A stretch of 64,000 nucleotides of DNA from Bacteroidota bacterium (GCA_021794075.1 JAJYRM010000003.1:1-64000), one strand, 5' to 3'; counted from the stretch's first letter, positions 1 to 64,000 are shown. Numbers and translations are program-made. The notes: generated by a model from the sequence alone, not told the origin.

Positions 1-1460
1 ATTTCGCCGCTCATCCCATTTTGGATCTCCAGCCGCGAAATTTGGCCCGCTATTATCTCGAACAACGATTCATCGACGTTGATGAGGAGGGTGATTAAAT
101 CTCGATCCGCTATCGACAGGCGAAGCTCCTGCCTTCTAGCCTGAGCTGGAATAGCGGGCTTATATTTGGAATGGGAAGACTTTCTCTTCTTAAGCTCCTC
201 GTAGATAGCCTCCTCCCGCAGGCCGAACTTTCCCGAGAGATCTTTGACGTAGAGGTTGACTTTGATGGCGTCATTTATTCTGGCAAGCGACTCGACTATC
301 GATTGGATTATCGCGCCTGTATTGGAAGATGAACCGGCCCGGCGCGCGAGAAGCGTCGCCTTGAATTCAACAATGTTCGAACCATTGCCGATGAGTGCCA
401 TGAACTCCTCGCTTCCCCTCGCGAGCACGTAAGTGTCAGGGTCCTCGCCAGCAGGAAGTTCCACGATGTAGACGTTCAACCCCTGTTCGAGAAGTAAGTC
501 GGATCCTCGCATTGATGCGTCTTGTCCGGCGGTGTCGGCGTCGTAAACGAGATAAACGTTTTGCGTGTATCGTGAGATATGCTGGATCTGCTCGATTGTC
601 AGGGCGGTGCCGCTCGACGCGACCACGTTTCGGATCCCCGACTGATGGAGCGCGATCAAATCGGCGTAGCCCTCCACGAGAATAGCCGAGTCCTTTTCTA
701 TGATCGCGTCCTTCGCCTGGTATATCCCGAAAAGTGTTTTGCCCTTAATGTAAGCGGCTGTCTCGGGGGAATTGATGTACTTTGCTTTCTCATCCGGTTT
801 GAGCGTCCTGCCACCGAACGCTATCACGCTGCCGCCCGCCGAAAAAACTGGGAACATCACTCTCGCCCTGAATCTGTCGTAATAACCTGATCCATCCTGC
901 CTCTTTAGGATGAGCCCCGACTTCTCAATCGTCTTCTCGTTTATTCCTTTTTTCCTCAGGTGGTTGAGAAGCCCATCCCACCTGTCGGGTGCGTAGCCGA
1001 GCATGAATCTATCGATGGATTCGTCGTTGAATTTCCTGCTCTCCTTCATGTACGCGAGCGCTCTTGCCCCTTCGTCGGACCGAAGCATGTCGCGGTAGTA
1101 CCTGACTGCTTTCTCATTTATGTCCAGTACCTCATCGACATCGTTGTGTCTTTCGTCGGAATATGAAGGAAGCGAAATATTTGCCCTCGACGCGAGTTGA
1201 CGAAGCGCTTCACCGAAAGATATCTTCTCGTGCTGGGTCAGAAAAGTAAAAACGTTTCCTCCCGCGCCGCAGCCGAAACAGTGGTACAGTCCTTTCTCGC
1301 GGTTCACTGTGAACGACGGCGTCTTTTCGGTGTGGAACGGACAGAGGCCAAGATAATTCTTACCGCGTTTCTGAAGCCGGACATACTGGGAGATGATGTC
1401 GACTATGTCCGTGGCGCGTCTTACATCTTCTACAATACTATCTGACGAAAATTTGCTCAT
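1..1460 (-). CDS. dnaG: DNA primase DnaG (3' end runs off the window)
   Basis: Reverse-strand reading from ATG at 1460: MSKFSSDSIVEDVRR..., with CPFHTEKTPSF and LYHCFGCGAGG zinc finger, and Toprim-like VYLVYDADTAGQDA. Absent from the ORF track because it is open at the window edge. Confidence 0.95.
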   Translation of the reverse strand, partial: MSKFSSDSIVEDVRRATDIVDIISQYVRLQKRGKNYLGLCPFHTEKTPSFTVNREKGLYHCFGCGAGGNVFTFLTQHEKISFGEALRQLASRANISLPSYSDERHNDVDEVLDINEKAVRYYRDMLRSDEGARALAYMKESRKFNDESIDRFMLGYAPDRWDGLLNHLRKKGINEKTIEKSGLILKRQDGSGYYDRFRARVMFPVFSAGGSVIAFGGRTLKPDEKAKYINSPETAAYIKGKTLFGIYQAKDAIIEKDSAILVEGYADLIALHQSGIRNVVASSGTALTIEQIQHISRYTQNVYLVYDADTAGQDASMRGSDLLLEQGLNVYIVELPAGEDPDTYVLARGSEEFMALIGNGSNIVEFKATLLARRAGSSSNTGAIIQSIVESLARINDAIKVNLYVKDLSGKFGLREEAIYEELKKRKSSHSKYKPAIPAQARRQELRLSIADRDLITLLINVDESLFEIIAGQISRLEIQNGMSGE

Positions 1461-1691
1461 GCTTATCGGGGATGATGGTGTGGGTAACGAACCTGTCTCA
1501 CGAACGAACCTTTGTTGAGCGGAGAGCTGACATATCGATGTTACCCGTGTGCTCCGCAACCACAGAACATAATCAAGCGTGCTCTGATATTCAATCGTGG
1601 ATACATCACGCGCGTTGATCGCGTGTCAAAAGTCAAATTGCATCCGCGACTTTCTTGAATATTGTTTGGATGGATTATAACTTTTCAATGC

Positions 1692-2387
1692 ATGACAGAA
1701 AAATCACTGCTCGTCGTTTCGCGAACTCCACTCCCAAAAGAAGTGAAGACTAATCTTGTGCCTCCTCTAACGAACGAAGAGGCCGCTGAGCTGCACGCTT
1801 CACTGCTGTTCGATATTGTCGAGCGGGCGGCGCTCCATTTGCACGTGCAGCCGTACGTATACTTCGATCCGGCCGATGCCCGCGCCGATTTTGAACATGT
1901 CTTTCGTCACGCGAGTTTCGAATACAAACTCAAGCCCGCGATCGGGAGCAAGTTGTCCGATAAGATTTCCAACGCGGTGGATAATGTCTTCTCCGATGGG
2001 ACGAAAAAGTTGATATATCTCGATGTCGATGCGGCGCTTATGTCGCTACAGGCGATAAGGCATTCTTATGACCTTCTCAGTCTTGACGACGACGTGGTCG
2101 TACTCGCGCCAGATGAAGTCAATCAGCTCTACATGGTGGGTCTAAAGAAGCCTCACGTCCAGATTTTCGACGCGATGAACTCCAAGGACCCATTCGAGGT
2201 TTCGATGAAGATCTCGGCTCCGATTTCAGCGATGCTTTTTACGCTTGATCGATTCCACTGCATGCGCGATCTCACCGGCCTCAGGAGAGTCTTCAACACT
2301 TTTACGAGAAACGGCCACATCATCGAGCAAGCCCGCCGCACGACTGATTTTCTACTCGGTTTGAAGGAAAAGTACAGCGAGATTTGA
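1692..2387 (+). CDS. DUF2064-like (glycosyltransferase-A-fold) protein
   Basis: ORF 1662..2387; likely start at internal Met (MTEKSLLVVSRTPLPKEVKTNL). VVSRTPLPKEVKTNL and LIYLDVDAA...DDDVVVLAPDEVNQLYMVGLKKP resemble the DUF2064/CofC-like fold. Confidence 0.55.
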   Translation: MTEKSLLVVSRTPLPKEVKTNLVPPLTNEEAAELHASLLFDIVERAALHLHVQPYVYFDPADARADFEHVFRHASFEYKLKPAIGSKLSDKISNAVDNVFSDGTKKLIYLDVDAALMSLQAIRHSYDLLSLDDDVVVLAPDEVNQLYMVGLKKPHVQIFDAMNSKDPFEVSMKISAPISAMLFTLDRFHCMRDLTGLRRVFNTFTRNGHIIEQARRTTDFLLGLKEKYSEI

Positions 2388-2437
2388 TGGGCGAGAGATC
2401 CTTTCAGAGGGTTTCTTCCGGTTCGAAGGATCCCACG

Positions 2438-3019
2438 GTGAAGAAGCTGGGGATTTTCGGCGGTACATTTAATCCACCTCACTTAGCTCACCTGCTTGCT
2501 GCCGAAGGAGTGAGAGATCAACTGAAACTCGATAAGGTCTTTTTCGTTCCCGCGGCGGTTCCTCCACATAAACAAAAAGAGAATATTGTTCCGGCAAAAC
2601 ACCGTCTCGAGATGGTGAGGCTTGCGATTGAAGGGAACCGTTACTTTGATTTGTCGGATATAGAGCTCCACAGGAAGGGGCCATCATATACGATCGATAC
2701 CGTGCGCGAGATGAAGCGGTCATATCCTAACGACGAACTTTACTTCATAATGGGAATAGACCTCCTGACTGAATTCGATACATGGAAGGAGCCCGGCAAA
2801 ATACTCGAAGAGTGCAGGTTGGTGGCGATGAATCGCCCGGGGTTCGATCTGGCTGTCGTCGACAAAGATCTCTTATTGCGTGTCGAATTGGTAAATGTTC
2901 CAAGCGTCGATATTTCATCGACCAATATCCGGAGAAGGGTGAAGTCAGGCCGGTCGATAAGATATCTTGTTACGCAGGATGTCGAAGAATATATACGGCG
3001 TAATTCAATCTACCTGTAA
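2438..3019 (+). CDS. nadD: Nicotinate-nucleotide adenylyltransferase
   Basis: KKLGIFGGTFNPPHLAHLLAAEGV, FVPAAVPPHK, SSTNIRRRVKSGRSIRYLV; probable GTG start at 2438 inside ORF 2384..3019. Confidence 0.93.
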   Translation: MKKLGIFGGTFNPPHLAHLLAAEGVRDQLKLDKVFFVPAAVPPHKQKENIVPAKHRLEMVRLAIEGNRYFDLSDIELHRKGPSYTIDTVREMKRSYPNDELYFIMGIDLLTEFDTWKEPGKILEECRLVAMNRPGFDLAVVDKDLLLRVELVNVPSVDISSTNIRRRVKSGRSIRYLVTQDVEEYIRRNSIYL

Positions 3020-3109
3020 GTTGTTGCTTGTCAAGGAATTGTAATTCGGCCCCATGCATTTTATATTTATTCAAAAGTGATAACCTAATTTCAAATGGAG
3101 TGTGAGAGA

Positions 3110-4531
3110 ATGAAGAAGTACAGTCTACTGGCGCCTCTTATCGGCCTTTTAGCCGTGAGTTTTGCTTTCGTCGGCTTCCAGTGCTCGTCCGCTGAGTTGA
3201 CGAGTGCGAAACTTTACATGCAAAAGAGTGAATGGAACAAGGCTGAGTCTGAGCTCGAAAAAGCCGTCAAGAAGGATTCCCTCGACGAAGAAAGCTGGTA
3301 CTACCTTGGGATTGTGCGGGGTGAGAAGCAGGATTATGCGGGGCTAATGGATGCCTTCGCTCATGCTAAGAAGATCTCAGCTGCTCACGATTCAGACATT
3401 GTTCAGGTAAGGCTTCATTACTGGGTCGGGGCTTATAATCAGGGGAGTAGAGATCTTCAGAAGGGAAGAGATACTTCTTCTTATTATCAGACTGCTTTAA
3501 AAATGTTCAAGGGCGCTGTGCTTCTGGAGCCTGACAGCACCATGGGGTACAGAGGCCTCGCTTACACTTACCTTAACATGGACAATGAAGACAGTGCCAT
3601 CGCGCCTCTCCAAGTCCTGTGGCATAGAGATAAAGACGAAAATGCCGCGAAGCTCCTTGGAGAGATCTACTACGAAAAGGGACGTAATCTGAAATTGAAG
3701 TTCGAGAACGCCAACGCGGATAAAATTAAAATCGCTGAAGGTCTCGCGGCTCTAAAGACTGGAATCAGTAAGTATGATGTCACCTCCGATATCGGTCAGC
3801 CGGATGAGAAGGCTAGCGAGCCTGCGCGCAAAGTGAAGCAGGGTCGGAAGATGGTCGAGATCCCTTCCAGAGAGGTCTGGACATATAAGAAACTCGGCCT
3901 GACGCTCACCTTCCAGCCCGACACGCTTGCTGAAAAGAAAGTGGACTTTGTCTACAATCCGAACATCGATTCGACAGACTACAAACTTGCTTTCGCCGAA
4001 TTTCAAAAGGGACTGGCTGTTTTGAGGCCGGCGAGTGAAATGTATCCGACCGATGCGAGCATCATGACGGTTCTTACGAACTGCTATATCGGAGCGGACA
4101 TGACCCAGGAAGCAGCCGACGCGTTCAAGCTGGCCGCTGAGAAGAATCCTGACAACAAAGACTTTCAGTACAATTACGGAGTGATTCTCCTCCGGGCCAA
4201 TAAATATCCGGAGGCGATTGCTGAGTTCGAGAAGACGCTGAAGATAGATCCGGAATATTGGAACGCCGTCTACAACATGGGCGCTTCCTACGTTAACTGG
4301 GGAGTCGAGATTCAGGACAACGCCTCCCAGAACAGCGACCCGGATTCGCTTCGCAAGGCCGTCAGCGCCAAGTTTGGGAAGGCGCTCCCATATCTTGAGA
4401 AGTTCTCTAGCTACAAGCCCGCGGATCCGAACATCTGGGATCTCCTTGGGAAAGTGTATGCTTATTTGAACGAGGTTAAGAAGGCACAGGACGCTATGCA
4501 GAAGGCAGACTCGCTCAGGAATTTACATTAA
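3110..4531 (+). CDS. TPR-repeat lipoprotein with BamE/SmpA-like insertion
   Basis: Signal peptide MKKYSLLAPLIGLLAVSFAFVGFQC; multiple TPR units (WYYLGIVRGEKQDYAGLMDAFAHA, YNYGVILLRANKYPEAIAEFEKTLKIDPEYWNAVYNMGASYVN). Confidence 0.8.
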   Translation: MKKYSLLAPLIGLLAVSFAFVGFQCSSAELTSAKLYMQKSEWNKAESELEKAVKKDSLDEESWYYLGIVRGEKQDYAGLMDAFAHAKKISAAHDSDIVQVRLHYWVGAYNQGSRDLQKGRDTSSYYQTALKMFKGAVLLEPDSTMGYRGLAYTYLNMDNEDSAIAPLQVLWHRDKDENAAKLLGEIYYEKGRNLKLKFENANADKIKIAEGLAALKTGISKYDVTSDIGQPDEKASEPARKVKQGRKMVEIPSREVWTYKKLGLTLTFQPDTLAEKKVDFVYNPNIDSTDYKLAFAEFQKGLAVLRPASEMYPTDASIMTVLTNCYIGADMTQEAADAFKLAAEKNPDNKDFQYNYGVILLRANKYPEAIAEFEKTLKIDPEYWNAVYNMGASYVNWGVEIQDNASQNSDPDSLRKAVSAKFGKALPYLEKFSSYKPADPNIWDLLGKVYAYLNEVKKAQDAMQKADSLRNLH

Positions 4532-4554
4532 GAAATACGGAGTTTCATAGAACG

Positions 4555-4594
4555 GCCGCTGGACTGGCAAACCGCCGATCCAGCGGCTTTTTTT
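4555..4594 (+). terminator. Rho-independent terminator
   Basis: GCCGCTGGA...TCCAGCGGC stem followed by TTTTTTT, 23 bp downstream of the TPR gene stop. Confidence 0.9.
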
Positions 4595-4734
4595 AATATT
4601 TTTTTTTGGAATAGAATGGTTTTGAACTTATTCTTAGAGGTATTTTTACACGATGAGGACAAGGCGGCAAGCGTGCGGAGCTATATCAATATTGCGACGT
4701 GTTACGGAACACCGTGCAAATTCAGGAGTTTATT

Positions 4735-5052
4735 ATGCCAGAAGACAAAAACGTTCCACAGCAGATTAATATCGAGCTCGGCGACAAGGAGGCGGAAGGG
4801 ATTTATTCAAACCTTGCGATCATTTCGCACTCCCCCGCGGAGTTTATCATAGACTTTACTAGGCTGCTGCCTGGAGTGCCAAAGGCCAAGGTGCACGCCA
4901 GAATAATAATGACGCCTCAGCATGCGAAGATGCTGCTAGGTGCGCTTCGCGAGAACGTCGAGAAGTATGAACGGACATTTGGTGAGATAAAAGTGTTCGC
5001 GGGCCCCGTCCCGCCGACCGCGCCTTTCGGCTTTCAGTCCCCAGGCGCGTAA
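4735..5052 (+). CDS. DUF3467 family protein
   Basis: MPEDKNVPQQINIELGDKEAEGIYSNLAIISHSPAEFIIDFTRLLPGVPKAKVHARIIMTPQHAKMLLGALRENVEKYE matches the DUF3467 pattern; AGGAG RBS upstream of ATG 4735. Confidence 0.85.
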   Translation: MPEDKNVPQQINIELGDKEAEGIYSNLAIISHSPAEFIIDFTRLLPGVPKAKVHARIIMTPQHAKMLLGALRENVEKYERTFGEIKVFAGPVPPTAPFGFQSPGA

Positions 5053-5267
5053 CAATTTTCTTTTAAGTGTTGGCAACGTTGTGTAACGAGGTTCTCTCGG
5101 CAAAAAGGACGCTTTAAGTAACGGCAGATTCTTCCGATGTAAAAGGAGTATAGCCGTATGCGTAAAGCTGTGACCCAAGACAATTATTCAATTACTGGGT
5201 TGTCTTAACTTTTCCGCGAGAGAGCAGCTCGTTGAGTGAATCCCATAACAATTAGAAGGAGTCCCCT

Positions 5268-7358
5268 ATGAAGAAGGGAGTACCGTACGCCATATTTGTG
5301 GCGCTTCTCCTGACCATGGCCGGATGTTCGAAATACAAGGTGGCGTCTTTCGTGATGCCGACGTGGAACATGCAGCTATCAGCACCGATTTTCAATCGGA
5401 CTTATACGCTTTTACAGATGATATCCAAGGACACACTCCAGGTATCAAACGGTGACACGACTTTCCTGTTGCCGAACTCCCAAACTCAAGTTTTCACTTT
5501 GCTAAGATCTCAGAACCTGAACGGCGTGTCGGTTGGGAGCAACCTGAAGATCGGCGCTGTGCCGCAGACTAACGTCGCCCAGAGCCCGAAGGATTTTACA
5601 ATTACCAACCCGCCGTCCATCCACTACGCTTTGGTGAACCCAGGCATCGTGACGGGAACCGTTCCTTTCGTCCCCGCGATTCCAAAGCAGTCGGAGACGA
5701 TCACACCGGCAGACGCATTTACTAACTTCAAGACCGCTACGCTTAAGAGCGGTGATTTGACGGTTACAATTCACAACGGTTATCCTTCGCCCATCGATTT
5801 CGTCAACGGACTCAATTTGATCGATGCTAACGGACAGCCCATCAATATCCCTGTTCCTAATAATTCCATAGGTGCAAACCAGACAGTTACTCTGCCGATT
5901 GTTTCGCTGGCCAACAGGACGCTTTCAGATCAACCTTCGGTCACGTTTACCGATAGTTCGAAAGGCTCGTCTTCGGCCGCAACGATACAATCCGATACTA
6001 CGATATCATTCTCGGCCACTATGACGAATGTTCACGTGTCGTCTGCTAATGCCATAGTTCCCGCGCAGCCTGACATCGTAATCGACTCGAGCATCGTTAT
6101 ACAGGACGGCAACAAGGTCCAGACCGCATCTATCGATACCGGAAGCGTCAGCCTAACGGTGCGAAACAATTATAATATCAGTATACCGGTCAGTCTTACC
6201 ATTCCCGGACTGACGCGGAACGGCGTGTCCCTCACGCGGAGCTTCACGCTAAGTCCAAAAGGAACTTCGGGAAGTATTTATTCGGCGCCAATATCTCTTA
6301 ACGGTTATACTCTCAGCATGGCTAATCCCACGACCGGCGCCCCTTCCGATTCGCTAAGTTACAGCGTCACGGCCCAAATACCGGGATCGAACGGAAGCTA
6401 CGTTAATATCGCGACGACCGATTCCATCAATGCTTCATTCCAACTTACCGGCCTTCAGCTTTCGTCTTTCACCGGCGAAGTTCATCTCGCGAATCCGATC
6501 AATATATCTCCCGACACGCAGAAGGTAGATCTTGGATCATTCACGTCGAAGTTCAACGGCGCGATCCTTTTCGGACCAGGGACGACGCTTCAGCTGAGAA
6601 TAAACAGCATAGGTTTCCCTTGCGAGGCGCATATATCACTCATACCTACGAGCAGCGAGTATCTCTCTCTCCCTGCTGTCGATTCCGCGGTCGTGGATAC
6701 CACCATTTATCCGAATCAGACAAACGTGATAACGCTCGGACAGAATTTCGTGAATGCCCTGAATCATTTCTCGGAAGTTCACAAGACGATTCCAGACAGG
6801 TTCATAATCAGCGGTTATGTAATCGTAAATCCGGGCGGTACCGCGATCGGGTCCGTGAAGAGCACCGACATGGTCAGCGGGAACGGAACGATAACGATGC
6901 CGTTAGACCTTGGAATAATCAACGCGCAGTATTCTGACACGACCAAGTCTGCCGTAATAACCGATTCGAGTACTTCCGCGAAACTCGATAATGTGGATAG
7001 TGGTAGCGTAGTCATCGAGGTGTGGAACGGTCTGCCGCTGCAGGTTACCATGAGCGGTCAGCTGATCGATACGACGACTCACGCCGTCGTGATGAATTTC
7101 CCGAGTGACAGCATTTATATTCCTGCTGCTCAAATCAACCCCGATGGTAGCGTGAAGGATTCTGTGTTCAGCAAGAACATTGTCTCACTGACTGCGGCGC
7201 AGGCCAGGGATCTCGGAAAGAGTTACATGAGATTCTTCTTCAGAGTCGAAACACCGCCGGGGGCGACCACGGTGCCGTTCAAGAAGGATAACGATATTTC
7301 CGTGAGGGTCTACGGCAATTTTGCCCTCAAGGTTGACAAAAACCTGACCGGAAAGTGA
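5268..7358 (+). CDS. Large lipoprotein with repeated WHy/LEA14-like beta units
   Basis: Lipobox LTMAGC; repeated segments SGDLTVTIHNGYPSPIDF, TGSVSLTVRNNYNISIPV, SGSVVIEVWNGLPLQVTM. Confidence 0.65.
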   Translation: MKKGVPYAIFVALLLTMAGCSKYKVASFVMPTWNMQLSAPIFNRTYTLLQMISKDTLQVSNGDTTFLLPNSQTQVFTLLRSQNLNGVSVGSNLKIGAVPQTNVAQSPKDFTITNPPSIHYALVNPGIVTGTVPFVPAIPKQSETITPADAFTNFKTATLKSGDLTVTIHNGYPSPIDFVNGLNLIDANGQPINIPVPNNSIGANQTVTLPIVSLANRTLSDQPSVTFTDSSKGSSSAATIQSDTTISFSATMTNVHVSSANAIVPAQPDIVIDSSIVIQDGNKVQTASIDTGSVSLTVRNNYNISIPVSLTIPGLTRNGVSLTRSFTLSPKGTSGSIYSAPISLNGYTLSMANPTTGAPSDSLSYSVTAQIPGSNGSYVNIATTDSINASFQLTGLQLSSFTGEVHLANPINISPDTQKVDLGSFTSKFNGAILFGPGTTLQLRINSIGFPCEAHISLIPTSSEYLSLPAVDSAVVDTTIYPNQTNVITLGQNFVNALNHFSEVHKTIPDRFIISGYVIVNPGGTAIGSVKSTDMVSGNGTITMPLDLGIINAQYSDTTKSAVITDSSTSAKLDNVDSGSVVIEVWNGLPLQVTMSGQLIDTTTHAVVMNFPSDSIYIPAAQINPDGSVKDSVFSKNIVSLTAAQARDLGKSYMRFFFRVETPPGATTVPFKKDNDISVRVYGNFALKVDKNLTGK

Positions 7359-7369
7359 GGAGAGGGAAA

Positions 7370-8833
7370 ATGAAGAGAATATTAGTCCTTACGGCCCTTT
7401 TCCTGCTTCCGTTGTTCAGCCTTCAGGCACAACAAATTGCGAGCAGCAGGCTCATCTCCATGGGCGGAGTTTCTACAGCGGTGTCTTCAGATGTGGACGC
7501 CATCGGCACAAATCCCGCGAATCTGCTGGCGAACTCGGGCGGCAAAGTTGTCGTCGAACTCGCTCCTATCAGTTTGAGAGCAGGCACTGATTTCTTGAGC
7601 CTTAATCTCTATAACAACTACTTTACCGGGACCGGCCAGGTAGACAGCGCTGGCAACAAGATCGGGAAGTATCTGACAGCGGCAGATAAGCAGAGTATAC
7701 TCGACGCTTTTCCTGGCGGAGTCGGGACTGTGCTTACCGACGTGAATATTCGTGATTTGGGCGTATCGGTTAGGAACAATGATTTCGCTCTTGGCTTCTC
7801 AATCGACGACCGGATAGGCGCGCGCGCGACGGTTCCCAACTCATTCGTACTATTTGCTCTCAACGGGAATGCTCCCGGATCCAATTTCTCGTGGAACAAC
7901 ATTAGTTCGAAAGCGTGGTGGTACAGAAGCTATAACGCGGATTTTGCGATGAGTCTTCCGAATCCGATTGTGATTCCGAAGGACATCGCGAAGAATTTCA
8001 ACGTCGGTATTGGAGTGAAGTACGTCACCGGTATCGCGTATGCCTCAGCGCAGTCGAACAACAGCTATCTGCAGACTGACTCCGCAAACTACGCATTTAA
8101 CGTGGGGCTGGGATTCAACGGACTGCGTGCCGGGATATTAAGCAACGAGATATCAAAGGCGATGAAGAGCAATGTCGGCGACACGGTGACAAATTTCAAT
8201 CCGTTTTCTCCTGCCGGTTCCGGATTTGGTTTTGATCTAGGCGGCTCGGCAAGGATTCTCGACTTTATTAAGGTCGGCGCGAGCTTCACAGATATCGGTA
8301 GCATATCGTGGACAAAGAATACAATAAGAACTTCCGGCGACACTTCTTTTACTTTTAACGGGTTTTCACCTGCCGAAGCCGGGGTTCCTAACGCGACAAG
8401 CAACGTCGACAGCCTGAATAACGCTTTCAAGAATTTCTTCAAGAACAGGGATTCCGTATCGTCTGGGTTCACTACTCCTCTTCCAACTCGCTTCAACCTC
8501 GGCGCAGCGGTAAATGTGGATGAGGTCTTCCCGTCGATACCTGGCCAGCTTACACTCGCGGTGGATTACCACCAGGGGCTTAACAACTCCCTCGGTAATT
8601 CAACAGTTCCCGAGCTTGACTTTGGAGCGGAGTGGAAGCCAGTGGGCGTTCTTCCGATAAGGACAGGCGTAGGATTCGGAGGCGCTTACGGTTTCCGATG
8701 GGCGCTAGGCATCGGCATCGATATGCCGTTCTGGGATATCGATCTTGGCGTTGGAACGTTCAATGACGTGGTCGCGTTCAATAGCGCAAAGAACCTCTCG
8801 GTGACACTAAGCTTTCTCAAGTTCAGATTCTGA
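7370..8833 (+). CDS. Outer-membrane beta-barrel protein (DUF5723-like)
   Basis: Signal peptide MKRILVLTALFLLPLFSLQAQ; SSRLISMGGVSTAVSSDVDAIGTNPANLL; ends LSVTLSFLKFRF, a C-terminal aromatic beta-strand. Confidence 0.7.
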   Translation: MKRILVLTALFLLPLFSLQAQQIASSRLISMGGVSTAVSSDVDAIGTNPANLLANSGGKVVVELAPISLRAGTDFLSLNLYNNYFTGTGQVDSAGNKIGKYLTAADKQSILDAFPGGVGTVLTDVNIRDLGVSVRNNDFALGFSIDDRIGARATVPNSFVLFALNGNAPGSNFSWNNISSKAWWYRSYNADFAMSLPNPIVIPKDIAKNFNVGIGVKYVTGIAYASAQSNNSYLQTDSANYAFNVGLGFNGLRAGILSNEISKAMKSNVGDTVTNFNPFSPAGSGFGFDLGGSARILDFIKVGASFTDIGSISWTKNTIRTSGDTSFTFNGFSPAEAGVPNATSNVDSLNNAFKNFFKNRDSVSSGFTTPLPTRFNLGAAVNVDEVFPSIPGQLTLAVDYHQGLNNSLGNSTVPELDFGAEWKPVGVLPIRTGVGFGGAYGFRWALGIGIDMPFWDIDLGVGTFNDVVAFNSAKNLSVTLSFLKFRF

Positions 8834-8860
8834 AGTCGATCGTTATGTGTGAATTATCAA

Positions 8861-8893
8861 GAGCATCCCGGCTGTCCGGGATGCTCTTTTTTT
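8861..8893 (+). terminator. Rho-independent terminator
   Basis: GAGCATCCCGG-CTG-TCCGGGATGCTC stem followed by TTTTTTT. Confidence 0.92.
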
Positions 8894-8960
8894 ATGCCTC
8901 AACACTTGATTACGCCTTCTGCGCTGGCTATACTAAGGCTGGTGAACGGTTAGTTCCTTA

Positions 8961-11900
8961 ATGACAATTGCTGCCGACATATTCGACTTCCTGTTTGTTT
9001 TCCTACCTGTTGCTTCACTGACTCATCTCGCATTCAGGATAGGTCTATCCTACGGAAGATCTAAAGGGAGCCCAACGCTTTTTGCGGGGACCTCTGTCCT
9101 TACTTTTTCGTACCTCTCAAAAATTTACTTTGAGATTGTATTCGGCAGAGTGGACGCCTTCTGGTTTTTCATGCTCACTTTAGGAACAGCAGTCGGACTC
9201 GTACTAGCTCTTATCGGTGCGATGAAGGTAAGTTCATTCCTGTCGCCGAATCTGCCAGAGGCGACCGCGAGAAGTAAGAAAGCCGCGAGGATCAGCCAGC
9301 TCGCAGTTGTCATCTTTCTAATAGTTCTCATCCCTTCCTTCCTAAGTCTCAGCCGGCCTTTATACTGGAGACTAGGCGCGGTCTGCTATGTCATAAGGGA
9401 GGCGGCACTCTTCGGCGTCGTCATGTTTGCGGCAGAGCTGTATGGACTCGGCACTCAGAAACACGCAGTTCTGAAAGCGAAGTTAACTAGAGCTCTTGGC
9501 GCCTATTACCTTGTGGAGCCGGCGGTTTGGTTTGCCGCCGCAGGTCTGGCGGGCGGCTTAACATTGCAGCCCCGGCTAAGACTGTCTCTAAATGTTGTGG
9601 CTATGGCTGTGTCGGTGGCAGTGAGCTTCATGATCATCCGATTCATTCGAAGCCACTTGCCGGTAGTTCTAAAAAACGTAAAGACCACCTATGTAGACGC
9701 GCTCAGGGTAAGAGTCCTTCGCGATCTTTATCTGATTGGTGCCGGGCTAACAATATTCATTTTTGTGGTTCTCCTAATCGCGCAATCCCTTTACGAGGAC
9801 CTGAGGACCGCGACGCTTCAGACTTACGCGCAATCTGGTCTGGCGATTGAAAAACTCGCGGCGGCGAGAGTTCGATCGTCATTACAGGATGTTGTCCTGC
9901 GTCTTCAGAGATCGGAGGAGGCTGCAGATCCAAGTATCGCGTTGGTCGATTTGAAACGCAGTAAACCATTTATTGAAGCAGTAGGCGACGCGGACAGCGC
10001 CAAATCGATCGGCCTTTTGTATGGGCCTCGATCAGCTGGTGTCGACACCCTCGTCTCCCGGCTCCTCGATGAAACGCAGCAGGAATCGAACGACAATGGT
10101 ATCGAGATTACTTCCGGCAGGAGCGGCAAAAATCTGCAGTATCTTGTCGTGGTCAGATCTCAAAGCCGATACAGAGTCAGTAAGTACATGTTCGCCCTAT
10201 TGGACGTCACGAGATTAATTTCCAGCAACGTATCAGGTCTTAACGACTTCGGCGCGCGTTTCCAGATGGTTTCTCCCGACCTGAGAATTATCTACTCCAC
10301 CCAGAAGGATGAAATCGGAGAAAGCTTCCGTAACGCCGTACTTACGGACACCGAAATCAATCCGAGGAGTCTCTCGACAAGATTGGCTGAGTTGTCCGGT
10401 ATGCGATTCGAAGGATACAAGATTCTTAGAGGACAAAGCAAAGCCGGAATGGGCGAATATTTCCTGCTCATTTCTACTCCGCTAAATTTCCAGGGATTCC
10501 GCGGCGCCATCGCTTTTATCCAGCCTGAAGAAAAGATATCTAGCCTGTACAAGCCGACGAATTCTCTCCTCCTTCTCGCCGGACTCTTAGTAGTCGGCTT
10601 GATGGGAGGCGGAATCATAATAATGTCCGTCGCGTTCAAGTGGTCAATGCGACTCGAGAAGGAGGTACAGGACAAGGTCTCAGAGCTTCGAGGTTCGGAG
10701 GATAAATACCGGAGAATCGTAGAGAATCCTTATGTCGGCAGCTTCATCATGGTCGACGACAGGTTGATTTTCGCAAACTCCAGACTTGCCGAGATACTTG
10801 AGACCGACGTCGACAGATTATCTGGTAGTGATCTTGCAGTTTTCATGGATGGCAAGGACCACGAAGCGCTCCTGAACGTTTTCAGCTCGATCTCCAAAGG
10901 CGAGAAGAATGGCGACCGCTGGCAGGTGAATGGCACTACGGCTTCGGGCCGGCGCGTCACACTTTCCGGATATTCAAGCCTCATTCATATTGGCAGCAAG
11001 ATCGGCGTCCAATCCCTTGTCGTTGACAGCACAAGCGAATTTCGTGAGAAAGAGAAGCTCGAACAGTTCGAGCGTCTCGAGTCCATGGCCACTCTTGCGG
11101 CGGGCATCGCGCATGATTTCAACAATATCCTGCAGGTGGTGCTTGGGTCATCTCAACTTCTGCAGCGGAGATTGGAGAATACTGACCTGAGAAAATATGC
11201 CGACAATATTACCAATGTAGCGCTAAGAGGGAGCGATCTCTCGAAACGCCTTCTGACTTTCAGCCGGCAAAAAGGACTCGAACAAACGAAGGCCTTCGAC
11301 ATCAACGCGATAATTGTGGAATCACTTCCGCTGTTCGAAGAGACTTTCCCGCGTACTATCAAGATCGAGACGGAACTCCAGGATACTCCCATCTATGTCG
11401 AGGGAGATCAGAGCCAGATACAGCAGGTTATATTCAACCTCGCTGTCAACGCGAGAGATGCCATGCCTCATGGCGGAACACTGCTCATCAGGACCGAGAC
11501 GCGCGAAGTCCTTCCTATGGAAGCTGATATTTACCAGGTCACTCCGGGCACATATGCTTACATAATGGTCAGGGATAACGGAGAAGGGATTTCTCCTGAA
11601 CTCATGAGCAAGATATTCGAGCCTTTCTTCACGACGAAGCCGCCCGGGAAGGGCACCGGACTCGGGCTCAGCGTGGTCTACGGCATCGTGCGATCTCACA
11701 ACGGTTTCCTGAAAGTTTACAGCGAAGTCAGAAAGGGCACCGTGTTTAGTATCTTCCTGCCGCCTACTTCGCCCAAGGAGATTAGTGAAACAGGAGAGGG
11801 CCAGCCGCAGCTTAACGAGCCGTACTCGACTTACGGCAGTCGCATCCTCTTTGTCGACGATGAAGCGGGCATAAGGGAGGCTGCGGAATTCTTGCTTGAA

Positions 11901-12212
11901 CAGGCAGGGTACTCAGTAGTTACGGCCAAAGACGGGATGACCGCCCTCGAGATTTATCAAAACGAGTGGGAGGACATTAGTCTCGTCGTCCTTGATCTGA
12001 ACATGCCGGAACTGTCGGGCAGGGAAGTCCTTGAGAATTTCACGATAATCAATCCCGATGTCCGTGTGCTCATTGCGACCGGATATATTACAGCTGAGGA
12101 GCGCGCAGGCCTGAAGGGAATCGTTGAGGTTATAGAGAAGCCTTTCGATTTCGATCAGCTCATCCAGAAGGTCAGAGCCGCGCTAGAGACTCCGAGCAGC
12201 GCGAAGACCTAA
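8961..12212 (+). CDS. Membrane hybrid sensor histidine kinase (TM - periplasmic sensor - PAS - HisKA - HATPase - receiver)
   Basis: Multiple N-terminal hydrophobic helices; GIAHDFNNILQVVLGSSQLL H-box; NARDAMPHGG, DNGEGISPE, GTGLGLSVVYGIV; C-terminal REC ILFVDDEAGIREAA...VVLDLNMPELSG. Confidence 0.9.
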   Translation: MTIAADIFDFLFVFLPVASLTHLAFRIGLSYGRSKGSPTLFAGTSVLTFSYLSKIYFEIVFGRVDAFWFFMLTLGTAVGLVLALIGAMKVSSFLSPNLPEATARSKKAARISQLAVVIFLIVLIPSFLSLSRPLYWRLGAVCYVIREAALFGVVMFAAELYGLGTQKHAVLKAKLTRALGAYYLVEPAVWFAAAGLAGGLTLQPRLRLSLNVVAMAVSVAVSFMIIRFIRSHLPVVLKNVKTTYVDALRVRVLRDLYLIGAGLTIFIFVVLLIAQSLYEDLRTATLQTYAQSGLAIEKLAAARVRSSLQDVVLRLQRSEEAADPSIALVDLKRSKPFIEAVGDADSAKSIGLLYGPRSAGVDTLVSRLLDETQQESNDNGIEITSGRSGKNLQYLVVVRSQSRYRVSKYMFALLDVTRLISSNVSGLNDFGARFQMVSPDLRIIYSTQKDEIGESFRNAVLTDTEINPRSLSTRLAELSGMRFEGYKILRGQSKAGMGEYFLLISTPLNFQGFRGAIAFIQPEEKISSLYKPTNSLLLLAGLLVVGLMGGGIIIMSVAFKWSMRLEKEVQDKVSELRGSEDKYRRIVENPYVGSFIMVDDRLIFANSRLAEILETDVDRLSGSDLAVFMDGKDHEALLNVFSSISKGEKNGDRWQVNGTTASGRRVTLSGYSSLIHIGSKIGVQSLVVDSTSEFREKEKLEQFERLESMATLAAGIAHDFNNILQVVLGSSQLLQRRLENTDLRKYADNITNVALRGSDLSKRLLTFSRQKGLEQTKAFDINAIIVESLPLFEETFPRTIKIETELQDTPIYVEGDQSQIQQVIFNLAVNARDAMPHGGTLLIRTETREVLPMEADIYQVTPGTYAYIMVRDNGEGISPELMSKIFEPFFTTKPPGKGTGLGLSVVYGIVRSHNGFLKVYSEVRKGTVFSIFLPPTSPKEISETGEGQPQLNEPYSTYGSRILFVDDEAGIREAAEFLLEQAGYSVVTAKDGMTALEIYQNEWEDISLVVLDLNMPELSGREVLENFTIINPDVRVLIATGYITAEERAGLKGIVEVIEKPFDFDQLIQKVRAALETPSSAKT

Positions 12213-12471
12213 TTCGCGTCACATCCCTAAAAGATTTCCAATAACATCTAAGTTGGTTGCCGGGTGGCAAGCTCTGCTTCGTTTTCTCATATAGGAGAAA
12301 CAGAAGGAGCGTGGATTCCCAAAGACAATCATTTAATGAGCTTACGATATGTGGCGATCTTGCTTTATCCTTTGTGTGTGGTGCGTGATTCTCTTCATTT
12401 GTAAAGATGTACCGTTACCGGATTGCCGATATCCTTCCGTTTTAAGTCTCACCTTGATTATATTTTAAATC

Positions 12472-15123
12472 ATGAGAGAAGAAGTCGCTACTGCAATTGA
12501 TAGGCTGAACTCAAGGCGCGAAAGCGCGAAGAGTCTCCACGCATCCGGCGGAAAAGGTTCGGACGTATCCCTGGCTTTGACGGCCGCCGTCGATGAAGCT
12601 GTCGTCAGAGCCGTCGAAGAGGCCGGAAATCCTGATAACCTCTCCGCTGTCGCCGTCGGTGGATACGGTAGAGCGGAACTATGTCCACATTCCGATGTTG
12701 ATATCCTCTTTATCGTGGGAAGCGGAATCGAGTCTAGTTTCCTGGCACAGCGCATCATGCATTTTCTGTGGGACATGGGACTTAACATAGGTCACTCGGT
12801 CCGCAATGTCGGACAGGTACTCCAGACTTACAAAGACGACCACGACAGTTGGGCGGCGACACTTGAATATCGATACGTGGCCGGGAGCCGAAAGCTTTTC
12901 GTGAAGCTTGAATCCGCGATCAGGGATTTTGTTTCGAAAAATACAGACAGAAGCTTTGTTAAGTCTACGCTCGACGGGATCCGCGTTCGACACAACAAAT
13001 ACGGCAAGTCAACGTCGCTTTTGGAACCGAACCTGAAGAAAAGCGCCGGTGGACTCCGTGATTTGCATGCGCTCCTGTGGATATACAGGGATATGTATCC
13101 CGATTTCCTTCCGGAGGTGGGTTATGAGCTGAAACAGCCGGCAATCCTGGATTTTCTCGCGAGACTATTCGATAAAGGTTACATAAACCAGCTTCAGTAT
13201 AATCACACAAGCGAGGCCTTTGAGTTTATATTGCGCACGAGACAAAGCCTTCATTACCAGTCCGCAGGGCTGAACGACCTCCTCGATTTCGAGATTCAGA
13301 AAAAAGTCGCAGGCGAGATGGGATACGAAAGCGCCGATTATACCAAAGGCATCGAGAGCTTCATGCGTGACTACTTCAGGCATGCGCGGAAGATACTCAG
13401 GCTAAACCAGGTCCTGTCGGATAAAATGCGGGCCGTTCTGAAGCCGCATGGGGAGAGGATTGAAGCCAGAGATCTTGACGAATATTACGCGCTTGTCGGA
13501 GACCAGATTGCGTTCAGGCGCGAGGTTGCGACCGACCCGGTTGTCCTTTTCAGGGCTTTCAAACACAAGGCGGATACAGGACTTCACTTCGACGAGAATG
13601 TCCATGAAACCATAGCTCGCGAGCTGGAGAGCTTCAGCAAGCCCGAATTTCAAAGATCGGAAGAAGCGGCGGGAATCTTTAAATCGATTCTCGTTTCAGA
13701 GAAGAATATCGCTTTCACATTGAAATCGATGAATGAACTTGGAGTTCTCGGAAGGTACCTACCGGAGTTCGGCAAGTTGATCGGCTTCTTCCAGCATAAC
13801 GTCTACCATTATTATACCGCAGACGAGCACACTCTTGCGGCAATCGAAAACCTCGAGAGCGTCGGAGAAAGTGACAGAGTGCTGGGTGAGCTCTTACTGG
13901 GCGTGAAGAGGCGCGACGCGCTTTATCTCGGCGTCCTGTTTCACGATATCGCGAAGCCTATCTCGATAAGCAAGCATGAGATAATCGGTGTAGACGTTGC
14001 CGAGAAGGCGCTGGGACGCATCGGCTTCGACGACATCATGGAGGATGTAGGTTTCCTTGTTCGCAACCACCTTAAGATGGAACAGATCGCGTTCCGACGA
14101 AACATCGGCGACCCAGAGACAGTTTACGGATTCACAAGGATTTTTACGAACGATGAGCAGCTAAAGATGCTCTACCTTCTGACGTATGCCGATCTCAGCG
14201 CTGTGAACCCGACAGTATGGACGAAGTGGAAAGCCCAGCTCCTGAACGAGCTGTTCAGGAAGTCCTACCAGATAGTAACGCAGGCGCTGGACAGGGAGGC
14301 CATCGAATCGCTCCAGGAGAAGCAACGACGCCAGAAGGAGAAAGCCATTATCAAGCAGATGCCTGCTGAAAAGGCTCAAACGATCCGGAGGCATTTCGGC
14401 GGAATCAAGAACGATCTTTATACCGTTGTATTCGAGGACAATGAGATCGTATCTCATATAGAGGCTATCGAGTCGGACTTCGTGAGCGCTCCGGCGGGAG
14501 TTACGGTACATGTAAATTTCAGTCGGAGCGATGAGCATACTGACGTTACCATTATCTCCCGCGACGCCCCGTTTCTCCTCTCCAAGTTTTGCTCTTCAAT
14601 GAGCGCCAACGATGCAAACATCGTCGATGCCAGCATTTTCACGAGGGACGACGGCATAATCATCGACCGCTTTCGCGTCTTCGACAACATTACCAGGAAG
14701 AACCTTACAGACACGCAGATGGCGAAGATAGAGTCGGACCTCCGTGCGATCCTGTCGGGCGAAACCGATCCGGAAAAGCTGTTCGAGCGTCATAGGATGA
14801 AATGGCAAAGAAAGCTGAAGCACGAGGTGAACCCAAACGTGAAGGTCGCGGTTCAGACTTCCGAGACTAAGGATTTCACGTTGATCGAGGTGTTCGCCCC
14901 CGACTCCCTCGGTTTTCTATACAAGGTAACCTCTTCTATTTCTAAAGCGAAGCTTAACATACACTTTGCGAAAATTGCCACCAGAGTGGATGGCATTGTC
15001 GATACATTCTACATACTGCGGCAGGACGGCGCCAAACCATCCCAGGAAGAGCTTGACAGTGTCAGAGAGAATATTCTGGAAATCATACATGAATCGATCG
15101 ACTCCGAGCTGATATTCAAGTGA
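12472..15123 (+). CDS. glnD: GlnD-like [protein-PII] uridylyltransferase (NT + HD + ACT)
   Basis: VGGYGRAELCPHSDVDILF nucleotidyltransferase motif, YLGVLFHDIAKP HD motif, C-terminal ACT-like repeats (TLIEVFAPDSLGFLYKVTSSISKAKLNIHFAKIAT). Confidence 0.87.
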   Translation: MREEVATAIDRLNSRRESAKSLHASGGKGSDVSLALTAAVDEAVVRAVEEAGNPDNLSAVAVGGYGRAELCPHSDVDILFIVGSGIESSFLAQRIMHFLWDMGLNIGHSVRNVGQVLQTYKDDHDSWAATLEYRYVAGSRKLFVKLESAIRDFVSKNTDRSFVKSTLDGIRVRHNKYGKSTSLLEPNLKKSAGGLRDLHALLWIYRDMYPDFLPEVGYELKQPAILDFLARLFDKGYINQLQYNHTSEAFEFILRTRQSLHYQSAGLNDLLDFEIQKKVAGEMGYESADYTKGIESFMRDYFRHARKILRLNQVLSDKMRAVLKPHGERIEARDLDEYYALVGDQIAFRREVATDPVVLFRAFKHKADTGLHFDENVHETIARELESFSKPEFQRSEEAAGIFKSILVSEKNIAFTLKSMNELGVLGRYLPEFGKLIGFFQHNVYHYYTADEHTLAAIENLESVGESDRVLGELLLGVKRRDALYLGVLFHDIAKPISISKHEIIGVDVAEKALGRIGFDDIMEDVGFLVRNHLKMEQIAFRRNIGDPETVYGFTRIFTNDEQLKMLYLLTYADLSAVNPTVWTKWKAQLLNELFRKSYQIVTQALDREAIESLQEKQRRQKEKAIIKQMPAEKAQTIRRHFGGIKNDLYTVVFEDNEIVSHIEAIESDFVSAPAGVTVHVNFSRSDEHTDVTIISRDAPFLLSKFCSSMSANDANIVDASIFTRDDGIIIDRFRVFDNITRKNLTDTQMAKIESDLRAILSGETDPEKLFERHRMKWQRKLKHEVNPNVKVAVQTSETKDFTLIEVFAPDSLGFLYKVTSSISKAKLNIHFAKIATRVDGIVDTFYILRQDGAKPSQEELDSVRENILEIIHESIDSELIFK

Positions 15124-15959
15124 TCTCTCCCGAATCGTCGTGCCGGCCGGAAAGTCCGATAGGAGTATTCGACTCTGGTATCGGAGGACTCACCGTAGTG
15201 CGACAGCTTATAGAACTCCTTCCTCACGAAAACATCGTCTACTTCGGCGATACGGCACGGGTCCCATACGGCAACAAATCAGCCGAAGTCATCAGGGAAT
15301 ATGCTGTTCAGGACGCTAAGTTCCTGGTATCCAAAGGGGTTAAGATTATCGTCATAGCATGCAATACCGCCTCCGCGCTAGCAATGGACGTGGTGCACGC
15401 CTATTCTCCCGTTCCAACAATAGGCGTCATCGAGCCGACAGCGAAGGAAGCGGCTAAGCTTGCCGGTTCGAAAGGGGTCGGTGTCATCGGAACACTTTCC
15501 ACGATCGGCTCGGAGGCTTACACTTCTGCGCTTCGGCGCATCGATTCGAAAAGCAGGATCATGACGCAAGCATGCCCGCTATTCGTGCCTCTGGCGGAAG
15601 AGGGAATGTTCGATCACCAGGTGACCGACCTTGTCGCCCGCGAATATCTCTCGCAGTTCACGGGGAAGGTCGACGTGATGATATTAGGTTGCACGCATTA
15701 CCCTCTCCTTCGAGGAGCGATATCGCGTGTTCTCGGGAACGTGGTTTCTCTCGTCGACGCTGGCGAGGCAACCGCGAAATCCGTTTTTGAATTGCTATCT
15801 TCTTCTAAAATGCTTAACCCTCAGAAGTCCAAACCCCGCTACGAGTTCTATGTCAGCGACTTCCCGCAGAAGTTCAACGAGATAGCAGAGAGCTTTCTGG
15901 GGAGGAAGCTCGAGTTCGTGAGGAAGGTGCAGATATATTCAAACGGTGAAATCAGATGA
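15120..15959 (+). CDS. murI: Glutamate racemase
   Basis: PIGVFDSGIGGLTVVRQL, YFGDTARVPYG, IVIACNTASALA, ILGCTHYPLL; GTG start overlapping the glnD stop. Confidence 0.95.
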   Translation: MISPESSCRPESPIGVFDSGIGGLTVVRQLIELLPHENIVYFGDTARVPYGNKSAEVIREYAVQDAKFLVSKGVKIIVIACNTASALAMDVVHAYSPVPTIGVIEPTAKEAAKLAGSKGVGVIGTLSTIGSEAYTSALRRIDSKSRIMTQACPLFVPLAEEGMFDHQVTDLVAREYLSQFTGKVDVMILGCTHYPLLRGAISRVLGNVVSLVDAGEATAKSVFELLSSSKMLNPQKSKPRYEFYVSDFPQKFNEIAESFLGRKLEFVRKVQIYSNGEIR

Positions 15960-16124
15960 AAGCTTGTCTGATGCGGCTCACTTTTAGTGAATGAAGTCGG
16001 CAATCAAGCGGGGCAGACCCGTTTCTTGAGAATAGTCGTATGGAGTTCTGTCTTGGCGAACAATCTTCTAGAGTTGTGGAATTCCCGTTCGTCTGCCCGA
16101 AAGTATTAATTAACCGTTTTGTCG

Positions 16125-16634
16125 TCAGCCGTTCTTTATGGACTGGGTCGTTTTTTCGTTCACGAGGTCAAGCTCGAAGAACATAGCGTCGGGCAGGGGA
16201 TTAACACGGTATTGCGAAATCTCTTTGAATCCCAGCGACCTGTACAGCGCGATCGCCCCGGTCATACCGCTCACGGTGTCGAGTCGCATTTTCTTGTAAC
16301 CTAGTTCCTTTGCTCCGGCAATGATCGTCTCTGCCATTCTCCTTCCGATTCTCCTCCCTCTGAACTCGGGGCGTATGTACAGCCTCTTCATCTCGCAGAT
16401 ATCCTGGTCAAGCTTTCTCAGCGCGACACAACCCGCCGGCCTCTTGCCAACTAACGCGACAAGGATACACCCGTCAGGTCTTGAATATTCGCCGGGAAGA
16501 TGAGACACCTCCTCGTCAAAGTTCTGAAAGTCGAGGTCGAAGGGAAGAGACCTCTCGTACTCCAGGAAAAGATCTTTTGCGGCTAAAAGCAGGTTTTTCG
16601 AATCAGCTTCAAGTATTCGGGGCGTCTGTCTCAC
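16125..16634 (-). CDS. GNAT-family N-acetyltransferase
   Basis: ICEMKRLYIRPEFRGRRIGRRMAETIIAGAKELGYKKMRLDT acetyl-CoA binding motif. Confidence 0.9.
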   Translation of the reverse strand: MRQTPRILEADSKNLLLAAKDLFLEYERSLPFDLDFQNFDEEVSHLPGEYSRPDGCILVALVGKRPAGCVALRKLDQDICEMKRLYIRPEFRGRRIGRRMAETIIAGAKELGYKKMRLDTVSGMTGAIALYRSLGFKEISQYRVNPLPDAMFFELDLVNEKTTQSIKNG

Positions 16635-16670
16635 GGAAGGGATAACGTCTATGTGTTTAAGTTACTTAGC

Positions 16671-16697
16671 ACCCCCTCTCTTCTTAAGAGAGGGGGT
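16671..16697. repeat. Perfect intergenic hairpin (REP-like)
   Basis: CCCCCTCTCTT-CTT-AAGAGAGGGGG, 11 bp perfect stem with 3 nt loop; no U-tract on the minus strand that would serve uvrD. Confidence 0.6.
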
Positions 16698-16715
16698 TAG
16701 GTGGTGAGTTCGCAA

Positions 16716-18959
16716 TTATCGCACTATCCTCAAATTCGCGTACCTCACCATGAGCTGCTTCTTCTGGTTCGCGCCGAAGAGGACCACTACGCGCTCGTTG
16801 TCGCCCTTGCCCGACATCTCGATGACTTTCCCTTCGCCGAAGAACTGGTGCTCGACAATTGTCCCGATCCTTATATGAGGTGCGGCTGTGCGGTCCTTCT
16901 CGACATCCCGCGGGCGGGGCACTTCCTGTGCCATGGTGCCGATGCCTTCCAGCGAAGGGCGAAGCGAGTCGAAAGTCGAAGTCGTTTCCCAGATAGTTCG
17001 CTGCTGTGAAAGCCTTGTTGCATGTTCCTGGTCGAGGAGGTCGGACTCAATCTCGGCGAGGAAGCGTGACGGCGCCTGATATGAGAGCTTACCGAAACGG
17101 AACCTCTGCCTGGCGTAAGAAAGGTAGACCTTCTTTTGCGCGCGCGTTATCGCCACGTAGAAAAGCCGACGCTCCTCTTCGAGCTCATCCTGCTCCTTGG
17201 AGCCGAGAGGGAAGAGCCCTTCTTCAAGTCCGCTCACGAAGACGACCGGGAACTCCAGCCCCTTCGCAGCGTGGATCGTCATGAGCGTCACGGAGTTGCG
17301 CTTGGTATCCCATCGGTCGACGTCGGCAACGAGCGAAACTTCGGCGAGGAAGTCTTGAAGAGTTCCTTCCGGATTCTCTGTCTGAAACTCCGCGATGCCT
17401 CCCAAAAATTCCTGTATATTTTCCATCCTGTTTTGTGACTCGACGGTGTTCTCGTCTTTTAGACTTCTAATGAGTCCGAGTTCATCCGTGAGCGAACGAG
17501 ATAGCTCGCCGACCGATAGCTCGTCCTTAAGCTTGTTGTATTTGTTGACGAGCCTGGCAAACTGCTTGAGCTGGTTTTTCTGGCGCGGCTGTATCTCGAC
17601 TATCTCATCCACGCGTTCCACAATTGCGAGCAGCGGCTTCTGCTCTTTGGATGCGAAGCTCCGCACGTAGTCTATGGTAACGTCGCCGATCCCGCGCGCG
17701 GGGAAGTTGACAATTCTAAGGAACGACGCGTCGTCCTGCGGGTTCACTATGAGCTTAAGGTAGGCGAGTAAGTCCTTGATTTCTTTACGTTTATAGAATG
17801 CCACTCCGCCCACTATGATGTACGGAATGCCGCCCCGGTTAAACGCTTCTTCGAGCGAGCGTGACTGCGAGTTAGTACGGAAGAGGACCACGAAGTCTTT
17901 AAGCTGGAGTTTATCTTTTATGCTTTCGTCCCTGATTCGCTGGACGATCTTGTATCCTTCGTCGCGGTCGCTCTCGCATTCCATCACCGAAAGCCTGTCG
18001 CCTTCATGGTTCTCTGTCCAAAGTTCTTTGTCTAGCTTTCGCTGGTTGTGAACTATGACGGAATTTGCGGCTTTGAGTATCTTTCCGGTTGAGCGGTAAT
18101 TCTGCTCGAGCCGTACCACCTTCGCGTCGGGGTAATCGGATTGAAAGTCGAGTATGTTCTGAAGGTCGGCTCCGCGCCAGGAGTAAATGCTCTGCGCGTC
18201 GTCGCCCACTACACATAGATTCCTGTGTATCTCCGCCAGGAGCTTGAGGAGCATGTACTGAGCGCGGTTAGTGTCCTGATACTCGTCTACGAGTATGAAC
18301 CTGAACTTATTCTGGTATTTCTCCAGCGAGGCGCGGTCGCGATTGAATAGGACAATGGGCTTAATAAGAAGGTCGTCGAAATCCATCGAGTTGCTTTTCT
18401 TCAGCCGCTCTTCATAGGCGGCATAGACTTCCGCGGTCACCTGGTCAAGCCTGCTCTTGGCAGACTGTTCGAGTTGGGAAGGGAGGACGAGGTTGTTCTT
18501 TGACCTGCTAATCTGCCAGCGAATACCCGCGGGGGCAAAGACCTCTTCGGATAGATTGCGCTCGCGGAGTATTTGCTTAATAAGCTTCAGCGAGTCTTCC
18601 TCGTCGTAAATTGAGTAATTCGGTGTGTATCCGAGTTTGTCAGCTTCCATCCTCAATATCTTGCCGAATAGTGAGTGGAATGTCCCGATCCAGGAGCCGA
18701 ATCTTCTCCCGTCGCCATGTTCCTCCATGCCGAGGAGTTTCTCTGTCCGAGTCTTCATCTCGCTTGCCGCCTTGTTGGTAAAGGTCAGGCAAAGGATGTT
18801 GTGCACGGGGACTCCAATCGAAACGAGATACGCGACGCGATACGTGAGGACTTTCGTCTTGCCGCTTCCGGCGCCAGCGAGGACGAGTTCCGGTCCCTCG
18901 ACGGCTTTAACCGCGGAGAGCTGAGCTGGATTAAGGTCTCTTAGAAAATCAGTATTCAT
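16716..18959 (-). CDS. pcrA: UvrD/PcrA-type superfamily 1 DNA helicase
   Basis: LNPAQLSAVKAVEGPELVLAGAGSGKTKVLTYRVAYL, DEYQDTNRAQY, VVGDDAQSIYSWRGA, LEQNYRST, TIHAAKGLEFPVVFV, EERRLFYVAITRA. Confidence 0.95.
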   Translation of the reverse strand: MNTDFLRDLNPAQLSAVKAVEGPELVLAGAGSGKTKVLTYRVAYLVSIGVPVHNILCLTFTNKAASEMKTRTEKLLGMEEHGDGRRFGSWIGTFHSLFGKILRMEADKLGYTPNYSIYDEEDSLKLIKQILRERNLSEEVFAPAGIRWQISRSKNNLVLPSQLEQSAKSRLDQVTAEVYAAYEERLKKSNSMDFDDLLIKPIVLFNRDRASLEKYQNKFRFILVDEYQDTNRAQYMLLKLLAEIHRNLCVVGDDAQSIYSWRGADLQNILDFQSDYPDAKVVRLEQNYRSTGKILKAANSVIVHNQRKLDKELWTENHEGDRLSVMECESDRDEGYKIVQRIRDESIKDKLQLKDFVVLFRTNSQSRSLEEAFNRGGIPYIIVGGVAFYKRKEIKDLLAYLKLIVNPQDDASFLRIVNFPARGIGDVTIDYVRSFASKEQKPLLAIVERVDEIVEIQPRQKNQLKQFARLVNKYNKLKDELSVGELSRSLTDELGLIRSLKDENTVESQNRMENIQEFLGGIAEFQTENPEGTLQDFLAEVSLVADVDRWDTKRNSVTLMTIHAAKGLEFPVVFVSGLEEGLFPLGSKEQDELEEERRLFYVAITRAQKKVYLSYARQRFRFGKLSYQAPSRFLAEIESDLLDQEHATRLSQQRTIWETTSTFDSLRPSLEGIGTMAQEVPRPRDVEKDRTAAPHIRIGTIVEHQFFGEGKVIEMSGKGDNERVVVLFGANQKKQLMVRYANLRIVR

Positions 18960-20347
18960 CTCTTGCCGGCTTTCCTCCTCGACAAGATCCTGTCGGCAAG
19001 GTTGAACTGCTCTTTCAATCTCTTGGAGCTTGTGCCGCCGTACACGTCATGGCCCTCCACAGATTTGTGCGGGTCGAATATCTTGTAATATTCGCTGTCG
19101 AATAGGGGAGAGATTGCTTTCAGCTCAGCAGTAGGGAATTCGCGAAGTCTCTTTCCCGTTTCCGTCCCGGCGAGGACAAGCCTTCCAACTACTTTGTGCG
19201 CTTCGCGGAAAGGCATTCCCTTTTCTACGAGATAGTCTGCGATATCGGTAGCATATATCGAGTCGTCAGTATTCCTCATGAGATTGGCGCGCTTAACCTT
19301 CAACGTGGAGATCACCCCGCTGAAGACCCTTAGTGAAGAAAAGAGCGTATCGACCGAGTCAAACATCGGTTCCTTGTCTTCCTGCAAATCTTTCGCGTAA
19401 GTCAGCGGCAGTCCCTTCTGAAGCGTGAGAAGGGAAGTCAGGTCGGAGATCGATCTGGCGACCTTGCCGCGGATGAGTTCAAGCGAGTCTGGATTCTTTT
19501 TTTGCGGCATCATGCTACTGCCGGTAGAATAGGTGTCATCGAGCTCGACGAACGCGAATTCAGTTGAGCTCCACATGATAAGGTCTTCGGCAAACCGGCT
19601 GAGATGGATGAGCGTCTGCGCCGCGACGAAAAGGAAGTCGGTGATGAAGCCGCGGTCGCTTACGGCGGCGATGCTGTTCGGCGAAAGCTCTGAGAAGCTA
19701 AGTTCTCTTTTGAGCAGGCTTCTATCGATCTTGACTGTTGATCCCGCTACGGCGCCGGATCCGAGCGGGAGTACGTCGATCCTCGCTTCGAGATCATTCA
19801 GCCGACGATAATCGTCTTCAAGCATGAAGAAGAGTGACATGAAATAATGGCCGAGTCTAATGAGCTGAGCCTGCTGAAGGTGCGTGTAGGACGGGAGTAT
19901 GTCGTCACGGGTCGAGGCAGCGAGGTCCCGAACGGCGGATTGGAGTTCGCGTATCAGCACGCCGGCCTCAGCCGCCGCAGACTTCAGGAATATCCTCTCG
20001 TCGGTCGCGACCTGCTCGTTGCGGCTCCGGCCGGTGTGTATCTTCTTCCCTGTTTCGCCTACCTTCTCGACGAGTCTTCTCTCAATTGCGGTATGGATGT
20101 CTTCGTCCTCAGGTCTGAACCTGAATTTTCCACCCGAGAATTCTTTCCCGATCTCGCGGAGAGCTCTTGCCACATTTGTCTGCTGTTGTCTTGTAAAAAT
20201 TCCCGCTTTTCCGAGCGCGGACGAGTAAGCCGTGCTCGCTTCTATTTCTTCCTTCCAGAGTCTCCTGTCGAATGGGAGCGAATCGTTGAATTCGCTCATC
20301 AATTTCGACACACCCTTTGTAAATCTACCGCCCCAAAGTTTTGGCAT
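18956..20347 (-). CDS. argH: Argininosuccinate lyase
   Basis: KLWGGRFTKGVSKLMSEFN, HTGRSRNEQVATD, TGSSMMPQKKNPDSLELIRGK; 4 bp overlap with downstream helicase. Confidence 0.96.
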   Translation of the reverse strand: MPKLWGGRFTKGVSKLMSEFNDSLPFDRRLWKEEIEASTAYSSALGKAGIFTRQQQTNVARALREIGKEFSGGKFRFRPEDEDIHTAIERRLVEKVGETGKKIHTGRSRNEQVATDERIFLKSAAAEAGVLIRELQSAVRDLAASTRDDILPSYTHLQQAQLIRLGHYFMSLFFMLEDDYRRLNDLEARIDVLPLGSGAVAGSTVKIDRSLLKRELSFSELSPNSIAAVSDRGFITDFLFVAAQTLIHLSRFAEDLIMWSSTEFAFVELDDTYSTGSSMMPQKKNPDSLELIRGKVARSISDLTSLLTLQKGLPLTYAKDLQEDKEPMFDSVDTLFSSLRVFSGVISTLKVKRANLMRNTDDSIYATDIADYLVEKGMPFREAHKVVGRLVLAGTETGKRLREFPTAELKAISPLFDSEYYKIFDPHKSVEGHDVYGGTSSKRLKEQFNLADRILSRRKAGKR

Positions 20348-20380
20348 AACTAATTAAGCTCCTCAAAGAGTCCTTCGGAC

Positions 20381-20517
20381 AAGTTCCAAATCCCAAATTC
20401 CAAACAATCTTCAAAAGTTAAATTAACAGATCCCATTGCCAGCAGCCCCTTTTAAAATTTCCCTTTGTTCTTGGGGGGCGTTCTTGTTTGGGCATTGGAA
20501 CTTGCAGTTTGGAACTT
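20381..20517. repeat. Imperfect long inverted repeat of TTCCAAAT/ATTTGGAA-type units
   Basis: Left arm AAGTTCCAAATCCCAAATTCCAAACAA; right arm TTGTTTGGGCATTGGAACTTGCAGTTTGGAACTT is its near reverse complement. Confidence 0.6.
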
Positions 20518-21481
20518 ATTTTAAGGGAGTTAAAACTTTCTTGTTTGATTTAATGTCTTTTTCGAAAAGTTCATGGAATGCGTTCCAGACTTTTCCAGGC
20601 TTGCCGTCTCCGATTGTCCGCCCGTCATATTTTACGACCGGCGCGACGAAAAAGGAAGTGCTGAAGAATAGGATTTCCGAAGCGTTGTACGCGTCAGAAA
20701 GCGGGATGTTTTCGACGCTGACTCCCGTTATGACTTTCTTCTTTTTCAGCAGCTCTGCCATCTCGAGAGCGCGGACGAGAGTTGTGCCGCGTAAAATTTT
20801 CTCGGGAGGCGGGACGCGAAGCACGCCATCCCTTCCGACTACGGCGACGTTCTTGTTAGATCCTTCGGTGATATTTCCTGAAGCGTCGACTGCGATAGCG
20901 GAATCAGCTTCGCTCCGTCTCGCGGCGAGTTCCATCATGGCGTTTGAAAGATAATCGACGGATTTCACCTGCGGCGATAAAGGCGACTTCATTTGGGTCG
21001 GGCTCGTCGCAGCGACCATTCCTGTCTTGAAATACCGCTCCGGCGCCGGTGAAAACTTACCGATCAGGATGTAAAGGTTCGGCGCTATAGCCTCGTGAGG
21101 ATAAACGCTCATGCTTCCGTGACCGCGTGAGAGAAAGAAACGGGCAATGAAATTCTTCCTGCCGGATTCGATCCCGAGCTTCACCACAAGTCTCTTCATC
21201 TCATCGCGGGAAAACGGCGGAACTACGCCAATTGCATTCGCGGAGAAGTAAAATCTTTCGATGTGCCTGTCTAGCAAATAATAGTTGCCGTTTAAACAGA
21301 GCGCGTTGTCGAAGACTCCATCGCCGCGATGGACTAAGTGGTCGTCTATCGGGACGGACATTAAAAGGCGGTTACGAGTGTAACCGCCCAAATAAGTCGA
21401 ATAGTAGAGGAAGAAGTCGTCTTCGGTTTGCAGCTTCGCCTGCACTTCTTCAGGCTTCACCTCACGAAGGTCGAGCTTCAT
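20516..21481 (-). CDS. Class IV (fold-type IV) aminotransferase, branched-chain/D-amino-acid/aminodeoxychorismate lyase type
   Basis: [88 protein letters not shown]; 4 bp overlap with argG. Confidence 0.85.
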
Positions 21482-22692
21482 TCCTTCGGCTTCCCATGCA
21501 CTTCCGATGCGACTTTCATTGAAAGCCCGAATAGGTCGATGAATCCTTCAGCTTTCTTCTGATCGTATACTTCATCCTGCGAGAAGGTCGCAAGGTCTTC
21601 TCGATAAAGCGAATAGGGGCTCTTAACGCCGGCGGCGCTAATGCTTCCTTTGTATAGCTTCAGCCTCACGGTTCCGGTGACGTACTTCTGCGTGGATTCA
21701 ACGAACGCGTCGATTGCCTCGCGAAGCGGCGTATACCACTGACCGTTATACACGAGTTCGGCGTAACGCTGAGCGACGATGTCCTTATAGTGAAGGGTAT
21801 CTTTATCGAGTATGATGTGCTCTAACTCGCTGTGCGCGGCGTAAAGGATGGTTCCGCCTGGGGTCTCGTAGACGCCTCTTGATTTCATGCCGACGAGACG
21901 GTTCTCGACAAGGTCGACGCGTCCGATGGCATTCGCCGCGCCGATTCTATTGAGCCTCTCAACCAGTGTCACGGCATCGTACTTCTTCCCGTCGATGGCC
22001 ACCGGAACACCTCGTTTGAACTCGATCTGGACAAAAGTTGGCTTGTTCGGAGCTTTTTCCGGCGAAACCGTTCGTACGAACATGTCGCTCTTCGGTTCAT
22101 TCCAGGGGTTCTCAAGCTCGCCACCCTCGTGACTGAGGTGCCAAAGGTTTCCATCACGACTGTAAATCTTCTTGAGTGTCGCCTTTATCGGGACGTTGTG
22201 CTCGTCGGCGTACCTTATGGCGTCTTCGCGAGAGCGGATGTCCCATTCGCGCCACGGGGCGATGACCTTAAGCTTAGGTGCGAAGACCTTGTAAGTCAGT
22301 TCAAACCTGACCTGATCGTTTCCCTTGCCGGTGCAGCCGTGGGCGAGGGCATCGGCCCCCTCCTTCAGGGCAATCTTCGCCTGATATTTGGCGATTAACG
22401 GTCTTGCGATCGAGGTACCGAGGAGATACTTCCTCTCGTATACCGCGTTTGCTTTGATCATCGTAAAAAGAAATTTCTCGACGAATTCTTTCCTGAGATC
22501 GAGTATATAGAACTTGTCCGCGCCGGTTTTCTTAGCCTTTTTATCGAGCCCGCGCAGTTCTTCATCGCCCTGGCCTATGTTAGCGGCATATGCAATCACC
22601 TGGCATCCATATTTATCCTTCAGGTAAGGAATTATTATAGATGTATCCAATCCTCCCGAGTAGGCGAGGACCACTTTCTTCACTTTCGACAA
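21478..22692 (-). CDS. argG: Argininosuccinate synthase
   Basis: [57 protein letters not shown]. Confidence 0.96.
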
Positions 22693-22789
22693 TTCAATTA
22701 CTCCTGTTTTGGAACTAAAATTTACAAAAACCTGAGTTGATTTAGTATTAAGAGTGAAAAAAAATTAAGGTGAAATTCGTTTTAGATGC

Positions 22790-22818
22790 TTGACAAAAAT
22801 GCTTGTTTCAGTTAAACT
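22790..22818 (+). promoter_or_regulatory. Candidate sigma-70-type promoter for the small lipoprotein gene
   Basis: TTGACA, 17 bp spacer, TAAACT (weak -10), 33 bp upstream of ATG 22852; AAGGAGG RBS follows. Confidence 0.45.
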
Positions 22819-22851
22819 TAGGTCGATGAAAATATGCAAAGGAGGTAGAAA

Positions 22852-23127
22852 ATGAGAAAATTGCCGGGTGTAATCCTGAGCCTCATTGTAACGTCCATTT
22901 TGCTTGCTGGATGTACTAAATATGCGGATCAGAGTCAGATGCAGCAGCTTTCGGACCTGAAGAACGAAATTGCGACATTGCAGCAGCAGATACAGACCGC
23001 TGATCAGCAGAAGGCTGATTTACAGAAACAGGTTGCAGACAAGAAGGAACAGATCAAGAAACTTGAAAACGACGAGCAGCTTCTTAATCAGAGACTGCAG
23101 TCGCAACAGAATTCCAATTCAAACTGA
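22852..23127 (+). CDS. Small coiled-coil (Lpp-like) lipoprotein
   Basis: Lipobox SILLAGC; glutamine-rich coiled coil LKNEIATLQQQIQTADQQKADLQKQVADKKEQIKKLENDEQLLNQRL. Confidence 0.7.
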   Translation: MRKLPGVILSLIVTSILLAGCTKYADQSQMQQLSDLKNEIATLQQQIQTADQQKADLQKQVADKKEQIKKLENDEQLLNQRLQSQQNSNSN

Positions 23128-23140
23128 CAAGGAGCCATAG

Positions 23141-23908
23141 ATGAAACGTTTATCCGTTTTGGCAGTTGTCGCGATGTTATTCGCGATTTCCTCTGTGGCT
23201 TCCGCACAGCAGGAAAAAATGAAGTACGCGGATTGGCAGGCCGAGATGACATCTTTGACCGCCAAGCGCGACTCATTGAAAAACGTGTTGAGTCAGCTTA
23301 ACACTGAGATAGCCAACTTGAAGAGCGAATTGGCCAGCCTCGACCAGCAGTACCAGGGACAGTGGAATAAGTATCTTGGAATGCTTGGAACCGACGAGGC
23401 GGGTTATAAAGCTTTCGGCCTAGCTCTCCAGAACATGCAGTCCCAGATAAACAATTATATGTCGATGTCCGATCAGGACCTCTGCGCGCAGCGTAAGGAT
23501 GTTGAAGCGCTGGGAGCCCGGATCGACTCGATGAAGACCAGCAAGTTAGCCCTCGCACAGCAGTATTATAACGAGGTGCAGACGCTGGTTAACGACTATG
23601 CTCAGTTGAAGGCCCGCCTGGCTAACTGCTCGACGGCTATGACTTACACGGTCGGTACCTGGGCACGTAACAGAGATTGCCTCTGGAACATTGCCAAGAA
23701 GTCCTCGATTTACAACGATCCCTGGAGATGGCCGAAGATCTACATGGCCAACAGGAATCAGATCAAGAATCCTGATTTGATCTACCCGAAGGAAGTGCTG
23801 AAGATTCCGGAAAACGCTCCTCTGACTGATAAGGAGAGAGCTGCCGCGCGTGCCTACTATGCAAGAAAGGCGCGCATGCAGAAGATGTCGGCGCAACCCT
23901 CGAAGTAA
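23141..23908 (+). CDS. Secreted coiled-coil protein with C-terminal LysM-like domain
   Basis: Signal peptide ...SSVASAQQ; heptad-like N-terminal half; TYTVGTWARNRDCLWNIAKKSSIYNDPWRWPKIYMANRNQIKNPDLIYPKEVLKIP. Confidence 0.75.
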   Translation: MKRLSVLAVVAMLFAISSVASAQQEKMKYADWQAEMTSLTAKRDSLKNVLSQLNTEIANLKSELASLDQQYQGQWNKYLGMLGTDEAGYKAFGLALQNMQSQINNYMSMSDQDLCAQRKDVEALGARIDSMKTSKLALAQQYYNEVQTLVNDYAQLKARLANCSTAMTYTVGTWARNRDCLWNIAKKSSIYNDPWRWPKIYMANRNQIKNPDLIYPKEVLKIPENAPLTDKERAAARAYYARKARMQKMSAQPSK

Positions 23909-23946
23909 GTAAGTACTAGTACGAAAAGTTCGTTAAGTTTCAATAG

Positions 23947-23986
23947 CGCTCCCGCCTCGCTTAATAAGCAGACGGGAGCGTTTTGT
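23947..23986 (+). terminator. Rho-independent terminator
   Basis: CGCTCCCG...CGGGAGCG stem followed by TTTTGTTTT after the LysM gene. Confidence 0.85.
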
Positions 23987-24018
23987 TTTCCTACTTTTTA
24001 TTCCTACCGGAAGTGTCA

Positions 24019-25011
24019 ATGGAAATTGTCGAGAAACGGATAAGGATTTCGGGCGTCGACCCGCTTTCACTCCTCGGCATAAATGACTCGAATCTCCAGA
24101 TTATCTCCGACAGGTTCGACGCAAACATCGTCGTTCGTGGCGACAACATCACCATAAAGGGTGAGGAGGAAGAGACTGCACGCGTCGAAAAGGTTTTCAA
24201 GGAACTGATGTACGTTCTCGACAAAACCGGTGTCCTTAGGCCGGATGATGTCGTGACAGTGGTCGAGCTCGTTTCGGGAGAAGCCGATTCGTCAGGCGGA
24301 GGCGAAAACGGAACCGCTGGGCAGGATTCAAACAAAGATGTTGTGGTCCTTTCCGCTCGGAACGACCTGATAAAGCCAAAAACTCCCGGCCAGAGACAGC
24401 TCGTCAGGGCAGTTCAGAAGAACGACGTTGTATTCGCGGTGGGTCCGGCGGGGACGGGCAAGACCTATCTTGCCGTCGCGATGGCTGTGGCGGCGTTGAG
24501 GAATAAAGAAGTGCAGAAGATCGTGCTCACGCGCCCTGCGGTAGAGGCCGGTGAAAGTCTGGGATTTCTTCCGGGTGATTTGAAGGAGAAGGTCATCCCT
24601 TACCTTCGTCCGCTTTACGATGCGCTCGACGATATGCTCCCGCAGGATAAGCTGAAGCTGTACGTTGAAAAAAATGTCATCGAGATAGCTCCGCTCGCTT
24701 ACATGCGAGGAAGGACGCTCTCCAATGCCTTCGTCATTCTCGACGAAGCTCAGAACGCGTCTGCGATGCAGATGAAGATGTTCCTTACGAGGCTTGGCAT
24801 CAATTCTAAGGCGATTATAACGGGCGACATAACTCAGATTGACTTGCCTCAGAAGAGCCTCAGTGGCCTTGTCGAGATACAGAAAGTACTGAAAAGCGTC
24901 GAAGGCATCAGCTTCGTTTACCTTGAGAAGACGGATGTCGTCAGGCACAAACTCGTGAAGGATATCATCGACGCGTACGAAAAATACAACAGCTGGGACG
25001 GCAAAGACTAA
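24019..25011 (+). CDS. phoH: PhoH-family ATPase
   Basis: KTPGQRQLVRAVQKNDVVFAVGPAGTGKTYLAVAMAVAAL, LTRPAVEAGESLGFLPGDLKEKVIPYLRPLYDAL, FVILDEAQNASAMQMKMFLTRLG; probable start MEIVEKRIRISG at 24019. Confidence 0.93.
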   Translation: MEIVEKRIRISGVDPLSLLGINDSNLQIISDRFDANIVVRGDNITIKGEEEETARVEKVFKELMYVLDKTGVLRPDDVVTVVELVSGEADSSGGGENGTAGQDSNKDVVVLSARNDLIKPKTPGQRQLVRAVQKNDVVFAVGPAGTGKTYLAVAMAVAALRNKEVQKIVLTRPAVEAGESLGFLPGDLKEKVIPYLRPLYDALDDMLPQDKLKLYVEKNVIEIAPLAYMRGRTLSNAFVILDEAQNASAMQMKMFLTRLGINSKAIITGDITQIDLPQKSLSGLVEIQKVLKSVEGISFVYLEKTDVVRHKLVKDIIDAYEKYNSWDGKD

Positions 25012-25259
25012 TTCCAAATGAATAAATTGCGGGGGGCGGATTGCGTAGTTTGTCCGAATTCACAGGCACCCGTCGTCGGCGTCTTCTCCCGCATTTGCAA
25101 ATCCTTTACCGGTCAATTCGGCCCCGATTCGCTTATTGACGACAGAACATTTGGCGGAAGGGCATATTCCTACTCTGTTCGTATTGGAACGACATCCGCT
25201 TGTCGGGTCCACCTCTCCAAATAAATCTCAAAAAACAATCCTATGAGCAAGGTCTTGCA

Positions 25260-28200
25260 ATGATAAAAAAGGTCGCGGCAACTATAGTGATGCTTTATTC
25301 CCTGAACGCTTTCGCCGGGAATAGAGTGCTTATCGTGTACGAAGGCAAAGATGCCCAGAGCAATCCGGCAAAAGGAGACGCCCTCCAGCTGTACCAGCTC
25401 CTCGGCCATTTCGATCTCCGCAAGAAAGTGGTCGCGGCCGACGATTACCGCCCGGGGGAGTGCAACGGTTTCGATTACGTCTTCTTCAATGGGTTCAGTC
25501 CTAATTGCCAGCCGCCGGATAAATTTCTCGATGACGCGTTCAATTATAAGGGAACGCTCGTCTGGCTGAATACCGGTATAATTGCGTTCAACGCGCGTCA
25601 CAATCTAGCGGAAAAGTACGGGTTTATTCCGGAGAGGTATGACTCTACGCTCGGGTTTGACGCGGTAGTCCCAACTGACCGGGATTTCAGGTTCGACAAG
25701 GGGGACAACTACCTAACGATGATGACGATAACAAACGGCAGTAAAGTCAAGGTACTTGCGAACGCTTACGCGCCTCATCATGTCGTCTCGCCATATGCCA
25801 TTCATTCCGGCAATCTTTATCTCTTCGGTGATTCGCCATTCTCGTACATCGGGCCGACAGACAGGTACATCTTCTTTGCCGAGAAGCTCCACGATATTCT
25901 TCACCAGGAGCATCCTGAGTTTCACTCGGCAATGATCCGCATAGAAGACGTTGACCCTACCGAGGACCCAAACAGCATTAGAAGGATTACGGATCTGCTA
26001 TACGGCGAGCACGTCCCGTTCCTGATTGCCGTCGTGCCATTTTATGTCGATCCGGCAAACAACGTCCGTATCTCCCTTTCGGACAAGCCTGATATGGTGG
26101 ACGCGCTTCGATACGCCGAAGAGCATGGGGCGACCGTCGTCATGCACGGAGTCACTCATCAGTATCACGGCGTAACAGATAATGATTATGAATTCTGGGA
26201 CAGCGCGCTGAACAGGCCTATAGCCAACGATAATGCTGGCTACGTTGAACAGAAGCTTGAGACCGGGGTAGAGGAACTGATGCGAAACGGCGTTTACCCG
26301 CTTGCCTGGGAGACGCCCCATTACGGCGCCTCAGATATCGATTACGCCGCGATATCAAAGGTGTTTTCTACTGCGGTCGAGCAACGCACTGTCTTGAACA
26401 ATCTCGATTACAGTCAGTACTTTCCTTATGTCATTCAAAAAGACTTGTTCGGTGAAAGGATCGTCCCCGAGAATACCGGCTACGTCCCTTATGGCCCGCC
26501 TGAAGAGGAGGAGAAGGGAGTCCAGGATATACTCGCGGCAGCCAAGGCTAATCTATACGTTAGAGACGGCTACGCTACAGCGTTCTTCCATCCGTTCATG
26601 CCGATTCATCTCCTCAAGGAAATTGTCGAGGGCACCAAAGCGCTCGGCTATACGTACGTCAGTCTGCGCGACAGCAGCAATGTGGTGAGGCTTCCCGATA
26701 GGGTCGTTTTGTCAGGCACGGATTCGTTTAAGATTTCAATTGAGGACGAATATCTCAAACAAGTATATCTGAATGAAAAGGGAGAAAGAGCTGAAAGAGA
26801 GATAACTCCTAAGAGAGTCACGGAGACGTTCAGGAAGAGCGTCAGTCTGAAAAAAGGTTGGATCTACGCGGCTGAGCCCATAGAGTACAGGGAGAAGGAC
26901 CTGACCTTGCTGGACAAAGTAATGATAGGAGCCAAGAGTGTTTGGAGAAGTTTTTTTCCAAAAAAGAAGAAGATTACTCCGGCAGTCGCGGGCATACTTT
27001 GGGATTCGACTGCGACTGGCGGCGCGAAGCTTGACGAAGAGAGTTTTGCGGCGGCGCTCAGGAGCGTGGGCATACCCACCGACACGCTTACACCGGGTGG
27101 CCTCGACAGCCTGAACCCGTATAACCTTCTGATCGTCCCGTACACCGTCGCGGACAATCTTCCTGATTCTCTTTACGAGACACTCGAGAAGTTTGTCTCG
27201 TCGGGTGGGAGTTTGGTCACGGATTCGAAGAATCCTCTCGCGGTTGATTTCGGAGTTAAGTTCAGTCAAAACGTCATGCGGCTCGAGAAAGTAAGGGACC
27301 GAATGTTTCCTGAACAGCTCCTGAGCTGGGGAAACTTCGAGACTGTCCACCGGATCGATGTCGAGGAAAACGATCAGGTAATCTGCTCGAACGATTTGAA
27401 CGACGCGCCGGTAGCCATAGCAAGAAACTACGGGCGAGGCAAAATCATCGTGATGAGCGCGCGATTCGACCCCGTGACGGGGGGAGGCTACGCCAGATTC
27501 CCGTATTTCATCGAATGGATCAAGAATTATTTCCAGCTTTACCCGACATTGAGACGGGACAACCTCGATATGTTCTTCGATCCGGGGTTAAGGTCAACGT
27601 CGCACATAAGCGTCGAATCTCTTGTAAAGGACTGGGCAGCAAAAGGTATTAGGGTGATTCAGGTTGCCGGATGGCACGAATATCCCAAATATACTTACGA
27701 TTACGACAGGTTGATCAGGTTGTGCCATGCTTATGGAATTGCCGTGTACGCGTGGCTGGAACCACCACAGATAAACAAGAAGTTTTACGATGAGCATCCG
27801 CAATGGCACGAGAAGAATTACAAAGGACAGGACGTGCGCCCCGACTGGCGCTATCCCGTCGCGCTTGCCGATCCTGCCTGCTTGCGCGCGGCATCTGACT
27901 GGACTTACAAGTTCCTTACCTCCCATGATTGGGACGGGGTGAACATATCCGAGCTCTATTTCGGTGGGGAGGGGGCGCCTGCTGATCCGAAATTGCTTAC
28001 CCCTTTCGATATGAGCGTGCGCGTCAAGTTCAGGAAGGAATACGGCTTCGATCCCGTCCAACTCTTCCAGCAGAACTCTACGCACTATTACAAGACCTCG
28101 CCGCAGGACTGGAAGAGCTTCGTCGACTTCCGCGCTTCTTTGGTAACGAGCCTGACCTCGCATTTCATAGATGTAGCCAGGGACGCCTTCAGCAGCAAAC

Positions 28201-29189
28201 CTGGCGCCCAGATAATACTGACCGCGATGGATCAGAAAACATTCCCGAATCTCCGAACCTCTCTCGGAGTGGATATGAACCAGATTCTTCAACTCCGAAA
28301 AAATTATCCTTTCATTTTAAACGTTGAAGACCCGGAGGTAAGCTGGAACTCAGACCCGAGACGTTATGTGACGATAGGGAACACGTACAAGAAATTGCTG
28401 GGAGCGGATTCTTCAGATTTGATGATAGACCTGAACATACTGGAATTTCGGCGTTCCAATTACAATGGAGTATTTCCCACGAAGATGCCGACAGGAATCG
28501 AGAGCTATCTGCTTGTGAATTCTGCCTTGCAGGCCGCTCCGCGCATAGCTATCTATTGCGAGGCAACGGCATTACCTCAGGACATTGCCGATTTTCCTTA
28601 CGCGGCTACGCCGCAAGCTAATTTCGAGGCGTCGAACGGCGGTTTCAGCGTCGACGCGCCGTACTCGACATGCATGAGGCTCAGCAATGATGTGGCTGAA
28701 GTATCGGTGGACGGCCGGATAGAATATCCTTACCAACCCGGCTGCTTCTCGATCCCAGCGGGGGATCATTTTGTTAAGATTGTCAAAACGGATGTCAACC
28801 CGTTTGAAAGCGGACTTATGCATTCACATATAGAAGCGGCGTCGTGTAATATCCTGAGCGAGCGGACATTTCAACGCGGAGTAGAGTTCACTTACTCTTC
28901 AATGGGCAGATCCGCTGTTTCTTTCGAGAAGATGCCGTACGCAGTTCTCATAGACGATCATGAAATCCCGTTTGCAGTCTCGCGAGAGGAACAACATTAC
29001 GGCATCATTCTGCCGCCAGGCCAGCATAAAGCGCTTGTGGTTTTGGAAAGCACTGTATCTTATGGGATCGACATGACGAGCCTGTGGTCATCCGCACTTA
29101 TAGCGATCTTCGGCTCGATCGCCGGGGGGATTCTGGTACTCCTTTATTTTGTGCTCAAGTTCAGAAGAAGGACAGTCGCGCATGTATGA
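25260..29189 (+). CDS. Multidomain secreted/membrane polysaccharide-processing protein: DUF2334-like deacetylase + amidotransferase-like fold + GHL10-like glycosidase + C-terminal TM
   Basis: Signal peptide at 25260 (MIKKVAATIVMLYSLNAFAG); deacetylase-like MIRIEDVDP and VVMHGVTHQYHG; mid-region ILWDSTATGG...LIVPYTVADNL; TIM-barrel-like GIRVIQVAGWHEYP...YAWLEPPQINKKFYDEHPQWH...DWDGVNISELYFGGEG; C-terminal helix SALIAIFGSIAGGILVLLYFVLKFRRR. Confidence 0.7.
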   Translation: MIKKVAATIVMLYSLNAFAGNRVLIVYEGKDAQSNPAKGDALQLYQLLGHFDLRKKVVAADDYRPGECNGFDYVFFNGFSPNCQPPDKFLDDAFNYKGTLVWLNTGIIAFNARHNLAEKYGFIPERYDSTLGFDAVVPTDRDFRFDKGDNYLTMMTITNGSKVKVLANAYAPHHVVSPYAIHSGNLYLFGDSPFSYIGPTDRYIFFAEKLHDILHQEHPEFHSAMIRIEDVDPTEDPNSIRRITDLLYGEHVPFLIAVVPFYVDPANNVRISLSDKPDMVDALRYAEEHGATVVMHGVTHQYHGVTDNDYEFWDSALNRPIANDNAGYVEQKLETGVEELMRNGVYPLAWETPHYGASDIDYAAISKVFSTAVEQRTVLNNLDYSQYFPYVIQKDLFGERIVPENTGYVPYGPPEEEEKGVQDILAAAKANLYVRDGYATAFFHPFMPIHLLKEIVEGTKALGYTYVSLRDSSNVVRLPDRVVLSGTDSFKISIEDEYLKQVYLNEKGERAEREITPKRVTETFRKSVSLKKGWIYAAEPIEYREKDLTLLDKVMIGAKSVWRSFFPKKKKITPAVAGILWDSTATGGAKLDEESFAAALRSVGIPTDTLTPGGLDSLNPYNLLIVPYTVADNLPDSLYETLEKFVSSGGSLVTDSKNPLAVDFGVKFSQNVMRLEKVRDRMFPEQLLSWGNFETVHRIDVEENDQVICSNDLNDAPVAIARNYGRGKIIVMSARFDPVTGGGYARFPYFIEWIKNYFQLYPTLRRDNLDMFFDPGLRSTSHISVESLVKDWAAKGIRVIQVAGWHEYPKYTYDYDRLIRLCHAYGIAVYAWLEPPQINKKFYDEHPQWHEKNYKGQDVRPDWRYPVALADPACLRAASDWTYKFLTSHDWDGVNISELYFGGEGAPADPKLLTPFDMSVRVKFRKEYGFDPVQLFQQNSTHYYKTSPQDWKSFVDFRASLVTSLTSHFIDVARDAFSSKPGAQIILTAMDQKTFPNLRTSLGVDMNQILQLRKNYPFILNVEDPEVSWNSDPRRYVTIGNTYKKLLGADSSDLMIDLNILEFRRSNYNGVFPTKMPTGIESYLLVNSALQAAPRIAIYCEATALPQDIADFPYAATPQANFEASNGGFSVDAPYSTCMRLSNDVAEVSVDGRIEYPYQPGCFSIPAGDHFVKIVKTDVNPFESGLMHSHIEAASCNILSERTFQRGVEFTYSSMGRSAVSFEKMPYAVLIDDHEIPFAVSREEQHYGIILPPGQHKALVVLESTVSYGIDMTSLWSSALIAIFGSIAGGILVLLYFVLKFRRRTVAHV

Positions 29190-30471
29190 TTTTTTCACGA
29201 CACTCCTTGGGGCGCTGTTCGTTCTTTCGGTGATATTTATATGGTTCATGATCGCTTATCAGCTCGTCCTGACGATAGCCGGCTTCTTTCACAACTGGGC
29301 GTCTGCCAAGGAAAAACTAGCTATCGACAACATGACTCATTTCGAAAGCCCGCGAGTCTGTATCCTCATCCCCGCTCACAACGAAGAGACGGTCATCCAG
29401 AGAACCTTGGACGCAATGGTGAAGTTGGATTACCCGGCTGACAAGCTGGAGATCCTAGTCATCAACGATGGCTCTTCGGACAGGACGGGGGAGATAGTCG
29501 AGTCGATGTCGAAACAGGACCGAAGGGTTCGATGCTACAACGTGCCCGAAGGCGAAGGGGGTAAGGGGAAATCACGAGCGCTGAACCTTGGCTTGAAGCA
29601 AACCGATGCCGAGGTGATAGCTGTTTATGACGCAGACAACCAGCCACTTCCTGACGCGTTGAAATACCTTGTTGCGGAACTTCTCCTGCATCCTGATCTC
29701 GGCGCCGTGCTCGGTAACTTCAGAACCATTAACAAAGACAGGACCTGGCTCACTCGTTTCGTCAGCATTGAGACGATGAGTTTTCAGGCGATACTGCAGG
29801 CTGGAAGATGGGCGATGTTTAAGGTGGCAACGCTGCCGGGGACGAACTTCGTGATATGGAAGCATCTCGTGGATGATCTCAACGGCTGGGACGAGGATGC
29901 CATTACAGAAGACTCTGAGTTGAGCATCAGGGTTTACATGAAAGGTTACAAAATCAAATACATACCGTTTGCAGTAACGCTTGAACAGGAGCCGGAGACG
30001 CTTCCGGTTTGGACGAAACAGCGAACCAGATGGGTCCGGGGCAACAACTATGTTGTGACGAAATTCATGAGAGAGATAACGCAATTCCAAAACAAGTTCC
30101 TCGCATTCGAAGTCCTCTATCTACTCTCGCTTTATTACGTGTTCCTCTTTGCAATCGGCGTCAGCGATTTAATATTTTTATTGAGCGTCACGCATTTGGT
30201 CGCGATTCCGCTTCCGGGTCCGTACACTACTGTTTGGGTACTGGCGGTCGTACTCTTCATCCTGGAAATAATCCTAGTATTGTCGTATGAGGGAATGGAC
30301 ACGCCGAGGAATTTCTTCCTCGTGTTCCTGATGTATTTCACCTACTGTCAGTTCTGGATATACGTGGTCGGGAGGGCGATCTATCTTGATTATATAAAGA
30401 GGGAGAAGCGCACATGGTCAAAGACGGTGCGCTTTCAACTCGATGATGGCGCGAAAGGAAAGAAGAAGTAA
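29182..30471 (+). CDS. Processive family-2 glycosyltransferase (PgaC/BcsA-like), membrane
   Basis: VCILIPAHNEETVIQRTLDAMVKLDYP, LVINDGSSDRTGEI, AVYDADNQP, DEDAITEDSELSIRVY, KQRTRWVRGNN (QxxRW); TM helices at both ends; 8 bp overlap with upstream gene. Confidence 0.9.
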   Translation: MYDFFTTLLGALFVLSVIFIWFMIAYQLVLTIAGFFHNWASAKEKLAIDNMTHFESPRVCILIPAHNEETVIQRTLDAMVKLDYPADKLEILVINDGSSDRTGEIVESMSKQDRRVRCYNVPEGEGGKGKSRALNLGLKQTDAEVIAVYDADNQPLPDALKYLVAELLLHPDLGAVLGNFRTINKDRTWLTRFVSIETMSFQAILQAGRWAMFKVATLPGTNFVIWKHLVDDLNGWDEDAITEDSELSIRVYMKGYKIKYIPFAVTLEQEPETLPVWTKQRTRWVRGNNYVVTKFMREITQFQNKFLAFEVLYLLSLYYVFLFAIGVSDLIFLLSVTHLVAIPLPGPYTTVWVLAVVLFILEIILVLSYEGMDTPRNFFLVFLMYFTYCQFWIYVVGRAIYLDYIKREKRTWSKTVRFQLDDGAKGKKK

Positions 30472-30476
30472 AACTG

Positions 30477-30887
30477 CTACGAGCGCTGTGTCTGGCAGGC
30501 AGGGCATATCCCGTAGAAGTCGATCCTTAAGTCCTGAACGACATATCCACGCGGAAGTTTAAAGTCGGGCGTGACCCTTGCCTCATCTATATCGAATATC
30601 CCTTTGCAGGATTTGCAGATGAAATGGAAGTGCTCCTCTTTGTTCGCGTCGAACCTCAGTTGTCCATCGCATATCACCTCGCTGATTTCACCCGACTCAG
30701 CGAGAAGGTTAAGGTTCCTGTAGACCGTCGCAAGGCTGATGTTTGGAAGCTCCTTGCGTACCTCGTGAAAAACCCAGTCGGCAGTGGGATGCGACTTGGT
30801 GGAGCGGACTATGTCCAGCACCTTTTCCCTCTGCCTGCTCCGCTTCCTTCGGAGGGATCCTTCGGATTGTTGAGTGTCGTTCAGCAT
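30477..30887 (-). CDS. Fur/PerR-family transcriptional regulator
   Basis: RQREKVLDIVRSTKSHPTADWVFHEVRKELPNISLATVYRNLNLLAESGEI; EEHFHFICKSCKGIFDID; CPACQ. Confidence 0.92.
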   Translation of the reverse strand: MLNDTQQSEGSLRRKRSRQREKVLDIVRSTKSHPTADWVFHEVRKELPNISLATVYRNLNLLAESGEISEVICDGQLRFDANKEEHFHFICKSCKGIFDIDEARVTPDFKLPRGYVVQDLRIDFYGICPACQTQRS

Positions 30888-30917
30888 GAGATTTAGCCTC
30901 TATTTGTAAATGCCTCT

Positions 30918-31523
30918 CTAAATCCAGACATTTACCGAGCTGTCTTCGGTAATGTCGCGGTGGAGTGCGCGCCGTAATCTCTCATTGAGAGGGGTTTCTG
31001 CTTTGTAATTCTTGTGCCTGATAATAAGCGATACGGGGACCGAAGGGTCGGCGAGGATGCTTGTCTCTCCCAGGGAAAATTTGAACCTAACATATTGGAC
31101 GGCGCTGATCCTGTCGTCGGTGGCGTGCCCTTCTTCGAAGACTGCGGGAATCAACTTCTCTCCCATTTTCATATACACCGAATCTTTGTTCAACCCGACG
31201 AGCGAATCGAGGACGGGTTTGATCTTCGATTGTTCATCGACTTCAACAAAGAGTGTTGCGGTAAGCTCGTTATCACGCGGGATGAGCTCGTTGTAAGTCT
31301 CCACTTCATCCTTGATCTTTTCGTCATCGACTATTCTTTCGACACGCATCATCTCTTCGATCTGGAAGGTGACAGTGTACCTATTTTCAAAAGTGAGAGT
31401 TACCATCTCGCCTATTTTGAGTCTCCGGAGGTTCTTCATTTCGATGATCCTCTGGCGGAAGTCGTTTCGTATCTTCTCGTAGTCTATAATGTTCTTGATT
31501 TCACTGAATTCTATGGGTTTCAC
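30918..31523 (-). CDS. DUF3501 family protein
   Basis: IIDYEKIRNDFRQRIIEMKNLRRLKIGEMVTLTFENRYTVTFQIEEMMRVERIVDDEKIKDEVETYNELIPRDNELTATLFVE matches the DUF3501 pattern; rubrerythrin/Fe-S context supports it. Confidence 0.82.
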   Translation of the reverse strand: MKPIEFSEIKNIIDYEKIRNDFRQRIIEMKNLRRLKIGEMVTLTFENRYTVTFQIEEMMRVERIVDDEKIKDEVETYNELIPRDNELTATLFVEVDEQSKIKPVLDSLVGLNKDSVYMKMGEKLIPAVFEEGHATDDRISAVQYVRFKFSLGETSILADPSVPVSLIIRHKNYKAETPLNERLRRALHRDITEDSSVNVWI

Positions 31524-31632
31524 TCTTGTCTTGCTCCTGTTCGATCTGTTCTGATAATATGCCCGCCTTCTTAGCGGGAGAGCGTGCGTTCACTGATCGC
31601 GATCTCTCTCTCGGCTTTCCGGAAGGTCCGTA

Positions 31633-32922
31633 TCAAGCCTTTGGATCCTTCTCCATTCCGTAAGCGTCTCTCAGTATCTGTATCGGATGACGCGGCTTAG
31701 CGCCAGAGCCCTTCTCGATTTGCAGCTGCGCGAGCGGGCAATCGCTTGCTGCTGCCCCTCCGTCCCTGAATTTCTCGAACAGCGGCTCGCCTACTTCGAG
31801 TGACATCTTGAAGTTCTCCTTCTTCAGGCTCCAGGTCCCGTCATGGCCCGAACATTTGGCAACTACATCGACCTCGGTGTCTGGGATAAACTGCAGGACA
31901 TCGCGTGATTTGAAGCCGATGTTCTGGGCCTTCAGGTGGCAGGGAAGATGATATGTGATTTTCCCCTGCGGATTCTTGAACTCCTTGGAGAGCTTTCCTT
32001 CCTTGTTGAGTTTGGCAAGATATTCCATCATGTCGAACGTGTGCGAAGCCACCAGTTTCGCGTCCGTGTCGTCGGAGAGCATCGGGTACTCCTGTTTCAT
32101 CAGGTAGCTGCAGCTCGGTCCCGGTGAGACTACGTCGTATCCATTCTTGACATAGCCGGCGAGCTGGCGAAGATTGTAGGCCGCGTGCTTCTTTGCGTTA
32201 TCGATGTCGCCTCCATCGAGGTAAGGCATACCGCAGCATTTCTGCGGAGGCACTTCAACATGTACGCCATTTTTTTCAAGCACCTGTATCGCCGCCTTGC
32301 CGGTATCGGTGTCGTTGTAATTCACCGAGCAAGTATGAAAAAACACGACTTTCGGAGAGTCAGTGTTTGGAGTCTCCGGCTTTCTATGCTTCTTGTACCA
32401 TGAAGTAAAAGTTTGGCTCGTGTACTTTGGCAGGTTTCTGTCGCGGTGAATGCCGATCGTCTTTTCCATCAGGATCCTGAACAGCTTGCTCTCGAGCGTC
32501 CAGTTGACGATTGGCGCCGCCTTTGTCGAAACGGTTCCAAGGAGATCGGTTCTGCTCAGCATTTGGTCCTGGAGAGTCACGCCGCTCTTCTTCGCTTCGA
32601 TCGCTTTGCCTCTCAACATGTGGCGGGGAAAATCGAGCATGTAGCTGTGCGGCGGCGTGTAAGGGCATTTCGGGAAACAAAGCTTGCAGTCGTAACAAAG
32701 GTCCACAACTTTCTTCGTGTCTTCATCGGTGAGTTTATTCATCTCGCCGTCAAGCTCATCGATTCGCTTAAAGAGGACATCGAAGGATGGGCACAGGTTA
32801 AAGCAAAGCCTGCAGCCGTTACAGATATCGAATATGCGTGCCGTCTCTTTGGCGTACGATTCTGTCTCGTAAAAATCTTTTGCGTTGAAATCAAATGCCA
32901 TTTTCAGACCCCTTGTTTCCAC
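31633..32922 (-). CDS. (Fe-S)-binding protein, GlpC/heterodisulfide-reductase-D-like
   Basis: Two [4Fe-4S] motifs (CNGCRLCFNLCPSF, CYDCKLCFPKCPY) and CCG-type domains (PQKCCGMPYLDGGD; YHLPCHLKAQ...KCSGHDGTW). Confidence 0.9.
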   Translation of the reverse strand: METRGLKMAFDFNAKDFYETESYAKETARIFDICNGCRLCFNLCPSFDVLFKRIDELDGEMNKLTDEDTKKVVDLCYDCKLCFPKCPYTPPHSYMLDFPRHMLRGKAIEAKKSGVTLQDQMLSRTDLLGTVSTKAAPIVNWTLESKLFRILMEKTIGIHRDRNLPKYTSQTFTSWYKKHRKPETPNTDSPKVVFFHTCSVNYNDTDTGKAAIQVLEKNGVHVEVPPQKCCGMPYLDGGDIDNAKKHAAYNLRQLAGYVKNGYDVVSPGPSCSYLMKQEYPMLSDDTDAKLVASHTFDMMEYLAKLNKEGKLSKEFKNPQGKITYHLPCHLKAQNIGFKSRDVLQFIPDTEVDVVAKCSGHDGTWSLKKENFKMSLEVGEPLFEKFRDGGAAASDCPLAQLQIEKGSGAKPRHPIQILRDAYGMEKDPKA

Positions 32923-33011
32923 AAATTATGATCCAATATCATGCGTGCGAAAGAACGGCCCGCGGAGCCCGCTTACGTTTTCCAAAGAGGGCCCCGGCAG
33001 ACCTTTCTGAT

Positions 33012-33437
33012 TTACTTCCCGAGAGTATCGAGAGCCTTTTGGAACCTGCCTGCGTGGGACTTTTCTGCGCGGGCGAGGGTTTCGAACCAGGTCGCAATTT
33101 CGTCGAAGCCTTCTTCTCTCGCCGTCTTCGCGAAACCCGGGTACATCTCGGTGTACTCGTATGTTTCACCCGTCACGGCTGAATTTAGGTTGGCTTTCGT
33201 ATCGCCGACCGGAACGTTAGTAACCGGGTCGCCAACTTCCTTCAGGAAGTCGAAGTGTCCGAACGCGTGCCCTGTTTCGCCTTCGGCCGTGTCGCGGAAC
33301 ACGCCTGCTACGTCGGGATAACCTTCGATGTCGGCATGACGAGCGAAATAGAGATAACGACGATTCGCCTGTGATTCTCCGGCGAAGCCCTCTTTCAAGT
33401 TATTGTAGGTCTTCGATCCCTTCAATTGTTTTGCCAT
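33012..33437 (-). CDS. Rubrerythrin
   Basis: [60 protein letters not shown]...[34 protein letters not shown] start at 33437. Confidence 0.95.
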
Positions 33438-33460
33438 CTTATCTTCCTCCTTTTTGGTTA

Positions 33461-33486
33461 TGATAATAGGAATTGTTCCTATCATG
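33461..33486. promoter_or_regulatory. Candidate operator palindrome upstream of rubrerythrin
   Basis: TGATAATAGGAATTGTTCCTATCATG; core TAGGAA-TTG-TTCCTA is perfect, flanks partly symmetric. Confidence 0.4.
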
Positions 33487-33557
33487 TTAGCTTATACATT
33501 TTGAAATGTCAAGAGAAAAAGAGACCTTATTCCTTCAACAGAAGGAAATTTTGCGTT

Positions 33558-34214
33558 ATGGAAAAGGCAGTGGTGTCACTATCGGGCGGCATCGATTCCA
33601 GTACGCTTCTTCATTGGGCGATGAGGCGTTACAATGTCGTGGCGTTGACGTTTGATTATGGTTCCAAGCATGCCGAGCGGGAGCAAGCCGCGGCGAAAGA
33701 AATTGCGGCCCTGGCGGGGGCCGAGCACATTCTAACCAGACTTCCGTTTGTAAACGAACTTTTCAAGTCTGATCTGCTTCAGAGTGGTGGGGAGATACCC
33801 GAAGGCCATTACGAGAATTCTTCGATGAAGAGCACCGTCGTCCCGTTTCGGAACGGCATAATGCTTTCAATCGCAGCAGGGTTCGCGGAATCTGTCGGAG
33901 CCGCTACGGTCCTGTATGCCGCTCATGCGGGCGACCATGCGATATATCCGGATTGCCGTCCGGAATTCCTTAAGGCGATGTCTGAAGCCGCGAGGGCAGG
34001 TACATATATGAATGTTAAAATCGAAGATCCGTTTGTAGACCTGCATAAAAAAGATATAGTTCTCCTGGGGCATGAGCTGCGAGTTCCATTTGAGATTACC
34101 TATTCTTGTTACAAAGGCGGGAGCCTCCATTGTGGCAGATGCGGAACGTGTGTCGAGCGGAGAGAGGCCTTCAGATTAGCCGGCGTTCATGATCCAACGA
34201 AGTACGCGGGTTGA
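33558..34214 (+). CDS. queC: 7-cyano-7-deazaguanine synthase
   Basis: KAVVSLSGGIDSSTLLHWAM, ALTFDYGSKHAERE, VPFRNGIMLSIAAGFAES, CHCGRCGTC-type cysteine cluster (LHCGRCGTCVERREAF). Confidence 0.95.
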   Translation: MEKAVVSLSGGIDSSTLLHWAMRRYNVVALTFDYGSKHAEREQAAAKEIAALAGAEHILTRLPFVNELFKSDLLQSGGEIPEGHYENSSMKSTVVPFRNGIMLSIAAGFAESVGAATVLYAAHAGDHAIYPDCRPEFLKAMSEAARAGTYMNVKIEDPFVDLHKKDIVLLGHELRVPFEITYSCYKGGSLHCGRCGTCVERREAFRLAGVHDPTKYAG

Positions 34215-34286
34215 GCCTTGAGCCGGATTGGCGTTGAAATGAAAGAAGCCGCTTCCCATATTTAGCTGAAATGGGAGGAGGCGGGC

Positions 34287-35228
34287 ATGCTGAAATTCCT
34301 GAAGTGGGTTCTATGGGCGGCTATCGCGGCAAGTTTAATCCTTGTTCTCTGTGGCGTGTATATTGGGAGACTTAACTTTGGACCATATTTCGTATCGGGA
34401 AAAGGAAAGCTTGTCGAGAGTCGCTTGATCGTTTCTGGAACCGACAGTCTTTTCAAGCGCGGTTGGCTGACACTAGTCAGCGATGCCGGTAGGAAGGTAG
34501 ATTGCGGACTTTTGGTACCGGCTGGTAACGATGCGGGGCGACGCTATCCTGTCATGATTCTCCTGGGAGGTAAGGCAACGGGTAAGCACGCGATAGATTA
34601 TGTTCTCAATATCCGTAACGTGATAGTTGCTGCTCCGGACTATCCTTACACTCTCAGAGAGTCGTACACTCTGGGCCGATTTGTCGCTGATATACCTGAG
34701 ATGCGCGAGGCTGCGCTGGGCATGGTTCCTTCCATCATGATGCTTACAGACTATCTCTGGCAGCGTCCCGATGTCGACACGACTAAACTCGTTCTTCTCG
34801 GCTACAGCTTCGGAGCCCCGTTCGTTCCGTGTGTTGCCACTTATGACCGGCGGGCTGCCGCAGCGGCTATGGTTTTTGGCGGGGGAGATCTTAGAGCTCT
34901 GATCTATCACAACGTTCGCCGTTATCGGGGGGCGTTTGTGAGCAGGCTTTTGAGCCTTGCGGGGGGTGTCTTGCTGAGCCCTCTGGAGCCTCTTCGCTAC
35001 GCGAAGGCGATTTCACCAATGCCTCTCATCATGATAAACGGATCTCAAGACGAACAGATACCGAGACAGTACGCTGAAAAATTTTACTCGGAAGCGGGTC
35101 AGCCGAAGCGGATCGTCTGGATGGAATCTAGGCACGTTAACCCGCGCAATGTTGATTTGACTGAAAGGATAGTAGCCGCTTTGAAAGTCGAGCTCTCCAG
35201 GATAAACATTTTGACTGACACAAATTGA
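34287..35228 (+). CDS. Membrane-anchored alpha/beta hydrolase
   Basis: N-terminal TM helix; VLLGYSFGAPFVP nucleophile elbow (GxSxG); PLIMINGSQDEQIPRQYAEKFY and SRHVNP. Confidence 0.8.
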   Translation: MLKFLKWVLWAAIAASLILVLCGVYIGRLNFGPYFVSGKGKLVESRLIVSGTDSLFKRGWLTLVSDAGRKVDCGLLVPAGNDAGRRYPVMILLGGKATGKHAIDYVLNIRNVIVAAPDYPYTLRESYTLGRFVADIPEMREAALGMVPSIMMLTDYLWQRPDVDTTKLVLLGYSFGAPFVPCVATYDRRAAAAAMVFGGGDLRALIYHNVRRYRGAFVSRLLSLAGGVLLSPLEPLRYAKAISPMPLIMINGSQDEQIPRQYAEKFYSEAGQPKRIVWMESRHVNPRNVDLTERIVAALKVELSRINILTDTN

Positions 35229-35508
35229 TGATTGAAGGGTGGAGCGGACCGTTTCTTCCTCTAAGCGGGGAATTTTCGTCGATATCACTTTTGAACGAAT
35301 CATTGAAATCCACCATCAGGGAAGGATTACTTTTCCGGGCAGACAAGGATTACGAGGAGTCTTGCAGACTGAACAACTCAAGGACCTGTTTGCGGCTTTC
35401 CATTTTAAGAGACTGCTCTTCTCACACAGGGGAGCCCATTTCCCACAATCGCCCCCTACGTTTGAATTTCGCCCAAATCACAGCTAAATTGATTAAAAAC
35501 AGAGTGTA

Positions 35509-37356
35509 ATGACAGGAAAAGAACTCCTACAAATACTAAAAGACAGAATCCTCGTTTTTGACGGCGCGACCGGCACAAGCCTCCAAACACAGAACCTCAC
35601 GGCGGAAGATTTTGGCGGTGAACATCTGATGGGGTGTAACGAGTACCTGAACATTTCGAAACCGGAAGCTCCGGAAAAAGTCCACCGTGGCTTTCTCGAC
35701 GTCGGAGTGGACGTCGTTGAGACAAATTCATTCGGGGCGACACCTATCGTGCTGGCCGAATACGGTATCTCGAACATGTCGTATGAGATAAACAAACGTG
35801 CCGCGGAAATCGCGAGAAAGTGCGCCGACGAGTATTCGACAGGTGAACGCAGGCGCTATGTCGCTGGATCGATGGGACCTACCACTAAGCTGCCTTCGCT
35901 CGGCCATATCGAGTTCGACGCCATGCGCGATTCGTACAAGGTTCAGGTGAAGGGGCTTGTCGACGGAGGCGCTGACCTTCTCATCATTGAAACGTGCCAG
36001 GACCTATTGCAGACAAAGGCAGCGTTGGCTGCCGTTTATGAGTACACCCAGGAAAGCTCCAGGGAAATCGCGGTAATTGTCTCGATCACGATCGAGACAA
36101 TGGGAACAATGCTCATGGGTACTGAGGTTTCGGCGGCGCTAACCGCTATTGAACCGTACGACATCGTGACGGTCTTCGGTATGAACTGCGCTACCGGTCC
36201 GAAGGAGATGGAGGAAAACGTCCGCTATCTATGCGAAAACTCGCCGAAGCCAGTTTTCGTGATGCCGAACGCCGGTCTTCCTGAGAATATCGGCGGACAG
36301 GCATGTTACAACCTGAAACCTGACGAGCTTGAGTTTTGGATGACCCGGTATGTAAAGGAATTCGGAGCTAGCATTATCGGCGGGTGTTGCGGGACGACAC
36401 CTGAGCACATAACCAGACTCGTAAAAATCGCGTCCAGCGTGAAACCAAAGAAACGCGAATTCTCCTACACGTCCGCCGTATCATCGATATATTCAAGCGT
36501 TTCGCTTCATCTCGATCCGCCTCCAGTGATTGTCGGAGAAAGGTGCAACGCCAACGGGTCGAAGAAGTTTAAGGAGCTTCTCCTCGCGGAGGACTATGAC
36601 GGCATGGTACAGCTCGCGAAGGAACAGATGAAGGAAGGGGCGCACATTCTAGACCTTTGTGTCGCGTACGTCGGGAGGGATGAAGTCCGCGACATGCGCG
36701 AAGTGATGAAGAGGTTCAACACCCAGGTCGCTTTGCCTTTGATGATCGATTCCACCGAATACCAGGTTATAGAAGAGGCGCTGAAGAGGTACGCTGGGAG
36801 AGCCATCATCAACTCGATAAACCTGGAAGACGGCGAGGAGCGGATGAAGAGGGTGCTCCCGCTTTGCAGGAAATACGGCGCGGCTGTGGTGGCTTTGACC
36901 ATAGACGAATCGGGCATGGCGAAGACCCGAGAGAAAAAATTTGAAGTGGCCAAGCGTATTCGGGATCTGGCGGTCAACAAATACGGGATGAGAGAGCAAG
37001 ATTTGATATTCGATACGCTGACTTTCACGCTCGGTTCCGGCGATGAGGAATTCAGGAAAGCCGGTATCGAGACGATCGAAGCGATTAAGCTCATAAAAAC
37101 CGAATTCCCGGCGGCCTACACGCTCCTTGGCGTGTCGAACACCTCGTTTGGCTTGAACGCGCACGCGCGTCACGTTTTGAATTCCGTTTTCCTATATTAT
37201 GCGATTGAGAAAGGGCTCGACCTTGCGATCGTCAACGCACAGAAGATCACGCCCCTTTACAAGATAGATGAGCGCGGGAGGGAGATCTGCAGGGAATTGA
37301 TTTTTGACGAGCGGAAGTTTGCCGACGCTTCTGCCGGAGAGGCGGTGCAAGGGTGA
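35509..37356 (+). CDS. metH: Methionine synthase N-terminal half (homocysteine- and folate-binding modules)
   Basis: ILVFDGATGTSLQTQNLTAEDFGGEHLMGCNEYL, IIGGCCGTTPEHI zinc site, VGERCNANGSKKF, AHILDLCVAYVGRDE pterin-binding. Confidence 0.9.
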   Translation: MTGKELLQILKDRILVFDGATGTSLQTQNLTAEDFGGEHLMGCNEYLNISKPEAPEKVHRGFLDVGVDVVETNSFGATPIVLAEYGISNMSYEINKRAAEIARKCADEYSTGERRRYVAGSMGPTTKLPSLGHIEFDAMRDSYKVQVKGLVDGGADLLIIETCQDLLQTKAALAAVYEYTQESSREIAVIVSITIETMGTMLMGTEVSAALTAIEPYDIVTVFGMNCATGPKEMEENVRYLCENSPKPVFVMPNAGLPENIGGQACYNLKPDELEFWMTRYVKEFGASIIGGCCGTTPEHITRLVKIASSVKPKKREFSYTSAVSSIYSSVSLHLDPPPVIVGERCNANGSKKFKELLLAEDYDGMVQLAKEQMKEGAHILDLCVAYVGRDEVRDMREVMKRFNTQVALPLMIDSTEYQVIEEALKRYAGRAIINSINLEDGEERMKRVLPLCRKYGAAVVALTIDESGMAKTREKKFEVAKRIRDLAVNKYGMREQDLIFDTLTFTLGSGDEEFRKAGIETIEAIKLIKTEFPAAYTLLGVSNTSFGLNAHARHVLNSVFLYYAIEKGLDLAIVNAQKITPLYKIDERGREICRELIFDERKFADASAGEAVQG

Positions 37357-39092
37357 TGGCTGAACTGAAATGCGTATATGATCCGCTGGTGGAGTTGATG
37401 AACTTTTACGCGGCGGCGAAGTCCGGTCCGGCGAAAGACGTTGACGAGGAATCGTTAAGTCTCGAAGATAAGCTGAAGAGAAGGATCATCGACGGCGACA
37501 GGATCGGAATCGGCGACGACCTGAAAAAAGCTCTCGAGCAGTATTCTCCCCTTCAGATCATAAATGAAGTATTGCTGGACGGCATGCGCGCCGTGGGTGA
37601 ACTGTTCGGAAGCGGTCAGATGCAGCTTCCGTTCGTATTGCAGTCAGCGGAAACGATGAAGGCCGCGGTTAAGTATCTCGAGCCTTTCATGGAGAAAGTC
37701 GAGGGAGCACAGAAGGGGACGATAGTCCTTGCGACTGTGAAGGGTGACGTCCACGACATCGGGAAAAACTTGGTTGACATTATCCTGACGAACAACGGTT
37801 ACAAGGTTATTAACCTCGGCATCAAGGTGCCGATTGAGCAGATTATTGAAGCCGCTGAGGGCAGCGATGCTGACGCCATCGGTATGAGCGGTCTGCTGGT
37901 GAAGTCGACCGTGGTCATGAAGGAGAACCTTGAATTGATGGAGCAGCGCGGGATCAATATACCGGTGGTACTTGGCGGCGCAGCCCTCACGAGAAGATAT
38001 GTCGAGCAGGATCTCCGTAAGGTTTACAGAGGCTATTTATCCTACGCCAACGACGCGTTCGCCGGACTCCATTTCATGGAAGACATCAAGTCCGGGAAAG
38101 TCGATGTTGCGGAAATTACGAACGCGACGACATCGTCGACTTCGTTGAACAAGACCCTCGAGCTGAACAGGAAAGTGGCAGGCAGAGAAGAGCAGGTCAT
38201 CGTTCAATCAAGAAGCAAGGTGAAGACCGATGTCGATATGCCGGTTCCGCCATTTTATGGTACGGCGGTCGTGACGGATATCAAGCTAGAGAAGATATGG
38301 GAATACCTCAACGAGGTCGCTCTTATCCGCGGCCAATGGCAGTTTTCGAAAAAGGGGAAAACTGAAGAAGAGTACGACAAGATATTGAAGTCCGATGTTT
38401 ATCCGGCGCTTGAGGAAGAAAAGCTGAAGGTGAAACGCGAGCGGCTATTCGAGCCTAAAGTGGTTTATGGCTATTTCCCCTGTCAATCGTCAGGTAACGA
38501 TCTGATCGTCTACCGGCCCGCTTCCGACGAAGATCCATGTTCCAAATGGAGCGGGGTCAAGCCCCACAACGCGAGAATGAGTGATCTGAGAGAGTGGGTC
38601 AGGTTCACTTTCCCGCGTCAAAGGGACGATCGGTTCCTGTGCATCTCGGATTATTTCAGATCGGTAGAATCCGGTGAGCTCGATGTGATTGCCTTGCAGG
38701 CAGTGACCATAGGGGCAAAGGCGAGCGAATCCACCAAGAGACTGTTCGATGCTGGCAACTATCAGGAATACCTTTACCTGCACGGACTCAGTGTCGAGAG
38801 CGCGGAAGCGCTCGCTGAATATTGGCACAAGATAGTCCGAACGGAGCTCGGGATAGTAGGGAACGATGCCAAAGAAATCAAGAGGCTCTTCTCACAGGGT
38901 TACCAGGGATCGCGCTATTCGTTCGGTTATCCCGCGTGTCCGAACATCGAAGACCAGGCGCGACTGTTCGAAATTCTGAGGCCGGAAAGGGCGGGGATCA
39001 CTTTGACGGAGGAATATCAGCTGGTGCCTGAACAGAGCACGACTGCCATAGTGGTACACCATCCCGAAGCCAAGTATTTCAATATCAAGTAA
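37353..39092 (+). CDS. metH: Methionine synthase C-terminal half (cobalamin-binding + AdoMet-activation)
   Basis: GQMQLPFVLQSAETMKAAVKYLEPFME, TVKGDVHDIGKNLVDIILTNNGY (DxHxxG), PVVLGGAALTRRYVEQDL; activation domain ...YSFGYPACPNIEDQARLF. Confidence 0.9.
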   Translation: MMAELKCVYDPLVELMNFYAAAKSGPAKDVDEESLSLEDKLKRRIIDGDRIGIGDDLKKALEQYSPLQIINEVLLDGMRAVGELFGSGQMQLPFVLQSAETMKAAVKYLEPFMEKVEGAQKGTIVLATVKGDVHDIGKNLVDIILTNNGYKVINLGIKVPIEQIIEAAEGSDADAIGMSGLLVKSTVVMKENLELMEQRGINIPVVLGGAALTRRYVEQDLRKVYRGYLSYANDAFAGLHFMEDIKSGKVDVAEITNATTSSTSLNKTLELNRKVAGREEQVIVQSRSKVKTDVDMPVPPFYGTAVVTDIKLEKIWEYLNEVALIRGQWQFSKKGKTEEEYDKILKSDVYPALEEEKLKVKRERLFEPKVVYGYFPCQSSGNDLIVYRPASDEDPCSKWSGVKPHNARMSDLREWVRFTFPRQRDDRFLCISDYFRSVESGELDVIALQAVTIGAKASESTKRLFDAGNYQEYLYLHGLSVESAEALAEYWHKIVRTELGIVGNDAKEIKRLFSQGYQGSRYSFGYPACPNIEDQARLFEILRPERAGITLTEEYQLVPEQSTTAIVVHHPEAKYFNIK

Positions 39093-39100
39093 CATCGAGC

Positions 39101-40816
39101 ATGCTGAAAAATCTCTCGATAAAGAATTATGCCCTGATAGACGAGCTCGAAGTCGAGTTCGGAACGGGGTTGAATATCATTACCGGCGAGACTGGCGCGG
39201 GGAAGTCCATCATAATCGACGCGCTTAACCTGATCCTCGGAGAACGAGCGGCGCAGGATGAAGTAAGAAGCGGCGCCGACAAGAGCGTCGTCGAGGGAGT
39301 TTTCACGATTTCTGGGAACAAGAAAGTCCGGCGACTTCTCGATGCGGCGGAGATAGAAGCGGATGAGGAAATAATCGTACGCAGGGAAGTTAGCGCGAAG
39401 GGGCAGAGCCGCGCCTTCGTGAATGACACGCCAGTTCCCGTCGCGCAGCTGAAAGAACTCGGCGATTACTTGGTCGACCTTCATGGGCAGCATGAGCACC
39501 AGTCGCTCCTCCGCGCGGAGACTCATATCGATCTCCTTGATGATTTCGGCGGACTCGATAACCTGATCAAGAATTTCAGGATCGCATACGACGGGCTGAA
39601 CTCCGAGCTCGCTGAAATGAAAGAGCTTATATCGAGGAGAGAGGCGCTTAAGGAAAAACGCGAGCTTTACGCTTTCCAGATAAAAGAGATCGACGCGGTG
39701 AATCCGGAGCCGGGCGAGGTCGACCGGCTCGAGTCGGAGCTGAAAATACTCGAGAACTCAGAGAAGCTCTACGAAGTCACGATGAAGCTGTACGAGCTGC
39801 TCTATGACAGCGAGAGCTCCATTCACGACCAGCTCGTCATGGTGCGTAACCAGCTGGAGGATCTGTCGGACATAGACAAATCTTTCGAGCCGCTTAAGGC
39901 GGACGGTGAGACTGCCAAAGCGATAGTGGATGAAATAACGAGGTCCGTGCAGAGCTACAGCAGCAAGATCGATTTCAATCCGGAGCGGCTCGAAGAAATC
40001 AGGGAGAGACTCGGCGTGCTCTCCATGTTCAGGAAGAAGTATGGAGGCTCGCTGGAAGCGGCCATCGAATATCGGGAAAAGATAGGTAAGGAGTTTCAGC
40101 TCGCGGAGAATTTCGATGAGGCCATCGGAAATCTCGAAAAGAATGTGGAGCGCCAAAGGCAAGAGCTTTCTGAGATTGCGGAGAGACTTTCCTCGAAGAG
40201 AAGGGAAGTCGCTGAGCGGGTCATGAGAAGTATCGTCGGAGTGCTCGCGGAAATAGGGATCGAAAACGCGAAGTTCGAAATAGAGATAAAGAACAGGCGC
40301 TTTGACGGAAACGGGGCGGAGATCAGGCCTCTTGTCAGGCTCGGCCGCGATTTTTATGAGACTAACGAAAAGGGTTTCGATTTCGTGGAATTCTTCATCT
40401 CTACGAACGTAGGCGAGGAGCCGAGGCCGCTTGCGAAGGTGGCTTCGGGCGGAGAAATATCCAGGATCATGCTCGCGTTGAAGACTATTCTCGCGAAGAG
40501 CGACCGCCTGCCGCTCCTGGTGTTTGACGAAATTGATACCGGCATCAGCGGAAGGATCGGAAGTAAAGTCGGAAAAAGCCTGAAGAGTCTCTCCAAATTT
40601 CATCAGATCATAGCGATCACGCACCTCCCCCAGATTGCCGGGATGGCGGACGTGCATTTCAAGGTCGAGAAGGGGGTCAAGGGGAAGCGCGCCGTCACAA
40701 GCGTGTCGCGACTCAGTGAAGACGAACGTGTCCTGGAAGTTGCGCGCCTCCTTAGCGGTGAGGACGTGACCCAAGCCAGCATATCCGGCGCAAAGGAGCT
40801 TATCGGAATCAAATGA
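39101..40816 (+). CDS. recN: DNA repair protein RecN
   Basis: MLKNLSIKNYALIDELEVEFGTGLNIITGETGAGKSIIIDALNLILGERA, VDLHGQHEHQSLL, VASGGEISRIMLALKTI, LVFDEIDTGISGRIGSKVG. Confidence 0.96.
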   Translation: MLKNLSIKNYALIDELEVEFGTGLNIITGETGAGKSIIIDALNLILGERAAQDEVRSGADKSVVEGVFTISGNKKVRRLLDAAEIEADEEIIVRREVSAKGQSRAFVNDTPVPVAQLKELGDYLVDLHGQHEHQSLLRAETHIDLLDDFGGLDNLIKNFRIAYDGLNSELAEMKELISRREALKEKRELYAFQIKEIDAVNPEPGEVDRLESELKILENSEKLYEVTMKLYELLYDSESSIHDQLVMVRNQLEDLSDIDKSFEPLKADGETAKAIVDEITRSVQSYSSKIDFNPERLEEIRERLGVLSMFRKKYGGSLEAAIEYREKIGKEFQLAENFDEAIGNLEKNVERQRQELSEIAERLSSKRREVAERVMRSIVGVLAEIGIENAKFEIEIKNRRFDGNGAEIRPLVRLGRDFYETNEKGFDFVEFFISTNVGEEPRPLAKVASGGEISRIMLALKTILAKSDRLPLLVFDEIDTGISGRIGSKVGKSLKSLSKFHQIIAITHLPQIAGMADVHFKVEKGVKGKRAVTSVSRLSEDERVLEVARLLSGEDVTQASISGAKELIGIK

Positions 40817-42285
40817 AGACTGAGATCTATCTCTTTAATTCACTCACGAGGCAGAAGGAAAAATTTTTCCCGGTTGCAGAAGGGCGGGTGGGCATATATG
40901 TCTGCGGTCCAACCGTCTACAACCATTCTCACATCGGGCACGGCAAGAGTTATGTCTCGTTCGATGCTATAGTGCGGTTCTTTCGATTTGTCGGGTACAA
41001 AGTCCTCTACGTGCAGAATATCACGGACGTCGGTCATCTTACGGACAATGCCGACCAAGGGGACGACAAGATCGAGAAGGAAGCGAAGCGGGACAAGATT
41101 AATCCGATGGAGATTGTCGAGACTTTCATGCGAAGTTATTTTGAGGACATGGACAGGCTCGGTGTTATCAGGCCGGACATTTCTCCAAGGGCGACCGGCC
41201 ATATAGTGGAACAAATTGAACTTACAAAGAAACTCATTAAGCGCGGTTACGCTTACGAAGCGGGTGGCAACGTCTACTTCAACGTATCAAAGTTTCCTGA
41301 ATATGGAAGGCTTTCCGGCAAGAGAGTGGAAGATCTTGTGGCTGGGGCGCGCATAGACGTGCGAAGCGACAAGAAGAACCCCGCTGATTTCGCGCTCTGG
41401 AAGAAGGCTGAAGCAGGCCATATCATGAGATGGCCCTCACCATGGGGTGACGGCTTCCCGGGATGGCATTTGGAGTGCTCGACCATGAGCATGAAGTACC
41501 TCGGTGAATCTTTCGATATTCACGGCGGCGGTCTTGACAACCAGTTTCCGCACCACGAGTGCGAGATCGCGCAGAGCGAGGCGGCGACAGGCAGGCCTTT
41601 TGTTAAGTACTGGTTGCACAACAACATGGTGACCGTCAACGGAACGAAGATGAGTAAGTCGCTTGGCAACTTCGTAACTCTCAAGGATGCGTTCAAGAAA
41701 TTTGATCCAATTACCGTAAGGTTCTTTGTTCTCCAGAGCCACTACAGAAGTCCTCTCGATTATTCGGATGATGCTGTGGAGGGAGCAGGGAAAGGACTAG
41801 ACAGGCTTAAGAATGTGATGCGTGAGCTGCTCGACCTTGCGGGAGACAAGAGAGGCGAGGTCGACTTTGCATCCCTTCCGGAAGAGCCGATCAATCTTCG
41901 ACGGTACTATAACGAATGGCTCGCCGCAATGGCGGATGACTTTAACACTCCCGGCGCTATCGCTGCCATTTTTGAAATGCTTAAGGATATTAACACCTCG
42001 ATCGGCTCCGGTAATGCGATGACGTCAGAGTTTGCGGCGCTGACTTATTCTTTCATTGATGTCCTCGCCGGAGACGTTCTCGGGATACTTCCCACCGATG
42101 ATAATCGCTCTGCCGGAAAAAGCATCGAATCGGATCTTGTAAATCTGTTTATCGGACTTCGATCCGATGCGCGGAAGGGGCGGGATTTCAAGCTCGCAGA
42201 TTCGATCAGGTCTGAACTGCAGAGCATGGGCGTAATCCTCGAAGACAAGAAGGATGGAACAACCACTTTCAAGATTGTAAGGTGA
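40813..42285 (+). CDS. cysS: Cysteinyl-tRNA synthetase
   Basis: [59 protein letters not shown] overlap with recN. Confidence 0.96.
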
Positions 42286-42488
42286 AAAGACGAGAAGAGC
42301 CTTCGGTTCCACCTGTAGACGATCAAGGCTGACAAAACGTTCCGACTTACTTATATTGCAGTTAACAGGTATGGAAAAACCGGAGGCGTGGCTGCCGGAA
42401 TAAGATTCCAGCAGGCCGTTCACAATGGCGACATCAGGTAACTTTACGATCCAAAGGTCCTTTATAGTCACTGGTTAAGGGAGGAGCA

Positions 42489-43883
42489 ATGAGCTCGACG
42501 AAGATCATAGCTGGCGGATATGGCTTTCTGTGCGATGAAGAAAATAGAAACGGCTTCCTAAATATCGCCGTCCGTTCCAATCTTGTCCTGGAAGTATCAA
42601 AGGATTTGGACGGGCTGAGGCGGAAATATCCTGAAGCAGAGATGGTCGACGCGTCGAATAAGATCATCCTCCCAACTCTCTTCAATGCGCATTTCCACCC
42701 GGAGTCACTCATCACCCGGTTCGTGGAATCGCGCATCCCGATTTCACAGTGGACATCTGGTGATCTTCTTCATCTCGAGGCGGCTCTCGATTCGCAGGAC
42801 GAGAGTTTTTATGAAAGGATGTATCACCTCACATTTTTCAGCGCCCTCCAGAGCGGTGTGGCAACTGTCGCTTTTTCGGTGATAGGAGATGAGCCGGGCG
42901 CAAGAGGCATGTTTTCCGCCGTCAAACTCACAGGCGTCGATGCCGTGGCATTCGCTGAAAGCGAACAGCAGATAAGCTTCTTGAGGAGAATCGTGGACCG
43001 GCATTTGAAGTCGGGTGTGTTCGTCCCGTATCAGAAGGACCTGACCCTTTTCGGTCTGAGCGCAGTGGCAAGGAACAACGCCGATTCTCCGGGCTGGATC
43101 ATGACCCATGCAGATGAAGATCCGGCAGACACACTGACCACGAAGTCAAATTTTAATTCGGGCATCATTCATCTTCTTAGGAAAAGCAAGATACTTAGCA
43201 GCTCCACGATACTCGTCGGATTAAACGGGACTCCCGGGGCCTCTCTAAAGATCGCAAAATCTTCCGGGGCAAAAATCGTAATCATCCCGCAGAACCTCAA
43301 CGCGCAGACCTTCAAGTCGATCAGAAATATATATCGGCATTTCGCCGTCGGTTCAAACTGGGAAACGCCGGGATTGTTCTTGCAAATGAAGCGGCTCCTC
43401 GAACTTGGATGTGAACCGGAAGAGGTCTTGATGAGCGTTACGCGTTCAGGGGGGGAACTTTTCAATATGGGCTCCAAGCTCGGGAGTATTGAGAGCGGAA
43501 AGGTCGCGAGTTTGGCTTTCATAGACGCTACCAAGCTGTCAGCGAGAAGACTCGAGATAATGCCTGCCGACTCGGCCGTGACGGCATTCATAGAGGACTA
43601 TTCCGACTCTGATGTCTCCGACGTCATGCTGGACGGAGAATTCGTTTACAAAGATCGGAAGCTCCTCCTTTACGACACCGGTGAGCTGCTTAACGAGGAG
43701 AAAGATCTGATCAAGATACTGAGCGGTCAGACCGAAAGTGTCGCTCCTACTGTGGAGCCCAAGTCTCCGGCATTGAGAACTCAGGAGATGAATGTTGAGA
43801 GTGTTAATGAAGTTGAACAAGGATCGAAGAAAGTAGAACTTCCGAAGAACATACGAAAGGTATTCGGCGAAGATGAATTCTAA
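42489..43883 (+). CDS. Amidohydrolase-family protein with C-terminal extension
   Basis: ILPTLFNAHFHPESLITRFVESRIPISQW, ESGKVASLAFIDATKLS; ~50 aa low-complexity C-terminal tail. Confidence 0.7.
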   Translation: MSSTKIIAGGYGFLCDEENRNGFLNIAVRSNLVLEVSKDLDGLRRKYPEAEMVDASNKIILPTLFNAHFHPESLITRFVESRIPISQWTSGDLLHLEAALDSQDESFYERMYHLTFFSALQSGVATVAFSVIGDEPGARGMFSAVKLTGVDAVAFAESEQQISFLRRIVDRHLKSGVFVPYQKDLTLFGLSAVARNNADSPGWIMTHADEDPADTLTTKSNFNSGIIHLLRKSKILSSSTILVGLNGTPGASLKIAKSSGAKIVIIPQNLNAQTFKSIRNIYRHFAVGSNWETPGLFLQMKRLLELGCEPEEVLMSVTRSGGELFNMGSKLGSIESGKVASLAFIDATKLSARRLEIMPADSAVTAFIEDYSDSDVSDVMLDGEFVYKDRKLLLYDTGELLNEEKDLIKILSGQTESVAPTVEPKSPALRTQEMNVESVNEVEQGSKKVELPKNIRKVFGEDEF

Positions 43884-43895
43884 AAGGAGATTGAA

Positions 43896-44669
43896 ATGAG
43901 ATTGAAAGCCCTTCTGTTCGTATTTCTGACATCGTCGGTAGTGTTTGCTCAAAATGTAAATGGGAGCGCAGGAACGGCTGCAGGCGTCGAGTCGCAGTAT
44001 CTCGTCGACATGCCGACTGCCGGAATTCTGCACAACGGCATGATAGAAATGGGCGTGAACTTCTACGAGAATAGTGGTGTCCTTGTGTCGCTCGAAGCGG
44101 GGGCTTTCAACCGTCTCACGTTCGGTCTGAGTTATGGAGGTACAAATGTCATCGGCTCCGGTCCGGTAGATTGGAACAATCTTCCTGGCGTGAACGTCCG
44201 ATTCAGGCTCATTGACGAGACGACGGATTTTCCCGCCATAACGTTCGGGTACGACTCTCAGGGAAAGGACGCGTACCTTTCGCAGTACAACCGCTATTTA
44301 TATAAATCGCCTGGTTTTTTCGCGGTTGCCTCGAAATACTTCAATATGCTGGGGTACCTTGGCATTCACGGCGGAATCAACTATTCGTTGGAAAACGGTG
44401 ACGGGAACAAGAACATTAACTTCTTCGTCGGCGCCGATAAGACGATAGGCCGCGATATTTCCGTCGTCGCCGAATATAATTTTGGAATGAACGATAATTA
44501 CCCTGATGTTTCCATGTTGTCAGACCCGGGACCCGGCTACCTTAACGCGGGCGTCAAGTGGAGTGTGGGAAACGGTTTTACAGTCGAGTTCGATTATAAA
44601 AACATCCTTAATCTTCGGAAAACAGGAAGCCTGAGGACCATACGGATAGAATACGCTCAGTCGATGTAG
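43896..44669 (+). CDS. Secreted YjbH-like / outer-membrane beta-barrel protein
   Basis: Signal peptide MRLKALLFVFLTSSVVFAQ; alternating beta-barrel-like pattern (GGINYSLENGDGNKNINFFVGADKTIGRDISVVAEYNFGMND). Confidence 0.55.
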   Translation: MRLKALLFVFLTSSVVFAQNVNGSAGTAAGVESQYLVDMPTAGILHNGMIEMGVNFYENSGVLVSLEAGAFNRLTFGLSYGGTNVIGSGPVDWNNLPGVNVRFRLIDETTDFPAITFGYDSQGKDAYLSQYNRYLYKSPGFFAVASKYFNMLGYLGIHGGINYSLENGDGNKNINFFVGADKTIGRDISVVAEYNFGMNDNYPDVSMLSDPGPGYLNAGVKWSVGNGFTVEFDYKNILNLRKTGSLRTIRIEYAQSM

Positions 44670-44778
44670 CGGCACTCTTGAAAACGTCAAAAATCGATTA
44701 AGATTAATTAATATTAAGGGCTACAGAAAAACCTTGCGTCGCTTTCCTTTGTTATAGAAATTGAAGCGAGGTTATTAG

Positions 44779-45075
44779 ATGATGATTGCGATTCTTATGT
44801 CGGCCTTCTTATCGACTGGAAAAGTCGGCGGCGACACGCTTAGCACACGGGGCCTTGCGAAAGACTTCGAGAAGTTTTATCACCCGCCTGCAATATTTCT
44901 GAATCAATCTCAGAATGCGATGTGGGAAAGAAATCTTATGCCCCTGATCTTCGTCTCTCCATTCGGGACCGGTTCTTTCCTTTATCGGTACTACGGTCAA
45001 TCTACGAGTCGTGGGTCAGAAACTGTGTCTGGTGGGATTAAGCGTAACGACGAGAATTCGCGTCGAAAAAAATGA
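44779..45075 (+). CDS. Hypothetical small protein
   Basis: 98 aa ORF in an otherwise empty intergenic stretch; hydrophobic start; no recognised family. Confidence 0.3.
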   Translation: MMIAILMSAFLSTGKVGGDTLSTRGLAKDFEKFYHPPAIFLNQSQNAMWERNLMPLIFVSPFGTGSFLYRYYGQSTSRGSETVSGGIKRNDENSRRKK

Positions 45076-45085
45076 GGTGATTGCC

Positions 45086-46549
45086 ATGAAAACAAAATTG
45101 GCGACTTTGACACTTTCGCTTTTGGTTGTTCTCGGAATGTCGGGCTGTTACACCGAGTTTGCGACCACAGGCGGAAACTACGGCGGCTACGGGTCTTCAT
45201 ACAATTCCAGTAGCTCCGATACTTCTCAATACGGCTACAGTCCAACATACTATGACTCAACCGGTACTCCGCAGGTAAATCCCAACTACCAAAGCAATGA
45301 ATATGGCTACGGTACTTTCGGGATGGGTGGTTACGGGTTCGGGAATCCCTGGCCCTATTACAATTCCGGTTTCTTTGGCCCGTCTTATGGGTACTACCCC
45401 GGTTGGACCTACAGCATGTTTTATCCAAGCTCAGCATGGTATCCGATGAATTCATGGTCATTAGGGTTTGGGCTAAATTCATGGTATGGCGGCCCATTCT
45501 CATACGGTGGCCTTGCCGGCTGGGGGAATTGGGATTGGAACTACTACTCGTTAGGCTACATGGGTGGATACTACCCGTATAATTCTTATTATGGAGGCTA
45601 CTATCCATACTCAGGATATTATCCATACTACTCTTACTACGGTGCAGCCGGTGTCGGTTATCCCGCGAGGACGAGAGACATAGGCGGTACACGTATGGGT
45701 CGTGGCTATGGCCAGGGTGAAGTAGTTCAATCCGGTGGCGCGACCGGGGCCGCTGTTGGTACAGCCAGCGGCGTAAGAGGAGAGACTGTAAATGCTAGCG
45801 GTTCCTCAGTAACCAGAACGAGAACCGGAGGGTCAGAAAACCCGGTGGGCGGATATGGTACCGCCGGTAACATAAATAACCGTCAGAGAGTACGCGAGCG
45901 CGTCCCGCGATACGCCCCGGCTTCACAGGGAAATCCGAATTCCGCTCCATCACCGGCGCAGCGTGGCAGGGCCAGCTATGCGCCGGCATCTCAGCAGAAT
46001 CCGAATTCTGCTCCGAATGCGCAGCCGCAACAGCCAAACCAGCAACCCCCCGTGAGGCAGCGCGCTCCGAATTATACGCCTCCGCCGAGAAACAATTCAA
46101 ATCCGGCCCCGAACTCTCAGCCACAACAGCCGAGTCCGCAACCACAGCCGCGAGTTCGCGAACAGGCGCCACAGTATAATCCGCCGCCTCAATACAATCC
46201 GCCTCCACAGTACAATCCGCCGCCGCAGTATAACCCGCCGCCACAGTACAACCCTCCTCCGCAGGCGCCACCGCCGAGGATCAGGCATGAGTATTCTTCG
46301 TACAACTTAGGAGCAATTCGCGCTCAGGCTTCGCAGGCCGCTCAAGAGATTAGAGCGATCAGGCAGCGTTTCAACTATGTTCCGCCGGTACAAATAGCAC
46401 GCGCCAATCAGATGCCGAGTTTCAGGGAGAATGCGCCTCGTTTTGAGTACCGCACCGCTTCGGCATCACCGGTAATGAGAGCGTCAGCTCCGTCCGCACC
46501 CCCATCAAGGGGTGCGGGCTCAAGCGGCGGAGCCAGAGCGCGCCACTGA
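45086..46549 (+). CDS. Gly/Tyr-rich then Pro/Gln-rich lipoprotein with QYNPPP repeats
   Basis: Lipobox LVVLGMSGC after MKTKLATLTLSLL; GGYGSSYNSSSSD... and YYPYNSYYGGYYPYSGYYPYYSYYG; (QYNPPP)5. Confidence 0.75.
   Translation: MKTKLATLTLSLLVVLGMSGCYTEFATTGGNYGGYGSSYNSSSSDTSQYGYSPTYYDSTGTPQVNPNYQSNEYGYGTFGMGGYGFGNPWPYYNSGFFGPSYGYYPGWTYSMFYPSSAWYPMNSWSLGFGLNSWYGGPFSYGGLAGWGNWDWNYYSLGYMGGYYPYNSYYGGYYPYSGYYPYYSYYGAAGVGYPARTRDIGGTRMGRGYGQGEVVQSGGATGAAVGTASGVRGETVNASGSSVTRTRTGGSENPVGGYGTAGNINNRQRVRERVPRYAPASQGNPNSAPSPAQRGRASYAPASQQNPNSAPNAQPQQPNQQPPVRQRAPNYTPPPRNNSNPAPNSQPQQPSPQPQPRVREQAPQYNPPPQYNPPPQYNPPPQYNPPPQYNPPPQAPPPRIRHEYSSYNLGAIRAQASQAAQEIRAIRQRFNYVPPVQIARANQMPSFRENAPRFEYRTASASPVMRASAPSAPPSRGAGSSGGARARH
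46172..46261 (+). repeat. Five tandem 18-bp units encoding QYNPPP
   Basis: CAGTATAATCCGCCGCCT / CAATACAATCCGCCTCCA / CAGTACAATCCGCCGCCG / CAGTATAACCCGCCGCCA / CAGTACAACCCTCCTCCG. Confidence 0.97.
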
Positions 46550-46655
46550 TACTGCTCTTTGATATGGCCGGCAAATGCGACTGATCGCGCAGGCATCGGC
46601 CGGCAGAATTCTGTTGAATGATCTCTAAAGTGTCCACTAACTAGGCGGTATTAGT

Positions 46656-48167
46656 ATGAAAAGCAGACTATTGGTATTATTTTCTTCCCTGTTCCTGATT
46701 TCCTTCAACGCTTTTGCTCAATATCCTGAAGATGCGCTTAGATTGGCCGAGAGCGGTTATGGTGTCAGTGCTAAATCAGTCGCCATGGGAGGTGCTATGA
46801 CTGGATTGGCGCAAGGTTTTGATGCGACTTACTTCAACCCTGCTGGATTGGCCCAATCCAGACAATCCCAGCTTCAGTTTGGACTAAATTTTCTCGGCTA
46901 TACCGATAATTCCACCTACCTCGGAAACAACAATTCGCTTTCAAGTTCGCAAACGGATCTTTCCAGTCTAGGGTTGGTATATCCTTTCCCGACCACCAGA
47001 GGGAGTTTCGTGATCGCGTTTGGCTATAATCATGGTCCCGATTATAACGCGGCACTCGGTGTTAGTGGCTTCAATCCCAACAGTTCTATCATACCTTCGC
47101 TTTATTATCCGGGAGATACGCTCGCGGATATAGCCTATATGGATTTTCTCGAGAACACGAATCAACAGCCATACGTGAGTGGCAATGTCAATCAGAGCGG
47201 GAACGTCTATACCTCAGGCGGACTGAACAATTGGCTCGCCGCTGCAGGTTTGGATATCGGCCCCGGCTTTTCACTCGGATTGACATTGAATCTGATTAGT
47301 GGGCAGTACAAGTATATCCAGAATTTTCAGGAAACAGGAGTCTCTGGTAATAGTTACAATTCTACGGAATTCACATCGTTTGCCTTGAAGAATGAGGATA
47401 ATCAGAGCATCAACGGGTGGAATGCGAAATTGGGCATGATGTATCGGCTACATGACTCGGGGGGTAACACGATCGCAAGATTTGGCGCGACTATAGAGTT
47501 CCCGACTCTCCTCACGATCAACGATAACTTCAGCTCAAGTGGCACCGCGACGTTCGCGGCAGGCCTGCTCGGTCCCGCAGGTTCTTACTCATATGCTACA
47601 AGCAACGGTTATGGACAGAGTGAATCTCCATATCCCGGTCCCACACTCCAGTACGATGTAACGACTCCTTTCAAGTTTTCGCTTGGCGTATCGGGCGGTA
47701 CCGCTCAACTCCAGGCCGCGGCCGATATTCAATATGTCGATTGGACTCAGTTGAGCTTCAGTAATTTCAATCTGCCATCGAATCAGAGTCCGTCCAGCAC
47801 CCTTAATGCACAGATCAAGCAACAATACCGCGCTACCACCAGCATCAGGGCCGGAATCGAATATGCGCTGACAAATCCAAACTATTCGCTCCTGGTGCCA
47901 TACTTAAGAGCGGGCGTCGGATACTTGCCTTCTCCGTATAGCGGCGATGGGTCTTCTCAGGCTCAGAAGCTTGTCAGCGGGGGAATAGGCGTGAAGATTC
48001 AAAACAGCATAGAGCTTGATGTGGCATATCAATACGATTTTTGGAATACTACGAGTCAGCTTTATCCGAGCACCGTCATAAATGGCATCACGTACGCATC
48101 GCAAAGCACGAGCAACGAAAAGATCACCAACACGAATTTTCTGTTCACGTTCAAGTATGATTTCTGA
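46656..48167 (+). CDS. OmpP1/FadL/PorV-like outer-membrane protein
   Basis: Signal peptide; AESGYGVSAKSVAMGGAMTGLAQGFDATYFNPAGLAQ; terminal ITNTNFLFTFKYDF. Confidence 0.8.
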   Translation: MKSRLLVLFSSLFLISFNAFAQYPEDALRLAESGYGVSAKSVAMGGAMTGLAQGFDATYFNPAGLAQSRQSQLQFGLNFLGYTDNSTYLGNNNSLSSSQTDLSSLGLVYPFPTTRGSFVIAFGYNHGPDYNAALGVSGFNPNSSIIPSLYYPGDTLADIAYMDFLENTNQQPYVSGNVNQSGNVYTSGGLNNWLAAAGLDIGPGFSLGLTLNLISGQYKYIQNFQETGVSGNSYNSTEFTSFALKNEDNQSINGWNAKLGMMYRLHDSGGNTIARFGATIEFPTLLTINDNFSSSGTATFAAGLLGPAGSYSYATSNGYGQSESPYPGPTLQYDVTTPFKFSLGVSGGTAQLQAAADIQYVDWTQLSFSNFNLPSNQSPSSTLNAQIKQQYRATTSIRAGIEYALTNPNYSLLVPYLRAGVGYLPSPYSGDGSSQAQKLVSGGIGVKIQNSIELDVAYQYDFWNTTSQLYPSTVINGITYASQSTSNEKITNTNFLFTFKYDF

Positions 48168-48194
48168 TACGCATGATTCTCACGGAGGTGTGAT

Positions 48195-48899
48195 ATGATA
48201 CGCAGGACGAGCCTACTCCTCTCTTTTTTGTTTATCGTCGCCACCAGTTCAGCTCAGGCACAATTGCTTGGGAGAGAGAGAGCCACAGATAACGTTGGTT
48301 ATGGCATTAGTTCGTTAGGGGCCGCACCGGCCACGGGACAAGATTTCTTGTCCGCCGGGTCTTCTCAGTTCACAAGACCCCAAGGCGCGATCGCGGCCCC
48401 TGAGTATTCACCGGTGTTGATGAACGCCACCTCGCTCGGTGCCGGGGCAGTCGGCAGTTTCCCATTGCACAACGATATGTTTCTCAGGATTTCACTCATT
48501 AGTCTTTACGAGCCTGTCTCAACTTTCGGGGCGGTTCCTTCGTCGCAGGGTGTGTTGATGCCGGTCGAACTAGGCGTCAGAGTTCCGTTCATGAGTTCGA
48601 GGCTGAACACGCTTGGGTACACACTTTACGGAGAAGGTTCAGCAGGAATGCTCTTCGGTTGGGCCTTTCCGACGAGCGGGTCATTTCTGAATTATTCACT
48701 CCCATATTCAAGGTTTACCACGGGAGCTTCGGCGTATCTCGGTATCGGCAATTCTCTTCGACTCGCCAGGTTCGTTGGATTGTATTTGAATGGAGGAGTA
48801 GGATACTACAACTTCTTCTCCACTTCGTTTATGCCTCAGACGAGATATGTCGTACCTTCCGTCTCTGTAGGATTCATGTTTAACTTTACACAAGGGTAA
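48195..48899 (+). CDS. Hypothetical secreted/outer-membrane protein
   Basis: Signal peptide MIRRTSLLLSFLFIVATSSAQAQ; C-terminal RYVVPSVSVGFMFNFTQG beta strand. Confidence 0.55.
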   Translation: MIRRTSLLLSFLFIVATSSAQAQLLGRERATDNVGYGISSLGAAPATGQDFLSAGSSQFTRPQGAIAAPEYSPVLMNATSLGAGAVGSFPLHNDMFLRISLISLYEPVSTFGAVPSSQGVLMPVELGVRVPFMSSRLNTLGYTLYGEGSAGMLFGWAFPTSGSFLNYSLPYSRFTTGASAYLGIGNSLRLARFVGLYLNGGVGYYNFFSTSFMPQTRYVVPSVSVGFMFNFTQG

Positions 48900-48964
48900 A
48901 TCGCCGGATATCTACTTAAGCCTTTCTGTTGTTACATTGGCAGGCGCTTCACTAAATTAATCAG

Positions 48965-51385
48965 GTGAAACGGTTTAAGTTTGTCGCAGCGGTAGCCTCA
49001 CTTACATTATTCATAATACTTGTAAGTGTAATTCTGCTGCTTAAGAAATTCGGGACTTCGTCGCTACCGCAGCTTGACGGAAGAGAGGAATTGTCCAGCC
49101 TCGGCGGGAAGGTTGAGATTCGCAGGGATAGTCTTGGTGTGCCTTATATAGAGGCGCGCTCCGACTCGGACGCTTACTTCGCGCTCGGCTTTGTGCATGC
49201 ACAAGACAGGTTGTTCCAGATGGAGCTATACAGGCGCCTTGGAGAGGGAAGACTCAGCGAGATCTTTGGCGCTAAAGTTATTCCCGTGGATGAACTTTTC
49301 CGCAGTCTGGAGTTCAAGAAGATGGCGGACTCCCTTTATCGAAGCTGCTCTCCTCTCAGCAAGAATATACTTCGTTGGTATTCCGACGGTGTGAATTCAT
49401 ATATTTCACGAGCTAAGGCCCTTCCCGCAGAATTTTCGATGCTGAAATTCCATCCTGGCCCGTGGAAGCCGCGCGATAGTTTTATCGTCGCGAGGCTGAT
49501 GGCCTGGGAGCTTAACATATCCTGGTGGACAAAGCCGGTATTTGGTGAACTTTACGACAGCTTGGGTGCGCAGAAAGCTTCGCTGCTTATTCCGCTCTTT
49601 GGCGGCTCAAGCGGCAAAATGGCCGATGCGTCGCGAGACATGAGGCAGTCCGCAATCCGCGGCTTCATGAAAGCTAACTCTCAAGCGCTTGCGATGTTGG
49701 GGGGCGCCAAAGCTCCAGACTGTTTCGGGAGTAACAACTGGACGATCGCCCCATCGAGAACCAATACCGGATCCGCGATTCTCTGCAACGACCCTCATCT
49801 CGCGTTCAGCGAGCCGGCAAGATGGTACATCGTCTCGATCTCCGCTCCTAACCTACATGTCATAGGCGTCTCGCTCCCCGGCGCGCCCGGTATCGTGATC
49901 GGCAGAAATGACTATATCGCCTGGGGAATGACCAATGTCATGTCGGATGATTCGGATTTTTACATAATGCAGCCCGACTCCTCAAATCCGAACATGTACT
50001 GGTACAACGGTAAACTTCTTCCTTTCATCACCAGCGAAGACACTATCGAAGTCAAGGGAGCAACGCCTTATATTTTTGCCCGGCGTTCCACCGTTCTCGG
50101 ACCTGTAGTAAGCGGAGTCATATCCTCTTCCTACAAAACGACATCCGTCGGCGATGAGAATACCGAACCAGGCGGGATCGTCGCGCTTCGCTGGAGCGCG
50201 TACTGGCCAAGCGACGAAGTGAGGTCGTTGTACCTCCTCAATACCGCACGAGATTTCCATGATTTCCTGAATGCCCTGAGCTACTTCGGAGCTCCGGCGC
50301 AGAATTTCGTTTACGCTGACGTCAATGGAAATATAGGCTACAAGGCGGCTGGCAATATCCCTTTGAGACGCTATCCTGTTCCATTCCTTCCTCAGCCGGG
50401 AAATACGAGCAAGTTTGTGTGGGACAGCTTCATCCCTTTCAACGCTCTCCCGGAAAGCTACGATCCTTCAGCGGGTTTCCTGGCTACAGCGAACAATCGC
50501 ACCACACCCAATAACTATCCGTACTACATAACAAACCTCTACGAGCCTTCGGCACGCATAGACAGGATAACGTCGTTTATCGAGCACCACGACACAATGA
50601 GCGTCGCTCTTTCTCGAGAGCTGCAGCTGGATTATTATTCCCAATTTATGGTATCTCTTAATCAGCATGTTCTTGCGGCATGCGACAGCGAAAAGTTTTA
50701 CCCAAAAGAGCTGGTGTACCTGAAGAATTTCGAAGGGATGATTGGCGCCAAAAGCACTGCGGCGACCATATTGAACATGACTTTCGTGAACATGTTAAAA
50801 AACGTCTTGGAACCCGTGATGGGGAGAGGACTCTATCGCAGGTATGTCGTGGTCAGCAACGTTCCTACAAGGATCCTGAATGGGATGATGGAGAAGCCGC
50901 AGCAATTGGCTGAACTATACGGAGTATCAAACGGCGACAGCCTGCTCGAATTGGATCTGACGAAGAGCCTTCAGAGTTCATTGGAGACGCTGAGGTCGGA
51001 GTTCGGTCCGCATCCTATAAACTGGATGTGGGGAAGAATCCATACGTTGGAACTTGAGCATCCTCTCAAGTCGAACGCGATCGTTAGAGCTATCTACGAC
51101 TCCGGTCCATTTCCGAGGGGAGGTAACAACACGACTGTTAATAATGGTGAGTATTCACTCGACAAGCCTTACCACATGAAGGTAGGGCCGTCAATGCGGA
51201 TGATAGTAGACATGGGCAAATCAGGTATGTATTTCAGTCTTCCGGGTGGAGAGTCGGGGCAAATCCTTAGCCCGTACTACTCAAACCTGTTGAAAAATTA
51301 TCTTGACGGCAAGCTGACCTTTTTCCCGATAAAGCTTTCAGGAAAAGAGACCGCGCACCAACTAACACTTGTACCACGCAAATGA
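48965..51385 (+). CDS. Penicillin acylase family protein (Ntn hydrolase)
   Basis: GKVEIRRDSLGVPYIEARSDSDAYFALGFVHAQDRLFQMELYRRLGEGRLSEIFG; FGSNNWTIAPSRTNTGSAILCNDPHLAFSEPARWY catalytic Ser context; GTG start. Confidence 0.93.
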   Translation: MKRFKFVAAVASLTLFIILVSVILLLKKFGTSSLPQLDGREELSSLGGKVEIRRDSLGVPYIEARSDSDAYFALGFVHAQDRLFQMELYRRLGEGRLSEIFGAKVIPVDELFRSLEFKKMADSLYRSCSPLSKNILRWYSDGVNSYISRAKALPAEFSMLKFHPGPWKPRDSFIVARLMAWELNISWWTKPVFGELYDSLGAQKASLLIPLFGGSSGKMADASRDMRQSAIRGFMKANSQALAMLGGAKAPDCFGSNNWTIAPSRTNTGSAILCNDPHLAFSEPARWYIVSISAPNLHVIGVSLPGAPGIVIGRNDYIAWGMTNVMSDDSDFYIMQPDSSNPNMYWYNGKLLPFITSEDTIEVKGATPYIFARRSTVLGPVVSGVISSSYKTTSVGDENTEPGGIVALRWSAYWPSDEVRSLYLLNTARDFHDFLNALSYFGAPAQNFVYADVNGNIGYKAAGNIPLRRYPVPFLPQPGNTSKFVWDSFIPFNALPESYDPSAGFLATANNRTTPNNYPYYITNLYEPSARIDRITSFIEHHDTMSVALSRELQLDYYSQFMVSLNQHVLAACDSEKFYPKELVYLKNFEGMIGAKSTAATILNMTFVNMLKNVLEPVMGRGLYRRYVVVSNVPTRILNGMMEKPQQLAELYGVSNGDSLLELDLTKSLQSSLETLRSEFGPHPINWMWGRIHTLELEHPLKSNAIVRAIYDSGPFPRGGNNTTVNNGEYSLDKPYHMKVGPSMRMIVDMGKSGMYFSLPGGESGQILSPYYSNLLKNYLDGKLTFFPIKLSGKETAHQLTLVPRK

Positions 51386-52140
51386 GTATCCCTGAAGAGC
51401 TGCAGAAGATACTTAGATCGGCCAGAGATGTGGTAGCGCTTACCGGGGCAGGTATCTCGGCGGAAAGCGGGATACCTACTTTCCGTGGAAACGACGGATT
51501 ATGGAGTAAACTCAATCCTGAGGAGTTGGCCAATTTCGACGCCTTCCTGAGAAATCCAGAGCTGGTATCCGAGTGGTACGAGCATCGTCGGCAGATAACG
51601 CGCGAGTCAAAGCCAAACCCGGCTCACTACGCCCTTGTCGAGATGGAAAAATCGTTCCGGAGTTTCACGGTCATTACTCAGAATATCGATAACCTCCATA
51701 AGCGCGCGGGCTCAAAAACGGTTGCGGAGCTTCATGGGAACATCGAGCGGAACTACTGCCTCGGCTGCGGGAAGCGCTACGATGGTGAAGAGTTCGACAG
51801 GAACGGCTCATTTAGATGTTCGGAGTGCGGAGGCCTTATAAGACCTGACATAGTCTGGTTCGGAGAGATGCTCCCTGAGGACGAGTGGGCCTTGGCGGAG
51901 GAGGCCGCTCAGAGGGCCGATGTCATGTTTGTTGTAGGCACCTCTTCAGTGGTCTATCCAGCAGCCGAGCTTCCGATGACCGTAAGAAGGAACGGTGGAA
52001 AGATTGTAGAAGTGAACATAGAAGAAACACCCCTGTCTGATTCCGCAGACTTTTCATTCAAGGGATCGGCTTCCATGGTATTATCTGAAATAACGGATGA
52101 AATAAAGGAGTTACGTGGTTTTGCAAAAGATACAGAATAG
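51382..52140 (+). CDS. Sir2-family NAD-dependent protein deacylase
   Basis: VVALTGAGISAESGIPTFRG, TQNIDNLHKRAGS, CLGCGKRYD...CSECGG zinc site, VVGTSSVVYPAAELP; ATGA overlap with upstream gene. Confidence 0.95.
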   Translation: MSIPEELQKILRSARDVVALTGAGISAESGIPTFRGNDGLWSKLNPEELANFDAFLRNPELVSEWYEHRRQITRESKPNPAHYALVEMEKSFRSFTVITQNIDNLHKRAGSKTVAELHGNIERNYCLGCGKRYDGEEFDRNGSFRCSECGGLIRPDIVWFGEMLPEDEWALAEEAAQRADVMFVVGTSSVVYPAAELPMTVRRNGGKIVEVNIEETPLSDSADFSFKGSASMVLSEITDEIKELRGFAKDTE

Positions 52141-53545
52141 GAAAACAAAGATTGTTTGTACGCTTGGACCCGCCTCAGATACTGAGGAAAAGATAAGGAA
52201 TCTTGTAGACGCTGGCGCGGATGTGTTCAGGCTGAATTTTTCCCACGGGACGCACGAGGAACACGCCGAACAGATCGAAATAATCAGACATTTGGAGAGC
52301 GTATGCAAGAAAAGATTTGCGATAATACAGGATCTTCAGGGGCCGAAGATAAGGGTGGGACAGATAGACGGAGTCATCACTCTTAAGAATGGCGATACTG
52401 TCACGTTGACAATTGCCGACGTCATCGGGAAGGGAAAGATTATTCCTGTCACATACCAGGGGATAGTAAACGATGTCAAGGCGGGCGACAGAATTTTGAT
52501 GGATGATGGTCTCCTCGAGTTGAAGGCTAAATCGGTATCGGCGAAGGAAATACAATGTGAAGTCGTGAACGGCGGACCGCTCACTTCGCACAAGGGAATC
52601 AATCTCCCCGGCTGCGATGTCAGCATACCATCGTTGACCGACAAGGATATGGCCGATCTCGAATTCGGTGTCAAGAGCAAGGTCGATTTCATCGCCCTTT
52701 CCTTTGTCCGTCACGCCTCCGACGTTCTACAGCTCAGAGATTTACTGGCTGAACTCAACGGTAATCAGGGCATCATCGCGAAGATAGAGAAGCCCGAGGC
52801 GGTGAAAGAGATAGATCCTATCATCGAGGCGAGCGATGCCATCATGGTGGCGCGCGGGGACCTTGGCGTTGAAGTGCCGATAGAAGAAGTGCCTGTCCTG
52901 CAGAAGAGGATCATTCGCAAGTGCAATGAATACGGGAAGCCCGTCATTACGGCAACGCAGATGCTCGACTCGATGATCCGCGAACCACGCCCGACAAGGG
53001 CGGAGGCGACTGATGTCGCCAATGCCGTCTTCGACGGAACCGACGCGGTAATGTTAAGCGGAGAGACCTCAGCCGGAAACTTTCCCGTCGAAGCGGTGAA
53101 AACGATGGTGTCGATAGTGAAGATGGCAGAATCGGAGATGGGGCTCGTTTCGCGAAAGCTGGATTACAAGGCGGTCCGCGACGATTTCACCGATGCTATC
53201 GCCGAAGTGGCGTGCTCGTTGGCAAATTTTGTCGATGCTTCATTCATCATACCGATAACGAATACCGGCACGACGGCGCGAGCCCTTTCAAAGTATAGAC
53301 CTCAGGTCCCAGTCTACGCGATCACCGAGAGCGTGGAGGTCGCGAGGAAGCTTCCTCTGATTTGGGGCGTCGTTCCAGTAGAGGTCGAGTCTATTCCCGA
53401 CACGGATGCCATGCTCGCCAAGGTGGGCTCTATTTTGAAGTCGGCTTCTCTCGCCTCGACCGGCGACACTTATGTGCTCACCGCGGGAACGCCCATCCTG
53501 GCTAGAGGAACGACGAATACTCTCAGAATAGAGAAGATCAGGTAG
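52115..53545 (+). CDS. pyk: Pyruvate kinase
   Basis: RKTKIVCTLGPASDTEEKIRNLVDAGADVFRLNFSHG, DLQGPKIRVG, MVARGDLGVEVP, ATQMLDSMIREPRPTRAEATDVANAV; GTG (52115) or TTG (52121) start within sir2. Confidence 0.96.
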   Translation: MVLQKIQNRKTKIVCTLGPASDTEEKIRNLVDAGADVFRLNFSHGTHEEHAEQIEIIRHLESVCKKRFAIIQDLQGPKIRVGQIDGVITLKNGDTVTLTIADVIGKGKIIPVTYQGIVNDVKAGDRILMDDGLLELKAKSVSAKEIQCEVVNGGPLTSHKGINLPGCDVSIPSLTDKDMADLEFGVKSKVDFIALSFVRHASDVLQLRDLLAELNGNQGIIAKIEKPEAVKEIDPIIEASDAIMVARGDLGVEVPIEEVPVLQKRIIRKCNEYGKPVITATQMLDSMIREPRPTRAEATDVANAVFDGTDAVMLSGETSAGNFPVEAVKTMVSIVKMAESEMGLVSRKLDYKAVRDDFTDAIAEVACSLANFVDASFIIPITNTGTTARALSKYRPQVPVYAITESVEVARKLPLIWGVVPVEVESIPDTDAMLAKVGSILKSASLASTGDTYVLTAGTPILARGTTNTLRIEKIR

Positions 53546-53548
53546 CTT

Positions 53549-54637
53549 TTAAAAATATACGTGAGATTCGATCAACGCTTCCAACGGTTGAGGCGCGCCG
53601 ATGGCATTTGTCGTATTGAACCTGATCTGCGGCATGAAATCAAGGTGCGGGACCGGATAGATATTGACGCCTAAAATGTACCTCGCGTAGTAGGGCCCTC
53701 CCGCGAAAGTCTTGAAGTAATCAAACCTCCCCATCGCGAATAGACCGTTTCCAATCTCATAGGTAAGCTGGGCCATTCCCGCGTTTGAGGTAACGTTCGG
53801 CGGCAAAAGCGTGCCGGGCAGAGATCTTGCCCAGTCGTATTCGGCGAGCAGCGTGAAGCGGTCGTCTGCGCCGATCCCTCCGTGGAATCCGTACATCATC
53901 GTGCCGCTTGATAAATAGGCCGAGCCGCCGAGCATCAAGTTGACAAACCCTTTCGTAAGATATTCGACCCTTCCTATGAAAGCCTTCTTCGAGTTGAAGT
54001 TGATATTGCTGTATCCGTCCCCGTTTGTCGCGTCGAGAGTGACAAGGAAGTTGCTGAGCTGAGAGCCGACCTCCACTCCGACCGACCGGTAGAGTGGCCC
54101 GAAGATGAGGCCCAGCTGCGGTATTCCCTGAAGGTATCCGAAGTTCCCGCCTCTAGTGTATGCGGTGTGGTCGTCGAGCCTGATTCCGTATGATGGCGCG
54201 AAAGCTCCCACCTTGACCCAGGAATTCCCTTCGTTGAAATCGTACATACCGTAGGCTTCATACGCCGTGTTGACGAAATCATATTTTATGTAGAGACGTG
54301 TCGACGTGTAAACGTGCAATGAACTGTAGAGCGCCCCTTCCATCGACTGGAAAGTCGTGTTTTTTGTTTGGCCGTCGTAGAGATATTGGAATCTCACGTC
54401 GCCGCCTATGAGGATATCGCGGGTGAGTTGAGGGCTGAAATGAAATCCCTTGCCGTGATTCTTGAAAAGTCTGAGATGGTCGTCAACAAAGCTGGGTGCT
54501 TCAAATGTGTTTCTCAACTCTCCGCCGGTAGGATTGAAGTGGCAATTAGCGCATTCCATCCCGGTCATCATTGCGAACCTGGGGAGAGCGAAAGCGGCGT
54601 TAGTTGTAAACAACAGTATCAAAAGGGTTCGGCGCAT
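53549..54637 (-). CDS. Outer-membrane barrel-like protein with single N-terminal c-type haem motif
   Basis: Signal peptide MRRTLLILLFTTNAAFA then MMTGMECANCHFNPTGGELRN; rest is alternating beta-strand sequence ending ALIESHVYF. Confidence 0.7.
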   Translation of the reverse strand: MRRTLLILLFTTNAAFALPRFAMMTGMECANCHFNPTGGELRNTFEAPSFVDDHLRLFKNHGKGFHFSPQLTRDILIGGDVRFQYLYDGQTKNTTFQSMEGALYSSLHVYTSTRLYIKYDFVNTAYEAYGMYDFNEGNSWVKVGAFAPSYGIRLDDHTAYTRGGNFGYLQGIPQLGLIFGPLYRSVGVEVGSQLSNFLVTLDATNGDGYSNINFNSKKAFIGRVEYLTKGFVNLMLGGSAYLSSGTMMYGFHGGIGADDRFTLLAEYDWARSLPGTLLPPNVTSNAGMAQLTYEIGNGLFAMGRFDYFKTFAGGPYYARYILGVNIYPVPHLDFMPQIRFNTTNAIGAPQPLEALIESHVYF

Positions 54638-54663
54638 AGCATGGGCCTTTCTTGAGCATTAAT

Positions 54664-54690
54664 AAAAAAGCCGGACATTCGTGCCCGGCT
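54664..54690 (-). terminator. Rho-independent terminator of the dihaem cytochrome unit
   Basis: On minus strand GCCGGGCA-CGAA-TGTCCGGC followed by TTTTTT. Confidence 0.9.
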
Positions 54691-54722
54691 CAGTAAAATC
54701 CCTTACCCCCTTTTGAAAGCGT

Positions 54723-55139
54723 TTACTCCAGCGGAAAAGGGTGCTTGAAGCCTCCGGGCGGCATGTTCATTGGGCGCTCGTGACCCTGGTGGCACGTATA
54801 GCACGTCGGCTTTTTCGCGTGCGGGAAGGAAAAATATGTCGTCCTGATCTGGAGAAGCATCTTCAGCATGACGCGCGCGATTCGCTTTTGCGGCTTCGCG
54901 TCACTCGCGAAATTGTGAGTATTGTGGCAGAAGGAGCAGTTGACGCCGAGACTCTGCTTGAACATATCCATCCAGCTCTTCAACTCCTTCTTTGTCTTCA
55001 CAAAGGTAAGTACCTGAAGATTTCTCCCCCAAGATGGTTTCGCTTCCTGCTTCGCGTATACGTTATTGTGTATTAAAAGGCTCCCGATTCCGACAGCGAC
55101 AAGGACAGGAAATACCAGCCAGTTCTTCTTAAGCATCAC
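54723..55139 (-). CDS. Dihaem c-type cytochrome (photosynthetic-reaction-centre cytochrome-like)
   Basis: N-terminal signal/anchor; two CxxCH motifs: NCSFCHNTHNF and TCYTCHQGHERP. Confidence 0.85.
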   Translation of the reverse strand: MMLKKNWLVFPVLVAVGIGSLLIHNNVYAKQEAKPSWGRNLQVLTFVKTKKELKSWMDMFKQSLGVNCSFCHNTHNFASDAKPQKRIARVMLKMLLQIRTTYFSFPHAKKPTCYTCHQGHERPMNMPPGGFKHPFPLE

Positions 55140-55189
55140 GGCTCCATTTTCAAATATTAACAGGGAGATGAAGCTTAAAGGTTCCTCAT

Positions 55190-56548
55190 TCAGAAAGAGA
55201 AATTAAACATGACACGCGGCTCGATTCTCTTCTGAACCTGGTAGCCACCGCTGACCGGAATGAACGTCCAGTAATAATTGAAACCGACAGTCATGAACGG
55301 GTACGGTTTGTAACCGAAGAAAGCGTAGAGAAGCGAGCGCTTATCGAGCTGGAACGCATCCTTGAAGCTCTGGATTCCCCATCTATCGTATCCCGCACTG
55401 AAAGCGATCATCGGGACGAGGTTCGGGAAGCGAGTCTCAAGGTGAAGCAATCCTCCGTTCGGGTCATGATCGATTCCCCTGTATCCGCCGACGATCTGGA
55501 ATTGCTGGAGGACCGCCACAGTGATCTGACCGTACCACCCCTGACCACCAGGAGTGTTGGCCAGCTGTGTCGCCTGGCTGAAGTAGCCGGTGTCGTTCGG
55601 AACATAGCGGTTGAGTTCGTAGAATTGGTTGAAATACTCTGGAATGAACTGGCGTCCGATCCATTGGTGTTCAAGTTTGATAGAAGCTTTTGCGAGACCG
55701 AGCCCGTTGAAGTTGAAAAGTATTCCTGCCGCGGAGCCGTGACCGAAATGGTTTATCTGTGCGTAATCGTAATATAGGTCCGCATCTGCAAATGGAATGC
55801 GTAACACCGGTAAACCGGCATCAAAGCCGTACTCCGACAGACGTCCGGTGTTTTCTATGGAATATGGTGATTGTGCGGGACCCGGTGGGAGCGACGGATT
55901 GGGTTCTACAAGGTGATTCACTTCAACCAGACCCGAATTCTTGTTCTGATCGGTCACGTATGTCGCGCCAAGCTCAAAACCTCCTATAATGGGGATTTCT
56001 CCCAAGGTTGTGAACCTTAACGGCCTCACGTAGAATCTTCCTCCGATGACTCCGGGCTGATTGAAGTTGCCATACATCGTTTCAAAGCCGAATTTGTTGA
56101 AGTCTAGATCGAGTTCAGCCCCAATGGTCCTATTGTCATAGCTCGGACTGTTGTTGTAGTCGTACACTATGAATCCATGTCCGAGAGTTGCCATGTCCAT
56201 TTGCCCAACTTTCGCAAAGACGGGGTCGTGTTTCTGTCCCCAGCTTATGTACCTTATGATCTTCCTGTACGCGCCGCCCGACCAGTCGGCCTTCCTTATT
56301 TTGCCTGTGTTAGTCGAGATGCGCATGGTAAGGTCGAGACCAATGCCGAGTTTTCCGAATTGTAGGTCAGGCATGACGCCAATCATGTAGTAAGGTACCG
56401 TCTGACCGTTTTCGTTAATCCAGGAAATTCCGAGCCCGCCAGCCACCTGGCTCTCACCCGGTGCCAGCAGCGGCGTTGGATAATTCTGAGCGAACAGTGC
56501 GGAGACTGAAATAAGAGTTATTGCAATTATAGTAATCGTTGCCTTCAT
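55190..56548 (-). CDS. Predicted outer-membrane beta-barrel protein
   Basis: Signal peptide MKATITIIAITLISVSALFAQ; porin-like strands; ends QVQKRIEPRVMFNFSF. Confidence 0.65.
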   Translation of the reverse strand: MKATITIIAITLISVSALFAQNYPTPLLAPGESQVAGGLGISWINENGQTVPYYMIGVMPDLQFGKLGIGLDLTMRISTNTGKIRKADWSGGAYRKIIRYISWGQKHDPVFAKVGQMDMATLGHGFIVYDYNNSPSYDNRTIGAELDLDFNKFGFETMYGNFNQPGVIGGRFYVRPLRFTTLGEIPIIGGFELGATYVTDQNKNSGLVEVNHLVEPNPSLPPGPAQSPYSIENTGRLSEYGFDAGLPVLRIPFADADLYYDYAQINHFGHGSAAGILFNFNGLGLAKASIKLEHQWIGRQFIPEYFNQFYELNRYVPNDTGYFSQATQLANTPGGQGWYGQITVAVLQQFQIVGGYRGIDHDPNGGLLHLETRFPNLVPMIAFSAGYDRWGIQSFKDAFQLDKRSLLYAFFGYKPYPFMTVGFNYYWTFIPVSGGYQVQKRIEPRVMFNFSF

Positions 56549-56563
56549 TTGTATCCTCATTAA

Positions 56564-57100
56564 TTAACCGAAAAGAATTCGGCAGATCATCAGAGCCCCC
56601 AGCATCCCGACGGCATCCGCGATCAAACCGGCCGCCACTGCGTGTCGTGTCCTGTAAATGTTCACCGAACCGAAGTAGACGGCAAGAACATAGAAAGTCG
56701 TTTCGCTGCTTCCATACATCGTTGAGACAAGTATTCCAATGAACGAATCGGGTCCATATTTCTTCATAATATCTGCCATGAGGCCAAGTGAGCCGCTCCC
56801 CGTAAGAGGACGGAGCAGGGCCATCGGGACAACTTGCGGCGGCATCCCAATCAGGTTTGCGATTGGGGAGAGAAGTTTCACAAGTATCTCCATCGCTCCG
56901 CTTGCCCTGAATATTCCTATCGCGACCAGCATAGCCACCAGATAAGGTATAATCTTGACTGCCACCTCAAAGCCGCCTTTTGCGCCCGCAACAAACGATT
57001 CGTAGACTGGAACCTTCTTCCTGGCGGCATAAGCCACAAACGCCGCTATGATAAGAGGTATAGCCACTATCGACAGAGCCTGCAGGATATCTTTTATCAA
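56564..57100 (-). CDS. spmB: SpmB-like nucleoside-recognition-domain membrane protein
   Basis: KKVPVYESFVAGAKGGFEVAVKIIPYLVAMLVAIGIFRASGAME, YGPDSFIGILVSTMYGSSETTFYVLAVYFGSV. Confidence 0.9.
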   Translation of the reverse strand: MIKDILQALSIVAIPLIIAAFVAYAARKKVPVYESFVAGAKGGFEVAVKIIPYLVAMLVAIGIFRASGAMEILVKLLSPIANLIGMPPQVVPMALLRPLTGSGSLGLMADIMKKYGPDSFIGILVSTMYGSSETTFYVLAVYFGSVNIYRTRHAVAAGLIADAVGMLGALMICRILFG

Positions 57101-58053
57101 TTTGAACCTCCGGATTCCGGCGTGCTGTCGTCAGGTTGGTCCTTGATCCTGTATATTTTCAATCTTTGGAGAATTTTAGCTGCAGCTATGCCCGCAATAG
57201 TAGCCAGACCAGCCCCAAAGAAAGATGTCATTAGGATAATCGTCGGATCTTTGGAGCCGAGGGCCGCGCGTATCGCAATTGCCGTCGCCGGTATGAGAGT
57301 CAGTCCCGCGGTGTTGATCGCTAGGAAAGTAATCATGGCGTTGGTGGCAGTTCCTTTGTGTGGGTTCAGACTTTCGAGATGCTCCATTGCTTTCAGGCCG
57401 AGGGGAGTGGCGGCATTATTCAACCCCAGCATGTTCGCTGCCATGTTCATGATCATCGCGCCTATTGCGGGATGATCCGGAGGAATGTCCGGAAAGACTC
57501 TTACCATGACCGGCTTCAATATGCGGGCGATAATTTTTATCATTCCGCTATCCTCAGCAAGCTTCATTATGCCGAGCCAGAAAGCCATTACTCCGATCAA
57601 TCCCAGGGAGATCTTTACGGCGAGCTCGCTATAGCTTATGACGGCGTCGAGGACAGCTTTGGTCTTCACAAGCGAAGTTGTCGGCAAGAGTATGGTCATC
57701 TCGCTGCCTTGGCGGGAGAGAACCTTTGCTGTTATCTGTTTAGAATTGTCATCGGTCTTTGCTACTGTCTTCCAAATCTCCGGTGACTCCTCATCGGTGG
57801 ATATATTAATGGAATTTCCCGCTAATGCGGCCCGATAGCTGATCGTATCTGGATAGTCGATCTGTACTCCGTAGAACTTATCGTAATATTCGCGTGAGTA
57901 AGAAATTGTCCCGGTCCCAACTCCCGTGCTGTCGTATTGAAGCTCGAATGGCTCTCCGTTTTTATACCGGTTCGTCGACGCGTCATAAATGTCTGTCGAT
58001 GCGGCAGCGAGCACACCTATCAGGACAAGCCCTATCCAGACATAGTTAAGCAT
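57097..58053 (-). CDS. spmA: SpmA-like nucleoside-recognition-domain membrane protein
   Basis: LGIMKLAEDSGMIKIIARILKPVMVRVFPDIPPDHPAIGAMIMNMAANMLGLNNAATPLGLKAMEHL; 4 bp overlap with spmB. Confidence 0.9.
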   Translation of the reverse strand: MLNYVWIGLVLIGVLAAASTDIYDASTNRYKNGEPFELQYDSTGVGTGTISYSREYYDKFYGVQIDYPDTISYRAALAGNSINISTDEESPEIWKTVAKTDDNSKQITAKVLSRQGSEMTILLPTTSLVKTKAVLDAVISYSELAVKISLGLIGVMAFWLGIMKLAEDSGMIKIIARILKPVMVRVFPDIPPDHPAIGAMIMNMAANMLGLNNAATPLGLKAMEHLESLNPHKGTATNAMITFLAINTAGLTLIPATAIAIRAALGSKDPTIILMTSFFGAGLATIAGIAAAKILQRLKIYRIKDQPDDSTPESGGSN

Positions 58054-58398
58054 TAATCTACCTTTTTGGCTCTCGAGTTTTCAGCAATCAGATCCATATG
58101 GGCTAATGTAATCCGTGACACTTCACCGAGTTTGGTCGAATTAAGGACGCTTGCTAAACAACTTAAAGATAGTCTCATAAGTTTGATAAATACGATAGGT
58201 TAAATATAGGGGCAAGGGCGATGCATTTCAACTTCTCAACGACATATTGAGAATTTGACAGATAAGAAAAGGAGATGGGAAACGCCATAAGTTGTCAAAA
58301 GGCTCACGCGGGAATTAGGGGTACAAGGACGGATTTATCTTAAGGTGCTTTACGCGGACAATTTTGGGTGGTGAAAATGGAGGAGGGATAAACCTAAA

Positions 58399-58446
58399 TC
58401 GCAAGGATGGGCGGAGGCTGGCGCCTCTGCCCATCGACCCTTGCGA
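58399..58446 (-). terminator. Long hairpin downstream of leuB; candidate terminator without strong U-tract
   Basis: TCGCAAGG-ATGGGCGGAGGC-TGGC-GCCTCTGCCCAT-...CCTTGCGA nested stem. Confidence 0.5.
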
Positions 58447-58456
58447 TCAGAGTTCT

Positions 58457-59524
58457 TTAAAGAGCGTTCTCAACCATACGGCCCATCTCTTCAGTAGAGA
58501 GGACGTTCTGGCCAGCGGTGGCGATGTCAGCGGTGCGGTATCCTTCGCCGAGGACTTTTTCGACGGCGTGGAATATCTTTCTCGACAGTTCTTTCTGCTT
58601 CAGTGAATACTCCAAAAGCATCGCCGCTGAGAGAATGCTGGCTATTGGGTTCGCGAGTCCTTTGCCCGCGATGTCTGGCGCGCTGCCATGTACCGGTTCA
58701 TACAGTGCGTGTTCCTCGCCGACGCTCGCCGAGGGAAGCATGCCTATCGAGCCGGTAAGCATCGAAGCTTCATCACTCAATATATCGCCGAACATATTCT
58801 CTGTCAGGATGACGTCGAAGTTCTTTGGGTTTCTCACAAGCTGCATCGACGCGTTATCTACGTACATGTGATCGAGCTGAATGTCAGGGTAATCTTTCTT
58901 CTGCATCCCGCTCACGACTTCGCGCCATAACATGGAGGTGTGAAGGATGTTTGCCTTATCGACGGATGTGACTTTCTTTTTCCTGGTCTTTGCCAGCTTG
59001 AAGGCTGTGTGGGCTATGCGTTCGATCTCAGGGACTGTATAGGTCATCGTGTTGATACCGCGCCGAGTGCCGTTTTCTTCAACTATGCCCGCGGGTCTTC
59101 CGAAATAGATGCCGCCGGTCAACTCTCTGATCACGACGATGTCGATCCCTTTCACCACTTCGGGCTTAAGCGACGAAGCGTTCAATAGGGCGTCGAATAG
59201 GATTGCCGGCCTGATGTTAGCGTAAAGCTCCAGCCCTTTTCGCAGGCCAAGCAGAGCCTGCTCCGGCTTCATCTCATAGGGAAGTGTGTCCCATTTCGGA
59301 CCGCCGACAGCCCCGAGAAGCACCGCATCGCTTGCAAGCGCCGCCTTTAACGTCGCTTCGGGAAGGGGTTTGCCGTCGGTGTCGATTGCGATCCCTCCGG
59401 CCCTCAGTTCTGTGAATTCAAATTGTTCATTTAGAATCTGTGACGCTTTCTTCAGTATTCTTACGGCCTGCGACGTAACTTCTGTTCCGATGCCGTCTCC
59501 AGGAATAACTGCGATCTTAAACAT
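58457..59524 (-). CDS. leuB: 3-isopropylmalate dehydrogenase
   Basis: [81 protein letters not shown]. Confidence 0.96.
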
Positions 59525-60101
59525 TTGCCTCCGCCTTCGGTTTGATCATGCCGATCTTGCGGGCGTAAGCGAAGAGACCTCCTGCATTTATTATGTCTGC
59601 CGCGTCGCCAAGCGGACGAAGCTCAAAAGTCTTGCCGGTGGTTTTGTTCGTGATCTTGTTCGCGTCAAGTTCTATTTCCACCTTATCACCGGTTGAAAAC
59701 GATTTAAAGATATTCTCCACTGATTCGAGAGGCTTTAGGAAGCCGCCGTCGACGGAGTTGCGGTAGAATATCCGCGCGTATGTTTGCGCGATGACCGCCT
59801 TCACGCCTGCGATTTGGAGAGCGAGCGGCGCGTGTTCTCTCGAAGATCCGCAACCGAAGTTTTTTCCTCCGACAATGATGGGGAATTCAGATTCGAACTC
59901 GCCTTCCTTGACGAATTTCACGCCGCCTTTTGGAAGGCCTGATTTGTCCTCGGGTACTCCGCTCATCGCGTATTTCCCGTACAGCTTGCGTTCCTCCGGG
60001 GAATGCGTGTCGTAGACCAAATGTTTTGCCGGTATGATCTGATCCGTGTCCACGTTATCGCCGACAACGTAGACAGTACCGGTTATTTTATTCTGTGACA
60101 T
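59517..60101 (-). CDS. leuD: 3-isopropylmalate dehydratase small subunit
   Basis: [57 protein letters not shown]. Confidence 0.94.
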
Positions 60102-60167
60102 CTTCTGTCAATCTCCTGATTTCTGCTGATTCTTATTCGTTCGACTTGATGGTTTACGATTCCACGA

Positions 60168-61466
60168 CTACGCGAGGTACTTCCGCGGATCCGTGATTTT
60201 TCCGGTCAGCGCCGTAGCGGCAGCTGTCAACGGAGATGCGAGATAAACTTGTCCTTTCTTCGACCCCATTCTTCCGGGGAAGTTGCGGTTCGTAGTTGAA
60301 ACGCATATCTCCTCACCGTTTATCCGGCCGAAGGTGTCTTCTGGTCCGCCAAGGCAGGCTCCGCAGCTTGCGTGGCCTATCCTGCATCCGGCTTCCTTGA
60401 AGATTTGAAGAAGAGTCTTGCCGCCGATCTTTTCTTTCTCCAGACCTTTTTCAACGTCGGTTGTAGCGGGGACGATAAAAGTGTCGACCGCGGTCTTCCT
60501 TCCGTTGAGAATCTTCGCCGCGGCCTGAAAGTCCACGAGCTTTCCGCCTGTGCATGAGCCGATATAGACTCTGTCAACTTTGACATCGGAAAGTTTCTCT
60601 GCTGCCTCGACATTTTCCGGGGAATGCGGCTTCGCGACGAGCGGGACGATTTTTGACGCATCGTATTTCAGCTCAGACGCGAACTTTGCGTCTGAATCGT
60701 TCTGCACCGGCTTATAGGGCTTGTTGCTTCTCGCCTTGACGTATCTTTCAGTCTCCTCGTCAGGGGCGATGACGCCGTTCTTTCCGCCTGCCTCGATCAC
60801 CATATTGCAGAGTGTCATTCGTTCTTCAATGTTCAGACTGTGAACAGCCTCGCCGGCGAATTCCATCGCGGCGTACGAGGCGCCGTCAACTCCGATGTCT
60901 CCGATGATTCTCAGTATAAGGTCCTTTGCCATCAAATAGTCGGGCAACTTGCCGTTGAAGACGAATCGCATAGTCTGCGGGACCTTGACCCACAGCTTGC
61001 CCGTGCCGAGAATGAATGCGGCATCGGTGTTGCCGATGCCAGTCGCAAACTCGCCGAACGCTCCCGCCGTGCAGGTATGCGAGTCCGTGCCGAAAAGGAC
61101 TTCGCCCGGTCTCGTGTAGCCCTCTTCGGGGAGCGCCACGTGACACACGCCCTTGTAGTCGGGAGTACCTACGTCATAGAAGTTCTCTATCTGCTGGTCC
61201 TTCACGAAGTCTCTGAGGAAAACCACGTTGCGTTTCGCGTGCTGGTCTTCGGTGAAAATATAGTGATCCGGGATCACAACGACTTTGTTCCGATCCCATA
61301 TCTTTGCGTCCGCTCCGAATTCCTTCCTGAATATCGAGATAGTGCCCGGCCCGGTGACGTCGTGAGTCATGAGGACGTCGACGTCGATCCATACGTTCTC
61401 GCCCGGCACAACCTTATCCTTTCCAGAATGGCTGGCAAGTATCTTTTCGGTGATTGTCATTCCCAT
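60168..61466 (-). CDS. leuC: 3-isopropylmalate dehydratase large subunit
   Basis: MTITEKILASHSG, FGTDSHTCTAGAFGEFATGIGNTD, IGSCTGGKLVDFQAAAKIL, CGACLGGPEDT, TTNRNFPGRMGS. Confidence 0.95.
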   Translation of the reverse strand: MGMTITEKILASHSGKDKVVPGENVWIDVDVLMTHDVTGPGTISIFRKEFGADAKIWDRNKVVVIPDHYIFTEDQHAKRNVVFLRDFVKDQQIENFYDVGTPDYKGVCHVALPEEGYTRPGEVLFGTDSHTCTAGAFGEFATGIGNTDAAFILGTGKLWVKVPQTMRFVFNGKLPDYLMAKDLILRIIGDIGVDGASYAAMEFAGEAVHSLNIEERMTLCNMVIEAGGKNGVIAPDEETERYVKARSNKPYKPVQNDSDAKFASELKYDASKIVPLVAKPHSPENVEAAEKLSDVKVDRVYIGSCTGGKLVDFQAAAKILNGRKTAVDTFIVPATTDVEKGLEKEKIGGKTLLQIFKEAGCRIGHASCGACLGGPEDTFGRINGEEICVSTTNRNFPGRMGSKKGQVYLASPLTAAATALTGKITDPRKYLA

Positions 61467-61543
61467 TTTAAGAATCTCTCTCTGATTTTGCGCTTCTTTG
61501 TAATGTCCGTTAGTAATAAGAATTTAACCAAATAATGCCTGAA

Positions 61544-63103
61544 TTACACGGCGTTCGCTTGTTTCTTGATGGCGGGGTCTTCCGCCGACTTTGCTGATTT
61601 TGCTGAGATTGCCCGGTTAACTGCCTGTAAGTACGCCTCGACACTTCCCGTTACGATGTCCGTGCTTGCGGCGTGGCCTGTGAATATCACATCGTTGAAG
61701 ATGACCTTAACGACTACTTCTCCGACAGCGTCTCCGCCCCACGTAACCGACTTGATGTTGTAGTCGGTAAGTTGTCCGTTCATCTTGGTAATTCTCTCGA
61801 TGGCGTTGTAAGCCGCGTCGACGGGGCCGTCTCCGGTCGCGGAGTCGACGAAAGTCTCTTTGCCGTCGCTCAACTCGACTACCGCCGTCGATTTCACTCC
61901 GGTGCCGGTCATCACCTGCAAGCTCGACAGCGTGAAGCTGGTCTCGTCGTTATCGAACTTGTTATTCAAGATGGCCACCAGGTCCTCGTCGAGGATCTCT
62001 TTCTTCTTGTCAGCGAGCTGCGTGAACTCGGTGTAAACGTTGTTGAGCTCTTCCGGATTCAATGAGTAGCCAAGCTCCTCAAACCTCTTCTTGAGAGCAT
62101 GTCTTCCTGAATGCTTACCGAGAACCAGCGTCGAATGTTTTATGCCGACAGATTCCGGAGTCATAATCTCGTATGTCATCCTGCTCTTTATGATGCCGTC
62201 CTGATGGATCCCGGCCTCGTGGGAGAAGGCGTTTGCTCCGACTATCGCTTTATTTCGCTGTACCATCATCCCCGTGAGAGTCGAGAGGAGGCGGCTTGAT
62301 TTGTAAATCTCTTCAGCTTTCACGTCGGTATGAAAGGGGAGAGCGTCCGGACGCGTCTTAAGCGCCATGACAAATTCTTCCAGCGACGCGTTTCCGGCGC
62401 GTTCGCCGATGCCGTTGATGGTGCATTCAATCTGTCTCGCTCCATTCACAACGGCAGCGATGGAATTGGACACAGCGAGGCCGAGGTCGTTATGGCAGTG
62501 AGTGCTGAGAACTGCCTTCCCGATGTTCTTAACGCGACCTCGTATGATACTGATCATCGTGCCGTAGTCTTGCGGCAGCGCGTATCCAACGGTGTCGGGG
62601 AGATTGATTGTCGTAGCGCCGGCATTGATGACTGCCTCAATTATCTGGCAGAGATAGTCGATGTCGCTTCTGCTCGCGTCTTCGCAGCTGAACTCGATGT
62701 CGTTAGTGAGCTTCTTAGCATAAGCTACGGCGTTGATCGATTGTTCGAGGACCTGCTCGCGTGTCTTGTTGAGCTTGTGCTTGAGATGGATGTCGCTCGT
62801 CGCTATGAATACATGGATGCGCGGCTTGGCGGCGTACTGCAGCGCCTCGAAGGCGCGGTCTATGTCGAGAGTCGTTGCCCTGCAAAGGCCCGCGATTGTG
62901 CAGCCCTTGATGGTTTTCGAAATTTCGCGGACCGCCTCAAAGTCCCCGTCCGATGCAATAGGAAAACCAGCCTCTATGATGTCAACGTTGAGGGCCTCAA
63001 GCTGTCTCGCCATCTTCATCTTCTCTTGCGTGTTCATGCTGCATCCGGGGGATTGCTCGCCGTCTCGCAGCGTGGTGTCGAAAATATATATCTTGTCGCT
63101 CAT
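61544..63103 (-). CDS. leuA: 2-isopropylmalate synthase
   Basis: [95 protein letters not shown]-terminal regulatory domain. Confidence 0.96.
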
Positions 63104-63122
63104 CTTCTCTCTCCCTATGGTC

Positions 63123-63353
63123 CTACTGAAACATGCTGTTAATTGCGTCGGTAATGTCGTTATTTGCCTTGAGCTGGCGGAGATGTTTTTCGATCTGAAG
63201 GTAGTGCTCGTATTTCTGGCTTGCCAGAGAGCGGAACAATTTCTTCGTCTCAGCGTCGTCAGAAACCTCAGCGTGATCGTTATACCGCCTTATCGTCTCC
63301 ATTTCGTTGTTTAAAGCCTTTTCAAGTAACTCGATACGTGTCTGGGCATTCAT
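63123..63353 (-). CDS. Small two-helix ferritin/rubrerythrin-like protein
   Basis: [53 protein letters not shown] resembles half of a ferritin-like bundle; overlaps the upstream gene by 4 bp. Confidence 0.55.
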
Positions 63354-64000
63354 TTTGCCACCTCTAACTCTTTCTTTTCTGCTTTCGCCTTGTCATTGTC
63401 CTTCATCATCTTGTAGACGATCGAGTCTACAAGCGCTTTCCAGCTTGCTTCTATGATGCTTTCGGAAACACCGACCGTGCTCCAGTCTGATTCGCCGTCC
63501 GTTGTCTCTATAAGAACTCTTACTTTCGCGCTGGTTCCTTCGCCGGCATTGACGACTCTGACCTTGTAATCGGAGAGCTTCGTTTCGGCCAGCTGCGGGT
63601 AGAACTGCAGGAGAGCCTTGCGCAGCGCGTTATCGAGCGCGTTCACCGGTCCGTTTCCTTCCGCGGCAGTGTGCTCGATCTTGTCGCCGACCCGAAGTTT
63701 AATCACCGCTTCTGTGTGCGCTAGGCCCGAGTTGTCATTTTTTTCGATGATGATGTGCAGCGCTTCAAGCTCGAATGGGATCTCTACCTCGCCTGTGTCT
63801 TTTCGCATTAGTATCTCGAGCGAAGCGTCAGCATCCTCAAATACGTATCCCTGGCTTTCGAGAGCCTTAAGTTCATTCACGATCTTCGTCGCTTTGCCGT
63901 TGTCGTCGGCGATCTTGATCCCAAGGCGTTCGGCCTTATATAGCACGTTGCTCTTGCCGGACAAATCGCTGACTAACACTCGACGCGAGTTTCCGACTAC
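63350..64000 (-). CDS. cimA: (R)-citramalate synthase, C-terminal part (runs off window)
   Basis: LVSDLSGKSNVLYKAERLGIKI, HTAAEGNGPVNALDNALRKALLQFYPQLAETKLSDYKVRVVNAGEGTSAKVRVLIETTDGESDWSTVGVSESIIEASWKALVDSI. Confidence 0.88.
   Translation of the reverse strand, partial: VVGNSRRVLVSDLSGKSNVLYKAERLGIKIADDNGKATKIVNELKALESQGYVFEDADASLEILMRKDTGEVEIPFELEALHIIIEKNDNSGLAHTEAVIKLRVGDKIEHTAAEGNGPVNALDNALRKALLQFYPQLAETKLSDYKVRVVNAGEGTSAKVRVLIETTDGESDWSTVGVSESIIEASWKALVDSIVYKMMKDNDKAKAEKKELEVAK

Follow-up and report, generated by a model that had tools for sequence, protein, structure and literature searches.

A DUF2334 deacetylase fused to a glycosidase-like barrel and paired with a GT2 synthase: a candidate exopolysaccharide system in one class of Bacteroidota

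Do a large protein joining a predicted deacetylase to a glycosidase-like barrel and the glycosyltransferase encoded next to it act together in exopolysaccharide synthesis and, if so, on which sugar? The question is raised by a stretch of 64,000 nucleotides from a Bacteroidota bacterium (the whole stretch is called the window below), which carries on its plus strand a large gene at 25260..29189, coding for 1309 residues from its ATG and fusing a DUF2334 deacetylase to a GH-like TIM barrel, and a GT2 gene at 29182..30471, coding for 429 residues of a predicted processive polysaccharide synthase of the PgaC/IcaA-like type. Both open reading frames and their overlap of 8 bp (29182–29189), reported in a preliminary description of the locus, were confirmed. 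Comparison with the nearest relative gives dN/dS ratios of approximately 0.03 for the large protein and 0.02 for the glycosyltransferase, which are only rough values because synonymous sites are near saturation. An ORF-calling artefact as the source of the pair was rejected, the dN/dS ratios lying near 0.02–0.03. The gene pair is real, coherent and conserved across one bacterial class.

Full-length homologues of the large protein, sharing 39–91% identity with it, were found in 29 distinct genomes (21 of 61 relatives and 15 of a phylum-wide sample of 396, with 7 genomes in both sets). All belong to the class of the window, which is known here mainly from environmental genomes, and the relatives are labelled 'Bacteroidetes bacterium' or 'Candidatus Kryptoniota bacterium' in GenBank. 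The GT2 gene is the next gene to the large gene in every one of the 26 neighbourhoods read, the two reading frames being about 0.9 kb apart in one of them (L069), and this synteny bears out the previously suggested coupling of deacetylase and GT2. No close homologue of the glycosyltransferase was detected in five genomes without the large protein (best match 26–30% identity). Occurrence of the N-terminal half apart from the C-terminal half was also considered and rejected for the phylum, as the 15 matches in the 396 genomes all lie in open frames of about 1300 codons.

The large protein consists successively of a signal peptide, a Rossmann/GATase-like domain, the DUF2334 domain, a second GATase-like domain, a TIM barrel, a β-rich domain and a transmembrane helix. 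Residues 1–19 (MIKKVAATIVMLYSLNAFA; 25260..25316) likely form a Sec signal peptide, judging by inspection of the sequence, and are poorly conserved in the alignment of homologues. The domain that follows (residues ~20–215; 25317..25904) was delineated from the AlphaFold2 model, Foldseek and HHalign: its Foldseek matches are GATase subunits, the HHalign alignments to proteins from Comamonadaceae and Streptomyces cover the entire region, and it is common to stand-alone DUF2334 proteins. The domains listed in the preliminary description were all recovered but this one had been omitted. The DUF2334 (PF10096) CE4-like deacetylase domain itself (residues 224–458; 25929..26633), assigned from Pfam, conservation and fold, scores 164.7 bits against a gathering cut-off of 26 (E = 2.8e-48), and its residues E229, D230, H296, H300, H354 and H444 are invariant in 26/26 homologues, in agreement with the deacetylase proposed earlier. 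According to HHalign, E229, D230, H296, H300 and H444 are also kept in the Comamonadaceae and Streptomyces homologues. CE4/CE18-type enzymes have an acidic base next to or near the metal-binding Asp, bind the metal through HxxxH and use a late His as acid (PMC7229062, PMC12022489); since these residues are all present, the deacetylase motif set is complete by pattern. The PgaB/IcaB sequence family was not matched in this half, DUF2334 being the only deacetylase family hit.

A phmmer search of PDB sequences with the large protein gave no match, PgaB included, and profiles of each half yielded only weak ones (β- and α-galactosidases, single CE-like entries); a fold search was therefore used. The AlphaFold model of residues 20–560 (mean pLDDT 90.7) matches human NDST1 (E = 1.7e-11) and the CE4 deacetylases PgdA and PdaC in Foldseek, with TM-scores that are modest because the query comprises two domains. 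These matches support an N-terminal half of CE4/NDST-like deacetylase fold, for which the corresponding activity is predicted.

In the C-terminal half, profile and fold delimit a second GATase-like domain (residues ~577–735; 26988..27464) resembling the GH42 trimerisation domain. The match is under the cut-off in the window protein, and the GH42M model recovers 25 of the 26 homologues at E<=0.1 (best 1.5e-7), which upholds the amidotransferase-like segment noticed before. The adjoining TIM barrel (residues ~766–1115; 27555..28604) is PgaB-GH/GHL-like by its AlphaFold2 model, fold and conservation. Its Pfam match to GHL6 is also under the cut-off and no GH family passes its own cut-off in the window protein. 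Five acidic residues of the barrel, E834, E898, D1024, E1081 and E1101, are invariant in 26/26 homologues, and the C-terminal half of distant homologues is only about 40% identical to that of the window. The model of residues 566–1309 (pLDDT 87.1) matches the C-terminal glycosidase domain of PgaB (4p7q) with a TM-score of 0.67 by target length (E = 1.9e-9); other fold matches include Cwp19, a cell-wall-associated protein, GH42 galactosidases and PelA (9cgy). The barrel anticipated from the sequence is thus supported as PgaB-like by fold, and glycosidase activity is predicted for it. Secondary structure in the AlphaFold2 model further indicates a β-rich domain (residues ~1121–1262; 28620..29045), and the C-terminal transmembrane helix already proposed is predicted by hydropathy at residues 1280–1298 (29097..29153), is helical in the model and is followed by KFRRR. 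The protein is accordingly predicted to be secreted and held in the inner membrane by this helix.

The glycosyltransferase displays the motifs HNEE, DGSSD, DADN, TEDSEL and QRTRW, which are conserved family-wide and include the D, DxD, TED and QxxRW motifs noted before, together with several transmembrane segments. Its best NCBIfam match is PgaC/IcaA (TIGR03937), at 175 bits against an equivalog cut-off of 422 bits. PgaC and cellulose synthases are its best matches overall, that is, polysaccharide synthases and not the non-polysaccharide enzymes with which, as the preliminary description had allowed, it might have grouped; nor are the catalytic motifs variable, as had likewise been allowed, being invariant in homologues. 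The evidence supports a synthase of the exopolysaccharide type that is presumably processive.

By gene content, the closest operon precedent is ydaLMN of Bacillus subtilis, not pga or pel. YdaL, which we take to be a DUF2334 protein, is not known to possess a GH/TIM half, and the B. subtilis control genome has PF10096 matches. The operon associates YdaL with the putative glycosyltransferase synthase YdaM, and in 26/26 loci of the window family DUF2334 and GT2 genes are likewise neighbours; all three genes ydaLMN are needed for exopolysaccharide, and ydaJKLMN is controlled by c-di-GMP (PMC5422440, PMC13274460). There, however, YdaJ, encoded by a gene of its own, supplies the putative glycosyl hydrolase, and no counterparts of YdaK and YdaN were seen beside the window genes. 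The preliminary description had missed this nearest precedent and invoked PgaB/PgaC, a comparison that holds for a GT2 tied to a deacetylase–glycosidase fusion and for the PgaB-like barrel. PgaB indeed combines an N-terminal deacetylase and a C-terminal GH in one periplasmic protein, has a GT2 partner and matches the window barrel by fold (PMC5933820), whereas the window protein has a DUF2334 deacetylase, extra GATase-like and β domains and a C-terminal transmembrane anchor, its glycosyltransferase falls below the PgaC cut-off, and pgaA and pgaD were not seen among the neighbours. The window pair would thus work like PgaB/PgaC and is a member of neither family by the tests made. A deacetylase–hydrolase fusion has been described in Gram-negative PgaB (PMC7112194); that of the window, on a deacetylase family other than PgaB's, would be a fusion in its own right. 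The domain order does not set it apart, contrary to what had been suggested, deacetylase followed by glycosidase being PgaB's own order and PelA being the reversed one. PelA is also a multi-domain deacetylase and hydrolase with α/β and β-rich domains, and was hit by fold as 9cgy (PMC12022489), but its hydrolase comes first, and its partners are other Pel proteins, with PelB for export. As already remarked, no PgaA, PgaD, Bcs or Pel genes were seen around the pair in the window. A literature search, mostly outside subscription journals, found no description of the window architecture; the system assembles familiar parts in a new way.

Beyond the class, homologues confined to the N-terminal half (29–32% identity) were found on three plasmids. 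The cluster on a comamonad plasmid (L090:5806-14752) contains wecB, an NfrB-family GT2, a small ORF, a DUF2334 gene homologous to the window N-half, an NfrA-like TPR pore and a DUF4434 gene; more genes surround an Nfr/NGR-like system there than in the nfrBA-ybcH operon of E. coli. For Streptomyces, wecB and a GT2 gene are divergent and adjoin a DUF2334 gene. HHalign aligned about 450 residues of the window family, deacetylase motifs included, with the comamonad and Streptomyces DUF2334 proteins. The comamonad DUF4434 protein was examined as a relative of the window barrel and rejected (no sequence link, HHalign probability 0.15%). The window glycosyltransferase is not closely related to the NfrB-type enzyme of the comamonad cluster and shares only 27% identity over 240 residues with that of Streptomyces. 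It differs from the Nfr/NGR system in that its length leaves no space for an MshEN domain and it is not NfrB-type, no TPR pore is adjacent, and wecB is adjacent only in relatives; for the E. coli NGR operon, moreover, no DUF2334 protein is described (PMC8669472, PMC8669469).

The presence of wecB next to the pair bears on the nature of the sugar. In four of the 26 loci (L036, L037, L065, L070) it immediately precedes the large gene, in the same orientation and with gaps of 0–114 bp, its identity being given by TIGR00236, well over cut-off in the one scanned, and by PF02350 in the two scanned. A WecB tree, with some long branches and several uncertain forks, groups these four adjacent WecBs with those of two more pair-bearing genomes, apart from a second paralogue group. 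WecBs of this type (E<=1e-85) occur in 14 of 15 pair-bearing genomes versus 65 of the 381 that lack the pair, a contrast confounded by shared ancestry in the class. The window genome has two wecB copies, both away from the pair. Inspection of two pair-less genomes (G040, G294) revealed no synthase beside wecB, so that wecB alone is no marker of the system. The phage N4 glycan receptor of E. coli, NGR, requires wecB, nfrB and nfrA (PMC8669472), and ManNAc is its proposed monomer (PMC8669472, PMC8669469). The Listeria Pss system has a GT2, PssC, most like IcaA/HmsR (PMC4125290), includes a deacetylase, PssB (PMC4125290, PMC6307706), and makes poly-ManNAc with Gal (PMC6307706); unlike the window system it is Gram-positive, comprises a five-gene operon and has no deacetylase–GH fusion described (PMC4125290, PMC6307706). 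ManNAc is favoured because of the wecB linkage together with the gene dependence of NGR and this Listeria precedent, and GlcNAc is its main rival, PgaC/IcaA being the nearest glycosyltransferase family and PgaB one of the nearest barrels. ManNAc rather than GlcNAc as the monomer would have a chance only slightly short of even.

A third gene stands beside the pair in 15 of the 26 loci. Its product, about 420 residues long and rich in β-strands, has a signal peptide and resembles SlipAM weakly at best, at the C-terminus; from these sequence features we infer it to be an outer-membrane barrel and a putative pore. The term 'two-gene system' used at first is consequently too narrow, since this gene (15/26) and wecB (4/26) adjoin the pair. 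No match to the barrel-like gene was found in the window's own genome. In the window's genus it is intact in G001, G003, G010 and G011, a partial copy in G008, and reduced to pieces or interrupted by stops in G006 and G002. The remnants (stops, fragments) in these last two species, at G006:C28:83137-83455 and G002:C39:299012-299392 (L046), are situated directly after the GT2 gene. Such decayed remnants are evidence of recent loss in the genus. The window itself has no room for a remnant because a convergent gene for a Fur-family regulator begins 6 bp past the GT2 gene. Because much of the genus lacks this gene or keeps it only in decayed form, the export route proposed below is tentative.

Several other neighbours were noted. 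Repeated genes of one family lie upstream of the large gene in L032, L033, L034, L035 and L038 and downstream in L036; scanning of one of them (L035) showed a PSII_BNR/YCF48-like repeat protein, and these are possibly secreted surface proteins. Elsewhere in the window, region 5268-8833 holds a 696-residue ORF (5268-7358) without Pfam match at 1e-5, preceding a DUF5723 protein gene (7355-8833; E = 7.7e-36). At 35509-39092, an apparent methionine synthase is split, from translations read by eye, into two adjacent ORFs of 615 and 579 residues overlapping by 4 bp.

Taking as computed the gene pair, the folds, the conserved motifs, the co-conservation and the adjacency of wecB and the barrel-like gene, we infer activities, processivity, substrate and export route as follows. 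The inner-membrane GT2 would polymerise a UDP-N-acetylhexosamine, most likely UDP-ManNAc made by WecB, giving ManNAc as the monomer, and pass the chain outward. There it would be taken over by the large protein, which the signal peptide would bring across the inner membrane and the C-terminal helix would keep on the periplasmic side. The DUF2334 domain of this protein would strip some N-acetyl groups in a metal-dependent, CE4-like reaction, and its barrel would bind the partly deacetylated polymer and/or cut it, in the manner of PgaB on PNAG. The neighbouring barrel-type protein may serve as outer-membrane exit in many relatives; in the window's genome, devoid of that gene, another pore may be used or the polymer kept on the cell. 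That the pair is concerned with synthesis and modification of an amino-sugar exopolysaccharide appears likely. The fuller proposal, namely the core of a synthase-dependent system in which the fusion deacetylates and binds or cuts the chain, with ManNAc as the most likely monomer, is in our opinion somewhat better than an even proposition.

Among the alternatives, the GT2 might glycosylate a lipid, the S-layer or a lipoprotein, the fusion trimming or deacetylating that glycan or peptidoglycan and no free exopolysaccharide being made. The absence or decay of the barrel gene in much of the window's genus, the anchoring of the large protein at the inner membrane and the presence of Cwp19 among related barrel folds would fit such a role, but QxxRW, TED and several transmembrane helices mark processive synthases, the best glycosyltransferase matches are PgaC and cellulose synthases, and DUF2334 partners elsewhere belong to exopolysaccharide operons (ydaLMN, the comamonad NfrA/NfrB-like cluster), so that we consider it improbable. 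Another alternative, which is compatible with the exopolysaccharide system proposed above, concerns the barrel only, which could be a non-catalytic module binding carbohydrate or guiding export, the protein then being a deacetylase with a docking domain. Its similarity by fold only to the PgaB GH domain and to GH42, with no GH family over cut-off, would accord with this; the invariance of E834, E898, D1024, E1081 and E1101 despite ~40% identity of the C-half in distant members nevertheless makes it rather unlikely.

It could finally be argued that the system is a divergent PNAG-like one, the GT2 making poly-β-1,6-GlcNAc and the large protein being the functional counterpart of PgaB, as the best glycosyltransferase model is PgaC/IcaA, the barrel resembles the PgaB GH domain and the order of deacetylase and GH is that of PgaB. 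However, 175 bits is far under the PgaC cut-off of 422, the deacetylase is DUF2334 and not of the PgaB deacetylase family, pgaA and pgaD are not nearby, wecB is linked in relatives, and Listeria PssC is IcaA-like too, yet its polymer contains ManNAc (PMC4125290, PMC6307706). About one chance in four seems appropriate here.

DUF2334 is annotated as uncharacterised, and a full-text search covering few subscription journals retrieved one paper in which it is named. Because the family is linked with wecB in three bacterial groups, with NfrA/NfrB-like genes and, in a conserved manner, with a polysaccharide synthase, a guess at its function can be made: it would deacetylate a polymer of hexosamine, probably ManNAc. 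A wider reading, possible although on balance doubtful, is that the window protein represents, after PgaB and PelA, one more independent deacetylase–glycosidase fusion, here on DUF2334, making partly deacetylated, cationic poly-ManNAc in diderms, within an unrecognised multi-phylum class of wecB-GT2-DUF2334 systems. If true, the joining of a deacetylase to a glycosidase for the handling of secreted amino-sugar polymers would have occurred repeatedly in nature, and a matrix polymer would be predicted for a class represented here mostly by environmental genomes.
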